Positions 1 through 64,000 of a stretch of DNA of 64,000 bases are shown in pieces. The position numbers were made by a program, and so were the translations under genes. The notes beneath the pieces were generated by a model. The model was not told where the DNA came from. It saw only the letters and a list, made by a program, of their open reading frames with translations, and searched no databases. The DNA is from Zanthoxylum bungeanum (lineage: Eukaryota; Streptophyta; Magnoliopsida; Sapindales; Rutaceae), in the NCBI GenBank assembly GCA_019454045.1, contig SKCR01034830.1:1-64000 (forward strand), read 5' to 3'. The number at the start of each line of letters is the position of its first letter. Position 1 is the first letter of the stretch.

Positions 1-826
1 CCAAATCCAATTTTAAGCCCAATAATTTAATTCCAAATTTCCAAATTTTCCAATTAAATTACCTAAAGTTATAGCATTATTAATTGCCCAAATCAAAATT
101 TTCCAAAACATTAAATTTGTTCAATTAATCATGCTTAACATCAATTATCATGTCCAACATAATTAAATCAAAATCAAACCAATTTCATGCTTCAAGTGGC
201 TCGGCCAAAGAGGGAAATTATGCCCAAATCAAATTCATCCAATTGAACCAAATTAAACATAAATTCAACATCCCCAAATGATTTGTAAGTCATCCAATGA
301 ACAAAAAATCAAAAACCAAGACAATTTTAGGGATCATATTTTCGGCCATCACAAGCAAATTGGGGGAAATTTTCCAAACCTTTTCATCAATGAATCTAAT
401 CAATCATCAATTAAACAACATTCAAGCATTCTAAATATCAATTTCATTTTCAAAACAAGTTGCCTCAAAAACATCCCAAATTTGTCACCAAATATTAATG
501 TCATGCCCAAAATTTAGGGAAAAATGGATCCAACCAAATTTCATGAAATTGATTATGCACAACATCAATTCAACCTCATTCAAGCATACTATACTAAACA
601 ATTTAATCATTTGATGCTCAAATTGAGTTTACCCAAATTAAAGTTTTGGCCAACATTAAGCAAATTGGGGAAAATCAATCCAATTAATTTTTCTTCAAAT
701 TGATTACATATAACTCTAAGTTATTCATATACAAACATTCTTAAACAAACAATTTGTCAAAATCATGCTTAAATAAAAAAGCCCCAAATTTTGCTCAAGA
801 ACCCTAATTCGTTTTATGCAACCAAT
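1..826 (-). other. 5' leader of copia element D (non-coding)
   Basis: AT-rich DNA with many CCAAATT-like words and no supported gene. It is similar to the leader ends next to the PBS of elements A (about 15200-15741) and C (about 36300-36808), so I read it as the untranslated leader of a minus-strand Angela-like copia element. The gag and pol of that element would lie to the left of the window. The 79-codon open frame at 278-517 has no recognisable motif and is not called. Confidence 0.7.
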
Positions 827-839
827 AGCTCTGATACCA
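827..839 (-). promoter_or_regulatory. Primer binding site of element D (initiator tRNA-Met)
   Basis: Read on the minus strand the site is TGGTATCAGAGCT, the standard plant copia primer site complementary to the 3' end of initiator tRNA-Met. It directly abuts the LTR end at 840, which fixes both the LTR border and the orientation. Confidence 0.85.
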
Positions 840-2908
840 TGTTGAGTTTCAATCAAGTCCCAAGATCATAAATCATGCATAAAAATGAGTGAATACACAA
901 CATATGAGGTGCGGAATATACTCACAATGGTCGGTTTTGATGCGAGAAGAACACAACCCATTTTGCTCCTTGTGTAAGTTCGGTTTTGGCCTCCTTGGAC
1001 TGCTATCATGCTCGGTTTTGGGTCATCTTCCTCCTTGAAAATCGGCCATGGATGTCCTCCATTAAAGCTCCAAGCTTTGAGATTCCAAGCTCACAAATTC
1101 GTTTCCCTATCACCATAATATAACCCATGTGTGTGTGCTAGCACTTCTCTTCTTCCTTTGCTTCTCACAAATTCGGTCAAACCAAAAATTGGAGAACAAA
1201 AATGGCTCCAAGCCGTGAGATGAGGAAGATAAAAGAGAGGGAAAGGGTTTCACGAAAAACGTGAATGAGAGGAGAGAGAGAGTTTTTATTAAAAATGTAT
1301 TTGGTTTATTTATATTTTCAAAAAATTAATAAACCAATTACCATTTTTTCAATTTCAAAAAACAAAAGTCAAAAAGCATAAAGCAAAAGCTTTAAATGCT
1401 TTCAACTACCACATCAATCACTCAAATGTCACATCACTCAAAGTGACATGTGATTTGACGCTTGATGTGACTAGCGATTTGACGCTCGAATTAACTTGCG
1501 TGCGCACTCGAATTCGAAATGCGAATGCGCTCGCAAATAATCCCGGGCTCGGGTTTGCTAATTCCAAATTAACGAATTTTCCGTCGCGTCGTAATTAAAT
1601 GATTACGCCTAGCGAAATCACTATTCACGTCGCTAACGAATTAATTCTAAATTAATTTGTTCGCCCGAATTAAAATCTAATTTCAATTCCGCGTCAAAAT
1701 CCAATTTCTTAATAATATATCAAATATATTATTTTATCGATTAATTCCAAATTAATCGCTTCTCTCTTTAATTAATATTTTATCCCAGATAAAATATCTC
1801 CGCAGTTAATCCCAGATTAATTTTCTCTCTCTTCTAATTAATCCTAGATTAATTAAGTGCGAGTTATACATCATCGGTGAATCTTCAGGAAGCGACCCAT
1901 GAGATCTCCGGATATGTTGGCAGTAAATACGGTCGTCGGATTATCCGAACACGTAAGTACCTCGTACTACGTTTATACCGATTTACAAGACAAGGTTGGC
2001 TTCTAGCAAAGCGCCATGCCTTCCCAATTCTCCAGAAATATTCTTACAGGAATATATAGATCTGTATCAAGCGTAGTATACCGTAGTATTGTGTATATCG
2101 GCCCAGTATCGGATAGTCACGTGCTAGGGCTGGGGCTGGATAAGTGTCTGCCCCGTCCGAAGCACATGTCATATGTCTGGTAACTAGTCTCTATAATCGG
2201 ATATTCATGACCTGGTCACAATATCCTGATTGGTTGGGCAACACTTAAGAGCACTAATACCATATCCTGCGTGACATCATCTCCAATATGACTGAAGTGA
2301 TACTTCCGTCTTGACATCACACACCCAATACACTACGACTCTCTGATAAACCCAGAAGTGGTGTACGCAGAACCGGTTAAGCCCTGTACCACCAAGACCA
2401 AAGTCTATCGATTATCGTAAGTATTAGCGATGCAAGTCTCAGGTTAAGACTATACACACCTACCTTGATTTCGGCCTCCCATAGACACATAGTCATAATA
2501 CCAATGGGATTCCGAGGGGTCTATCCAGAGCGAAGCTGTTTCCCGTACCATCGGTGAAACACGACCTCCTATCGCACTGCATAAGTATCCAATACTTATA
2601 TATATGAGAACTATACCGTTGTGCCCTCACAACGCGCACAAGTGCAATACTAGCCTATTCCGCATTATCGATGTCCTGTCTCGATAATACTCTGGCTATG
2701 GATATTTAATGATTAATCCTTCGGGGATTGATACTGTCTCATATCATTCTCAATCCAGGAACTAATCATATGGACCTCTCTTCATTTATACATTTATGGT
2801 GATCTAATCACAAATGATGAGAGTGCAATTTCCTTGTCACATAGTTAATTTGTACAACAACACCGTGATCTGTACAAATAGTGACGCTATGGGTCATTTT
2901 GTCCAACA
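840..2908 (-). repeat. 5' LTR of copia element D
   Basis: Minus-strand LTR of about 2.07 kb. On the plus strand it starts TGTTGAGTTTC and ends GTCCAACA after the family signature GACGCTATGGGTCAT. The same LTR family recurs at 6399-7674, 7675-9575, 15755-17664, 20614-32555 (split), 36823-38823, 40046-41928, 51311-53275 and 53309-53690. The left border is set by the adjacent PBS. The right flank is a different copia element, so D appears to be inserted into E. The target-site duplication cannot be checked because the other end of D is outside the window. Confidence 0.85.
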
Positions 2909-4192
2909 TGAATGACTTATTCAGATAAGAGATCATTTGTGATTTCTTTGTTTGAAGAGTTCATTCTGGAATGGCCCTAGAGTTTGTATTCTACTGAGAT
3001 CGCAATTTAATATGCTAACTTATAGAGCCTATTGTAGACTCGGATAAGTCTTCCGGAAATCTGTGTTCTCTGTTTTTGATATCGTCATATTGTCTGATCT
3101 TGTCAAATTATAGAGAATACATATGTGATTGAAGGGTTAGTGGGAGCGTACAAATTACTTTCTAGTGTTATATATCCTAACAACATTATCATTATTACAA
3201 CATTATCATTATTATAGTAATAATGAGATGTTTGTAAGGTAAAAGATTTACCTAAGTCTTCTTTACTCCGTGAAAGTAGTGTGAGTAGTCTCCGTTATAT
3301 TTGATATAAAGTTTTATATAAGATATAAAACTAAGAGACTTTTGAGATACTCATATTATTCGTACATTAGATATGATCTAATAAAGGACATAACTAGGCT
3401 ATCTGTATGACAATTAGTATAACTGTTGGACAGTTATTGTGTGTCTTATATAAAATATTCATCTTTCGTGAATGATGATTCCTTTTTCGAAAGAGATATT
3501 GATTAGAATGTCTAATCAATCTTATGTATCATTTGATGATGACATAATAAATACTTTATAATGTGCGATTGTATATATCGATTTAATCGTAATTGTTACG
3601 AGTTTTTTGATATCCTATAGTCCATAGGATGGATCTTGAAACACGTTCTTTGTGATCTTTGAGATATTAAGAACGAGTTTCTAATTCATGGAGAATATAG
3701 TCTGCAACCATTAGGGTCATATTAGTTTTGAGACTAATTATGACGTTAGACAGTCTACGTCATAAAGAGTCACAAAAGATGCAGTGGGAGTGTCACGAAG
3801 GATTCTACTATTCAGTGGAATTAGATGCAACTTATGAAGTATTGACTTATGAAGTTGCATAGTGACCTTATAAATTAGAAGTTTTATATTGGTGTTGTGC
3901 TTGCGGTTGTCCGCATAGTATTTTGGATTTGATCCCTAAATACTTGGACAACTCAGTAGTTGTAGCACAGTACTGATGTAGCATCAGAGTCATATTAATG
4001 TATAATTTAGATTCTACTAAATATGAATGATGATGGCTATGGGAAACAATTGGGTTTGTTTGACAAAATCCTTATGTTTTAGCGGACCTAATTCTTGTTG
4101 CCTACCTCTTAGGTACTAGGTGAGCTTTTGAGGGCTATGTGTATACGATACACATTGAGATGTGTATATGATACCGTGGATTGGCACAAGAG
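2909..4192 (+). other. 3' internal non-coding region of copia element E
   Basis: No supported open reading frame. The stretch ends in a polypurine tract and a new LTR start, so it is best read as the 3' untranslated internal part of a plus-strand copia element whose 5' half lies beyond element D. Short AT-rich repeats (ACAACATTATCATTATT twice near 3180-3215) are the only other structure seen. Confidence 0.45.
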
Positions 4193-4206
4193 CAAGTGGG
4201 AGAAAT
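4193..4206 (+). promoter_or_regulatory. Polypurine tract of element E
   Basis: CAAGTGGGAGAAAT immediately precedes a TGTTGGGG LTR start. The core AAGTGGGAGA is the usual plus-strand priming tract of plant copia elements and sets E on the plus strand. Confidence 0.7.
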
Positions 4207-6398
4207 TGTTGGGGTTGGTGCTCAGAGCGCCAATCCGCTCCGTATTTATGTCTGATTCATGAATACGATCAATTCCTTTTTCCATAATATTACTAATTTA
4301 TTGTTGCACCTCTTGTTTTTATATACGTATTCGATCTGATTACGATTAGATTGAAACTAAATATGGTTTAGTGATATGTATATATTAGACAAAGGCCAGA
4401 TAATATATAATACAATAAATATCCTGTGTGTGTTAAGATAGCATAATGGTCATTCGACTTGAGACACCACTGTGGATGTATGAGACATCCTCCACACTTA
4501 GATGGCAGTCACGTCACCGATCTATTTAGATCAGACCTCCGCCTGTTCGTTGGGTGTGGACCGATCCTCAGAATATCCTGTGTGTGTTAAGATATGATCC
4601 ATCAGTTCTGTGTACAGAGCATAGGTAGTCCATATGTGATTAGCAATCAGTTAAATCTATGGCCATAGTATACTTCAGAAATCAGTTCCAAATGTTATTT
4701 ATAGATTGCTAATAGATACGTCGACGAGATAATACCTATAGAGATTTGACGTTTACATCTATATCTCTGGGATTATTCGGATACCTGTGACGGAAGGATT
4801 ATACGTATGCAATGACCTCGACCTGTATGATTCAACTAGTTTATCCGTGGTCGTCATAATTTACAGGTAGGTAAATTATGGACACGAAATTGGATTTCGT
4901 GACGGATATGCCTGAATCTAGAGAGTCTCACTAATGAAATATACTCGTAGAGCACTAGGGCAATATTTATAAATAATACTGATTATTTGTAAGTCGTTTA
5001 AAGGTTAAACGAAAAATACATGTGTAGGGACCTAATAGTCATTTCCTAATTTTTGTGTATTTGCATTTAATGTTAGATTTTATGATATACATATTAATTA
5101 ATTGTCAAATTGAGATATTTGACTAATATCATAAATATATATGTATTTGATATTTAATGTAAATATAATACATATATTTAATATATTTATATTTAAATAA
5201 TTAAATAATTATTTAATTGTTAAATGATTAAATTAATTGAAATATAAATATCTTAAAGTTGTGATAATTATGGAAATGCTTTTGGTTGTCTTTGTTGACT
5301 TTAATAAATTCATTAAATGGTTTAATGATAATTTATACAAGTTGTTAAAACTTTAATTGAAACAAAAGCAAAAATCTAGATTTTTTTTTATTTCTTCTCA
5401 CCATTTTTGGCCAAGGCAAAATTTTGGGGAGTATATATTGTTTTGTTTCAATTTTAGGGTTTAACAAGTTCATTAGATACCAAATAAAACATAAAAGAAG
5501 ATGAGAGAAAAGCTTGAAGGCCTAAAGTAGAAAGCTTGGAAAAATCATGTTTTTGTAAGTTTTTCTTGAAAGTCTTCAACATGAAATATGTTTCTAACAT
5601 GCTTAGCTTCATTTTGTGATGCTTTGATGTTATCTCTACTCTTATAGTTTGTGTTTTTATGGTTGTGATCTTGAATGAAAGATTGATGCATGTAAGTAAG
5701 CTTGAAATGGTTTCAAAGCTTCACTTTTGATTTTTAGAAAATCAAGTTGCCATTCTAGAGTTGGTAAGCCACTCCTTGGTGACCTAGAATTTTTCTAGAG
5801 TTGTTTCAAAGTGGTGAGGCTAGATTGGTGAAGTATTGAATGGATTAAAGTGTTGGATTTTGTAAATTTGGTGAAGTTGGACAATTTGATGAAATTGAAT
5901 AATTAGGGTTCATAACCCACTCCAAATTTGGGGATTTTCATATATGTGATGTATTATGGTATGAATATGATGCATGTAAATTTTTGGGTTGATTGGATTT
6001 GATCTTGGCATGTTTTGAACAAAAGGGACCAAAATGCAGTTACTTGAAAATTAAGGGGTTGTCACGACAATTAGGAAAAAATTGGGGATTTGTGTTAAAT
6101 CTGATTTTGATGCATTAGATGTGTTGAAAAACATTTTATAAATGATTTAGAATCATCCAAAGTTATATTTGATAATTTTTGGGGTAAAATAATCAATTTA
6201 TAAAGTTTTGGGGCAATTCGCTAATTAACAAGAAATTTGATCTCTTGTGTAATTTTTCAGAATTTGATAATTGGATAATTAAATAAATAAGTTTATTTAA
6301 TTGATCCGAGAAAAATTTTGAAATTGGAAAATTTTGATTTTCCACTATTCCGCTGCGTTACCGATATTCCCCCTTAAAACCCCTACACCTTCTTGTAA
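4207..6398 (+). repeat. 3' LTR of copia element E (right border approximate)
   Basis: Starts TGTTGGGGTTGGTGCTC right after a polypurine tract. The proposed end, CTTCTTGTAACA at 6398, is where similarity to the Angela-like LTR family resumes, giving a TG..CA element of about 2.19 kb. This is a different LTR family from A-D. No gene is seen. The right border rests on the change in similarity only, so an earlier end with leftover sequence up to 6398 is possible. Confidence 0.45.
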
Positions 6399-7674
6399 CA
6401 CTCGGCAATTGAGAGAATAAAGAGAGAGAGAGAGGGTTTCAATTTTGTGAGAAAATTGGGAGAGAGAGAGAGTGATTTTGTGTAATATGTTGACTTGTTT
6501 TTGATTTTCCAAAATCAAAAGACATATACCAAAATCAAAGTTTGGTAAAAGTCACTCCCAAATCAAGCTTGAGTGTTTTAGAAGTCATCACCAAATACCA
6601 AATTCCATCAACATAAATTGATGAGAATGACATGTGATGTGACTTGATGTGGGCCCCACTTTGATTCAAAATCTGAGTGGGCCCGCAAACACGTTCCGGG
6701 CTCGGGTTCCTTAATTTCGAATTAACGAATTTTCCGTTGCGACTTAATTAAATCAAATTCATTAAATAATTATGCCTAGCAAAATTACTATTAAAGTCGC
6801 TCGCAAATTAATTCTAAATTAATTTGCGAGCCCGAATTAAAATCCAATTTTAATTCCGTTATGAAATCTAATTTCATTTAATATATCAAATATATTATTT
6901 TATCGATTAATTTCGAATTAATCGTTCTCTCTCTTCTAATAGAATTTTATCCCAGATAAAATCTCTCAGTAATTAATCCTACATTAATTTTCTCTCTCTT
7001 CTAATTAATCCCAGATTAATTATGTTCGAGTTATACGTCATCGGTGAATCTTCGGGAAGCGACCCATGAGATCCCTGGATATGTTGGCAGTAAATCCGGT
7101 CGTCGGACTATCCGAACACGTGCGTACCCCGTACCACATTTTTACCGATTTACAAGACATGGTTGGCTTCTAGCAAAGCGCCGTGCCTACCCAATTCTCT
7201 AGAAATATTCTTTAAGGAATATAAAATCTATAACAGGCGTAATATATGTAGTATTGCGTATTGTGATCCAGTATCAGATGTCACATGCAAGGCCTGAGGT
7301 TGGAATAGTGTCTGCCCCGTACGAAGCATATATCGGATCACAAGCAACTAGTCTCTATAATCAGATAATCATGACCTTGTCATATTATCCCGATAGTTGC
7401 AACATAATAGAGAACCAGTTATGTATCCCTGCGTGATCATCATCTCCATATGACTGAAGTGATACTTCCATCTTGACATCACACCCAATACACTACGATT
7501 CTCAATAAACCCATAAGAGGCGTACACAGAACCTGTTAAAGTCCCGGACGACCAAAACCAAAGCGTATTGATTGTCACAAGTACTAGCGATGCAAGTCTT
7601 AGGTTAAGACCAAATACACCTACCATGAATCAGATTCCTATAGACACATAGTCATACTACCAATGAGATTCTGA
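6399..7674 (-). repeat. LTR fragment F (Angela-like family)
   Basis: Similar to the middle of the family LTR: GA-rich tract near 6420-6470, the CGGGCTCGGGTT block near 6700, and the TCATCGGTGAATCTTCGGGAAGCGAC block near 7040. It starts mid-LTR and stops at GAGATTC, just before the 3' LTR of element A, so both ends are truncated. E probably sits inside this LTR. Confidence 0.7.
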
Positions 7675-9575
7675 TGTTTGGTTTCTAAGGTGTCCCAAGA
7701 TCATTTAAGCAATGTAATCATGTGAATACAATAAGAAATATGACAGAAACATACTTACAAAGATCGGATTTTGGATATGTTGAACACAAAATTTGCTTCC
7801 TTGAAGTTTCGGCCAAGCTCCTTCTTTGATTTGAAATCCAAGCTCCAAGCTTTGTTGTTGATTCCAAGCTCAAGGATTGGTTTCCCTATCACCTTGAATG
7901 ATTCCTTTGATGTGCTAGCAATGGAGATTTTTGCAACAAAAATCACCTTTCTTCCTTTGTTATTTTCGGCCAAAGAAGAAAATTGGAGAGAGCATTTTCT
8001 TGCTCAAAACCGTGAGCTAAAGAGAGGGTGAGAGAGTGAATGACTTGTCTATTGATTTCAAAAATCAAAAAGAAAGATATACCAAAGTTGGTATAAAGTA
8101 AATCACATTGTCAACTTGTGTGTAAAACAAGTTACCAAGATTTCATTCACTAACTTCCATCACCAAAAAGGTGAATGAATAACTAGTGATGTGATATGTG
8201 GGCCCCACTTGATTCAAAATCTGAGTGGGCCCGCAACACATCCCGGGCTCGGGTTCGTTATTTCCGAATTAACGAATTTTTCGTTGCGACGTAATTAAAT
8301 CAAATTTAATTAAATAATTATGCATAGTAAAATTACTATTCACGTCGCTCGCGAATTAATTCTAAATTAATTCGTTCGCCCGAATTAAAATCTATTTTTA
8401 ATTCCGTTATGAAATCTAATTTCATTTAATATATCAAATATATTATTTTATCAATTATTCCAATTAATCGTTCTCTATCTTCAAATAGTATTTTATCCCA
8501 GATAAAATCTCTCCGTAATTAATCCTAGATTAATTATGTTCGAATCATACGTCATCGGTGAATCTTCGGGAAGTGACCCATGAGATCCATGGATATGTTT
8601 GCAGTAAATCTGATCGTCGGACTATCCGAACACGTACGTACCTAGTACTACATTTTTACCTATTTACGAGACATGGTTGGCTTCTAGTAAAGCATCGTGC
8701 CTACCCAATTCTCCAGAAATATTCTTAAAGGAATATATAATCTTTTTCAAGCGTAGTATACGTAGTATTGCGTATTGCGATATAGTATCGGATGTCACAT
8801 GCAAGGCCTGGGGCTGAAATAGTGTCAGCCCCGTACGAAGCATATATCAGATCACAAGCAACTAGTCTTTTTAATCGGATAATCATGACCTTGTCATATT
8901 ATCCCAATGGTTGCAACCAATTAGAGTACCAGTTCTGTATCCCTGTGTGATCATCATCTCCATATGACTGAAGTGATACTTCCGTCTTGACATCATACCC
9001 AATACACTACGATTCTAAATAAACCCAGAAGAGGCGTACACATAACCTGTTAAAGTCCTGGACGACCAAAACCAAAGCGTATTGATTGTCGCAAGTACTA
9101 GCAATACAAGTCTCAGGTTAAGACCAAATACACCTACCCTGATGCGGATTCCCATAGACACATAGTCATACTAACAATGGGATTCCGCGGGGTCTATCCA
9201 GAGCGAAGCTGTTTCCGTACCATCGGTAAACACAACCTCCTATCACACTTGCATAAGTATCCAATACTTAAATAAATGAGAACTATGCCGTTACGCTTCC
9301 ATAACACGCATTAGTGCAATACTAGTCTATTCCACATTATCGATGTCCAGTCTCGATAATACTACGACTAGGGATATTTAATGATTAAACCTTTATGGAT
9401 TGATATTGTCTCATAGCTAATAATCCGGAACTAATCATAAGGACTTTTATCATTTATATTAAAGTAATCAAATTACAAAATGATAAAATGCAATTTCATT
9501 GTCACATAGTTAATTTGTACAAAAACTATAATGTCTTTTACAAATAGTGACGCTATGGGTCATAATTGTCAAACA
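7675..9575 (-). repeat. 3' LTR of element A
   Basis: Plus-strand start TGTTTGGTTTC and end TGTCAAACA. About 1.9 kb, matching 15755-17664. The start differs from the usual TGTTGG by an extra T. A polypurine tract sits on its inner side. Confidence 0.85.
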
Positions 9576-9590
9576 ATCTCCCACTTGGCC
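9576..9590 (-). promoter_or_regulatory. Polypurine tract of element A
   Basis: Minus-strand GGCCAAGTGGGAGAT adjoins the LTR. The same string precedes the LTRs of B (40046) and of the fragment at 53309. Confidence 0.8.
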
Positions 9591-9634
9591 TATAGCCAGT
9601 CACTCAAGCATCTAACACCTGAACTATGTACATG

Positions 9635-11386
9635 TCACTCAAACTTTTGCTGAGGAATAGCTTTTGTTAGTGGATCTGCAATGTTGTCCTCTGATGCGAC
9701 CTTCTCGATCTTCACATCGCCACGATGTATGATCTCACGAATCAGATGGAAACGTGGAAGAACATGCTTGGATCATTGATGAGACCGCGGTTCCTTAGCC
9801 TACGCTATAGCCCCGTTATTGTCACAATACAATGGAACGGGCTCAGCTGCTAACGGAACTACTCCTAATCCAATTAGGAATTTACGGATCCAAACTGCCA
9901 CTTTTGCTGCTTCAGCTGCAGTAATATACTCCGCTTCTGTTGCTGAATCGGCAACAGTCTCTTGCTTGGAAGATTTCCAGCTTACTGCTCTATTGTTCAA
10001 ATAAAATATGTACCCGGATTGCGACTTGCAGTCGTCTTTATCGGTTTGGAAACTTGCATTGGTATACCCAGTTACCTCAAGTTCTCCATCTCTATAGATT
10101 AAGAAAGCATCCTTAGTTCGTCTAAGATACTTAAGGATATTCTTAACGGCCATCCAGTGACCATCACCTGGATCGGCCTGATAGCGACTACACATGCTTA
10201 AAATAGACGAGACATCAGGTCGCATATATATCATGGCATACATGATCGATCCGACTGCCGAGGCGAACGGTATCCGACTCATGTTGTCTCTCTCATCTTG
10301 AGTTTTAGGACACATGTCCTTAGATAGAGTGACGCCATGCGACACTGGCAACAGTCCCCTCTTGGACTGATCCATGTTGAATCTTTTCAAAACTTTGTCA
10401 ATGTACGTGCTTTGGGAGAGTCGTAGCAGCTTTCTAGATCTATCCCGGTAGATCTTTATTCCCCGAATAAAGGCTGCTTCTCCCAGATCATTCATGGAGA
10501 ATTTTAATGAAAGTCAAGCTTTCACCGACATTAACATGGGAATGTCATTGCCAATAAGCAATACATCATCAACGTAAAGGACAATGAATGTCAGTGCGCT
10601 CCCACTAACCTTCTTATATACACAAGGATCATCCTCGTTTTGAATGAAATCATATTCTTTTATGATCTCATCAAAACATTGGTTCCAAGAACGCGAAGCT
10701 TGCTTCAATCTATAAATGGATCGATTTAACTTACAAACCTTGTTTACAAGTCTTGGTACGACAAAACCATCAGGGTGTTGCATATAAACATCCTCCAAAT
10801 AGTTTCCGTTAAGGAAAAAGGTTTTGACATCCATCTGCCATATCTCGTAATCGAAATATGCAGCAATAGCAAGCATTATCCGAATGGATTTAATCATGAC
10901 AACGGGTGAAAAAGTTTCGTCGTAATCGACACCATGTCGTTGACGATACCTTTTCTCTACAAGCCTAGCTTTGTACGTTTGTACATTGCCATCCATGTCA
11001 GTCTTCTTCTTGAAGACCCAATTGCAACCAATAGGTTTTACGCCTTCTGGTGCATCAACCAGCGTCCAAACTTGGTTGGTGTACATGGAATCTATTTCGG
11101 AATTCATGGCATCTTGCCATAAACCGGAGTCGATACCTTTTATTGCTTCCTCATACGTAGCCGGCTCGTCTTCCTCAACAAGATTAATATCCATATGAGT
11201 TGAGATTAGAAACCTATACCTCTCAGGTTGTTTTCTGACTCTCTCCGACCTACGGGGTTCTTGTGTATTCGAAGATTGTGGTACAGTCTCATCCCTGATG
11301 GACTTTTCATGTTCCGTTAAGGATTTTCTGCCAGGAACAGTATCACTATGATTTTCATCGAGTTCTATTTTCCTCCCACTTATCAC
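9635..11386 (-). pseudogene. Element A reverse transcriptase-RNase H (broken)
   Basis: The 5' part (11386-10514) begins with the linker to RT and holds the copia RT core: WVFKKKTDMDG, then QMDVKTFFLNG and the catalytic YVDDVLLIGND box. The second part (10495-9800) carries the end of RT (AFIRGIKIYRDRS), then RNase H with SWKSSKQETVADSATEAEY and the final LYCDNNGA. Similarity to the RNase H tail of B continues to a stop at 9635-9637 beyond an in-frame stop near 9799. The break between the two open blocks near 10500 is a stop or small indel, so no full-length enzyme is made. The product would copy element RNA into DNA in virus-like particles. Family assignment is firm. Confidence 0.85.
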
Positions 11387-12260
11387 TGCATTTAGGAATT
11401 CATTCTCAAGGAAAACCGCATGCAGAGCAACAAATATTTTGTTCTCCTGTGGGTGATAGAAGTGATATCATTTGGTTTCCCTAGGATATCCTACAAATAG
11501 GCATTTATCCAATTTGGGTTCAAGTTTGGTACCTTCCAAACGTTTGATGTATGCCCAGCAACCCCAAATCTTCAGGAATGAGAAACCCGGTTTCTTTCCT
11601 GTCCATATTTCATACGAAGTCTGTTGAGCAGACTTTAACGGAACCTTATTCAAAATAAGTATTGCACTGTTCAATGCATATCCCCAGAAGGAAATATGTA
11701 GCTCTGTGCGACTCATCATAGACCTTACCATGTCTAACAAAGTTCGGTTCTCTGTTCGCACACACCGTTTAATTGCGGTGTTCCAGGAGGAGTCCACTGT
11801 GAAAGAATACCATATTCTTTCAAGTAATCAAGAAACTCATTGCTTAAGTATTCACCACCACGGTCCGACCGTAATGTCTTAATACTTTTGCCGGTCTATT
11901 TTTCTACTTTGTGTCGAAACTCCTTGAATTTCTCAAAGGTTTCCGACTTGTGTCTCATAAGATACACATAACCATAACGCGATGCATCATCCGTAAAGGT
12001 TACGAAGTATTCATATCCACCTCTAGCCTGGCTAGACATGGGCCCACATATGTCACTATGAACGAGGGCTAACAGTTCAGTGACGCTTACACCTTTACCG
12101 CTAAAAGGTGATTTAGGCATCTTGCTTAATAAACAAGATTCACAGACGTCATATGAATTTGGATCAAATCCGTCCATGTACCCACTCTTCGAAAGTGTGA
12201 ATATATACGTGTCTTGTTTATGTCCCTATACGACAATGCCATATATAAGTTTCATATTGG
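11387..12260 (-). pseudogene. Element A integrase (broken)
   Basis: Open block 12177-11896 has the end of the zinc region (DVCESCLLSKMPKSPFSGK), then LVHSDICGPM and DDASRYGYVYLM with the first catalytic Asp in the HSDICGP motif. The middle, with the second Asp (LRSDRGGEY-type), lies near 11850 between open blocks. Block 11797-11468 holds the end of the core and the KPGFSFLKIWGCWAYIKRL segment typical of copia. Stops near 11896 and 11797 break the frame. Integrase inserts the cDNA in the genome; this copy cannot. Confidence 0.8.
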
Positions 12261-12764
12261 TTACTTACTTTAAGCCTTTGTTTTTACATTATATGTTTGA
12301 GATTGATTTATATTCAAAATATAAAGAACATTATTTGCATCAGCAGTGCAAATTTCCATATCATTTTATACATAAAACACCCAGTGTTTCTATATACAAA
12401 AGTATACCCACATTGGGCTAACATAATACAAAAATATATTCCTAGTCAAACTAGGTACAAAATAAAAATTTATAAGTTCAAGTACATGCCCCGATGGCTG
12501 TTCCAAAACATAAGTGCCCATAGCCAAAACGGCAACTCGAGTCCCATTTCCAACACGGAGGTCAATCTCTCATGAGGCCAGTCTCCTGCTAATCCGCAGA
12601 TCCTGCACATCAGTACATATGTGAGTACCACAAACAGAATCAAAAATCCAATTTTTAAAACTAGAAGTAGACACGTTTATTTCTATAATAAACATACCTG
12701 AAGCCGGTGCCTTGCCCGCTTTAATTTCCTTCATGTGTGCCTTATACTCACGGCAATCACCCTT
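12261..12764 (-). pseudogene. Element A protease / integrase zinc-finger remnant
   Basis: No long open frame on the minus strand, but the DNA matches element B at 18690-19200, where the protease (WIFDSVCGTHICTD) and the HHCC integrase start are readable. In A the equivalent protease segment lies near 12560-12690. The aspartic protease would cut Gag-Pol. Plus-strand open frames here (12080-12421, 12297-12575) are antisense shadows. Confidence 0.6.
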
Positions 12765-13547
12765 CTAGTCACCCTGTTTCCCGCACTGCAAGCATATATC
12801 TTGGGATTTGTCCTTGGGTTTCCCAGAACCCTTTGACGATTTGGCCATGCCCTTCTTCTTATGCTTCTTCTTCTTAACACCTCCAGTCACATTGGGCCAA
12901 GCCCTTGGAATCTGAGATGTTGAAGCATAGTGCGCCTCATGCTTATTGCCCTTAAGGAGCTCATTTTCTACCTCACGCAGAGTGGACATCAACTCTCCAA
13001 GAGTTTGGTCTTGGTTCAACATGTTGTAGTTCATGATGAACCCACTCCAAGTGTCGGGGAGAGACTGTAGTATCAAATCCACTGAAGTCTCAGCCTCGAA
13101 GACTATGCCCATCTGTCCGAGCTGCTCAATGTCAGCAATCATCTGTGAGACATGATGCTCAACAGACGTACCCTCTGATATTCGAGCGTGGAAGAGCTTC
13201 TTCTGTAACTCGTATATCTGCGATCTAAGGTTAGATCGGTGGAGATCATGCAACTTCGCCATCATCTCATAGAGATCCAACCCCTTGTTTTGACGATGGA
13301 ATTACGGAGTCATAGCGGCAAGCATTACCGATTGATCAGTCGCATTATCATCGCTATGAGTCTTCCAAAGCTCTAGCTCAAGCAACTGATCAGGTCGGGG
13401 CTTAGGCCCAAAATGTCGCTCTATAGTGTAGAGTAACTTCTCAGATCCTAGAATAATTCTCAGATTCATATCCCAATCCTGAAAGTTTGTGCCATTAAAG
13501 ACGTTGTCGCCCATGACAATTTCCTTAATGTTCAACTTTCCTGTCAT
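12765..13547 (-). pseudogene. Element A gag (broken)
   Basis: Starts MTGKLNIKEIVMGDNVFNG at 13547, a copia Gag N terminus (FNGTNFQDWDMNLR). A stop at about 13300 separates it from 13280-12765, which reads MDLYEMMAKLHDLHRSNL through the lysine-rich KKKKHKKK stretch to a zinc knuckle that begins CLQCGKQGD and is cut by a stop where B has GHWKRDC. Gag forms the particle and its CCHC knuckle binds RNA. B's gag has the same start and order, supporting the chosen ATG. Confidence 0.85.
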
Positions 13548-15741
13548 CTTAATCGTAATAGTCCAACTATTCGATTAACGATGTATGGGTACAGTCTAAC
13601 TGTTACAAGAAAAAATAAATATTAGTCCAACTAATAAAATAATTGACGAAATAATTTGAAAGCGCGTAAAGCTAAGTATTTGAACGAAATTGCAAATTCA
13701 ATACTAGCCTCCCACTATTTTTTGGCGAGCCTCTAACCCTCTGTTGAGTACTCGGGAAACCTAGTTTCCTAGTGGGCTAAGATCCCGTTAAATAACACAC
13801 AACCTTGACTTTGGCCAACAAGCTGTATGATATTTAACTAGGTAGATCTTTAAGATCAATTGCATCTCATCCAATTCCTAGATCCGGTAGGTGGACCTCT
13901 AAGTCCGAAACATATATGTAGTATATATGGCAATATATCCAATATATTTTCCTAACCTTTTTCCTCTGAATCAACTAAGCCTTGGCTTTGGCACAACAAG
14001 CTTAATGATTCCAGTTAAGCGGAACCCATTGACTTTGGAAAGCTTCGTAATCGATGTCGATGGACAAGAAGTGATCTTGACTTTGGCCAACAAATCACAA
14101 CTTGGACAAGACACCGATATGCAACAAAGCCTTCATGATTCAAACACATCCGCGATGGACAAAAGTCTTGACTTTGGCCAACAAACCAGTGCCAATCTTG
14201 GATCTTGAGTAAGAATCACTCAATGGAAGGAAAACGCTTAATATTGTTTGAGGGTTTTTAGCGTAATTGGCAACCAATTAATTATCTTTGTTAAGGTCTC
14301 ATCATACACCCTTAATCATGCATTCTAAAAACGTAATAAGGCGAGGAAATAAAATAATAATGATATGCGGATGGATATCGCACAAATTGTTCCTAGAACA
14401 AATCACTCCATTTCCTCTCCCCGGCTAGTACTATTCTTACTTCTACCCAATTACATAATACAATAATAGAAACCTCATTGACATTGAGGGGAATTAGGTG
14501 AGAAGAGAATACAAAGAATCAAGAGAGATAAGGCTGGACACGCAGGTCCAATTTAATAAATTCTAAATTTACAACAATTTCCAAAATTGCCCTTTCCCTT
14601 CTAATATCCATCCGATATACATTATTCATTCAACACATCCATGTATTCATTCATAGCATGTTATTCAATCAATCTAATCCAATTAATTAATCTTTGAATT
14701 AAGTGATCATCCAATGTTCAAACAACGATTTGATTTGCCCAAGTCCAACTCGTTTGAGAATAAGTACTCGAAGTACAAATTCTTGAATTATATCGAACTA
14801 CTCTTTAAATCTAATTTAATTCGTATTCAATACTAATTCATTTATTTAATTCCAAATTAAATATTTACACTTTTTAATGCGCTTTAACGATTTAGATTCC
14901 AAATATAATCTAAACGGGTCTCAAAGCCCAATTAACATCCAATGTTGTTTAATTAAAGTCCAATGGGCTTTCAATTGATTTCATAAGGCATGGACTTTGG
15001 TCAATATGGATCAAACCCAAATACCAAAGCCCAATTAAGGAATCACCCTTATTTGCCAAGAAACCAATTTAGGCCCATTAGGCCCAATTAAACTTTTAAA
15101 GCCCATTTGTTATATTTGGACTTAATGGAATGATTTAGGCCCAATTTGGATCCAATCCAATTGGCCTAAAACAACTTGGCCCAACCAAGCCCATTATGCC
15201 CAAATACAACAATTATAAGCCCAATTCAAAATCAAGCCCAATTTATTAAATTCCAATTTTCCAAAATTCATAATTTAATAAATCAAAGTGTTTAGCCATG
15301 ATTAATCTTTTAAATTAACATTTCCAAAATACTAATCTAATCCATTAATCATGCTTTTCATCATCAACACATGTCCAACATAATTGATTCAAAAAATCAT
15401 CTCATTTCATGTTATCAAGCTCACTGCATTCTAGGGTTTTTATTCGATTTCGTTTTCAATCCAATTGAATCTCAAATCAACATTATCCCAAGTCTTTAAA
15501 CTCATCCAATGATCAAAAGAACAAAAAATACCATGACTTTAGGGTTTAGTAAGCATTCGGCCAAGCCATTTATTTGTGGAAAAATTAATCCAATTCTTTT
15601 TTCATGAAATTGATCATGCATAACACTATGTTATCATCATTCAAGCATACTCAATTAATCAATTTTATCAAATCATGCTCAAATCATTTTTACCCAAATT
15701 TCATGTTATGAACCATAATAATTTTCATGCTCAAACTAGGC
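13548..15741 (-). other. Long 5' leader of element A, with internal repeats
   Basis: About 2.2 kb between PBS and gag with no supported sense gene. Near 13800-14190 the plus strand repeats CTTGACTTTGGCCAACAA three times (about 13803, 14078, 14167) plus a diverged copy near 13979; the same block recurs in C at 34890-35280. The rest is AT-rich with CCCAATTA words. A plus-strand frame of 93 codons (13927-14208) covers the repeats; see rejected items. Confidence 0.7.
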
Positions 15742-15754
15742 TATAAGATACCAT
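15742..15754 (-). promoter_or_regulatory. Decayed primer binding site of element A
   Basis: Minus strand reads TGGTATCTTATAG next to the LTR, against TGGTATCAGAGC in D and C. The first seven bases are intact and the rest has diverged. Confidence 0.6.
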
Positions 15755-17664
15755 TGTTGGTTTCTAATATTTTCCTAAGATCAATTTAAGCATTGAAATA
15801 AAATGAATACTCAAAGAAGAGTGGCAGAACAAACACTTACTTTGAAGACGATGAAACAAAAAAAAATCCTCCAAGATTCGGCCAAGGTCCTCTTTTGTTG
15901 GTTGAGATCTTCAAGCTCCAAGCTTTGATCTTTTGATTCCAAGCACAAGGGAGAAGTTCCCTATCACCTTTGAATGATTCTTCAAGTGCTAGCTAAGAAA
16001 AATTTGCTTCAAACATTTCTATCCACCAAGGGAAGCTCACGGTTTTTGTGAGCTAAGGGAGAGAGAGAGTGTTTTTTTTTTATTTTGTTTTCTAAAAACA
16101 AATTATATCAAAAGTGTTACAAAAGTTTGGTATATGGCTTTCAAAAAGTCAAAACTCAAATTTGGAGCCAAAATGGCATTAAAGGCTCTCAACAACCAAC
16201 ATCATGAATAGTGACTAGTTGTCACTCACCAAAAAGGTGAATGGACATCCATCACTAAAGTGACATGTGATGTGACGAGCGATGTGACGAGTGATGTGAC
16301 TTGTGGCCGCACTTGATTCAAAATCGGAGTGGCCTCGCAAACACATCCCGGGCTCGGTTTCGTTAATTCTAAATTAACGAATTTTCCATTGCGACGTAAT
16401 TAAATCAAATTTACTATTCACGTCGCTCTTGAATTAATTCTAAATTAATTCGTTTGCCCGAATTAAAATCCAATTTTAATTCCGCGTCGAAATCTAATTT
16501 CGTTTAATATATCGAATATATTATTTTATCGATTAATTTCGAATTAATCGTTCTCTCTCTTCAAATAGTATTTTATCCCAGATAAAATCTCTCCGTAATT
16601 AATCCAAGATTAATTAAGTTCGAATCATTCGTCATCGGTGAATCTTCGGGAAGTGACCCATGAGATCCCTGGATATGTTGGCAGTAAATCCGATCGTCGG
16701 ACTATCCGAATGCGTACGTACCTCGTACTACATTCTTACCAATTTACGAGACATAGTTGGCTTCTAGCAAAGCGCCATGCTTACCCAATTCTCCAGAAAT
16801 ATTCTTAATGGAATATACGATCTTTATCAGGCGTAGTATACGTAGTATTGCGTATAGCTTATAGCGATCCAGTATCGGATATCACATGCAAGGCCTGAGG
16901 CTAGAATGGTGTCTGCTCCGTACGAAGCATATATCGGATATCAAGCAACTAGTCTCTTTAATCGGATAATCATGACCAAGTCATATTATCCCGATGGTTG
17001 CAACACAATAGAGAACCAGTTCTGTATCCCAGCGTGATCATCATCTCCATATGACTGAAGTGATACTTCCGTCTTGACATCACACCCAATACACTACGAT
17101 TCTCAATAAACCCAGAAGAGGCGTACACAGAACCTGTTAAAGTCCTGGATGACCAAAACCAAAGAGTATTGATTGTTGCAAGTACTAGCGATGTAAGTTT
17201 CAGGTTAAGACCAAATACACCTACCCTGATGCGGATTCCCATAGACACATAGTCATACTACCAATGAGATTCCGCGGGGTCTATCCAGAGCGAAGCTGTT
17301 TCTGTACCATCGGTAAACACAACCTCTTATCACACTTGCATAAGTATCCAATACTTAAATATATAAGAACTATGCCGTTACGCTTCCATAACACGCACAA
17401 GTGCGATACTAGTCCATTCCGCATTATCGATGTCCAGTCTCGATAATACTACGACTAGGGATATTTAATGATTAAACCTTTATGGATTGATACTGTCTCA
17501 TATCTTATAATCCGGAACTAATCATAGAGACTTTTATCATTTATATATTTAAGTAATCAAATTACAAAATGATAAAATACAATTTCATTGCTACATAATT
17601 AATTTGTACAAAAACCACAATGTCTTTTACAAATAGTGACGCTATGGGTCATAATTGTCTAACA
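15755..17664 (-). repeat. 5' LTR of element A
   Basis: Plus-strand start TGTTGGTTTCTAAT, end GTCTAACA. 1,910 bp. The outer end joins directly to leader sequence of the oppositely oriented element B at 17665. Confidence 0.85.
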
Positions 17665-17856
17665 TTAGAGGCTCGCCGAAAAATAATGAGAGGCTAGTAT
17701 TGAATTTGCAATTTCATTAAAATACTTAGCTTTACGCACTTTCAAATATTTTCGTCAATTATTTTATTAGTTGGACTAATATATTATTATTTTTGTTGTA
17801 ACAGTTAGACTGTACCCATACATCGTTAATCGAATAGTTGGACTATTACGGTTAAG

Positions 17857-18710
17857 ATGACAGGAAAGTTAAGCATTAGGGAAATTGTCATGGGTGACAA
17901 CGTCTTTAATGGCACAAACTTTCAGGACTGGGATATGAATCTCAGAATTGTTCTGGGATCCGAGAAGTTACTCTACACTTTAGAGCGACCTATTAGGCCT
18001 AAGCCCCGACCTGATCAGTTGCTTGAGCTAGAGCTTAGGAAGACTCATAGCGATGATAATGTGACTGCTCAATCGGTAATGATTGCCGCTATGACTCCGC
18101 AATTCTGTCATCAAAACAAGGGGTTGGATCCATATGAGATGATGGCGAAGTTGCACGATCTTCACCGATCTAATTTTATATCGCAAAGATACGAGTTGTA
18201 GAAGAAGCTCTTCCACGCTCGCATGTCAGAGGGTACGTCTGTTGAGCACCATGTCTCACAGATGATTGCTGACATTGAGCAGCTCAGACAGATGGGCATA
18301 GTCTTCGAGGCTAAGACTTCAGTAGATTTGATCCTATAGTCTCTCCCCGACACTTGGAGTGGGTTCATCATGAACTACAACATGTTGAACCAAGACCAAA
18401 CTCTTGGAGAGTTGATGTCCACTCTGCGTGAGGCAGAAAAGGAGCTCCTTAAGGGCAAGAAGCACGAAGCGCACTATGCTTCAACATCTCAGACTCCAAG
18501 GGCTTGGCCCAAGGCGACTGGAGGTGTTAAGAAGAAGAAACATAAGAAGAAGGGAAATGCCAAATCCTGAAAGGGTTCTGGGAAACCCAAGGACAAATCC
18601 CAAGATGTATGCTTGCAGTGCGGGAAGCGGGGTCACTGGAAGCGTGATTGCCGTGAGTACAAGGCACACATGAAGGAAATTAAAGCGGACAAGGCACCAG
18701 CTTCAGGTAT
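17857..18710 (+). pseudogene. Element B gag (broken)
   Basis: Starts MTGKLSIREIVMGDNVFNG, matching A. The frame is stopped by TAG at 18199-18201 and again near 18336-18341, where A reads CAG, and by TGA near 18568. Beyond these it shows the lysine-rich KKKKHKKKG and an intact CCHC zinc knuckle, CLQCGKRGHWKRDC (about 18610-18651). Gag packages element RNA. The knuckle is better kept here than in A. Apart from the stops the frame is collinear with A. Confidence 0.85.
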
Positions 18711-19130
18711 GTTTATTATAGAAATAAACGTGTCTACTTCTAGTTTTAAAAATTGGATTTTTGATTCTGTTTGTGGTACTCACATATGTACTGATGTGCA
18801 GGATCTGCGGATTAATAGGAGACTGGTCTCATGAGAGATTGACCTCCGTGTTGGAAATGAGACTCGAGTTACCGTTTTGGCCGTGGGCACTTATGTTTTG
18901 GAACTGCCCTCGGGGCATGTACTTGAACTTATAAACTGTTATTTTGTACCTAGTTTGACTAGGAATATTATTTCTGTATCTATGTTAGCCCAATGTGGGT
19001 ATATTTTTGTATATAGAAACACTGGGTGTTTTATGTATAAAAATGATATGGAAATTTGCACTGCTGATGCAAATAATGGTCTTTATATTTTGAATATAAA
19101 TCAATCTCAAACATATAATGTAACAAACAA
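18711..19130 (+). pseudogene. Element B aspartic protease (broken)
   Basis: The reading frame WIFDSVCGTHICTDVQDLR (about 18753-18810) is the protease active-site region of copia, with Asp-Ser where the family has D-S/T-G/C. A TGA near 18832 interrupts it. Block 18877-19338 resumes with AVGTYVLELPSG and SLTRNIISVSMLAQCG, the usual protease-to-integrase stretch. Confidence 0.75.
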
Positions 19131-19940
19131 AAGGCTTAAAGTAAGTAACCAAGATGAAACTTATATATGGCATTGTCGTATAGGACACATAAACAAGACA
19201 CGTATATCCACACTTTTGAAGAGTGGGTACTTGGACGGATTTTATCGAAATTCATATGACGTATGCGAATCTTGTTTATTAGGAAAATGCCAAAATCACC
19301 TTTTAGCGGTAAAGATGCACGTACCACCGAACTGTTAGCCCTTGTTCATAGTGACGTTTGTGGGCCCATGTCTAGCCAAGCTAGAGGTGGATATGAATAC
19401 TTCGTAACCTTTACGGAAGATGCATCACGTTTTGGTTATGTGTATCTTATGAGACACAAGTCGGAAACTTTTGAGAAATTCAAAGAGTTTCGACACGAAG
19501 TAGAAAAACAGACCGGCAAAAGTATTAAGACATTACGGTCAGACCATGGTGGCGAATACTTGAGCAATGCGTTTCTTGATTACTTGAAAGACTATGGTAT
19601 TCTTTCACAGTGGACTCCTCCTGGAACCCCGCAATAAACGGTGTGTCCGAACAGAGAAACCGAACTTTGTTAGACATGGTAAGGTCTATGATGAGTCACA
19701 CAGATCTACCTATTTCCTTCTAGGGATATGCATTGAACAGTGCAATACTTATTTTGAATAAGGTTCCGTCAAAGTTTGTTCAACAGACTCCGTATGAAAT
19801 ATGGACAGTAAAGAAACCGGGTTTCTCATTCCTGAAGACTTGGGGTTGCTGGGCATACGTCAAACGTTTGGAAGGTACCAAACTAGAACCCAAATCGGAT
19901 AAATGTCTATTTGTAGGATATCCTAGGGAAACCAAATGAT
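19131..19940 (+). pseudogene. Element B integrase (broken)
   Basis: The zinc region reads WHCRIGHINKTRI ... DVCESCLLGK (HHCC pattern, about 19168-19285). A frame change follows near 19290. The core (19323-19637) has LVHSDVCGPM (first Asp), LRSDHGGEYLS (second Asp) and a stop after WTPPGTPQ, where A has one more T (CAATTAAAC against CAATAAAC), i.e. a one-base loss. It then continues as NGVSEQRNRTLLDMV with the catalytic Glu, a TAG where A has TGG (about 19722), and KPGFSFLKTWGCWAY. Domain identity is certain; function is lost. Confidence 0.85.
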
Positions 19941-20613
19941 ATTACTTCTATCACCCATAAGAGAACAAAATATTTGTTGCTCTACATGCGGATTTCCTTG
20001 AGAAGGAATTCCTAAATGCAGTGATAAGTGGGAGGAAAGTAGAACTCAATGAAAATCAGAGTGATACTGTTCCTGGCACAAAATCTTTAACGGAACATGA
20101 ACAGTCCATTAGGGATGAGACTGTACCACAATCTTCGATTACACAAGGACCGCGTAGGTCGAAGAGAGTCAAGAAACAACCTGAGAGGTATGGGTTTCTG
20201 ATCTCACCTCATGTAGATATTAATCTCATTGAGGATAATGAACCTGCTATGTATGAGGAAGCTATACAAGATATCGATTCTGTTTTATGGCAAGAGGCCA
20301 TGAAGTCCGAGATGGATTCCATATACACCAACCAAGTTTGGACACTGGTTGATGCACCAGACGGCGTAAAGCCTATTAGATGCAAATGGGTCTTTAAGAA
20401 GAAGACTGACATGGATGGCAACATATAGACGTACAAATCTAGGCTTGTAGCGAAGGGGTATCGTCAACGACATGGTGTCAATTACGACGAAACTTTCTCA
20501 CCAGTTGCCATGATTAAATCCATTCGGATAATGCTTGCAATTGCTGCATATTTCGATTACTAGATACGGCAAATGGACGTCAAAACCGCTTTCCTTAACG
20601 GAAACCTTTGGAG
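19941..20613 (+). pseudogene. Element B reverse transcriptase, N-terminal part (broken)
   Basis: The variable linker (20021 on, AVISGRKVELNENQS) leads into RRSKRVKKQPERYG and the RT start VWTLVDAPDGVKPIRCKWVF. In-frame stops occur after MDGNI (about 20427) and near 20562. The frame ends at AFLNGN where element C is inserted, and the rest of RT resumes at 38824. Confidence 0.85.
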
Positions 20614-21007
20614 TGTTGGAGTTTGTTAAGGTCCCAAGGATCAAAAAACAAGCATGAACATGTGTGAATACAATCGAGAAAGTCGAGGAATACTCACATC
20701 GATCGGTTGAGCGACGCTTTGACGAACAAAAATTTCTTTTCTGCTCACCAAGGCTCACGGCAGTGAGCAGTCCACTGCTTCTCCATTTTTAGTTTTGGAT
20801 CAACTTCGTGAAGCTCCAAGCTTCATGATTTGATTCCCGGCTCATGGGTGGACTTCTCTATCACCTTCGCATGTCTCTCAGAGTGCTAGCTCTCTTGATT
20901 TTTGCCACAAAAACCAAGCATTTGCTTCCTCTAGCTCACGACATTTGCAAACCAGAAACCGGAAAATTGCCCCAAGTGCGTGAGTGAGAAAGATGAAGAA
21001 GTAAGAG
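20614..21007 (-). repeat. 3' LTR of element C, outer part
   Basis: TGTTGGAGTTTGTTAAGGTCC start, matching 36823. It continues at 31198 after the T1 insertion. The last five bases, AAGAG (21003-21007), are one copy of the T1 target duplication. Confidence 0.85.
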
Positions 21008-21660
21008 TGTAGGACACAGGACCTGGGCGGCGCCGTTCCTAGGCTCGCGGCCTAGTTGGGAAGGATTACATAACATGGAGTCGCCACCCGGTGTGAACCG
21101 GGACAAAGATTAAGGCCGCACTCACCCTCGCAAGGGAAGACCTCAAACCGTTGGGTTCGGAATGGTCCCTTACTTATGTCATTTGTAATGAAAAGATTCA
21201 TGTAATAATTTAACCTAAGCTTAAGTAACACTTATTTCCAATAGTACCATGCTTCTAAATTCTCATATGCAAAATAAAACTTATGTGTACGTTTCTACAA
21301 TATCTCATATTTAAAGTTGCATGCTTAACATATATCAAGATAGCAGCGAACATACAACTTAATTTACATATCACATTCAGGAAAACACAAGCACACATAT
21401 AGACCATACAAGCACACATATGGGCACTTTTCCAAGCGGTACGTGGAATTGTAGCCCAAGTACAGACCGCACTACCCTCCATTCGGAATCGGCTACGGAA
21501 TTTACGTCTGGGTTTCCATCCGATATAACGCGAGAAATATACTCAAGTGTTATCATGACATAAGCATACAAATTGTAATATATTGACACATTTGCATAAG
21601 AAAGATCAACCAATAGGCAATTATGCATGAATATAATAAGACAGACTCAGTTCAGTGTGT

Positions 21661-21985
21661 GCACGTTCGTGTAACGTTCGTAAACGCGTTCGAACGGAAA
21701 TGAAACAGAATGCTCACGTTCGAGTAGCGTTCGTAAACGCGTTCGAACGGAAATGAAACAGAATGCTCACGTTCGTATGGCGTTTGTTAACGCGTTCGAA
21801 CGGAAATGAAACAGAATACTCACGTTCGAGTAGCGTTCGTAAACGCGTTCGAACGGAAATGAAACAGAATACTCACATTCGTATGGCGTTTGTTAACGCG
21901 TTCGAACGGAAGTGAGACCTGATGCATGATAAGGCAAAATGTATGTGCGTTCGAGTTGCGTTCGTGAACGCGTTCGAACGGACAC
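21661..21985. repeat. Tandem array of palindromic ~57-bp units in T1 3' LTR
   Basis: Six units of about 57-59 bp, each with AACGCGTTCGAACGGAAATG. The core CGTTCGAACG is a perfect palindrome, preceded by GCGTTCGTAA. The last two units have a different tail (GACCTGATGCATGA). The same array is at 29051-29395 in the other LTR. Confidence 0.85.
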
Positions 21986-22024
21986 GGACCTGATGCATGA
22001 AATAGGATGCAATACATAAACAGA

Positions 22025-22500
22025 AAATAAAAGGGCGCGGCGAAGCACTGCCGTAAGGTGACCTTTTGGGGCTCTTGATCTCTCAAAGAGAGGACCTTTA
22101 GACCAACATACTAAGCGCCATGCGCGTCACATCACACATACAAGAATAGAACCAATCATATCAACCAAGTATGCCCGATTGAACACATCTTACATCCAAT
22201 CTGAACACACATCACCCGGCGCGGCAAAGAATCGTGGTAAAGGGCTTTTAGCCCCTCCCCATAGGGGATCTCACAACACACTTACTAAGCCCATGCGCTC
22301 GATTGACTTATACATACGAAAATAAAGATAACAATATCAAACTATGTATGCCCGATTGAACGTATCTCGCTCCAACCGAACATACATCAAACGGCGCGGC
22401 GAAGTAGTGTCACGAAGGTGGCTTTTCGGCTCTTTGTCTCCTAAATGGAGGACCTTTGGACTAACTCACTAAGCCCATGCGCTTGGTTGAATCATGCATA
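22025..22500. repeat. Three ~180-bp GGCGCGGC modules in T1 3' LTR
   Basis: Each begins GGCGCGGC(G/A)AAG, carries GTAAAGG, then GAGGACCTTT or a variant, then a CTAAGCCCATGCGC stretch and GAAC(A/G)TATCT. Related modules occur about four times in T2 (62819-63420) and again in the T1 5' LTR (29425-29900). Confidence 0.75.
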
Positions 22501-23103
22501 ACTAACGACATATTGAATTCAAGTAAGCAAACTAAATAAACAAGAGCAACACAACAAAAGAAAGATGGTGCCGTTTACCCAAGCGGTACATGGAGTTGTG
22601 GCCCGAGTACAGATCATATTACCGTCCATTCGGAATCGGCTATGAAATTTATGTCCGGTTTCCATCCGATATACCGCGAGAGTTGACACATCTCTCATTC
22701 ATCCAATACCCACAACATATTACATCTCATAATTCATGCATATTTATCTACTCAAAGACCACAACATGCATTCATAGACGACTCTCATGCGAATAGAATT
22801 CAATAAAAAAATGAATATAAACTAATGAAAGGTACCCTCAGGTCTAACCTTTTAAATCACCTCTCGGATGTACGGTACACGATCGTCGGAAGGGTGGATG
22901 CTCCGCACTCTCTCCCGGTTCACTGGTTCACTGTTCTCGTTCGTTGTCTTACTGTTTTGCTTGCGGCTCGAACTCTGTTCTACTCCTATTTCCTCTTTAT
23001 CTTTTGCTTACTGTTTTTGGGTGTCTTCTTCCTGTAGTTTTTATGTGTGTTGTGTATGAGTTAGAGACTAGCTAGCTAAGGTTGAGAAGGTTGGTGAAGG
23101 GTT

Positions 23104-23112
23104 CTTTTTATA
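23104..23112 (-). promoter_or_regulatory. TATA box of T1 3' LTR
   Basis: Minus-strand TATAAAAAG, in the orientation of the element. Confidence 0.55.
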
Positions 23113-23787
23113 GGCAAAGGGTTGGGCTTGACAAGGAAATGGATTTGGCTAATTGAAGAGGGATTTGATTTGGTTTGGTTAAGGGGAAGTCAAAGATTGA
23201 GGGGGGACAAATCTTGGCTAGATAGGGAAGGTTGAATATTTGATTGGCTTGGATTAGGAATACAATATTTTAAGTTTGGGAATAATCTTATTAGATTGGG
23301 AATATAATTGGTTGATTGATTTTAATTAGGCATGATTATATTTTGATTTAGTATGTGATTTGTTTATTTAGGCATGATTTTAGTTTAAGTGGTAATTGTT
23401 TATTTTATGTTTGGTATATGTTTTATTTAATTATTTAATTAATTTAGTTATTATATTATTAGTTAATGTTTTAATTAATATTTATTTATTTAAATTGGGA
23501 TGTGTTTTATGGGCTTTGGGGGGCTAATTGGGCTGGATGTGAGGCTAGCAAACAAAAACCAGAATTTACCGACACCGTTCGAACGCTTCCTCAAATGCGG
23601 CATGAACGCTCGCAATCCGTTTGACGTTCGAACGTAACACGAACGCAGCACGAACGAAAACAGTGAACCTTGTTTATTCTGAATTTCCCCTTCGATGTCC
23701 GTTTCCCGTGACCTCCGTGACTTAAAAGGTAGTGTCTCCAAAATGAGACTCATCATAGGGACTATGTGTAAAAATGCAGTGCCTACA

Positions 23788-23805
23788 GTCGCCCCCACTT
23801 TGATG
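23788..23805 (-). promoter_or_regulatory. Polypurine tract of T1
   Basis: Minus strand CATCAAAGTGGGGGCGAC adjoins the 3' LTR; AAAGTGGGGGC is a classical plus-strand primer tract and fixes the minus orientation. Confidence 0.8.
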
Positions 23806-23949
23806 GGGACTTGTGTAATGTGCAACAGTGACAATCCTATCAAAGTTATGCAATGCATTTCTACTTACCTGGCTCGCCAGCTGCCACTTGACTTACCATG
23901 TGTTGAGTTTGCGTTGATTTGGTGGTGAGGTGCTGCGACCCCTGGTTCA

Positions 23950-25080
23950 TTCCCGAACATGCTTCCATTCTTGGAGTGCCATTCTCGGCCTGTCTCCTTC
24001 CTGAACTGTATTGAGATGAGCTTTATTCCTCCCGAGCTTTATTCCCGAACTGTTGAGATGAGGCTTTATTCCTCCGAGCTTTATTCCCGAACTGCTGACT
24101 GTGTAGAGATAGGGCTTTATTCCATGACTGTTTGGACTGTGGGCTTTATTCCCGAACCGTATTGAGATGAGGCTATATTCCCCTGTACTTTGTTCCCGAA
24201 CTGTTGCGATGAGGCTTTATTCCTCCCGAGCTTTATTCTCGAACTGTTGAGATGAGGCTTTATTCCTCCCGAGCTTTATTCCCGAACTGTTGAGATGAGG
24301 CTTTATTCCTCCTGAGCTTTATTCTTGAACTATTGAGATGAGGCTTTATTCCTCCCGAGCTTTATTCCCGAACTGTTGAGATGAGGCTTTATTCCTCCTG
24401 AGCTTTATTCCCGAACTGTTGAGATGAGGCTTTATTCCTCCCGAGCTTTATTCCGAACTGTATTGACATGAGGCTTCTTTCTTCCCCTTGAGCTTGTTCT
24501 CAAACTTATACTGATATGAGGCTTTCTTCCCCTTGAGCTTGTTCTTGAACTGTATTGAATGCAGGCTCTTTTCTGAACTGAACTGAATGTAGGCTTTCTT
24601 CCTGAACTGTATTGAGTGTGGACTTTATTCCCGAACTGTACTGATATGAGGCTTTCTTCCCCTTGAGCTTTATTCTCTGATCTGAGCTGACTGTGGCTTT
24701 GTTCTTGAACTATATTGAATGCAGGCTTTCTTCCTGAACTGAACTGAATGTAGGCTTTCTTCCTGAACTGTATTGAGTGTGGGCTTTATTCCCGAACTGT
24801 ACTGACATGAGGCTTTCTTCCCCTTGAGCTTTGTTCTCAAACTATACTGACATGAGGCTTTCTTCCTCTGGGCTTTGTTCCCGAACTGTTGAGAGATAGG
24901 GCTCTATTCCCATAATGTTTGGACTGTGGGCTTTATTCCCGAACTGCATTGAGATGAGGCTATATTCCCCTGAGCTTTATTCTCGAAATGTGTTGATATG
25001 AGGCTTTATTCCCCTGAACTGAGCTGACTGTGGCTTTGTTCCCCAATTGTGTTAGATGTGGGCTTTATTCCCTGATCTGA
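23950..25080. repeat. ~43-bp tandem-repeat array between gag and 3' LTR of T1
   Basis: The cleanest part (about 24030-24470) repeats GAGGCTTTATTCCTCCCGAG followed by CTTTATTCCCGAACTGTTGA about ten times. To the right the units diverge (GGCTTTCTTCC, CTGAACTGTATTGA) up to 25080. No coding potential beyond chance frames. It occupies the place where pol would be. Confidence 0.85.
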
Positions 25081-25440
25081 GCTGACTGTGGGCCTCGGCC
25101 CTAAACTGATACTGATATGGGCCGCGCCCTAAACTGATACGGATATGGCCTCTCGCCCCCAGACCGATACTATATGGGCCTCGCCCCCAGCCTGATACTG
25201 ATATGGGCCTCGCCCCCAGACTGATACTGATATGGGCCTCAGCCCTGGGACTCGTCCCCAAGCTACGATAATGACGTGGGCCTCGCCCTCCAGATTTCAT
25301 ATCCGCAAGACTGATGTTGATGCTAATGTGGGCCTCGCCCCCAGGTGCCATATCGGCAGAACCGATGCTGAACCAATGTGGGCCTCGCCCCCAGAGTGTC
25401 ATCCCCGAAACTCCAACTCAAATGGGCCTCAACCCTGGAA
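25081..25440. repeat. ~29-bp GGGCCTCGCCCCCAG tandem array in T1
   Basis: Repeats of TATGGGCCTCGCCCCCAGA plus CTGATACTGA, about ten units with growing divergence to the right. GC-rich, unlike its surroundings. Minus-strand frame 25402-25052 (GRGPH-rich) is a by-product of the repeat. Confidence 0.8.
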
Positions 25441-25968
25441 TCATTACCTGAATCCGATACTGTGCTTTTTACCATTTCCGATTAGCTTGTTCTTTGCCGC
25501 TTTTCTTATTCTTTAAAACCTGTGAACACAAAACAACACAAAAGGATGCAAAATGTGTTACGTGTATGCATGCATGAATGTTCCTATCCCGTCGGTTAGG
25601 TCTTCTGCCAATTCTCTTGGTGACTGCTCAGTCTTCCTTTCCTCAGGCAAGCCACCGCTTTAATCTGTCTACGCTGATCGGCTTGGTGAACTAATTCCCT
25701 TCCAATCTGATGCTCTCATTGCCCCCCTGCTTGTTTATTCGAGGATTCCCCGTGTTCTGAGTATCATATTACCAAGATTGAACACCACTCATGTTGCAAG
25801 TTTGAAAGTAATAGTCTTAGGCAGATAAATGAAATGAATCGCCTTTATTAATGTTGAGGAAACGTTCGAACAAAATCAATGTCTTTATTAAAAGTGCAGA
25901 TAAACTAGGAGAAACAACAGTGCCTTCTTCTTCGGCCCATGGTTCTTCACCATTGTTATCCTTTATTC
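25441..25968 (-). other. T1 internal spacer, no gene
   Basis: Between the array and the end of gag. I see no pol motif, tRNA or further repeat here. Confidence 0.6.
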
Positions 25969-27239
25969 CTATGAAGCTGAGTGGTTGAGAGTTTGGAGGA
26001 CAAGGGTTTCGGGTAGGCCAGAGTTGATCATGTAGTTGGGCAGGGGATTTCTGTGTGCGTTGGGTTGTTCTTTTTCTGGGTCGGGTATTGTATGGGCATC
26101 GATGAGGTTTTGGATTTCATGTCTGAGGCGGGCGCAGTTGTCGGTGTCATGGCCTTTTTCTTGGTGGAAGTGACAGTATAAGTTTAAGTTCATGTGAGGT
26201 GGCACAGGATTTGGAATGGGCCTAGGTTCCAAAGGTTTTAAGAGTCCATGCGCCTTCAGCTTTTCGAATACCTTTGAAAGAGGCTTACCAAGGTTAGAAA
26301 ATCGTCTGTTCTTAATGGCAGTGACTTCAGCAGTAGCAGGCATAGTCCCTGAATGTCCCCCCAATATTCCTTCTGTTCTGTCCATAAAACTTTCTGTTCT
26401 CGGCTTCCTCCTCCTCAATATCCATAACTGTCTCCCTCTCAGCTGTCGAAAATCAGTAATCACGAAGTCATTCTCCTCAGTTTGCCATAAATAGAGGGCT
26501 TGGTGCCCTGATGATCATTTTGATCTGGTCCTTTTCTGAGGGCCGGGTCTGCATTTCAGAAGCTGGCTCCTCCAGCGGTCCACATATTCCTTGAAATTTT
26601 CTCCTCCTTCTTCTGCTTGATATTTTCTAAGTCGGAGTGACAAGTCAATCTCCAGGTCCGTGACATATTGTTTTAAGAAAGCATCAGCTAGCTCCTCCAA
26701 TCTTCCTTAACCTGCTTGTCTAGGTTATGGTACCATACTACGCGTGCCCCCTCGAGTGACATCCCGAACATCTTTTGTACTTGGCGCTGAGACAGGCCAA
26801 CTGAACTCATAACAGACACATACTGACGGAGATGCACCCTCGGATCTCCATTCCCATTGAACTTAGCCAAATCCGGCATCTTAAACTGCGCTGGCAACTG
26901 CTCCTCAAACTTCATTGTCTCATAATCTAGCAAATCTTCATTCTTACCCCTCATCTTGCGGGTAACGGATTCAACCTAATCCCTGAGTTTCTGTATCTCG
27001 GCCTGAGACCCAATCACTCTGTCTATTGCACACTCTGCCATATCATCATCAAAAGCGGGGATATCATCCCCCAACCCATTCGGAGGCTCCTCGTGCCTTA
27101 CATTCTCAGAACTTCCCCCAGCACGGGGCACAGCCATATTTGTCATGGCAGTAGTCAAGGCTTGCAACTGTTCAGTGACCTTGGCGAGACCGTTTTCCAA
27201 CTGATCCATACGGGATACCTCAATATCTGATTCACTCAT
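25969..27239 (-). pseudogene. T1 gag (lightly broken)
   Basis: ATG at 27239 (MSESDIEVSRMDQLENGLAK), also the start in T2. A TAG at 26976-26978 interrupts the frame, where T2 has CAG. The capsid-like region (26954-26515) reads FKMPDLAKFNGNGDPRVHLR, ARVVWYHNL and FKEYVDRWRSQL, typical of gypsy Gag. One base is missing near 26697 and a TGA or TAG lies just after 26515. The C-terminal block (26463-25969) has a zinc-knuckle-like YCHFHQEKGHDTDNC (Cys-His with GH..x3..C spacing), the form seen in Tat Gags. With only two stops and one frameshift the gag is young. No pol follows. Confidence 0.85.
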
Positions 27240-27399
27240 GTCTGTTCCCAGTATTTTGATGAGTCTTCCTTTTTTCCTAACCCAACGGGAATCTATGATG
27301 GCTTTCAGAACACAAGGGTTAACATGATGTATGTATGCATAGGGTGCATGAGATGCATGTAACATATAACATACTAAATTAAATAAAATTCTCAAACAA

Positions 27400-27870
27400 A
27401 TCGGCCTATTATCATTTTAGAAGCTTTTGGGACAACTGTCATAAGGGTGAACCCGTCCCAGTTTAAATGGCCCAACGAGTTCATGTCTTATGGCAAAGAG
27501 CCCAACTAAATCCAAATGATAATATTCCGAAACAAGCACAAGGTGGCCCACTAACACTTAGACGCCTTTGGCCCAATAGTCATGGAATACATCCTTGTCC
27601 CAGTTTAAATGGCCCAACAAGCCCATATCCCATGACAAATGGTCCAAATGGATCCAAACGATGATGTTCCCAAACATAAGCATAGAAGGGAGATAATGCA
27701 AACATGACATAATAATTTTTACAAAGTGGCCCATCAACATTTCAGAAGCTTTGGGCCTAATAGTCATTAGGTACGAACTTGCCCCAGTTTAAATGGCCCA
27801 GCAAGCCCGCATTTCTGACAATAGTCCAACTGCATCCAAATGAGGATGGTCCACAAGCACATACTCAAGG
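27400..27870 (-). repeat. Three tandem ~150-bp units in the T1 leader
   Basis: Each has AGAAGCTTT or a similar word, then CCCAGTTTAAATGGCCCA, then TCCAAATGA(T/G)GAT. The units sit near 27415, 27565 and 27735. T2 has the same units near 62440-62700. Confidence 0.75.
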
Positions 27871-28385
27871 AAATAATTGCTACTTTAGCCAACCCGGTCT
27901 ATGGGTGGGTTAGTAAGAGTATAGACAAAGGCTCTCACCGGCGAAGGATGGCCCACAACTAGGTCTCCCCACTCAAGGGTTCAGAGCAACCAAGTGAGCG
28001 CACCCCTTTTTATACACTAAGGTACGTGCCAATGAGCTATGGTGTGTGACGGACTGTCAAATGGATTTCCCGTTGTAGATCCCCCAGAGGGAAGGTGGAG
28101 CGAGGCTCACTTAAATACCCAAGCCTCTTAGGCTCTTATCGCTTGTTGTCAGGAATAAACAACGAGTCCTCCAAATTAGTCCATCACAATAGGCTACAAG
28201 TAGATGGCTATCTAGGTGCCTTCACAGCTTTTCCTTCTAGAAAGGTAGTGAATGAAGGAAGACACCAAACCATTACCTAGCCTTAAAATGCCTTTGATTA
28301 AACCCTCACTTTATCCACTATAGACACGGTCAATTTAAAACATAAATCCAAACATCACAAGACAATATTCGGGGCCAATTCTCTA
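27871..28385 (-). other. T1 leader next to the PBS, no gene
   Basis: Contains the word CTCACCGGCGAAGGATGG also seen in T2 (about 62770), then unique sequence. No supported ORF. Confidence 0.6.
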
Positions 28386-28403
28386 TCCCCAGTGGAGTCG
28401 CCA
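28386..28403 (-). promoter_or_regulatory. Primer binding site of T1 (tRNA-Arg type)
   Basis: Minus strand TGGCGACTCCACTGGGGA, three bases inside the 5' LTR end at 28407. This is the Tat/Ogre-type site, described for tRNA-Arg. Confidence 0.75.
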
Positions 28404-29050
28404 GACTGTAGGACACAGGACCTGGGCGACGCCGTTCCTAGGCTCGCGGCCTAGTTGGGAAGGATTACATAACATGGAGTCGCCACCCGGTGTGAACCGG
28501 GACAAAGATTTAAGGCCGCACTCACCCCTCGCAAGGGAAGACCTCAAACCGTTGGGTTCGGAATGGTCCCTTACTTATGTCATTTGTAATGAAAAGATTC
28601 ATGTAATAATTTAACTAAGCTTAAGTAACACTTATTTCCAATAGTACCATGCTTCTAAATTCTCATATGCAAAATAAAACTTATGTGTACGTTTCTACAT
28701 ATATCTCATATTTAAAGTTGCATGCTTAACATATATCAAGATAGCAGCGAACATACAACTTAATTTACATATCACATTCAGGAAAACACAAGCACACATA
28801 TAGACCATACAAGCACACATATGGGCACTTTTCCAAGCGGTACGTGGAATTATAGCCCAAGTACAGACCGCACTACCGTCCATTCGGAATCGGCTACGGA
28901 ATTTACGTCTGGGTTTCCATCCGATATACCGCGAGAAATAATACTCAAGTGTTATCATGACATAAGCATACAAATTGTAATATATTGACACATTTGCATA
29001 AGAAAGATCAACCAATAGGCAATTATGCATGAATATAATAAGACAGACTC

Positions 29051-29395
29051 AGTTCAGTGTGTGCACATTCGTGTAGCGTTCGTAAACGCGTTCGAACGGA
29101 AATGAAACAGAATGCTCACGTTCGAGTAGCGTTCGTAAACGCGTTCGAACGGAAATGAAACAGAATGCTCACGTTCGTATGGCGTTGTTTAACGCGTTTG
29201 AACGGAAATGAAACAGAATACACGTTCGAGTAGCGTTCGTAAACGCGTTTGAACGGAAATGAAACAGAATACTCACGTTCGTATGGCGTTTGTTAACGCG
29301 TTCGAACGGAAGTGAGACCTGATGCATGATAAGGCAAAATGTATGTGCGTTCGAGTTGCGTTCGTGAACGCGTTTGAACGGACACGGACCTGATG
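29051..29395. repeat. Tandem array of ~57-bp palindromic units in T1 5' LTR
   Basis: Same six-unit array as 21661-21985; a few CGAAC cores are changed to TGAAC (for example near 29198 and 29250). Confidence 0.85.
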
Positions 29396-30513
29396 CATGA
29401 AATAGGATGCAATACATAAACAGAAAATAAAAGGGCGCGGCGAAGCACTGCCGTAAAGGTGACCTTTTGGGCTCTTGATCTCTCAAAGAGAGGACCTTTA
29501 GACCAACATACTAAGCCCATGCGCGTCACATCACACATACAAGAATAGAACCAATCATATCAACCAAGTATGCCCGATTGAACACATCTTACATCCAATC
29601 TGAACACACATCAACCGGCGCGGCAAAGAATCGTGGTAAAGGGCTTTTAGCCCCTCCCCATAGGGGATCTCACAACACACTTACTAAGCCCATGCGCTCG
29701 ATTGACTTATACATACGAAAATAAAGATAACAATATCAACTAAGTAGTGCCCGATTGAACGTATCTCGCGTCCAACCGAACATACATCAACCGGCGCGGC
29801 GCGAGTAGTAGTGTCACGAAGGTGGCCTTTTCGGCTCTTTGTCTCATAAATGGAGGACCTTTGGACTAACTCACTAAGCCCATGCGCTTGGTTGAATCAT
29901 GCATAACTAACGACATATTGAATTCAAGTAAGCAAACTAAATAAACAAGAGCAACACAACAAAAGAAAGATGGTGCCGTTTACCCAAGCGGTACGTGGAG
30001 TTGTGGCCCGAGTACAGATCATATTACCGTCCATTCGGAATCGGCTATGAAATTTATGTCCGGGTTTCCATCCGATATACCGCGAGAGTTGACACATCTC
30101 TCATTCATCCAATACCCACAACATATTACATCTCATAGTTCATGCATATTTATCTACTCAAAGACCACAACATGCATTCATAGACGACTCTCATGCGAAT
30201 AGAATTCAATAAAAAATGAATATAAACTAATGAAAAGATACCCTCAGGTCTAACCTTTTAAATCACCTCTCGGATGTACGGTACACGATCGTCGGAAGGG
30301 TGGATCTTCGCAACTCTCCCTCTCCCGTTCACTGGTTCACTGTTCTCGTTCGTTGTCTTTACTGTTTTGCTTGCGGCTCGAACTCCGTTCTACTCCTATT
30401 TCCTCTTTATCTTTTGCTTACTGTTTTTGGGTGTCTTCTTCCTGTAGTTTTTATGTGTGTTGTGTATGAGTTAGAGACTAGCTAGCTAAGGTTGAGAAGG
30501 TTGGTGAAGGGTT

Positions 30514-30522
30514 CTTTTTATA
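30514..30522 (-). promoter_or_regulatory. TATA box of T1 5' LTR
   Basis: TATAAAAAG on the minus strand at the same LTR position as 23104-23112. Likely core promoter for transcription toward the gag. Confidence 0.6.
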
Positions 30523-31197
30523 GGCAAAGGGTTGGGCTTGACAAGGAAAGGGATTTGGCTAATTGAAGAGGGATTTGATTTGGTTTGGTTAAGGGAAGTC
30601 AAAGATTGAGGGGGGACAAATCTTGGCTAGATAGGGAAGGTTGAATATTTGATTGGCTTGGATTAGGAATACAATATTTTAAGTTTGGGAATAATCTTAT
30701 TAGATTGGGAATATAATTGGTTGATTGATTTTAATTAGGCATGATTATATTTTGATTTAGTATGTGATTTGTTTAATTTAGGCATGATTTAGTTTAAGTT
30801 GGTAATTGTTTATTTTATGTTTGGTATATGTTTTATTTAATTATTTAATTAATTTAGTTATTATATTATTTAGTTAATGTTTTAATTAATATTTATTTAT
30901 TTAAATTGGGATGTGTTTTATGGGCTTTGGGGGGCTAATTGGGCTGGATGTGAGGCTAGCAGCAAAACCAGAATTACCGACACCGTTCGAACGCTTCCTC
31001 GAACGCGGCACGAACGCTCGCAATCCGTTTGACGTTCGAACGTAAACACGAACGCAGCACGAACGAAAACAGTGAACCTTGTTTATTCTGAATTTCCCTT
31101 CCGATGTCCGTTTCCCGTGACCTCCGTGACTTAAAAGGTAGTGTCTCCAAAATGAGACTCATCATAGGGACTTATGTGTAAAAATGCAGTGCCTACA

Positions 31198-32555
31198 AAG
31201 AGAGTGTCATGTGTAAAGTGTATCTAATACACTTAAAAGAAAGTCAAATACCAAAATTCAAATAAAATGTAAATTTCTTTCATTCTTACACATTTGAGTG
31301 TCCAACACTCTTTCACCAACCAACTACTTCCATCACCAAAAAGGTGATAAAGTTGACTAGTCGAAGTGACGCTTGATTTGACGCTTGATGTGACTTGCGT
31401 GCCGCACTCGAATTCGAAATGCGAATGCGCTCGCAAACACTCTCGGGCTCGGGTTTGCTAATTCCAAATTAACAAATTTTCCGTTGCGACGTAATTAAAT
31501 GATTATGCCTAGCGAAATCATTATTCACATCGCTAACGAATTAATTATAAATTAATTTGTTCACCCAAATTAAAATCTAATTTCAATTCCGCGTCGAAAT
31601 CCAATTTCGTTTAATATATCGAATATATTAATTTATCAATTAATTCCAAATTAATCGTTCTCTCTCTTTAAATGATATTCTATCCCTGATAAAAGATCTC
31701 CGCAAGTAATCCCAGATTAATTTTCTCTCTTATCATTAATTAATCCCAGATTAATAAAAGTGCGAGTCATATGTCATCGGTGAATATTTGGGAAGCGACC
31801 CATGAGATCCTCGGATATGTTGGCAGTAAATTCGGTCGTCGGACTATCCGAACACGTAAGTACCAAGTACTACGTTTTACCGATTTACAAGACAAGGTTG
31901 GCTTCTAGCAAAGCGCCATGACTACCCAATTCTCCGGAAATATCCTTATAGGAATAAGGATCTATATCAGGCGTAGTATACGTAGTATTGTGTATGTCGA
32001 TCCAGTATCGGATGATCACATGCAAGGCCTGGGGCTGGTACAGTGTTTGCCCCGTACGAAGCATATAACAGATGATGAGCAACCAGTCTCTTAATATCGG
32101 ATAATCATGACCAAGTCATATTATCCCGACGGTTGAAACCTTTTTAGAGAACCAGTTCCGTATCCCTACGAGATCATCATCTCCATATGACTGGAGTGAC
32201 ACTTCCATCTTGACATCACACCCAACACACTACGATTCTTAATATACACAGCATTGGCGTACACAGAACCTGTTAAAGCCCTGGACGACCACAACCAAAG
32301 TATATTGATTGTCGCAAGTATTAGCAGTGCAAGTCTCAAGTTAAGACCAAATACACCTACCCTGATTTCGGACTTCCATAGACACTTAGTCATACTACCA
32401 ATGGAATTCCGAGGGGTTCTTTCCAGAGCAAAGCTGTTTCCTGTACCATCGGTAAAACACAACCTCCTATTACACTTGCATGAGTATCCTATACCCAAAT
32501 ATATGAGAAATATGTCGTTGTACCCTCACAACGCGCACAAGTGTAATACTAGTAT
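31198..32555 (-). repeat. 3' LTR of element C, inner part (truncated)
   Basis: Continues the LTR from 21007; it begins with the second AAGAG copy and matches 37205-38565. The last 260 bp of the LTR, including GACGCTATGGGTCAT, are missing at the deletion junction. Confidence 0.8.
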
Positions 32556-33420
32556 TCCTCTCACTTACCACTGCATATCAGTATTCCTCTCAGGAAAACC
32601 GCATGGTGAGCAACAATTACATTGTTCTCTAGTGAGTTGTATAAGTACTATACTTATGTATCCCTATGATAACCTACAATTGGCACTTATCCAATTTGGG
32701 TTTTAGTTTGGTATCATCCAAACATATGCCTAGCATTCCCAAATTATCAGGAATGAGAAACTTGGTTTCTTTCATGTTCATATCTAATATGATATCTGTC
32801 AAACAGATTTTCATGGAACCATATTCTAAATAAGTTCTGCACTGTCTAATGCTTATCCGTTGAAGGAAATGGTAGCTTAGAGCGACTCATGATTAACCTT
32901 ATCATGTCCAACAAAATTCGGTTACTCGGTTCGGACACACCGTCACTTTGACGTGTTCCGGGAGGAGTCCTCATTTGAAAGAATACTATACTCTTTCAAG
33001 TATATTAAAAACTTATTGCTTAAGTATTTTCCATTACGGTCTAACCATGACGGTTTAATACTATAGCCGATCTGTTTGTCTATTTCGTGTCGAAACTATA
33101 AAAGTTTCCGATTTGTGTTTCAAAAGAAACACATAACCATAACGAGATGCCACATCCGTAAAGGTCATGAAATTTTCATATCCACCTCTAGCCTAGCTAG
33201 ACATGGGCCCACTTGCTTCACTATGAACTAGGGCTAACAGATCAGTGGCATTTACACTTTTACCAAGTAAATAGTGTTTTAGGCACTTATCCCAATAAAC
33301 TAGATTCACAGACTTTATTTGAATAGAATCAAATCAGTCCGAGTACCCACTCTTCAAAAGTGTGGATATACGAGTCTTGTTTGATTGTGTCCCAGACAAC
33401 AATGCCACAATTAAGTTTCA
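32556..33420 (-). pseudogene. Element C integrase remnant
   Basis: DNA-level match to A 11372-12220 (for example CTTATCCAATTTGGGTT, CCACCTCTAGCCTAGCTAGACATGGGCCC) without an open frame. Much more decayed than A or B, so C is an older or faster-decaying copy although it is nested inside B. Confidence 0.7.
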
Positions 33421-34789
33421 TCTGATCAAATCAGTTTGAGCTATTTGTTTGTCATGTTATATTTTTGAGATTTATTTATATTCAAAATATAAATTCTGTT
33501 ATTCACATCTAATGTGTTTATCTTAATATCAACTTCATATAATAAAACACTTTAGTGTTCTAGAATATAAAGGTTCACCCGCAGCGGGTTAAACACTGAT
33601 ATAGAGATAATGTTTCTAGTCAAACTAGTTACATTATAACAATTTCCAAATTTAGGTACACACCCGAGGGTAGTTCCTAAAGTTAGGTATCTACGGTTAA
33701 AATAGCGACTTTCGTCCCGCTTCCAATTCACAGATAAATCTCTATTGAAGTCAGTATCCTGTTCAAAATAGATTCTGAACATCAATATATTTATGTATCA
33801 CACTAAGTATTTAAAATCTAATTTTAATACTAGTAGTGAACATATATATGACAAACATATTTGAAGTCAAAGCCTTGCTCGTCTTCAATTCCTTCATGTC
33901 TGCTTTGTCCAAACGGCAGTCACGCATCCGCGATTTCGTTTGCCACAATTTAAGCAGACATTTTGGGATATGTCCTTTATCTTCCCAGAAGATTATAATG
34001 ATTTTGCCTTTGCCCTTTCAACACTCCAGAACCATTTGGCCTAGCCTCGGCCTTCTAGAATATCGAAGTAAGGTGCGCCTTGCGCTACTTGCCTATTGCA
34101 AACTTTGACTTTATCTCCTTGAGAATAGTCATTAATTCTCCAAGAATTATTAATTGCAATTTAGTACTTCTAAAATCTAAGGATAGATTCTTTGAAGATC
34201 CTTCAATTTCAATATCATACTTTAAGGATCTAAACCTTAGTTCTGACAAAGAAATTAAGGAGTCTACTGCGACAAGCATAATGGATTAAGCACTAAAGTT
34301 ATCATTACATAAATCTTCCAAAGATTATGCTCTACTATTTGCTTAATTCCGGGCCTAGGCATAATATGTTATTTTATCAAATAAAGTAACTTATTAGTTT
34401 CCAGGACCATCTTGAAATTTATCCCAATATGAAAATTAAACCATTTAAATACATTTTCCCTAGGATTATGTATTAAATGTCAATCTTTCATTTTTATATT
34501 GATTTTAATAGTCCAACTATTTAATCAACGATTTCGGTACTATTTATTATAATGATTACAATAGTCCAACTATTTAATCACTATAAATTTAATAGATTAA
34601 AATCAATTATATTGATTACTATAATCCAATTATAAAATCAACTATAATTGAATAGTTTGAATATAGTCAAACTATTTATTCAAAAACAACATTTAAATAT
34701 TAGTCCAACTAACATTTAATTATTTGACGAATGATATTTGAATGAGCGCGTATGGCAAGTAATTAAACGAATATTGCAAATTCAATTCT
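33421..34789 (-). pseudogene. Element C protease-gag remnant
   Basis: The 33840-34520 part matches the A gag at DNA level (zinc-knuckle area with GCCACAATTTAAGCAGACATTTTGGGA; then TTCTCCAAGAATTA). Two or three short AT-rich duplications (AATAGTCCAACTATTTAATCA, about 34510-34670) expand the gap before gag. No frame survives. Confidence 0.6.
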
Positions 34790-36808
34790 TGCCTCCCACT
34801 ATTTTTCGGCGAGCCTCTAACCCTCTGTAGAGTACTCGGGAAAACGTGTTTCCTATTGGGCTAGGATCCCGTTAAATATCACACAATCTTGACTTTGGCC
34901 AACAAATTGTATGATAATTAACTAGGTAGATCTCTAAGATCGATTGGATCCAATCCAATTCCTAGATCCGGTAGGGGGACATCCAAGTCCGAAACATATA
35001 TCTTATATATGCCAATACATCCAATGTATTGCCTAACCCTTTTCCTCTGAATCAACTAAGCCTTGGCTTTGGCACAACAAACATAGTGATCCCAGTCAAG
35101 CGCGACCCATTGACCATGGAAAGCTTTGTAATCAATGTCGATGGACAAGAAGTGGTCTTGACTTTGGCCAACAAACCACAACTTGGACAAGACACTGATA
35201 TGGAACAAAGCCTTCGTGATTCAAACACATCCTCGACGGACAAAGGCCTTGACTTTGGCCAACAAGCCAATGCCAGTCTCGGATCTTGAGTGAGAATCAC
35301 TCAATGGAAGGAAATACGCTTAGCGTGCAAATTGGCAACCAATTTATTATCTTTGTTAAGGTCTCATCATCATACACCCTTAAACATGCATTCTAAACAC
35401 ATAATAAAACGCATATGAAAAATAATAATGATATGCGGATGGATACTTTACATTGATCCTAGATCAAATCTCTCACTTTATCTCTCCCGCTAGCACATGT
35501 ATTTACTTCTACCCGTTACACTACACTTCTAAAGAAACCTCATTTGCATTGAGGGGAATAGGTGAGAAGAGAATACAAAGAAATGAGAGGTAATAAGGCT
35601 GGACACGCAGGTCCAATTAATAAATCAAATTTATTACAACAATTTCTAAAATTGTCCCACCCATCTAATATCCATCCGATATACATTATTCATGCATCGC
35701 AACCATGTATTCACACAAGCATGTTATCAATCAATCTAATCAAATTAATTAATCTGATAATTAGTGACCATCAAATTGTCCATCAAATGTTCAAACAACA
35801 ATTTGATTTTGCTCTAGTCAAACTCGTTTGCGAATAAGTACTCAAAGTATGAATTCTCAAATTAAATTAAATTACAATATTAAATCCAATTTAATATGCA
35901 TTTAATGCTAATTCATTATTCAATTCCAAATTAAATACTACACTTTATTACGAACCTTTACGACTTAAATTCCAAATTTAATCGTTACGGGTCTCCAAGC
36001 CCGATTAACGTCCAATGTCAATTTAATTAAAGTCCAATGGGTTTTTAATTAATTTCTTCAAGGCGTGGACTTTTGGTCAACTCGGGTCAAACCGATAACC
36101 AAAGTCCAATCCGGGAGTTACCCCATAAGCCTAGAAATCAATTTCGGCCCATTAGGCCCAATTAAACTTTAAAGGTCCATTAAGTCGCATTTGGGCTTTA
36201 TGGAAGCGGTTTTGGGCCTAATTGGATCCAACCAATTTTTCCAAAACCCAACTTTGTACAACAAAGCCCAATAAGCCCATTTACAACATAACAAGCCCAA
36301 ATCCAATTTTAAGGCCCAATTAATTAAATACAAAAATCCAATTTCACATTTAATTAACCTAAAGTGTATTTCATGATTAATCACCCAAATTAACATTTCT
36401 AAAACATCAATTTATACAATTAATCATGCTCTTTTACATCAATTAGTGTCCAACACATTTTGATCAAAAATAAACCCGATTCCATGCTCAAAGTCTCGGC
36501 CAAGTGGGATTTTCCAAATCAATTCGGTTTTAATCAAATTAAATCCGCAATCAACATTTCCCGATTGTTTCCAACTCATCCAATGAATCAAAAAACAAAA
36601 AATCACCAAGACATTTAGGGCTAGTGACATTCGGCCAACATCAAAAAATTGGGGAAAAATGTTCCAAACATAATTTTAATCAAATTGATCCAATCAATCC
36701 TTAATTAAACATGTATTAAGCATACTCAAACATCCAATTTATTCAAATCATGCTTAAATACAATTTACCCAAATTTTAAGCCCTAAATTCGTTTCATGCT
36801 TTTAACAA
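34790..36808 (-). other. Long leader of element C with CTTGACTTTGGCCAACAA repeats
   Basis: Matches the A leader. It starts with GCCTCCCACTATTTTTCGGCGAGCC and holds the repeats CTTGACTTTGGCCAACAA near 34890, 35157 and 35249, plus a diverged one near 35060. No sense gene. The 86-codon plus-strand frame 35029-35289 is discussed under rejected items. Confidence 0.7.
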
Positions 36809-36809
36809 C

Positions 36810-36822
36810 GCTCTGATACCAT
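36810..36822 (-). promoter_or_regulatory. Primer binding site of element C (initiator tRNA-Met)
   Basis: Minus strand ATGGTATCAGAGC, adjoining the LTR at 36823. Confidence 0.8.
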
Positions 36823-38823
36823 TGTTGGAGTTTGCTAACGTCCAAAGGATCAATAAACAAGCATGAACATGTGTGAATACAATCGAGAAAGTCACGGAAT
36901 ACTCACATCGATCGGTTGAGCGATGATTTGATGAACAAAATTTTCTTTTCTGCTCACCAAGGCTCACGGCAGTGAGCAGTCCACTGCTTCTCCATTTTCA
37001 GTTTTGGATCAACTTCGTCAAGCTCCAAGCTTCGTGATTTGATTCCCGGCTTATGGGTGGACTTCCTTATCACCTTTGCATGTCTCTCGGAGAGCTAGCT
37101 CTCTTGATTTTTTCCACAAAAACCAAGCACTTGCTTCCCCTAGCTCACGACATTTGTAAACTAGAAACCAGAAAATTGCCCCAAGGGCGTGAGTGAGAAA
37201 GATGAAGAAGAAAGAGAGTGTCATGTGTAAAGTGTATCTAATACACTTAAAAGAAAGTCAAATACCAAAATTCAAATAAAATGTAAATGTCTTTCATTCT
37301 TACACATTTGAGTGTCCAACACTCTTTCACCAACCAACTACTTTCATCACCAAAAAATGAGATAAAGTTGACTAGTCGAAGTGACGCTTGATTTGACGCT
37401 TTATGTGACTTGTATACCGCACTCGAATTCGAAATGTGAATACGCTCGCAAACACTCTCGGGCTCGGGTTCGCTAATTCAAATTAACGAATTTTCCGTTG
37501 CGACATAATTAAATGATTATGCCTAGCGAAATCACTATTCACATCGCTAACGAATTAATTCTAAATTAATTCGTTCGCCCGAATTAAAATCTAATTTCAA
37601 TTCCATGTCGAAATCCAATTTCGTTTAATATATCAAATATATTAATTTATCGATTAATTCGAAATTAATCGTTCTCTCTCTTTAAATGATATTCTATCCC
37701 AGATAAAATATCTCCGCAGTTAATCCCAGATTAATTTTCTCTCTCATCATTAATTAATCCCAGATTAATAAAAGTGTGAGTCATACGTCATCGGTGAATC
37801 TTTGGGAAGCGACCCATGAGATCCCCGGATATGTTGGCAGTAAATTCGGTCGTCGGACTATCCGAACACGTAAGTACCAAGTACTACGTTTTACCGATTT
37901 ACAAGACAAGGTTGGCTTCTAGCAAAGCGCCATGCCTACCCAATTCTCCGGAAATATCCTTACAGGAATAATGATCTATATCAGGCGTAGTATACATAGT
38001 ATTGTGTATGTCGATCCAGTATTGGATGATCAAATGCAAGGCCTGGGGCTGGTACAGTGTCTGCCTCGTATGAAGCATATATCGGATGACGAGCAACTAG
38101 TCTCTTTAATATCGGATAATCATGACCAAGTCATATTATCCCGACGGTTGCAACCTTTTTAGAGAACCAGTTCTGTATCCCTACGCGATCATCATCTCCA
38201 TATGACTGGACTGACACTTCGTCTTGACATCACTCCCAACACACTACGATTCTCAATATACCCAGCATTGGCGTACACAGAACCTGTTAAAGCCCTGGAC
38301 GACCGCAACCAAATTATATTGATTGTCGTAAGTATTAGCGGTGCAAGTCTCAGATTAAGACCAAATACACCTACCCTGATTTCGGACTTCCATAGACACA
38401 TAGTCATACTACCAATGGAATTCCGAGGGGTTCTATCCAGAGCAAAGCTGTTTCCCGTACCATCGGTAAACCACAACCTACTATTACACTTGCATGAGTA
38501 TCCTATACCCAAATATATGAGAACTAAGCCGTTGTGCCCTCACAACGCGCACAAGTGTAATACTAGTCTTTTACGTATTCATCGATGTCCAATCTCGATA
38601 ATACTCTGACTAGGGATATTTAATGATTTATCTTTCGTGGATTGATTCTGTCTCATATCATTCTCAATCCAGGAACAAATCATAGGGACCTCCTATCATT
38701 TATATATCTAGGTGATCTAATCACAAATGATAAGAGTGCAATCTCCTTTGTCACATAGTTAATTTGTACAACAACACCATGATCTGTACAAATAGTGACG
38801 CTATGGGTCATAATTGTCCAACA
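36823..38823 (-). repeat. 5' LTR of element C
   Basis: 2,001 bp. TGTTGGAGTTTGCTAACG start, GTCCAACA end, followed by TGGAT and the resumed RT of element B. Confidence 0.85.
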
Positions 38824-39974
38824 TGGATTATGTTTACATGCAACAGCCTGACAATTTTGTCGTGCCAAGACTTGCAAACAAGGTTTGTAAGTTAAATCGA
38901 TCCATTTATGGATTGAAGCAAGCATCGTGGTCTTGGAACCAACGTTTTGATGAAATCATAAAAGAATATGATTTCATTCAAAATGAGGATGATCCTTATG
39001 TATATAAGAAGGTTAGTGGGAGCGCACTGACATTCATTGTCCTTTACGTTGATGATGTATTGCTTATTGGCAATGACATTCCCATGTTAACGTCGGTGAA
39101 AGCTTGGCTTTCATTAAAATTCTCAATGAAAGATCTGGGAGAAGCAGCCTTTATTCTAGGAATAAAGATCTACCGGGATAGATCTAGAAAGCTGCTTGGA
39201 CTCTCCCAGAGTACATATGTTGACAAAATGTTGAAAAGATTCAACATGGATCAGTCCAAGAGGGGATTGTTTCCTGTGTCACATGGCGTCACTCTATCTA
39301 AGGACATGTGTCCTAAAACTCAAGATGAGAGAGACAACATGAGTCGGATATCGTTCGCCTCGGCAGTCGGATCGATTGTGTATGCCATGATATATACGTG
39401 ACCTGATGTCTCGTATGTTTTGAGCATGTGTAGTCGCTATCAGGCCGATCCAGGTGATAGTCACTGGATGGCGGTTAAGAATATCCTAAAGTATCTTAGA
39501 TGAACTAAGGATGCTTTCTTAATCTATGGAGATGAAGAACTTGAGGAAACTGGGTAAACCGATGTAAGTTTCCAAACCGATAAAGACGACTGCAGGTCGC
39601 AATCCGGGTACATATTTTGTTTGAATAACGGAGTAGTAAGCTGGAAATCTTCCAAGCAAGAGACTGTTGCCGATTCAACAACAGAACCAGAGTATATTAC
39701 TGCAGCTGAAGCAACAAAAGAGGCTGTTTGGATCCGAAAATTCCTAATTGGATTAGGAGTAGTTCTGTTAGCAGCTGAGCCCGTTCCATTGTATTGTGAC
39801 AATAACGGGGCTTTAGCGCAGGCTAAGGAACCACGGTGTTATCAATGATCCAAGCATGTTCTTCGACGTTTCCATCTGATTCGTGAGATCATACATCATG
39901 GTGATGTGAAGATCGAGAAGGTCGCATCAGAGGACAACATTGCAGATTCGCTGACGAAAGTTATTCCTCAGTAA
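38824..39974 (+). pseudogene. Element B reverse transcriptase C-part and RNase H (broken)
   Basis: The RT frame resumes DYVYMQQPDNFVVPRL and is open to 39401, with the catalytic box YVDDVLLIGND and LGIKIYRDRSRKLL. Stops follow at about 39400 and 39501 (TGA where A reads CGA) and near 39556. RNase H (39621-39848) has SWKSSKQETVADSTTEPEY and LYCDNNGALA. The tail has EDNIADSLTK and ends with TAA at 39972-39974. The gene is collinear with A. Confidence 0.85.
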
Positions 39975-40030
39975 AAGTTTGAGCGACATGTACATAGTTC
40001 AGGTATTAGATGCTTGAGTGATTGGCTATA

Positions 40031-40045
40031 GGCCAAGTGGGAGAT
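40031..40045 (+). promoter_or_regulatory. Polypurine tract of element B
   Basis: GGCCAAGTGGGAGAT immediately before the LTR start. Confidence 0.8.
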
Positions 40046-41928
40046 TGTTAGACAATTATGACCCATAGAGTCACTATTTGTAAAAGACATTGTGGTTTTT
40101 TACAAATTAATTATGTAGCAATGAAATTGCATTTTATCATTTTGTAATTTGATAACTTGAATATATAAATGATAAAAGTCCTTATGATTAGTTCTGGATT
40201 ATAAGATATGAGACAGTATCAATCCATCAAGGTTTAATCATTAAATATCCCTAGTCGTAGTATTATCGAGACTGGACATCGATAATGCGGAATAGACTAG
40301 TATTTCATTTGTGTGTGTTATGGAAGCGTAACAGCATAGTTCTAATATATTTAAGTATTGGATACTTATGCAAGCGTGATAGGAGGTTGTGTTTACTGAT
40401 GGTACGGAAATAGCTTCGCTCTGGATAGACCCCGCGGAATCCCATTGGTAGTATGACTATGTGTCTATGGGAATCCGCATCAGGGTAGGTGTATTTGGTC
40501 TTAACCTGAGACTTGCATCGCTAGTACTTGCGACAATCAATACACTTTGGTTTTGGTCGTCCAGGACTTTAACAGGTTCTGTGTATGCCTCTTCTGGGTT
40601 TATTGAGAATCGTAGTGTATTGGGTGTGATGTCAAGATGGAAGTATCACTTCAGTCATATGAAGATGATGATCACGCAGGGATACATAACTGGTACTCTA
40701 AATTGGTTGTAACCATCAGGATAATATGACTTGGTCATGATTATCTGATTAAAGAGACTAGTTGTTTGTAATCCGATATATGCTTTGTACGGGGCAGACA
40801 CTATTCCAGTCCCAGGCCTTGCATTTGACATCTGATACTGGATCTCTATATGCAATACTATGTATACTACGCCTGAAAAAGATCGTATATTCCATTAAGA
40901 ATATTTCTAGAGAATTGGGTAGGCACGGTGCTTTGCTAGAAGCTAACCATGTCTCGTAAATCGGTAAAAACGTAGTACGAGGTACGTACGTGTTCGGATA
41001 GTCAGACGATCAGATTTACTGCCAACATATCCAGGGATCTCTTGGGTCGCTTCCCGAAGATTCATCGATGACGTATGATTCGAACATAATTAATCTTTAA
41101 TTACGGAGATATTTTATCTGGGATAAAATACTATTTGAAGAGAGAGAACGATTAATTCAGAATTAGTCGATAAAATAATATATTTGATATATTAAACGAA
41201 ATTAGATTTCGACGCGGAATTAAAATTAGATTTTAATTCGGGCAAACGAATTAATTTAGAATTAATTCGCGAGCGACGTGAATAGTAAATTTGATTTAAT
41301 TACGTCGCAACGGAAAATTCATTAATTCGGAATTAACGAACCCGAGTCCGAGATGTGTTTGCGAGGCCACTCCGATTTAGAATCAAGTGCGGCCATAAGT
41401 CACATCGCTCGTCACATCGCATGTCAATCTAGTGATGGATGTCAATTCACCTTTTTGGTGAGTAACAACTAATCACTATTCATGATGGTGGTGGTTGTGA
41501 GCCTTTAATGCATTTTTGGCTCCAAAATTTGGTTTGACTTTTTGAAAGCATATACCAAAATTTGGTAAAGCATTTTTCATTACTTGTTGTTAGAAAACAA
41601 AATCAAAAACTCTCTCTCTCCCAATAGCTCTCAAAACCGTGAGCCAAATTAAAGGAAAGAAAATTTGTTTTTTCTTTCAATCTTGCTAGCACATTCAAGG
41701 AATCATTCAAGGTGATAGGGAAACCATCTCAAGAGCTTGGAATCCTCTAAAAGCTTGGAGCTTGTTCTTCTTCAACCAAACTTGGAGCTTGGCCGAATAC
41801 AACAAGGATTTTTTGTGTTCTTCATCTTCAAAATCCGTTCAATTTAAGTGTGATTCCGCCTCACTTCTTTGAGTATTCATTCTTTTCATTGCTTAAATAT
41901 GATATTGGGACCACATTAGAAACCAACA
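40046..41928 (+). repeat. 3' LTR of element B
   Basis: TGTTAGACAATTATGACCC start, AGAAACCAACA end, 1,883 bp. Inverted with respect to the LTRs of A, C and D. Confidence 0.85.
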
Positions 41929-42545
41929 ATTTTGGTGTTAAAAAAACTTTGGATATCTTCCATGAGCATTTTTATTGGCCTAAAATGAAGAACCATGTCA
42001 TGCGCATTTGTGATGGGTGCATTACTTGTAGGAGAGCAAAATCTAAAGTTCAACCACATGAGGTTTATACACCATTACATGTTCCCCAGGTACAGTGGGT
42101 AGATCTTTCCATGGATTTTGTGTTAGGATTGCCTAGATCTAGAAAGGGACGAGACTCTATTTTATTGTAGTTGACTGTTTTAGAAAGTGGAACATTTTAT
42201 TGCATGTCACAAATCAGATGATGCCATACATATTGCTGACCTATTTTTTCGTAAGGTTTTTCGTTTACATGGGGTGCCTCGAAGTATAGTATCAGACATG
42301 GATGCGAAGTTTTTAAGTCATTTTTGGAAAATTTTATGGGGTATGCTAGGAACTAAACTTTTATTTTCCACCACTTGTCACCCACAGACTGATGGTTAGA
42401 CTGAAGTCGTTAATAGGACATGTCCTAACTATTGCGTACTGTTATTTCTAAGAATTTAAAGTCATGGGAAGAATGTTTACCTTTCATTGAGTTTGCATAT
42501 AATGGTAGTATTCATTCCACCACTTCTTATTCTCCCTTTGAAAAG
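41929..42545 (+). pseudogene. Ty3/gypsy integrase fragment (broken)
   Basis: Starts inside the zinc region right at the end of the B LTR: FGVKKTLDIFHEHFYWPKMK, then CDGCITCRRAKSK and VDLSMDFVLGLPRSRKGRDS with the first catalytic Asp. A frame change near 42170 leads to [21 protein letters not shown] and [15 protein letters not shown], the second Asp (SDMD where the family has SDRD). TCHPQTDG is followed by TAG. The end, near YSPFE, runs into an A/AAAG-rich tract. The chromovirus-like integrase would place cDNA in the genome. B appears to have inserted at its left edge. Confidence 0.8.
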
Positions 42546-44185
42546 AGTTTTGAAAATAAAAAATAAAGAAAAAAAGAAAGAAAGAAAGATTTAAGATATT
42601 TTGGTTTTTACTATAAAAGATAAAGAATATGTTTCTGCCTCGACGCTTGATTCATGTTTTCATATTTTGTAATTTATCGATATGTTTCTGTCGAGCTGAT
42701 TGATATATTTCCGTCTCGCACTCGAAAATGAGTTTGATGTTTTTAAACAGTAAAACTTTATTTTCGTCAAGATGTTTGAAAATCTGTTTCTGTCACGGTG
42801 CTTGATAGTTTTATGATTTTGACCCCTAATGGCGCTTGTTTATGTTTTATTCTAGCTCGGCCGGGGCGCTTGTTATGGGGTTATGACCATCGAAAAATGG
42901 CTGGACCACTACTCTGTCGACATGGTCTTGTTCGTACACTGTCTAGTCAGTGCATAACTTTTGATATGTATTTTGAAGGATATACATTTAAGTTTTGATT
43001 AAGTTTTCAAAGATTTATTTCTAATTTAAACATATTTGGGTTTGGGGGAAAAAATTATGATTTCAAAAGAATTGCGTTTTACTTATGATACATTTCAATA
43101 TCGTTTATGATATTATATGATATGATATGTTTCTGCCACGATGCTTGTACATGGTTTTTATAGTTTTATAATTTGATATGATATGTTTCCGTCGTGGTGC
43201 TTGTATTGGGCTCTGTTCAACTGTAGTGGACTAACCTGCTACCCTCTGTCGACATGAGCTTGTTTCGTTTATTGTTCGATCTTTATGCGCGATTTAGACA
43301 TTGGGCGCTTATTATGTTTCATTCAGTTGAGTTTATACTGGATGGTTGATACAGATTTATAATGATTATGAATTTCGAAATTAATTTTATTTACAGTAAA
43401 AGAGTTTTTAAAATGTGTTTTCGAGATGGCTTTTAGAAGAGATTGTTTTACGTTTTCCATTTTAATGATGACAGAAATTGGCAGATTTCAGACTATCAAC
43501 ATCATAAGAGCACTATGATTATGTGTCACTTCTGGCTGTGACGATTGATCTATTTGTTGGTATAAAAGTTTATGTTCGTTCTAGAAACACGTAGGTATGT
43601 CCATAGTTTAGTCATGGATCTTTTGAATATTGTGATGATTATGTATGTTTTGTTGTCAGCCATACAAAGTTGTATTTGTGACTGGATATGTACGTATGTA
43701 AACTTTGATGTTGATAGCATTTATAGATATGATATAGAATGACATGATGTGAAATAAAGGAGTTCTGTTTTAGATTATGGATGATATGGATAGTATGAAA
43801 TCTGTATTATGTCTTTCATTTTTGAAATTGTATCTGACTGCCTGTAATATGTTATGTTCATCATTTTTATGATGAATGTGATTAACTATATAGAATTCAT
43901 GTTCGGATTTCTATTTCTATTGATAGATGAGTTTGAAATGGTTTAACCATGTCCCTATGAATGAATGTGAATTGCAATGACAAGTTTGATGTGATTCTAG
44001 TATAAAATGTTTGATTTGATCTATTTTGCTTTGAAATTGTATGACTTGTATTGATATATGAAATACATAGCTTCTAAAAATAAGTAAAGTGAGATAACTT
44101 CCGAATACGGATAAGATTGTAATGTATGTGCGTTCGATTTTGAATGATTAGACAAGGACAGAGCAATTTCGATGATGAAATTTTT
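42546..44185 (+). other. Gypsy 3' internal region, no gene
   Basis: Starts with AAAATAAAAAATAAAGAAAAAAAGAAAGAAAG (an A/G-rich junction) and continues AT-rich to a polypurine tract. It has several copies of a GTTTCTG(C/T)C..CG..GCTTG motif (about 42630, 42787, 43131, 43185) and two copies of CTCTGTCGACATG (42912, 43245). No open frame with recognisable motifs. Confidence 0.55.
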
Positions 44186-44200
44186 ATAAGAAGAGAAGAA
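44186..44200 (+). promoter_or_regulatory. Polypurine tract of gypsy element
   Basis: ATAAGAAGAGAAGAA directly precedes TGTAACAGTCC. The wording GATGAAATTTTTATAAG..GAAGAATGTAACA is the usual 3' LTR entrance of Del/Tekay chromoviruses. Confidence 0.75.
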
Positions 44201-44617
44201 TGTAACAGTCCGATTTTCGTGGTACAATAATGAAATTTATTCATGTATTGCGTGAAATCTTTAAGCATTCAAACGTGCATCATTAGCATGTTATTACTTA
44301 TATAAATTATTTTAGAAACATGAAGTGAAAATTTTTCAGTTTTACTATGTATTTAAATTTTAACATTATCCAAACATCTTTTGGTATTTCAGCCGTAACG
44401 TTTCCATACGATATATGATTTCACTAAACTTTCAATCGTAAGAAACATAAGACTATGATATGCAATCAATGTGTTGAATAGTTTTCTAAAATCGGAGCAG
44501 AACCTAGTCAAAAATGCCAAATTTTCTTCTGTTATTATAACACATCGGAAATACTCAAGAGATCTCATGTGCTTAAGGAAATAATAATATTTAATCCTGA
44601 AAAAAATCTGCCCCTAT

Positions 44618-44626
44618 TATAAATAG
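44618..44626 (+). promoter_or_regulatory. TATA box of the gypsy LTR
   Basis: TATAAATAG, followed by GAAGCCATTATTTATC about 420 bp into the LTR. Position and strand fit an LTR promoter. Confidence 0.55.
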
Positions 44627-46133
44627 AAGCCATTATTTATCTTCTTCAAAAAGTTAAGGCAGCCCACATTTTTACAAGCTTCTCATGTCTCTCTTATTTT
44701 TTTTCTTCTATTCTCTTTATCTCACCATTTCTAAAAGGAAGTTACTTGAATCTTCAAGGATATATGTGACGTTTATTTATTGAGTAAGTTCCCATCCTTA
44801 TTTTCTTGTTTGATTGGATATATGTGAAGTTTATTCATTTCCCCCAAAATTCAAATTAAGTGGCTTGTGCTTGATTTCTTCTTAAGCTTTGAATGTAAGT
44901 GCTTGACTATGCATTTAGGAACATATTAACATGCTTTTGAGCTAATGTGTTGGACTTAGAAAATTTTTGAATTTCTACTTACCTTGTCCGAGAATTGGGA
45001 GCTACTTTGTGGATGTTTTTGCATGTGTTTTGGTTATAAATGGTGATAAAAATGGCAGTGGAGGTATAGGGAATGAGCATAATGCTTAGTGTTGCATTGA
45101 GTAATTTGAAACAAAAATTATGTTTCTTTATCTTGCTGGCGGAGAATGAGGGGCTGTTTGGAGGAAATGTAGTGTGTTTTTAGATGTAAATGGTGATGAT
45201 GATGATGATGGAGGGATTATGACCCATCCATAGTGTTTGTGGAAACGTTTTCGGAAGATTTTTCAAAAACACGTAAATGGACGATTTAAGTTAACTGATG
45301 ACTCAGACTTTGTAATGATGTTTTAAGATTATTGAAACTGAAAGCATTGAAATCGAACATAATCTGATTGTCCTAGAAAAATTCGAAATTTTGTCAAAGC
45401 TAAGTCGAGGATTCTATAAAGTTGCGATTCTAAGCTGGCGAAGCCAGGTAAGTAACTCATGCGATGAGTACTTGAATTGTTGCTTTGTGTTTAAATATAT
45501 ATAGAGATAATTATAATGTTTAGGTTATAACAAAGATAGTTGAGAAGTGGTTTTGAAAACAGAGTTCGAGATTATGTGTAGTTAAGTTAATCGACCACCA
45601 TATGTATAAATGTTTATGTTATTGCTATGATATGAAATATGATGTTAGATGAGGTTAATGTCTATATGTATGTACTCATGTACATCAGTGTATGAACTTG
45701 TAATGGTATGCATATGTATATGTGAATGAATATGTATTTGTATAAGTATATGAACACGTATTTCTATATGTATAGGATGATAAGATAAACACGATTTAAC
45801 ACGATTTGAGTTTATAAGATCGGTAAAGAGAACAAGTTATGATTTCTAAATTTATATTAGCACGTGTGGATATGCGTTATTGGAATAAGCTTGTTATTGA
45901 CTAACGCATACGATTTAGCTTTATAAAGATTGGGTTGGTATAAGTTAATCATTTCCTGAGTAATAGAAGTACGCGATTGATAGGATACATATATGAATGG
46001 AAATGAATATTTTGCATGATAATGTATCAATGTTTTCAGATAAGAATTCTGAAATGGATTATATTTAATTAATAAGTAAAGGATATGAGGACAGTTAAAT
46101 GGTATCATATCTGAATTCGAAGTAATGTGTATA

Positions 46134-48773
46134 TGTAACATCGTCAATCCGGAGATGCCACCGGTAAGAAATAGGCCGTCCTATCCCCCTAAGCCTCTGA
46201 CTTTCTGACAATACTAAACTCATTTCATGTATAAACTCATGCACGAGACCGTTGCCCAACTCAACATCATAAATGCATAATTCTTCTTATACTAAATACT
46301 CAAATTCACTACACATCACAACTTTAGTAATGAACATTTATAACACTTTATATATATATACTATTTACTATACAAGTTGTATGATACATGACTATTTCTG
46401 ACGCTGACTGAACTGAACTGAACTCTGATTAGACCTGGTGGACCGAATACACTAATGACTGCCATCAGTATCCATCCTCTCGAGCTCATCCTCCAGATAA
46501 ACCTGCAAAACAAGAAACGGGGGGGGGGGTTAGATCATTTGAACGATTTATGTGAGTGGACAATTATAAAAAATACTAAAATACTCTTTGTAAATCTATG
46601 GTTCTAAAAAAAATTAATCTCAAATCATCTTTTTCTGAAATCATTCCCATTATCTAAAAACAGCTTCTTTCTGAAATTTTTTCTAAAAACTACTTCTGGT
46701 TTGTAACTCGCTGAAATCCTCGTAAAACAATTCCTTCTGAAAACTTTTCTAAAAACTACTTCTGGTTTTGTACCTCTCTGAAATCCTTGCAAAATAGTTC
46801 TACTCAAAACTCTTTCTTAATACTTTCTTTTCTGTAAGTCTGTCTTTGAAAATCCGATTCTGAAAGTTTATTTCTGAAAAATTATTTCTGAATGTCTGCT
46901 GAAAACCTGATGCATAGGGGCATTACGTATCGCCATCCCCCATAAATCTAACTAGAGCCATGAGTGTAAATCCATGACATTGAGGCATTACGTATCGCAG
47001 TCCCCCAAAGCATGCCACTACCTGTCCCTGAAACTAGTGGTCTTGGGGCATTATGTATCGCCGTCCCACAAGCCACTGAACTAGAACCAGGGGTACAGAT
47101 CTATGCAACCCTCCAAGCTTTGAATCTAGGATCTATGGGCATCTGTCATCCCAAGTCCTGAACTGCATGTGTACATGATATCTGAGTCTGTCAATTCCAT
47201 ATCTGAGTAAAGTTACATACTGAGGTGGGTTTTTCTCCCATGCCTCGAAATCATAAGTACTCATGCTTTTAAATCCCAAAATTTCTCAAAACTCTCTTAC
47301 TAATGAAATAACTGAAAATCAATTTGGCTAACGCCCTAAAGCATTTAAAAGTAAGTCTTGATCAATAACAAGTAAATACAAATCAACTCTGAAAGAAAAA
47401 CATCCACTCACAGATTTTAGGGTATATATGGTATTCCTTTACTTTGTCGAGAATATTGCTGCTCCTGTGATGTTCTATAATTGATATTCTTGATTAGAAA
47501 ATGAGATGAGGAAAATGTTACGAAATTCGGCTAATTTATCTATTCAAGTGTTTACTAACACTACAATACGTATCATACGTATATCATGATATAATGTACA
47601 TATACGAGATGATACGAGACCTTTAGGGTGGCCTCTAATATGCTAGGGAGAAACTGGAATGGACTAAAATTAATTTCGGGAAATCCTATTCACGCGGAGG
47701 TTCTAGGCAGAGAGCAATTCTTGTGTCGCGTCGCGATGCTGGACCTTTGGCGTCGCGACGCCCACACGACGGAACTGAAATAAAGGCCATCTTTTTGCTA
47801 CGCGTCGTGATGCTGGGTCATTGGCGTCGTGACGCTCGACTGATAGCAGAACCGAATATGACTCTTTCATGACATTGGTCAAGTAAAACCTCACTTCCAT
47901 ATTGCCCCTTAACACAAGAACTTCATCAACTTCAACATTGCTCAAAATCCATCTCATCTCATCAACCCAACACAAACCATCATCTAGGATTACTAAACCA
48001 CTAAGCATAATTTCCTCAACATATTCATACACATATAAACCTCATTACATGTTTATACTTTCAAAACACTTCTCAAAACTCATGTTACTAACTCTACCAA
48101 TTCCAATTATGCAATTCAAACTCTAGGGTTACAAGGTGCGAATTGAGGGTTTTAATTCTTTTACTCAAAACTACAAATTGAGAAGATAGAAGAAGAAAAG
48201 AAGCTTACCAAGCTTGGAAATGTATTAGAATGGATCAAAATGCCTTGAAAATGAAGGAAATGTGAAAAATTTTGCATGGAAAAGCCACCCATTTCCCCCT
48301 CCACGTTTTTGGATTTTGAATATGAGGGAATAGTGCCCTTTTTATAGGTAAAATGGCTGATTTTTGTAATGGATTTCTTAGCTAAGATTGTGCCACCTCA
48401 TCCAATCTAGACCATTCCCGAAATTACTGTAGTATCCACGGAAATCTCGATTTTTATCCTGCGTTTGATTCGAATTTGGAAAAATATTTAAAACGGAAGT
48501 TGTAGGTCTCGATCTTAGCTTTTTAGAGATATAAAGTTGATAATAATCGGAGATCATATGGAAACGTTATGGCCCGATTACTAAGGGCTATTCGGGATGG
48601 GACATAAGCTAAGTTCGGCGTCGGAACTTCAAGGAATTTACCAAATGTCCCAACAGTTATTTTATGAGCATGTAATTGCTCAAACATGATTTATATCAAG
48701 TATTATACCTCCGAACTGTAATAGTCGTCAGCCTCTGGTAACGTACAAGTCACCGGGGTCACCGGATGTTACA
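46134..48773 (-). repeat. Solo gypsy LTR (2.64 kb) nested in the LTR 44201-51255
   Basis: TGTAACATCGTC at one end and GGATGTTACA at the other; flanks GTATA and TTATA are a 4/5 target duplication. A minus-strand TATA box at 48338-48346 and TGTAACATCCGGTGACC at the minus-strand start set the orientation. Internal repeats include GGGGCATTACGTATCGCC with variants (46917, 46981, 47044) and a pair of GTCGCGA..TCGCGAC units (47735-47850). An 11-G run is at 46519-46529. Confidence 0.7.
48338..48346 (-). promoter_or_regulatory. TATA box of the solo LTR
   Basis: Minus-strand TATAAAAAG after CCATTTTACC. In the orientation of the LTR. Confidence 0.5.
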
Positions 48774-49269
48774 TTATATTCGTATGTTTGATGAGTATAA
48801 GTATGTGTATGACTATTTTGATGATAAAGCAGTGTTTGTCATGTATGTGCTTGTGTATGAGAAATCATGTGGTGATTTTGTATTACGTGGTATATGTGCA
48901 TGTTTAATTGGTTGATGATTTCGTGGTGTAGTAGTTAAGCCGGTTAGGAATCCGTTCGGAAGACATTCATCACATACCTATTCTAAAATAGGTAATGAGC
49001 CTCATACGAGTAATATATGTGTAAGCGAGTCATATGTATGTATTGTTTGGTTATGTATTCTTTGATGTATTGGTTGTTATATATGCTTCATTATCGGTTG
49101 CAGGATGACTGTATATATGTTTGAGTGTATCCACATGTGTGATAAAATCCGTGATATGTATGGACTGTGTATGTTATTGTGGAATGAATGAATGACTTAA
49201 AAACCGATACGAGTATAAGATGTTATAAAGTATGTTTTCTAAGTTTGCTATTGTATGTACGTATATTAT

Positions 49270-50246
49270 TGTAAAAGAATAATACGATTTTATATTTCTA
49301 TATACTTAGAATTACAAGAGATATGTCTTTATATAGGCATTACATTAAGTTAAATATAGAAACTAAATATACTAATAAACATTAAGATTACATAATCATA
49401 TCTCAATGATTATGTAACAATATCTTAGAGATATGTAGAATCATAATCATATATTTGGATGATTATGATTATGATTTTAACAATATCTTACAGATTCTAA
49501 CACTCCTCTTCAAGCTGGAGCATACGTATCATATGCATCAAGTTTGTTACAAATGAAACCAGCACAAGAACCACATATAGATTAGGGTGTTTAAACACTG
49601 GTCGAGAATGCACAACAGGAACATATATGGTAACTTGGATGTTTTAACGTCGTTGGAGAATGCACAACGAGAACAGATGTAAGGTTAGGATGGTTTAACA
49701 TCGCTGGAAAATACACAGTGGGAAAAATTTAAACTATTCCAGAAAAACTCAAAACATCTAAGGAAAAATTGGCCAAATCACCCCATGAAAAAAACCCCGA
49801 AAAAAGATCAGACGTGGAACTTGATGCGAATAAGGGACAAATAACTGATAAGATTTGAGCATTTCATCGCCGTTGGTGTTGTCAAGACTGCTGAAGAAGA
49901 TACGATGCGTGAGGCTCACACGCATATAGTAGCGCGTGTTCCCCAATCGCCGGCTTGAACAATGACTCTAAAAAGGAGAAACCAAAACCCAGAGAAAGAT
50001 TGGCGCTGATACCATGTAAAAGAATAATATGATTTTATATTTCTGAATACTTAGAATTACAAGAGATATACCTTTATATAGGCATTACATTAAGTTAAAT
50101 ATAGAAACTAAATAAACTAATATTCATTAAGATTATATAATCATATCTCAATGATTATGTAACAATATCTTAGAGTATGTAGAATTATAATAATATCTTT
50201 GGATGATTATGATTATGATTTTAACAATATCTTACGGATTCTAACA
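49270..50246 (-). mobile_element. TRIM-like miniature LTR retrotransposon
   Basis: Two direct repeats of 233 bp (49270-49502) and 232 bp (50015-50246), both TGTAAAAGAATAAT...GATTCTAACA, flank only 512 bp. On the minus strand a PBS (TGGTATCAGCGC, 50003-50014, tRNA-Met type) adjoins the right LTR and a polypurine tract (GAAGAGGAG, 49503-49511) adjoins the left. Flanks ATTAT/ATCAT are a 4/5 target duplication. There is no ORF. Inside, a unit like GTTTAA(C/A)..TGG.GAATGCACAA..GAACA occurs three times (49590-49720). It needs an outside element for movement. Confidence 0.85.
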
Positions 50247-50598
50247 ATCATGAAAGAGACTAAATGTGTTTGTAATCTTCTGATACTAGACTTGTCTCCA
50301 AATAAGAATTCTGAAATTAGATTCGCATGAATATAAGAGAAATGGGTTATGATAAGTGGGAATGCATATAAGTCACGAATACTAAGCTTTTTTAAGACTA
50401 TTGGAACTGATGTGAATTGCAGAAAGTATGAATGCCATACCGATTTGATGATATTTCAAATATGCTTATATGTGATTAAGTATAAAAGTGCAACTTCATG
50501 TTTCATATGATTGAAATGGACTCTATGTTAAATGACGTATTCCGTTGATATTCGAATTTGTGCTTCTTATTCTTTGGATGTTTGACAATTAGTTTGAC

Positions 50599-50652
50599 AT
50601 ATATATATATATATATATATATCTGTGTGTGTGTGTGTATGTGTGTGTGTGA
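50599..50652. repeat. Compound microsatellite (AT)n-(GT)n
   Basis: About 12 AT units followed by about 13 GT units broken by one TAT. Length polymorphism is likely. Confidence 0.9.
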
Positions 50653-51310
50653 GGAGTTTGCATGTGCGATGAATAGAAGATGGTAAAATGTTGATAACTC
50701 TGAACTCATAATGACTTGTTAAGCCTGAAAAACCTCTGATATGCTTGATTGATATTTTTTTTATAGTACGAGCATGGTTACTTACTAAGTCTTATAACTC
50801 ACACCAAACCAGTTTGTTAGTTTTACAGGTTGGCTACCGGATGGGTCAACCATTTCATCTTTGGAAGTCATGCTCGAGATGCGGATCACCCAAGTTGCAG
50901 TCACCCTCGCAAGTGTCCTGTAAAAAGTCTTAGAATTTTAGAATCTATGATTAATAAGTTATTTGTCGTGCTGAGCACGCTGTTTTTGTATTATTGAGTA
51001 AAAATTTTGATTGCATGTGATGTTGTGGGCATGGAACCCTTAATTGTTGATTTTGATCTTGATGTGTTTTGTGTGGACTTGAGGTCCCTTTTCACATATG
51101 ATGTCTTTTCAGGTTTCGTTTTGATGTTGAACTTTATTCTAGGTTGTCCAGTTTTAGGATACATCATGTCTGATTTTTCATAAATTTGGAGGCTTATGGA
51201 GATAGGTTAATCCTGTCTTCTGCTGGTACCATCCTGCCTCTGATGGGGTGTTACATAATCAATTATAAAATTTGAAAAGAAAAGTGTGGGCAAGGCCACA
51301 GAGGTGGGCG

Positions 51311-53275
51311 TGTTGGTTTCTATTAAAGTCCCAAGATCAATAATAAACATGAAATCATGTGTGAATAAACATCGAGAAGTTACGGAATACATACATCGAT
51401 CGGTTGAGCGACGCGGGGGCAACAAAATTTGATTTTACTCGACAGTTGACTGGTTCGGCAGTGGCAGATCTGTATGTTGGAAATCTAATAACCATGTCCC
51501 CAAGATCAAAACAAGCAAGATATATATAAGAATGAACTAGATTGAAGTAATGGCGGAAACAATACTCACAAAAGCCAAATGTGGATGCTATGGATGAAGC
51601 GAAAATTGCTCCTTTGTGCAGTGGGGAATTCGGCCAAGCAGTAAAGAGAAGCTCCAAGCTTTAGTTGATCCTTCCAAGCTCTAAGATGAGTTTCCCATAA
51701 TTTTACGTTTAATTCTAAATTAATCGTTCTCTCTCTTTATACAGCACTTTATCCGAGATAAAGTCTCTCCTTTATTAATCCAAGATTAATCGAGTTTGAA
51801 TCATACGTCATCGGTGAATCTTCGGGAAGCGACCCAAGAGACCTCTAGATATGTTGGCAGTAAATCCGGTTGTCGAACTATTCGAACACGTACGTACCAA
51901 GTACTACGTTTTTACCGATTTACAAGACAAGTTAGCTTCTTCTAGCAAAACGCCATGCCTACCCAATTCTCTAGAAATATTCTTACTGGAATATTAGATC
52001 TATAACAGGCGTAGTATACCGTAGTATAGTGTATATCGAACCAGTATCGGATGTCAAGCAACCAGTCTCTTTGAATCGGATAATCCTGACCTAGTCATAT
52101 TATCCCGATGGTTGCAACCATTATAGAGTACTAGTTCTGAATCCCTCGCGATCATCATCTCCATATGTCTGAAGTGATACTTCCATCTTGACATCACACC
52201 CAGTACACTATGATTCTCGATAAACCCAGAAGAGGTATACACAGAACTCGTTAAAGCCCTGGACCACCAAACCTAAATTTTACCGATTGTCGTAAGTACT
52301 AGCGATGCAAATCTCAGGTTAAGATCATATGCACCTACCCTGAAGCGGACTCCCATAGACACGCAGACATACTACCAATGGGACTCCGCGGGGTCTATCC
52401 AGAGCGAAGCTGTTTTCCGTACTATCGGTAAAACACAACCTCCTACCGCACTTGCATAAGTATCCAATACTTAAATATATGAGAACTATGCCGTTGTGCC
52501 CTCACAACATGCACAAGTGTAGTACTAGTCTATTCCGCATTATCGATGTCCAATCTCGATAATACTACGACTAGGGATATTTAATGATTAAACCTTTATG
52601 GATTGATACTGTCTCATATCATCACAATCCGGAACTAATCATAGGGACTTTTACCATTTATATATCAAAGTAAATAAATTACAAAACGGTAAAAGGCAAT
52701 TTCATTACTACATAGTTAATTTTGTACAATAATACAATATCATTTACAAAATAGTGACGCTATGGGACATTACTGTCTAACACTGTAGCCCTCCATTTTC
52801 TATTTTTGAGCTCCTCGAACAAGCTCCAAGCTTCGTCGAATGGTTCCCGGCTCATGGGTGGACTTCCCTATCACCTTCACATGTCTCGTAAGTGTGCTAG
52901 CACTTGTGATTTTACCACAAAATCCACTCTAGCTTCCCTCACTGCTCGGTTTTTGGAGCAAAACCAGTGAGCATTTTGCCCCTTGGGCGTGTGAAGAAGA
53001 AAGAGATGAAGGGAGAGAGAGATTGTCTTTGTTGGTTCCATATTTGTGTATCTTATACACACATTTGAATTTCAAATTCATTTCATGTGCATTTTCCTTT
53101 CAAAAAGTCAAATAATAATGGCACCAACCACTTCCATCACTCAATCCATCAAGTTGTCAAGTCACATCACTCAAAGTGACTAATGATTTGACGCTTGATG
53201 TGACTAGCGATTTGACGCTTGATTTGACTTGCGTGCCGCACTCGAATTCGAAATGCGAATGCGCTCGCAAATAAT
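51311..53275 (-). repeat. Angela-like LTR fragment carrying a nested solo LTR
   Basis: TGTTGGTTTCTATTAAAGTCCC start at 51311, resuming at 52788 after the nested LTR with CTCCAAGCTTCG and GGTGGACTTCCCTATCACC. It ends at GCGCTCGCAAATAAT, before the inner half of the LTR. The 55 bp to its left (51256-51310) is the only stretch not assigned to an element here. Confidence 0.75.
51475..52782 (-). repeat. Solo copia LTR with perfect CTGTA target duplication
   Basis: TGTTGGAAATC start, GTCTAACA end, flanked by CTGTA at 51470-51474 and 52783-52787. At 1,308 bp it is shorter than its 1.9 kb relatives: sequence equivalent to the GA-rich and CGGGCTCGGG blocks is missing near 51705. It inserted into a relative of its own family. 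Confidence 0.85.
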
Positions 53276-53690
53276 ATCGAGTGACTGGCTATAGGCCAAG
53301 TGGGAGATTGTTGGACAATTATGACCCATAGCGTCACTATTTGTACAGATCATGGTGTTGTTGTACAAATTAACTATGTGACAAAGGAGATTGCACTCTT
53401 ATCATTTGTGATTAGATCACCTAGATGTATAAATGATAGGAGGTCCATGTGATTTGTTCCTGGACGGAGAATGATATGAGACAGTATCAGTCCACGAAGG
53501 ATAAATCATTAAATATCCATAGTCAGAGTATTATCGAGATTTTACATCGATAAATACGTAAAAGACTAGTATTACAATTGTGCGCGTTGTGAGGGCACAA
53601 CGACATAGTTCTCATATATTTGGGTATATGATACTCATGCAAGTGTAATAGGAGGTTGTGTTTTACCGATGGTACTCATGCAAGTGTAAA
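53276..53690 (+). repeat. 3' end and LTR start of a plus-strand copia element
   Basis: GAGTGACTGGCTATAGGCCAAGTGGGAGAT (internal end and polypurine tract) precedes the LTR start TGTTGGACAATTATGACCC at 53309. LTR similarity stops at GATGGTAC (53675), then a short duplicate TCATGCAAGTGTAA. Both joins are non-homologous, so this is a rearranged scrap of opposite polarity to its left neighbour. Confidence 0.7.
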
Positions 53691-54215
53691 ACCAGAGAGG
53701 AAGTCTTTGGGGTTTATATTTGTTTTGAATTTTTGTGGGTGTTTAGAGAGATGGGAGAGAACGTGTGGAGAGCCGAGAGGAGTGAGAGGGGATTGGTAAG
53801 AAGAGCCAATGAAGAATTAGGGTTGGCATAGGTCTCTTTTTATAATGGTGCATGCTAGGGTTTCCTTGTGTGTGCATGGCTTGAAAAGGGAATAAATCAA
53901 GCAAAATATGGGTGTGTTTAATTTAGGGAAAGAATATTTGTATTTTTGGTGGGGAATTTCTTTAATTTGGTAGGTAATTTATTTAAATTAGGAATGGAAT
54001 TTATTTGGATTTGATTTAATTTGTGACATGTGTTTTAAATATTTTGGATTGGGCTTGGGTGTGTGGGCCTTGTGTGATGTGGGCGTGTGGCTTGGATAAA
54101 TGGGTTTTGGATGGGTTGCAAGGGTTTTGGGCCGAGGCTAAAAGTTAAAAAAGAGATTAATCGAGTGATCCCGAGGCTAATTAGCGAGTTAAATTTGTTG
54201 ATGTATTTATTTTTA
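53691..54215 (-). other. Probable gypsy LTR scrap, no gene
   Basis: AT-rich with long T/G stretches. It resembles the distal part of the Tat LTR in style: minus-strand TATA at 53836-53844 (TATAAAAAGAG) preceded by a first-exon-like GA-rich block. It ends abruptly where Athila gag begins. The assignment is an inference from layout. Confidence 0.35.
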
Positions 54216-55812
54216 ATGAGAACCACAATCGATGCTGCTGCTGGAGGAGCTTTGATGGCAAAAGGAGAAGATCAAGCCTGGGACCTAATCGAAGAAATGG
54301 CCAACAACAATTCCTTGTGGCCAACAGAAATGAGCATGATCCAAAGAATTGCAGGAATTTACGAAAGTGGAGCCAATACAGCAGTCAACACCAAGCTAGA
54401 TCAGATATGTAAATTCATGGAGACTCTTACCACTGGATCCACAAGTTCACCATATGGAGGAGCACCAGAGTCAAACCAACTTGAAGAAACGGTGAATTAT
54501 GTCAACAATTTCAACAGACAAGGGAACAATCCATATTCCAACACCTACAACCCAGGGTGGAGGAATCATCCTAATTTATCATGGAGCAACAATTCAGGCC
54601 AACAGCGGAACTATCCACCACCTGGATTCCAGCAACAGAACAAAGGCCAGGAGCAGGCAAATGAACCAGGAATAGCAGAAGTGCTGGCTCAGTTAAAAAA
54701 GTACGATACTATATTTCAAAGCCATTCAGCCTCTATCAAAGCACTGGAGAATCAAATGGGACAACTGTCAAATGCTCAGAGTTACATACCGCCAGGTACC
54801 CTTCCTAGCAACACTGAGCCAAATCCAAGAAACATGGGGAAGGAACAATGTCATGCCATCATGTTAAAAAGCGGTACTGAAATCAACAAAGATGTTGGAG
54901 CCAAAACAACTGCTGAGGAAGTTCCAAAAGAAACAAAGCAACAGATGGAGGAAAAAGAAGCAAAGGAAAAAGAACAGATCACTCCACCTCCACCTTTTCC
55001 TCAACGTCTTCAGAAGAACAAATTGGACAAGAAGTTTTCTCGGTTCCTGGAGATCTTCAAAAAGCTGCATATCGACATTCCATTTGCAGAAGCGTTGGAA
55101 CAAATGCCCACCTATGCCAAATTCATGAAAGATATTCTTTCACGAAAACGGAGATTGGGAGATTGCGAGACAGTAGCATTAACAGAAGAATGCAGTGCCA
55201 TCATTCAGAGGAAACTTCCCCCGAAGTTGAAAGATCCTGACAGTTTCATTGTTCCTTGCGTCATAGGAGAACATAACTTTGGTAAGGCTCTGTGTGATTT
55301 AGGTGCTAGTGTTAACTTGATGCCTTTTTTCTATTTTCAGGAAATTACAGATTGGAGAAACAATGCCAACTTCAGTCTCACTACAACTTGCTGATAGAAC
55401 GCTCGTATTTCCGAGAGGTGTAGTTGATGATGTGCTGGTCAAGGTTGACAAATTCATTTTCCCAGCAGATTTTATTGTCCTTGATATGGAGGAAGACGCA
55501 GACGTACCAATCATCCTTGGGAGACCATTCTTGGCTACAGGTCGAACCATTATTGATGTACAAAAAGGAGAACTAACCATGAGGGTACAGGACCAAGAAG
55601 TAACATTCAATGTTTTCAAGGCCATGAATTTCCCAGATGATGAAAAGAATGAGGAATGTTTCAAACTCGATGTGATACACAGTATCATTCAGAACTCTGA
55701 TGAAAGACAAAGTTCTACTGACAAACTTAAAACATGTCAATTGCCTGTGGAGCCTAAAGATAAAGCTTCTTTTGCACTGAAAGAGCCCATTCTTGTACTA
55801 CAAGCAACATAA
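54216..55812 (+). pseudogene. Athila-like gag C-half and aspartic protease (one frameshift)
   Basis: MRTTIDAAAGGALMAKGE and LIEEMANNNSLWP are the Athila Gag signature, followed by a Pro/Asn/Gln-rich region (YPPPGFQQQ) and a coiled segment. The protease has the catalytic motif ALCDLGASVNLMP (about 55285-55323). Directly after it one extra T in a T run (55325-55330) shifts the frame; the protease continues from 55363 with SVSLQLADRTLVFPRG and DVPIILGRPFLATGR, ending at TAA 55810. The open frame left of 54216 shows no Gag similarity and is treated as foreign. Confidence 0.8.
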
Positions 55813-56172
55813 GAGAAAAAGTTCCACCAGTTCAACGAATTGGAGGAATTTCACAATCAGCCTTTTGAAGATGCCAAATTGTACAAAGAAAAGGGCAAGA
55901 AAAGACATGATGAGAAGTTAGTGCGCATACAACTGGAACCAGGGCAGAAGGTACTGTTAAACAAATCAAGGGTGAAATTCTTCCCATGGAAGCCAAAATC
56001 ACGGTGGTCAGGTCCATTTGTGATCACCAAAGTTCTACCAAATAGAGCCGTTGAGATACATGATCCTGACTCCAGCAAAACTTTCAAGGTTAAAAACAAG
56101 CGTGTCAAGCACTACTGGGGAGAATCATTTGAGCGACAAAAAGAAAGTGTTACACTTTCAGATCCAGCTTAA
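55813..56172 (+). pseudogene. Athila-like integrase C-terminal tail
   Basis: In the same frame as the protease and separated from it only by the TAA at 55810-55812. It reads NELEEFHNQPFEDAKLYKEK, KVLLNKSRVKFFPWKPKSRW and then SGPFVITKVLPNRAVEIHDP, the familiar chromodomain-free gypsy integrase end (GPF.V..V.P.GAVE). The catalytic core and all of RT and RNase H are missing before it. Stop at 56170-56172. Confidence 0.8.
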
Positions 56173-56293
56173 CGTTCGAGAAGTCAAGTCTGGCTGACGA
56201 CTTTAAACTTAGCGCTAGCAGGGAGGCAACCCATGCAATTTGTGTATATATTGTGATCTGGTGTGTTTTTTTTTTTGTGTGTTTAATTTTTGC

Positions 56294-56295
56294 AG
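56294..56295 (+). promoter_or_regulatory. Possible 3' splice site before the cargo ORFs
   Basis: TTTTTTTTTTTTGTGTG, TTTAATTTTTGCAG then GATTAG: a long pyrimidine tract and CAG|G, 16 nt before an ATG. Env-like ORFs of plant gypsy elements are thought to use spliced RNA. No donor was identified. Confidence 0.4.
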
Positions 56296-56311
56296 GATTA
56301 GTCATTTCAAT

Positions 56312-56413
56312 ATGGAAGAAGCTCTCGCAAATCTTCGCAAGCAATTTCCTTCTCTCCCTCAAAAATCTCTGATGAAAGTTTACAAAGCTTGCTTGGAACG
56401 AATGAGACTATGA
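56312..56413 (+). CDS. Small upstream ORF (33 codons), overlaps next ORF by ATGA
   Basis: First ATG after the splice-site-like AG. The peptide begins MEEALANLRKQFPSL and ends at TGA 56411-56413. The next ORF's ATG is at 56410, so stop and start overlap as ATGA, a layout suited to termination-reinitiation. It could also be an N-terminal part separated by an old frameshift. No motif recognised. Confidence 0.4.
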   Translation: MEEALANLRKQFPSLPQKSLMKVYKACLERMRL

Positions 56414-56859
56414 CGATCCATGGTGTGCCCAATGACATTCGTTGGGTAATTGAAGCACGAGTCCGATTGGCAGGTGAGTCTTCTGACTCTTTTATTTCAC
56501 ATCTGCCTGGTTTCGGAAGAAGCACCTATGCAAAGAAACGTAGAGCTAAGCAAATGGGTGTTTGTTTCAAATGTGCACGATTTAATTGCAACACTCGTTG
56601 TTGTTCTTTAGGAATGGTGTCTGATAATCGCGAAGACAAAATTAAATTCATTAGGGATGGCTTGAGTAAGGAGTCTGTAGATGAAATATCTTCAACTCTT
56701 GAGACGCAGCCCAGTGGATATGTTCATATAGTCATTCGCAAATTACATACACAATTCAAAAAGGAAAGACAACTATTAAGTCTCGGGAATCTGACTCAAA
56801 AAGACCCTGTTTGCCAATTTATAAGAAAATTGGATGGGAAGCTTGTCCCTGACGCATAG
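56410..56859 (+). CDS. Carlavirus-like cysteine-rich nucleic-acid-binding protein (captured?)
   Basis: 149 codons, intact. ATG at 56410 is chosen because the longer frame starts only at a TTG (56389). Residues 36-46 read GRSTYAKKRRA, a Gly-Ser/Arg-rich basic patch, followed by a cysteine cluster C52-x2-C55-x4-C60-x3-C64-C65 and then GMVSDN and FIRDG (80-84). Order, spacing and the basic patch before the cysteines match the small NABP/cysteine-rich proteins near the 3' end of carlavirus RNAs, which bind nucleic acid and in some viruses suppress RNA silencing. I recognise the pattern; I have not searched. The zinc-ligand spacing is shorter than usual. The rest (87-149, KESVDEISSTL onward) matches nothing I know. 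It sits between integrase tail and LOG ORF. Confidence 0.5.
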   Translation: MTIHGVPNDIRWVIEARVRLAGESSDSFISHLPGFGRSTYAKKRRAKQMGVCFKCARFNCNTRCCSLGMVSDNREDKIKFIRDGLSKESVDEISSTLETQPSGYVHIVIRKLHTQFKKERQLLSLGNLTQKDPVCQFIRKLDGKLVPDA

Positions 56860-56939
56860 ACGTCAATCAAGCCGTTACTTTTCTTGTAAATATTATATCT
56901 CTTTGTCTTTTCCTAATAATTGTGATTTATTTTGTTGTT

Positions 56940-57050
56940 TTCTTTTATTTTCGTAGACAGGATCCAGACCTTTTTTACTAACACGATATTATTTCGCTAC
57001 TAATCGTCTTCTGGAAGATACTTGTGCTATTATTACTCACCCTTTTTCAG
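56940..57050 (+). promoter_or_regulatory. Two intron-end-like sites before the LOG ORF
   Basis: GTTTTCTTTTATTTTCGTAG|ACAGG ends at about 56957 and CACCCTTTTTCAG|GTAC at about 57048. Either AG could be a 3' splice site feeding the LOG frame, which has no ATG of its own. The second is also a possible donor (CAG|GTAC). Confidence 0.3.
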
Positions 57051-57100
57051 GTACTATAAATTCAGCCCGTCATTGCACTTTTGAAGGCATCCAGAGTTGA

Positions 57101-57625
57101 GAAGAAATACATATAAAAATTGAAGCCACTTCAAGAAGACGAGTTGAAAACATCTGTGTGTTTTGCGGTAGTAGTGTTGGTACTAAACCACAATACGTAG
57201 AAGCAGCACATGAATTGGGTCGAGTCTTAGCTGCAAGGAATATGCACTTAATATACGGCGGAGGCAATCTTGGACTAATGGGGATCGTTTCGAAGGCCGT
57301 ACAGGAAGGAGGCAGTCATGTTTTGGGAATCATCCCAAAACCCTTGGCAGAGGCAAATCTTATTGGATCATCAAACGGAGAGGAACTGATCGTGCCAGGT
57401 ATGTCTGAACGACTGGTAGAAATGATTAACCGTGCTGATGCTTTTATCGCTTTGCCAGGTGGCTTGGGCACATTGGAGGAAATTTTTATAGTGCTATCTT
57501 GGGCGAACCTGAACATACATCAGAAACCGCTTGGACTGCTCAACGTTGATGGATTTTATGATTTTCTTTGTGTGTTTCTTGATGATGCTCGGAGAAATGG
57601 GTTCGTGTCAAAACCTATGAAATAA
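57101..57625 (+). CDS. LOG: LOG-type cytokinin riboside 5'-monophosphate phosphoribohydrolase (retro-captured)
   Basis: Open from after TGA 57098-57100 to TAA 57623-57625. LOG enzymes cut cytokinin ribotides to active cytokinin plus ribose phosphate in the cytosol. Seen: VENICVFCGSSVG at the start, YGGGNLGLMG (dinucleotide-fold phosphate loop), HVLGIIPK, then MSERLVEM with the conserved Arg (codon 57410-57412) and PGGLGTLEE with the catalytic Glu (57479-57481), then GLLNVDGFYDFL. All hallmark residues are kept. The family's plant genes have several introns; none interrupts this frame, so an RNA copy was captured. No ATG lies in frame; ATA at 57113-57115 may be a lost start, or an exon is spliced on. 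The C-terminal 40-50 residues are out of frame. Confidence 0.85.
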   Translation, partial: EEIHIKIEATSRRRVENICVFCGSSVGTKPQYVEAAHELGRVLAARNMHLIYGGGNLGLMGIVSKAVQEGGSHVLGIIPKPLAEANLIGSSNGEELIVPGMSERLVEMINRADAFIALPGGLGTLEEIFIVLSWANLNIHQKPLGLLNVDGFYDFLCVFLDDARRNGFVSKPMK

Positions 57626-57779
57626 CTCTCTTCACTGCCAGAACTGCTCCGGATCTAATAGATCACTCATAGCCTATGAACCACAAGTTGACCCTATCCT
57701 TTCAAAGATAAATTGGTCCGAGGACGATCGTGGTAGAGGAGTCGGATTAATCTGGATCTTAACCTTTAATTTCCTGTAG
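57613..57779 (+). pseudogene. Broken C-terminal tail of the LOG copy
   Basis: Two further frames continue the LOG similarity: TARTAPDLIDH (57613 frame, ends TAG 57670-57672), then AYEPQVDPILSKINW (57672 frame, to TAG 57777-57779). These match the end of the family (..APTA.ELI..L, then ..DP..SKLNW), so two small indels separate the tail from the main frame. Confidence 0.6.
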
Positions 57780-59076
57780 ATTTTCAGCTAACCAGGTACA
57801 ACCTTCTTAACTCTCCTTTTACTGTTTAAGACATTAGGGACAATGTCTCATTTAGGTTTGGGGGAGGAAATAGTTGATCAGTACCTTGTTTTTTTAGTTT
57901 GTGTGTTATTTTTATTTTTAGTCCAAAATTTTTCGAAAAATACAAAAAAAAATTGGAAAATTTTCAAAAATTACAAAAATATTTTGTGTTTTTTGTTTTT
58001 ATTCTGACTAAAAAGGTGAAATTGGTGAGAGATAGCTGAGTAAGGAGTTTCCACTCCTGATACATATCTCAAACATATCTCAAACCTATTTAATTGTGAA
58101 TTCTCCTTAAAACTGACTAAAAAGGAATCTTCAATGTTTAGTTAGCAGATATTATCAACATATATAGTAACATACGGACATGAGCTAATTGAAAAGTTTG
58201 TAATATTCAGTGCTCTAGTTTAATTGGAGGAAGCATCTCAAAAAGCAATGGAGTAAAAAAAAAAAAAAAAAAAAAAACGTCTGAGATCCGAGTTATTAAG
58301 TCTGTAAGGGTGTTTTAACACCTAGTGCCCTAAAGCCAACTGGTTTGGGAGTCACTGGCCCAAAGCTCGTTACATGGATCAAAGATGCTGCAAAAATATA
58401 TATATCTGAAGTCTGGGTAATTAAGTCTGTAGGGGTGTCTTAACACCTGGTGCCCTAAAGCCAACTGGTTTGGGAGCCACCGACCCAACACTCGCTACAT
58501 AGATGGAAGATATTGTATATAAATAAAAAAAAAACAAAAAATCAAAGAAAAAATCAGAAAAATGAGAAAAATTATTCCATTGCTACAAAAGGTGTTAAAT
58601 CTGATAGAACTTTAGGACAAAAATATTACTCTCTTATCAACTGTACTTATGACTGTTGTGGGAAAAAATGAGATGTTTAATATTTTGTTGGCTGTGTATA
58701 TGAAGAATTGTAAAAATAATCGGAGAATTTACTTATTCTGTAATTTAGAATGAAACAAAACAACTATTGACTTGAGTAGAAGTTTCACCTGATTAGTCAC
58801 TAACATCTTTATTCTCTTTTCGCTTGTCTTTTTGCTTTTGTGTGCATTAGTTTTACTACATTTTTACTTTTGTAAAATATTTGTGGGTATCATTGCTGTA
58901 AACCCTCACGAGACTACAACTCGTCCACTAGGGACACCTAGGGGTTTAAAGGCTTGTTGTATATGCTAAATGCAACCGTGATCCCTACGAAAGTGGCTTA
59001 GTTTAATTTTAATTGTTTCTTGTATTTTATTTTGTTGTTTTGCTCAAGGACTAGCAAATTGTTAGGTTTGGGGGTG
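57780..59076 (+). other. Athila-like 3' internal region, no gene
   Basis: Contains the Athila word TTTAGGTTTGGGGGAGGAAAT (57852-57872), a 23-base A run (58255-58277) and a tandem duplication of about 115-120 bp (58278-58395, 58401-58512; shared words AGTCTGTA(A/G)GGGTGT, CCCTAAAGCCAACTGGTTTGGGAG). The polypurine tract GGTTTGGGGGTG lies just before the LTR at 59065-59076. Confidence 0.65.
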
Positions 59077-61287
59077 TGATGAGCGGAAAATATATCAATA
59101 TTTACCGCCCCTTTTACTTAATATTTTGTTTAGTTTCTCGGGTTTGATGAACGTTTTGATGTGTTTTAGTTTATTTTGCAGATAAAATAATATTGGGACT
59201 TAATGAAATTATTTAGGACGAAATATGGGTCAAATAAGGGGCAATTATTGGACTTGATATTTTAATTTTGGAGATTGGAAACTTGAAAGAGCGTTTTGGC
59301 GAAGTGCAGTTTTGGAAATTCCAGTTTTGCGCATCTATCGTATTTCGGGCATAACGTTTTACTCAGATATCGGATTGAGCTGATTCAAGCTCCAAATTAA
59401 AGAGGACTCAAAGATCTACAACATTTAAAGACAAAATAATTTCGAATTCGGAAGATTCATGCCCGAAATCGATGAACCATCCAAAAGTGTGTAGTGTGTA
59501 ATTATTAAAGTCACTTTCAATCATTTTCAAAGCAAAAAATAAATTAATAAATAAATAATAAAAATTATCAAATCATCACCAAACATGATAAGAGCAATTA
59601 GTGGAGCAATTAGTGGAGTAATTAATAATTGATTTGGTGGATGATTTGATGGAGGCAAAATTTTGCCTATATTTACCAAGCCATTTCATTTGTAAAATTC
59701 ATACTTTCTTCTAATGAATTCCTTAAGAATACTAAGAAAATTGTATCTTGTTTGTTTATTTATAGCTTTCAGTAATTAATTTCCGCTTTCGCACTTTCTC
59801 TTTCTTTACTTTTCAGTTTTTACTTTTCAGCAATTTACTTTTATGCACAGTACTTTTCTTTCTTTAATTTTCAATTTTTACTTTTCAGTAATGAGGAGGT
59901 AACTCCCCTTTGCTGGGGTAAAAGGTAAAACTTTTATGACTAATATTTAGATTAATCTCCCTTAATTATAATATATAAACTAGTTAAAACCTGACTTAAC
60001 GAGGATACCGCCATATTGTCGGTTGGTAATTATTTAAATTGGTTTTAACCTGACTAATTGGATACCACCTGATTGGTCGGTTGGTAATTAATTATTAATT
60101 TGACTTAATCTGGATACCGCCTATATGGCTGGTTGGTATTATCATGCAAAGTAATATATTATATTAAGGGAGATATCTAAAATAGAAGTAATAAAAGCGG
60201 ATCTTTTTACCTCAGCATTTTCTTTATTGTACTTCTACTTTATTTACTTTTCAGCAATTTACTTTTCAGCAATTACTTTTCATCAATTTACTTTTCAGCA
60301 ATTTACTTTTCAGCAATTTACTTTTCAGCATTTACTTTTCAGCAATTTACTTTTCAGCAATTTACTTTTCAGCAATTTACTTTTCAGCAATTTACTTTTC
60401 AGCATTACTTTTCAGCATTTAATTTTCAGTATTTAATTTCAGCATTTACTTTTCAGCATTTACTTTTCAGCAATTTACTTTTCAGTATTTAATTTTTAGT
60501 ATTTTACTTTATGTCTTTTATTTTATTTAAGTTTTTACTACCTGTAAATATGTGTCGTAACTAAGCCAGTTATCTGGGGTTGTGATGAAATCCAATATCA
60601 CCGGTTTATAAGGGGTTTAATTATAGTTTGGGTAATATAAAGGTTTATTTATTGAGTCTTAATCCTAATGCTTTTTTATTAACTGGCCATTAATAAAATT
60701 GAACGGGTAAATCTAAAATGAACTAGACATAAGGATTTTAGGTTTAAGACCTTAGACTTAATAGCCCACGATCTTCCTTGAGGATAGATAACCCTTTAAT
60801 AGATTTCCTTACAGGATATGAATATACTTGTCGGGCGGGGGTAGCCATAATTGGAACTTAAACTTAATGAATCCAGATAATTTGGTTGACATAGACATAT
60901 GGTTCAATTGGGTTAAACTGGGTATTTGTGTCTGACCATCGACAGAGGCTTACACAAGATTTAGTGTTCCAGGTTAATAAATCAATATATTACCCCACTT
61001 TAAGATAACCACTTCATCTTTAAAATGATATTGGAAGAAATCACAACCCTAGATAGTTTTTAATATTAAATTTTCTTAAAATCTACTTTCGAACAATGTT
61101 ATTTACTTGTTTTTAAATTTAGAATCGTCACCATTTCAAATCAATCAAACAACCTGTTAGATACTAGTAATCATTTGACCTCATAAAATTAATAGATTAG
61201 ATATTAAGTCCTCGTGGGATCGATATTTTTATACTACTTGAACGATACGTGGGCTTGCGTTATACGTGTGTGTTTACGCCGGTCACA
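59077..61287 (+). repeat. 3' LTR of the Athila-like element (right end approximate)
   Basis: Starts TGATGAGCGGAAAATATATC after TTTGGGGGTG and ends near GCCGGTCACA, giving about 2.2 kb. The distal words CTCGTGGGATCGATATTTTTATACTACTTGAACGATACGTGGGC are characteristic of Athila LTR ends. Tat gag fragment T2 follows at once. Confidence 0.65.
60237..60500 (+). repeat. ~16-bp minisatellite ATTTACTTTTCAGCAA in the LTR
   Basis: About 16 copies of CAGCAATTTACTTTT with some shortened to CAGCATTTACTTTT. Scattered relatives start at 59811. The open frame 60227-60436 is a product of the repeat. Confidence 0.9.
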
Positions 61288-61867
61288 TACTGATTCAGAA
61301 AGGCTTCTGCTAATGCCCTCCAATCATCATTGACTTTTCTCTCCAGGCCGTGATACCATACCACGGGCGCCCCCTCTAGTGACATCCTGAACATCTTCTA
61401 AACCTGATGCTTCGACAGACCCACTGAACTTATCACAGAAACATACTATCGCAGATGGACCATCGGATCCCCGTCCCGTTGAACTTGGCTATGTCCGGCA
61501 TCTTGAACTGCGAAGGCAGCTACTCTTCGAAAGTCATCGCATCGTAGTCTAGCAAATCTGCATGTTTGCCCTTCAGCTTGCGGGTAACTGACTATACCTG
61601 ATCCCTGAGTTTCTACAATTCTTCCTAAGACCCGGCTACCTTTCCCATGGTATATTCTGCCATGTCATCATCGAAAGCGGGGATCTCATCACTCACCCTA
61701 TTCGGAGGCTCTTCATGCCTGAAATTCTCATTGCTTTCTATTCCCCCTGTGCGGGACACTGCTAGACTGGCCACGGCGGTGGCTAAAGCTTGGAACTGCT
61801 CAGTAATCTTAGTGATGTTGGTCTCTAATTGATCCATGCGGGAAACCTCAGTATCTGACTCACTCAT
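61288..61867 (-). pseudogene. T2 gag 5' fragment (broken)
   Basis: ATG at 61867: MSESDTEVSRMDQLETNITK, then RHEEPPNRVSDEIPAFDDD, matching T1 closely. Stops follow after KVAGS (61625) and further on. Similarity continues as LLDYDAMTFEE, LPSQFKMPDIAKFNG and LEGAPVVWYHGLE to the break at 61288. Confidence 0.8.
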
Positions 61868-62818
61868 GTTTGCTAACTATTTTTTAATGAGCCTTCATTT
61901 TTCTCTAACCCAATGGATATCTATTATGGCTGTTAAAACTATGAGTTAACATGATGTGTGTATGCGTGCGATGCGTGAGATATATAAGATGTATGTGGTT
62001 ATCAAAATAGCATATATCCTTCCGACCTTATTCCTCACATACTCGTGGTAAGTCCATTTCTATCCTAGGTATAGCTCATTTTATGCACCAATGTGGGGTA
62101 CACAAAATCATTCTCTCTTATGCTACAAGGGTGAACCTTGGCTACCTCAGTCCCTTTCCATCGGTAAAAGATAAAGACCGCCCATTTACAATATGGACTA
62201 AGCCTATTATGAGATCATGCCATTGTCTAGAAACGACGAATTGGGCTTTCAGCAACCGCGGTCATGGGGATGAACTTGGAGGTATCCAAAGTAAACAAAT
62301 ATGTCATAACAAGGAGTATCATTTCTTGATGAAAGCCATTGCGGATATCGGACTCATGCTTCTAGCATACTTGGATCGTATTTGGATTTTCTAAGCCCAT
62401 CAAGGTTTTCATACAAGTTGGTTCATTATCATTTTAAAGCATTCAATCACATTATTGCGAGGTGCAAACTTGTCCCAGTTGCAAAAGGCCCAACAGGTTT
62501 ACACTTTGCAATAACATGGCTAAACAACCTCAAATGATAGGGGGCCCAAACACAAAGTGGCCCATCGGCATTTTAGAAGCTTTTAGCCCAATTGTCATAA
62601 GACACAAACTCATCCCCGTTTAAATGGCCCAACAAGTTCACATCTCATGATAAGAAGTCCAAATGAATCCAAATGATGATGGTCCCAAACACAAGCATAA
62701 ATGGTGGCTTCTATAGGTCATGCAACTATGGTTCATATGAAGGTTTTTCAAGGGTATGGATAAAGGATCCTGTCGGTGAAGGGTTGCCCACAACTAGGTC
62801 TCCCCACTCAAGGGTTCG
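61868..62818 (-). other. T2 leader, no gene
   Basis: Holds the CCCCGTTTAAATGGCCCA and AGGCCCAACAGG units of the T1 leader (about 62440-62700) and a CCTGTCGGTGAAGGGTTGCCCAC word. The 103-codon plus-strand frame at 62083-62394 has no recognisable motif and no match in T1. Confidence 0.6.
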
Positions 62819-64000
62819 GCACGGAAAAACGTCGTGGTAAAGGTAGCCTTTAGGCATTTCCCTCGAATAGAGGACCTTTAATCCAACATGATTTGCCCAT
62901 GCGCACTAGATTACAATGCATGAATAAACACAGAAATAATATGCGGAAAGTAAATAACGGAATAATAAAAAGGCGCGGCAAAATATTGTGGTAAAGGTAG
63001 CCTTTTAGGCTTTTTCTCCCTCAAATAGAGGACCTTTAAACCAACATAATTAGCCCATGCATATCAAGTAACAATGCATGAATAAACAAAGAAATAATAT
63101 GCGAAAAGTAAATAACAGAATAATAAAAAGGTGCGGCAAAATTTTGTGGTGAAGGTAGCCTTTTAGGCTTTTCCCCCCTCAAATAGAGGACTTTTAAACC
63201 AACGCAATTAGCCCAAGCGCATCAAGTAACAATGCATAGAAAATAAATAAAGCAATAATATGGGACCTCGTATGCCCGATTGAACTTATCTCATGTTCAA
63301 TCAAACTTACTTCATCCGGCGCGACAAAACATCGTGGTAAAGGTAGCCTTTTGGCTTTTCCCTCAAACATATGTCCTTTAATCCAACTTGATTAGCCCAT
63401 GTGCACTAGATCAACAATACATAAATAAAGAAATACGTAGAATATAAATAGCGGAACAATAAACGCAAACAATGAATAAACACAAAATTAAATAACAAAA
63501 CGAAACACTCGCTTGAAAGTTTCTCAAGCGGTACGTGGAGTTGTATCCCAAGTACAGAGCGCACTATCGTCCATTCGGATTCGGCTACGGAATTTACGTC
63601 TGGGTTTCCATCCGATATACCGCAAGAGATTGCACGCAATCATTAACCCAATTTAAATGAAAATGGACGTGAAATATAATTATGCATGTAAGGGGATAAC
63701 AATAAATAACCGAAAAGATAAGTAAATAACAAAGGGTGCCATCAGGTCTTACCTTTTAAATAACTTCCCGGGAGTGCGTTACGTCGTCGCCAGAAGGGTT
63801 AATGTTCTGTAACTTTTTCAGTTTTCTGGTTCAAGATTTTCCATCACTGTTTCGCTATTTTGGGTTGCTATTTCTGCTGTTTTCTTCACTGTTTTTTACT
63901 GTAGTCTTGCTCGTCGTATTTGTTCACTGTTTAGGGTGATATTTGGACTATTTTGGGGCATTTTTGGGACTGATTTGGACTATTTTTGGATGGTTCGGGG
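62819..64000 (-). repeat. T2 partial LTR with four GGCGCGGC modules
   Basis: Four copies of a module beginning GGC(G/A)CGG(C/A) and containing GTGGTAAAGGTAGCCTTT and AGAGGACCTTTAA (about 62819, 62970, 63130, 63317), then the conserved GCGGTACGTGGAGTTGTA..AAGTACAGAGCGCACTA block (63519 on) also in T1 (22575, 29990). No 57-bp CGTTCGAACG array is present. Confidence 0.75.

Follow-up and report, generated by a model that had tools for sequence, protein, structure and literature searches.

Gene order at the LOG locus

The window, i.e., the whole 64,000-nt stretch of Zanthoxylum bungeanum contig SKCR01034830.1 analysed here, carries on its plus strand a gag-like frame, a protease-like frame, an integrase-like tail, a second accessory frame, a LOG frame, a purine-rich tract and a putative 3′ LTR, in that order (Table 1). 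That the LOG sits inside a damaged copy of Ty3/gypsy type is supported, as a previous sequence-only reading had proposed. The same reading placed an integrase tail upstream of the LOG. Such a tail exists, but the frame that adjoins the LOG is a second accessory gene, described below as NABP-like, and not an integrase.

Table 1. Features of the LOG-bearing copy, in positions of the window
Feature	Position	Strand	Basis
partial gag-like frame that extends into the protease start	54078..55394	+	uninterrupted frame, 438 codons
protease-like frame	55321..55812	+	open frame; weak sub-cut-off matches to PF08284 RVP_2, E 0.0094 and 0.0055
integrase-like C-terminal tail	55813..56172	+	open frame; without Pfam match
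NABP-like accessory frame (betaflexivirid nucleic-acid-binding type)	56302..56859	+	PF01623, PF05515; 89% identity to P0121
AG 3′ of a pyrimidine-rich tract, candidate splice acceptor	56955..56956	+	read from sequence
another candidate acceptor AG, some 70 bases 5′ of the LOG start region	57049..57050	+	read from sequence
LOG frame, start codon lost	57101..57625	+	PF03641 E 2.5e-33; PDB 2a33 E 4e-55; 34/34 invariant residues
broken LOG C-terminal region in three frames, with the LDLNL tail at 57752-57766	57626..57771	+	three-frame translation against relatives
purine-rich tract ahead of the 3′ LTR	59064..59076	+	read from sequence
putative 3′ LTR, TG...CA, right end inferred	59077..61287	+	sequence; without 5′ partner in the window

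The gag-like frame is presumably of retroelement origin and the integrase-like tail presumably what its name says, both by their motifs; neither these two nor the protease-like frame has a Pfam match above cut-off. Between the protease-like frame and the integrase-like tail, the RT, the RNase H and most of the integrase are missing. The lineage label Athila-like is likewise our assumption, based on motifs of gag and LTR; it is not settled by Pfam, and the RT, RNase H and integrase domains by which the lineage would be placed are absent from the window copy. A second (5′) LTR was looked for within the window and none was found; the ends of the LTR are therefore placed by the purine tract and the TG...CA termini instead of by a pair. 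The sequence TGATGAGCGGAAAAT is found once in the window, at 59077-59091. Scanning the window for Rfam families and tRNAs gave no matches.

As the window contains no 5′ LTR and the core of pol is missing, the LOG might be a retrogene that happens to lie beside an unrelated LTR fragment. However, the integrase-like tail, the NABP-like frame, the LOG, the purine tract and the LTR keep one strand and one order, the adjacency of the two accessory genes recurs in other genera, and a LOG in Ty3/gypsy consensuses is already in print in the accessible text of PMC9289625. A chance neighbourhood was set low and is hardly credible.

Within the putative 3′ LTR, a 15-base tandem array of ATTTACTTTTCAGCA (about 18.6 copies) spans 60242-60510, and every unit includes TTTTCAG, which is similar to a splice acceptor. 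A second purine-rich tract with GTTTGGGGGAGGAAATAG lies soon after the LOG (57853-57871) and resembles the tract that precedes the LTR, and a 107-base repeat is found twice in the non-coding stretch between LOG and LTR, at 58280-58386 and 58405-58511, with 84% identity between its copies. Just past the LTR end there is an open frame on the opposite strand (61293-61880, minus), without a Pfam match above cut-off, which we take to be gag-like; positions 61351-61500 match 26728-26878 at 79%.

The LOG frame

The LOG is encoded by an uninterrupted frame of 174 codons that matches, in addition to PF03641, the Pfam family PF18306 (E 5.8e-18). Its top PDB match is At2g37210 (2a33), which we take to be Arabidopsis LOG3. 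Residues 3-170 align to it without a gap, so this stretch is without an intron, and the intronless state claimed by the sequence-only reading is borne out. So is the presence of the LOG motifs in one frame: CVFCGSS, YGGGNLGLMG, SERLVEM and PGGLGTLEE are all found, and both the PGGxGTxxE pattern and the Arg site are present. A 25-row alignment of relatives has 35 invariant columns; the frame covers 34 of them and keeps every one of these 34.

The losses read earlier from the sequence, of the start codon and of the frame at the C terminus, are also real. The compared relatives P0001-P0003 begin with M. A start codon is missing from the window frame, whose C-terminal region, by three-frame translation against relatives, is spread across three frames and interrupted by stops. 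The final residues are still legible as RINLDLNL followed by a stop. The window copy is dead, as the LOG lacks its start codon and an unbroken C terminus and the core polymerase region is absent; the NABP-like frame is broken as well as the LOG.

Two candidate splice acceptors ahead of the LOG would permit a spliced accessory mRNA. The relatives P0007 and P0008 have N-terminal extensions (AIITHPFQ and LLLTHFQ) like the translation of the window just 5′ of the LOG; conservation may thus extend to the sequence around the second of these acceptors.

The accessory gene upstream of LOG

Homology of the frame upstream of LOG to NABP starts near position 56410, the N-terminal part being degraded. The frame matches Carla_C4 (PF01623; E 2.1e-7, 31.2 bits against a cut-off of 20.9) and Viral_NABP (PF05515; E 1.5e-6, 28.8 bits against 23), and its 89% identity to the intact relative P0121 extends over 149 residues. 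Of 22 NABP relatives scanned, 21 match PF01623 and 18 match PF05515 at E <= 0.01, and neither family is matched by any of six reversed-relative controls. It should be noted that all six reversed controls show a sub-cut-off match to the cysteine-rich PF01657 (E 0.00027 to 0.038), so weak matches may arise from composition alone. Cysteine 85 is conserved in 110 of the best 120 of 147 relatives, cysteine 88 in 113, cysteine 93 in 116 and cysteine 97 in 108, and all four are present in the window. By its sequence, the frame adjoining the LOG belongs to the nucleic-acid-binding and silencing-suppressor family of carlaviruses and their kin. PF01623 is applied to a different domain (HAGH_C) in one paper that uses the NABP Pfam names; others with these names deal with hop latent virus and with glyoxalases.

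Comparison at the level of fold gave weak matches. The AlphaFold2 model of NABP is poor (pLDDT 62.4), and a Foldseek comparison of this low-confidence model with viral models returned nothing at E <= 0.001, the best match having E 0.047, with low TM-scores. By name, 22 of the first 27 rows of these weak matches are flexivirid nucleic-acid-binding, RNA-binding or silencing-suppressor proteins; two of the others are further betaflexivirid proteins and three are unnamed. A PDB search with the NABP profile found no match up to E 1, and a viral-contig search returned one locus, L024, among phage-like genes.

The p12 protein of a carlavirus acts as a transcriptional activator in the nucleus and as a silencing suppressor in the cytoplasm, according to the available text of PMC7588395. 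With such betaflexivirid proteins (chrysanthemum virus B p12 in that text) the element protein shares PF01623 and PF05515, the cysteine cluster and a basic stretch. Unlike them, it is 182 aa long with long conserved flanks, is plant-chromosomal and lies beside a LOG.

Linkage of the two genes in other plants

Among the best 120 of 147 NABP relatives are four gene models that run on from NABP into LOG: P0224 from Citrus, P0227 from Rhamnella, and P0225 and P0230 from Orobanche gracilis. These are chimeric models made by annotators, but they show the two genes side by side on chromosomes from both rosids and an asterid. Thus the pair travels together. Outside the joined models, relatives are called element-type by clade and tail. 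Among the matches listed, named hosts of element-type LOG relatives are Xanthoceras, Populus, Diplodiscus, Reevesia and Paulownia, and named hosts of NABP relatives are Xanthoceras, Populus, Acer, Citrus, Rhamnella, Parasponia and Orobanche.

Intact relatives and the active site

A search with the LOG gave 7951 proteins. The best 120 were used, and after removal of P0079, a host LOG7, 119 element-type relatives remained. Intact relatives of 217 aa exist, with identity to the window frame of up to 90%, and 83 of the 119 have 205-235 aa from the initial Met. All three patterns (GGGxxGLMG, the Arg site and PGGxGTxEE) are found in 67 of these 83, at least one being missing in the other 16; PGGxGTxEE is kept in 76/83, versus 120/120 host LOG7-type proteins, and many copies may therefore be decaying. 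Arg98 is conserved in 112 and Glu121 in 116 of the 119. The suggestion that the LOG may be intact in other members of the family is thus supported. In the 25-row alignment, identities of element-type relatives to P0001 range from 47 to 88%, and these values together with the intact frames and the kept motifs and residues fit purifying selection, with a fraction of copies decaying.

A structure model of P0001 superposes on 2a33 with an rmsd of 1.0 (E 1.7e-22) and also matches the AMP-bound LOG-fold structures 5zbk, 5zbl and 3sbx. Such AMP-bound matches would agree with an element LOG that served in house-cleaning, i.e., hydrolysed modified adenine nucleotides (N6-modified AMP, for example) and so aided reverse transcription or protected the RNA of the element, with hormone release incidental. 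The m6A demethylase of orchid Ty3/gypsy elements, reported in the available text of PMC9289625, would make RNA-base chemistry a known theme of such elements. However, the basic patch and LxLxL tail described below would be superfluous for such a role, and we regard it as distinctly unlikely.

A tree of 60 rows was made from core columns, with the tail left out. For the element-type rows, those shorter than 200 aa and P0012, P0055, P0056 and P0096 were removed, and the 86 left were thinned to 43; the host rows are 13 of the 120 LOG7-type proteins with Arabidopsis LOG3 and LOG8, other host paralogues being thinly sampled. A branch with support 98/96 has 44 element-type rows, the window included, on one side, and the 15 host rows stand apart with 92/89. 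On this well-supported branching of the sequences, element-type LOGs group in a single clade that excludes the sampled host LOGs. They are like plant LOG3 and LOG8 (PDB 2a33 and 1ydh) in fold and active-site motifs, and unlike them in forming a separate clade, in their basic and LxLxL tail and, in the window, in being intronless. The LOG search of viral contigs found 23 loci, none of them close (27-59% identity in the best segment).

That a retro-copied LOG is carried without benefit to the element would agree with the dead window copy and with the 16 full-length relatives that miss a motif pattern, but less well with the intact frames of 205-235 aa, the conserved active site and a tail held in common at 47-88% identity to P0001. 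Linkage to NABP in other genera also speaks against a mere passenger, which appears unlikely. A single passenger pseudogene was set low: that no other family member carries a LOG is contradicted by the joined gene models and by the available text of PMC9289625.

A C-terminal tail specific to element-type LOGs

The tail was counted in rows that have the C-terminal Trp region, which left out 25 of the 119 element-type and one of the 120 host proteins. LxLxL occurs in the last nine residues of 71 of 94 element-type tails, and a basic patch in the last 22 residues of 88 of 94; among 119 host LOG7-type tails, each is found in none. The strict LxLxL is missing in 23 of the 94. Shuffled tails had a mean of 2.8 and a maximum of 8 LxLxL matches in 94, against 71 observed, and an origin of the motif by chance was set low. 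The LOG3 and LOG8 tails as printed are without an LxLxL or basic tail. The relatives are redundant, many being from poplar; after thinning, LxLxL is present in 32 of 42 element-type rows, with at least four changes needed on the tree. The basal rows P0028, P0051 and P0099 end right behind the basic patch; LxLxL may thus be an addition that followed capture, or these rows may have lost it. In the window, LDLNL lies beyond the stops and frame shifts. Neither this kind of tail nor the virus-type gene beside the LOG was noticed in the sequence-only reading.

The EAR repression motif is defined by LxLxL and DLNxxP in the available text of PMC6283911 and PMC9956375. By this definition the element-type tail has an EAR-like repression motif, and it may bind TOPLESS. 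A LOG whose enzyme function is irrelevant, acting as a dimeric carrier of the repression tail, could account for a tail that is exclusive to element-type LOGs and disordered in the model (pLDDT <50), but would hardly explain why Arg98 (112/119) and Glu121 (116/119) are kept, or why the basal rows have the enzyme without LxLxL; it is very unlikely.

The tail also serves as a simple marker that separates element-type LOGs from host LOG7, the two being mixed up in annotations. The poplar proteins P0039, P0045 and P0048, labelled LOGL10, bear the element-type tail.

Relation to described elements

Steinbauerova et al. (2011) reportedly found a LOG (YgdH)-type domain in plant Ty3/gypsy elements. 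The accessible text of PMC9289625 describes a YgdH/LOG domain in the Ty3/gypsy consensus sequences of Citrus sinensis and C. clementina; when the filter is relaxed, P. trichocarpa joins them. Agreement with a 2011 report is stated there. The view of the sequence-only reading that there was no described case does not hold, and because these Citrus and poplar elements are in print the capture of a LOG is not new in itself. A LOG in plant Ty3/gypsy elements is already known, and the window element is real and of that kind.

The window element is like the Citrus and Populus YgdH elements in having a LOG-type domain in a plant Ty3/gypsy element, but the NABP partner, the C-terminal tail and the wider set of plants are not described for these in the available text of PMC9289625. 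In the same text, orchid Ty3/gypsy elements carry an AlkB-type m6A demethylase that is active in vitro. The orchid elements resemble the one described here as Ty3/gypsy elements with an accessory gene of a kind shared with flexiviruses, and differ in the gene itself and in that activity has been shown in vitro. The available texts of PMC7264820, PMC6317226, PMC11963269, PMC11728184, PMC6338049 and PMC12786077 contain neither the NABP partner nor the EAR-like tail. In the main texts of the openly licensed papers searched, the identity of NABP, its linkage to LOG and the LxLxL tail were not found. These features turn a LOG in a retroelement from a curiosity into a testable hypothesis of host manipulation.

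Possible role of the two genes

Relatives of both NABP and LOG occur in several flowering plants, which points to manipulation of the host cell by the element but falls short of proof. We would put at about one half the probability that the locus is a decayed copy of an old eudicot Ty3/gypsy lineage in which a NABP of the betaflexivirid zinc-finger type and a LOG, located after pol and before the 3′ LTR, form a module for host manipulation. This reading builds on the well-supported gene order, on the homology of both genes (for LOG with its fold, for NABP with the Pfam matches in 21/22 and 18/22 relatives), on the kept active-site residues Arg98 and Glu121, on the joined models from three other genera, on the clade with support 98/96, on a tail absent from host LOG7 and on the dual role of p12. 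Against it are the 16 of 83 relatives that miss a motif, which may be from decaying copies, the 23 of 94 tails without strict LxLxL, and the weak fold comparison of NABP.

In such a module, the LOG would have been captured as an RNA copy and retained because its protein helps the element. NABP might dampen RNA silencing, act on transcription, or both, as reported for carlavirus p12. The LOG would release active cytokinin, partly in nuclei, and so favour division and meristematic fate, and its tail would place the enzyme in the nucleus on TOPLESS-type corepressors. New insertions in dividing or meristematic cells could then reach the germ line and be inherited. Enzyme activity of the LOG, silencing suppression by NABP and binding of the tail to TOPLESS are properties that we infer.

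A more specific version is tentative and, in our estimate, doubtful. In it the lineage has kept, since before the rosid-asterid split or by spread between the two groups, a silencing suppressor or transcription factor together with a nuclear, TOPLESS-recruiting cytokinin enzyme, which jointly loosen silencing and drive division toward the germ line, and the first of these genes would be shared with RNA viruses by transfer. If host manipulation is true, a transposon lineage furthers its own spread by activating a plant hormone, much like gall-forming microbes, and has a likely silencing suppressor in common with one family of plant RNA viruses. With intact members of the family, the claims on hormone and suppressor are testable by routine leaf assays.

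Other elements in the window

Two direct repeats with 97-99% identity (21300-22116 and 28701-29516), 7.4 kb apart and each with a 53-base tandem array, resemble the paired LTRs of a young element. Remains of copia type are found at 9800-13301 on the minus strand and at 38814-39398 on the plus strand, with RVT_2 matches at 10517-11467 (E 5.1e-57) and 38814-39398 (E 1.2e-33) and a copia gag at 12768-13301.
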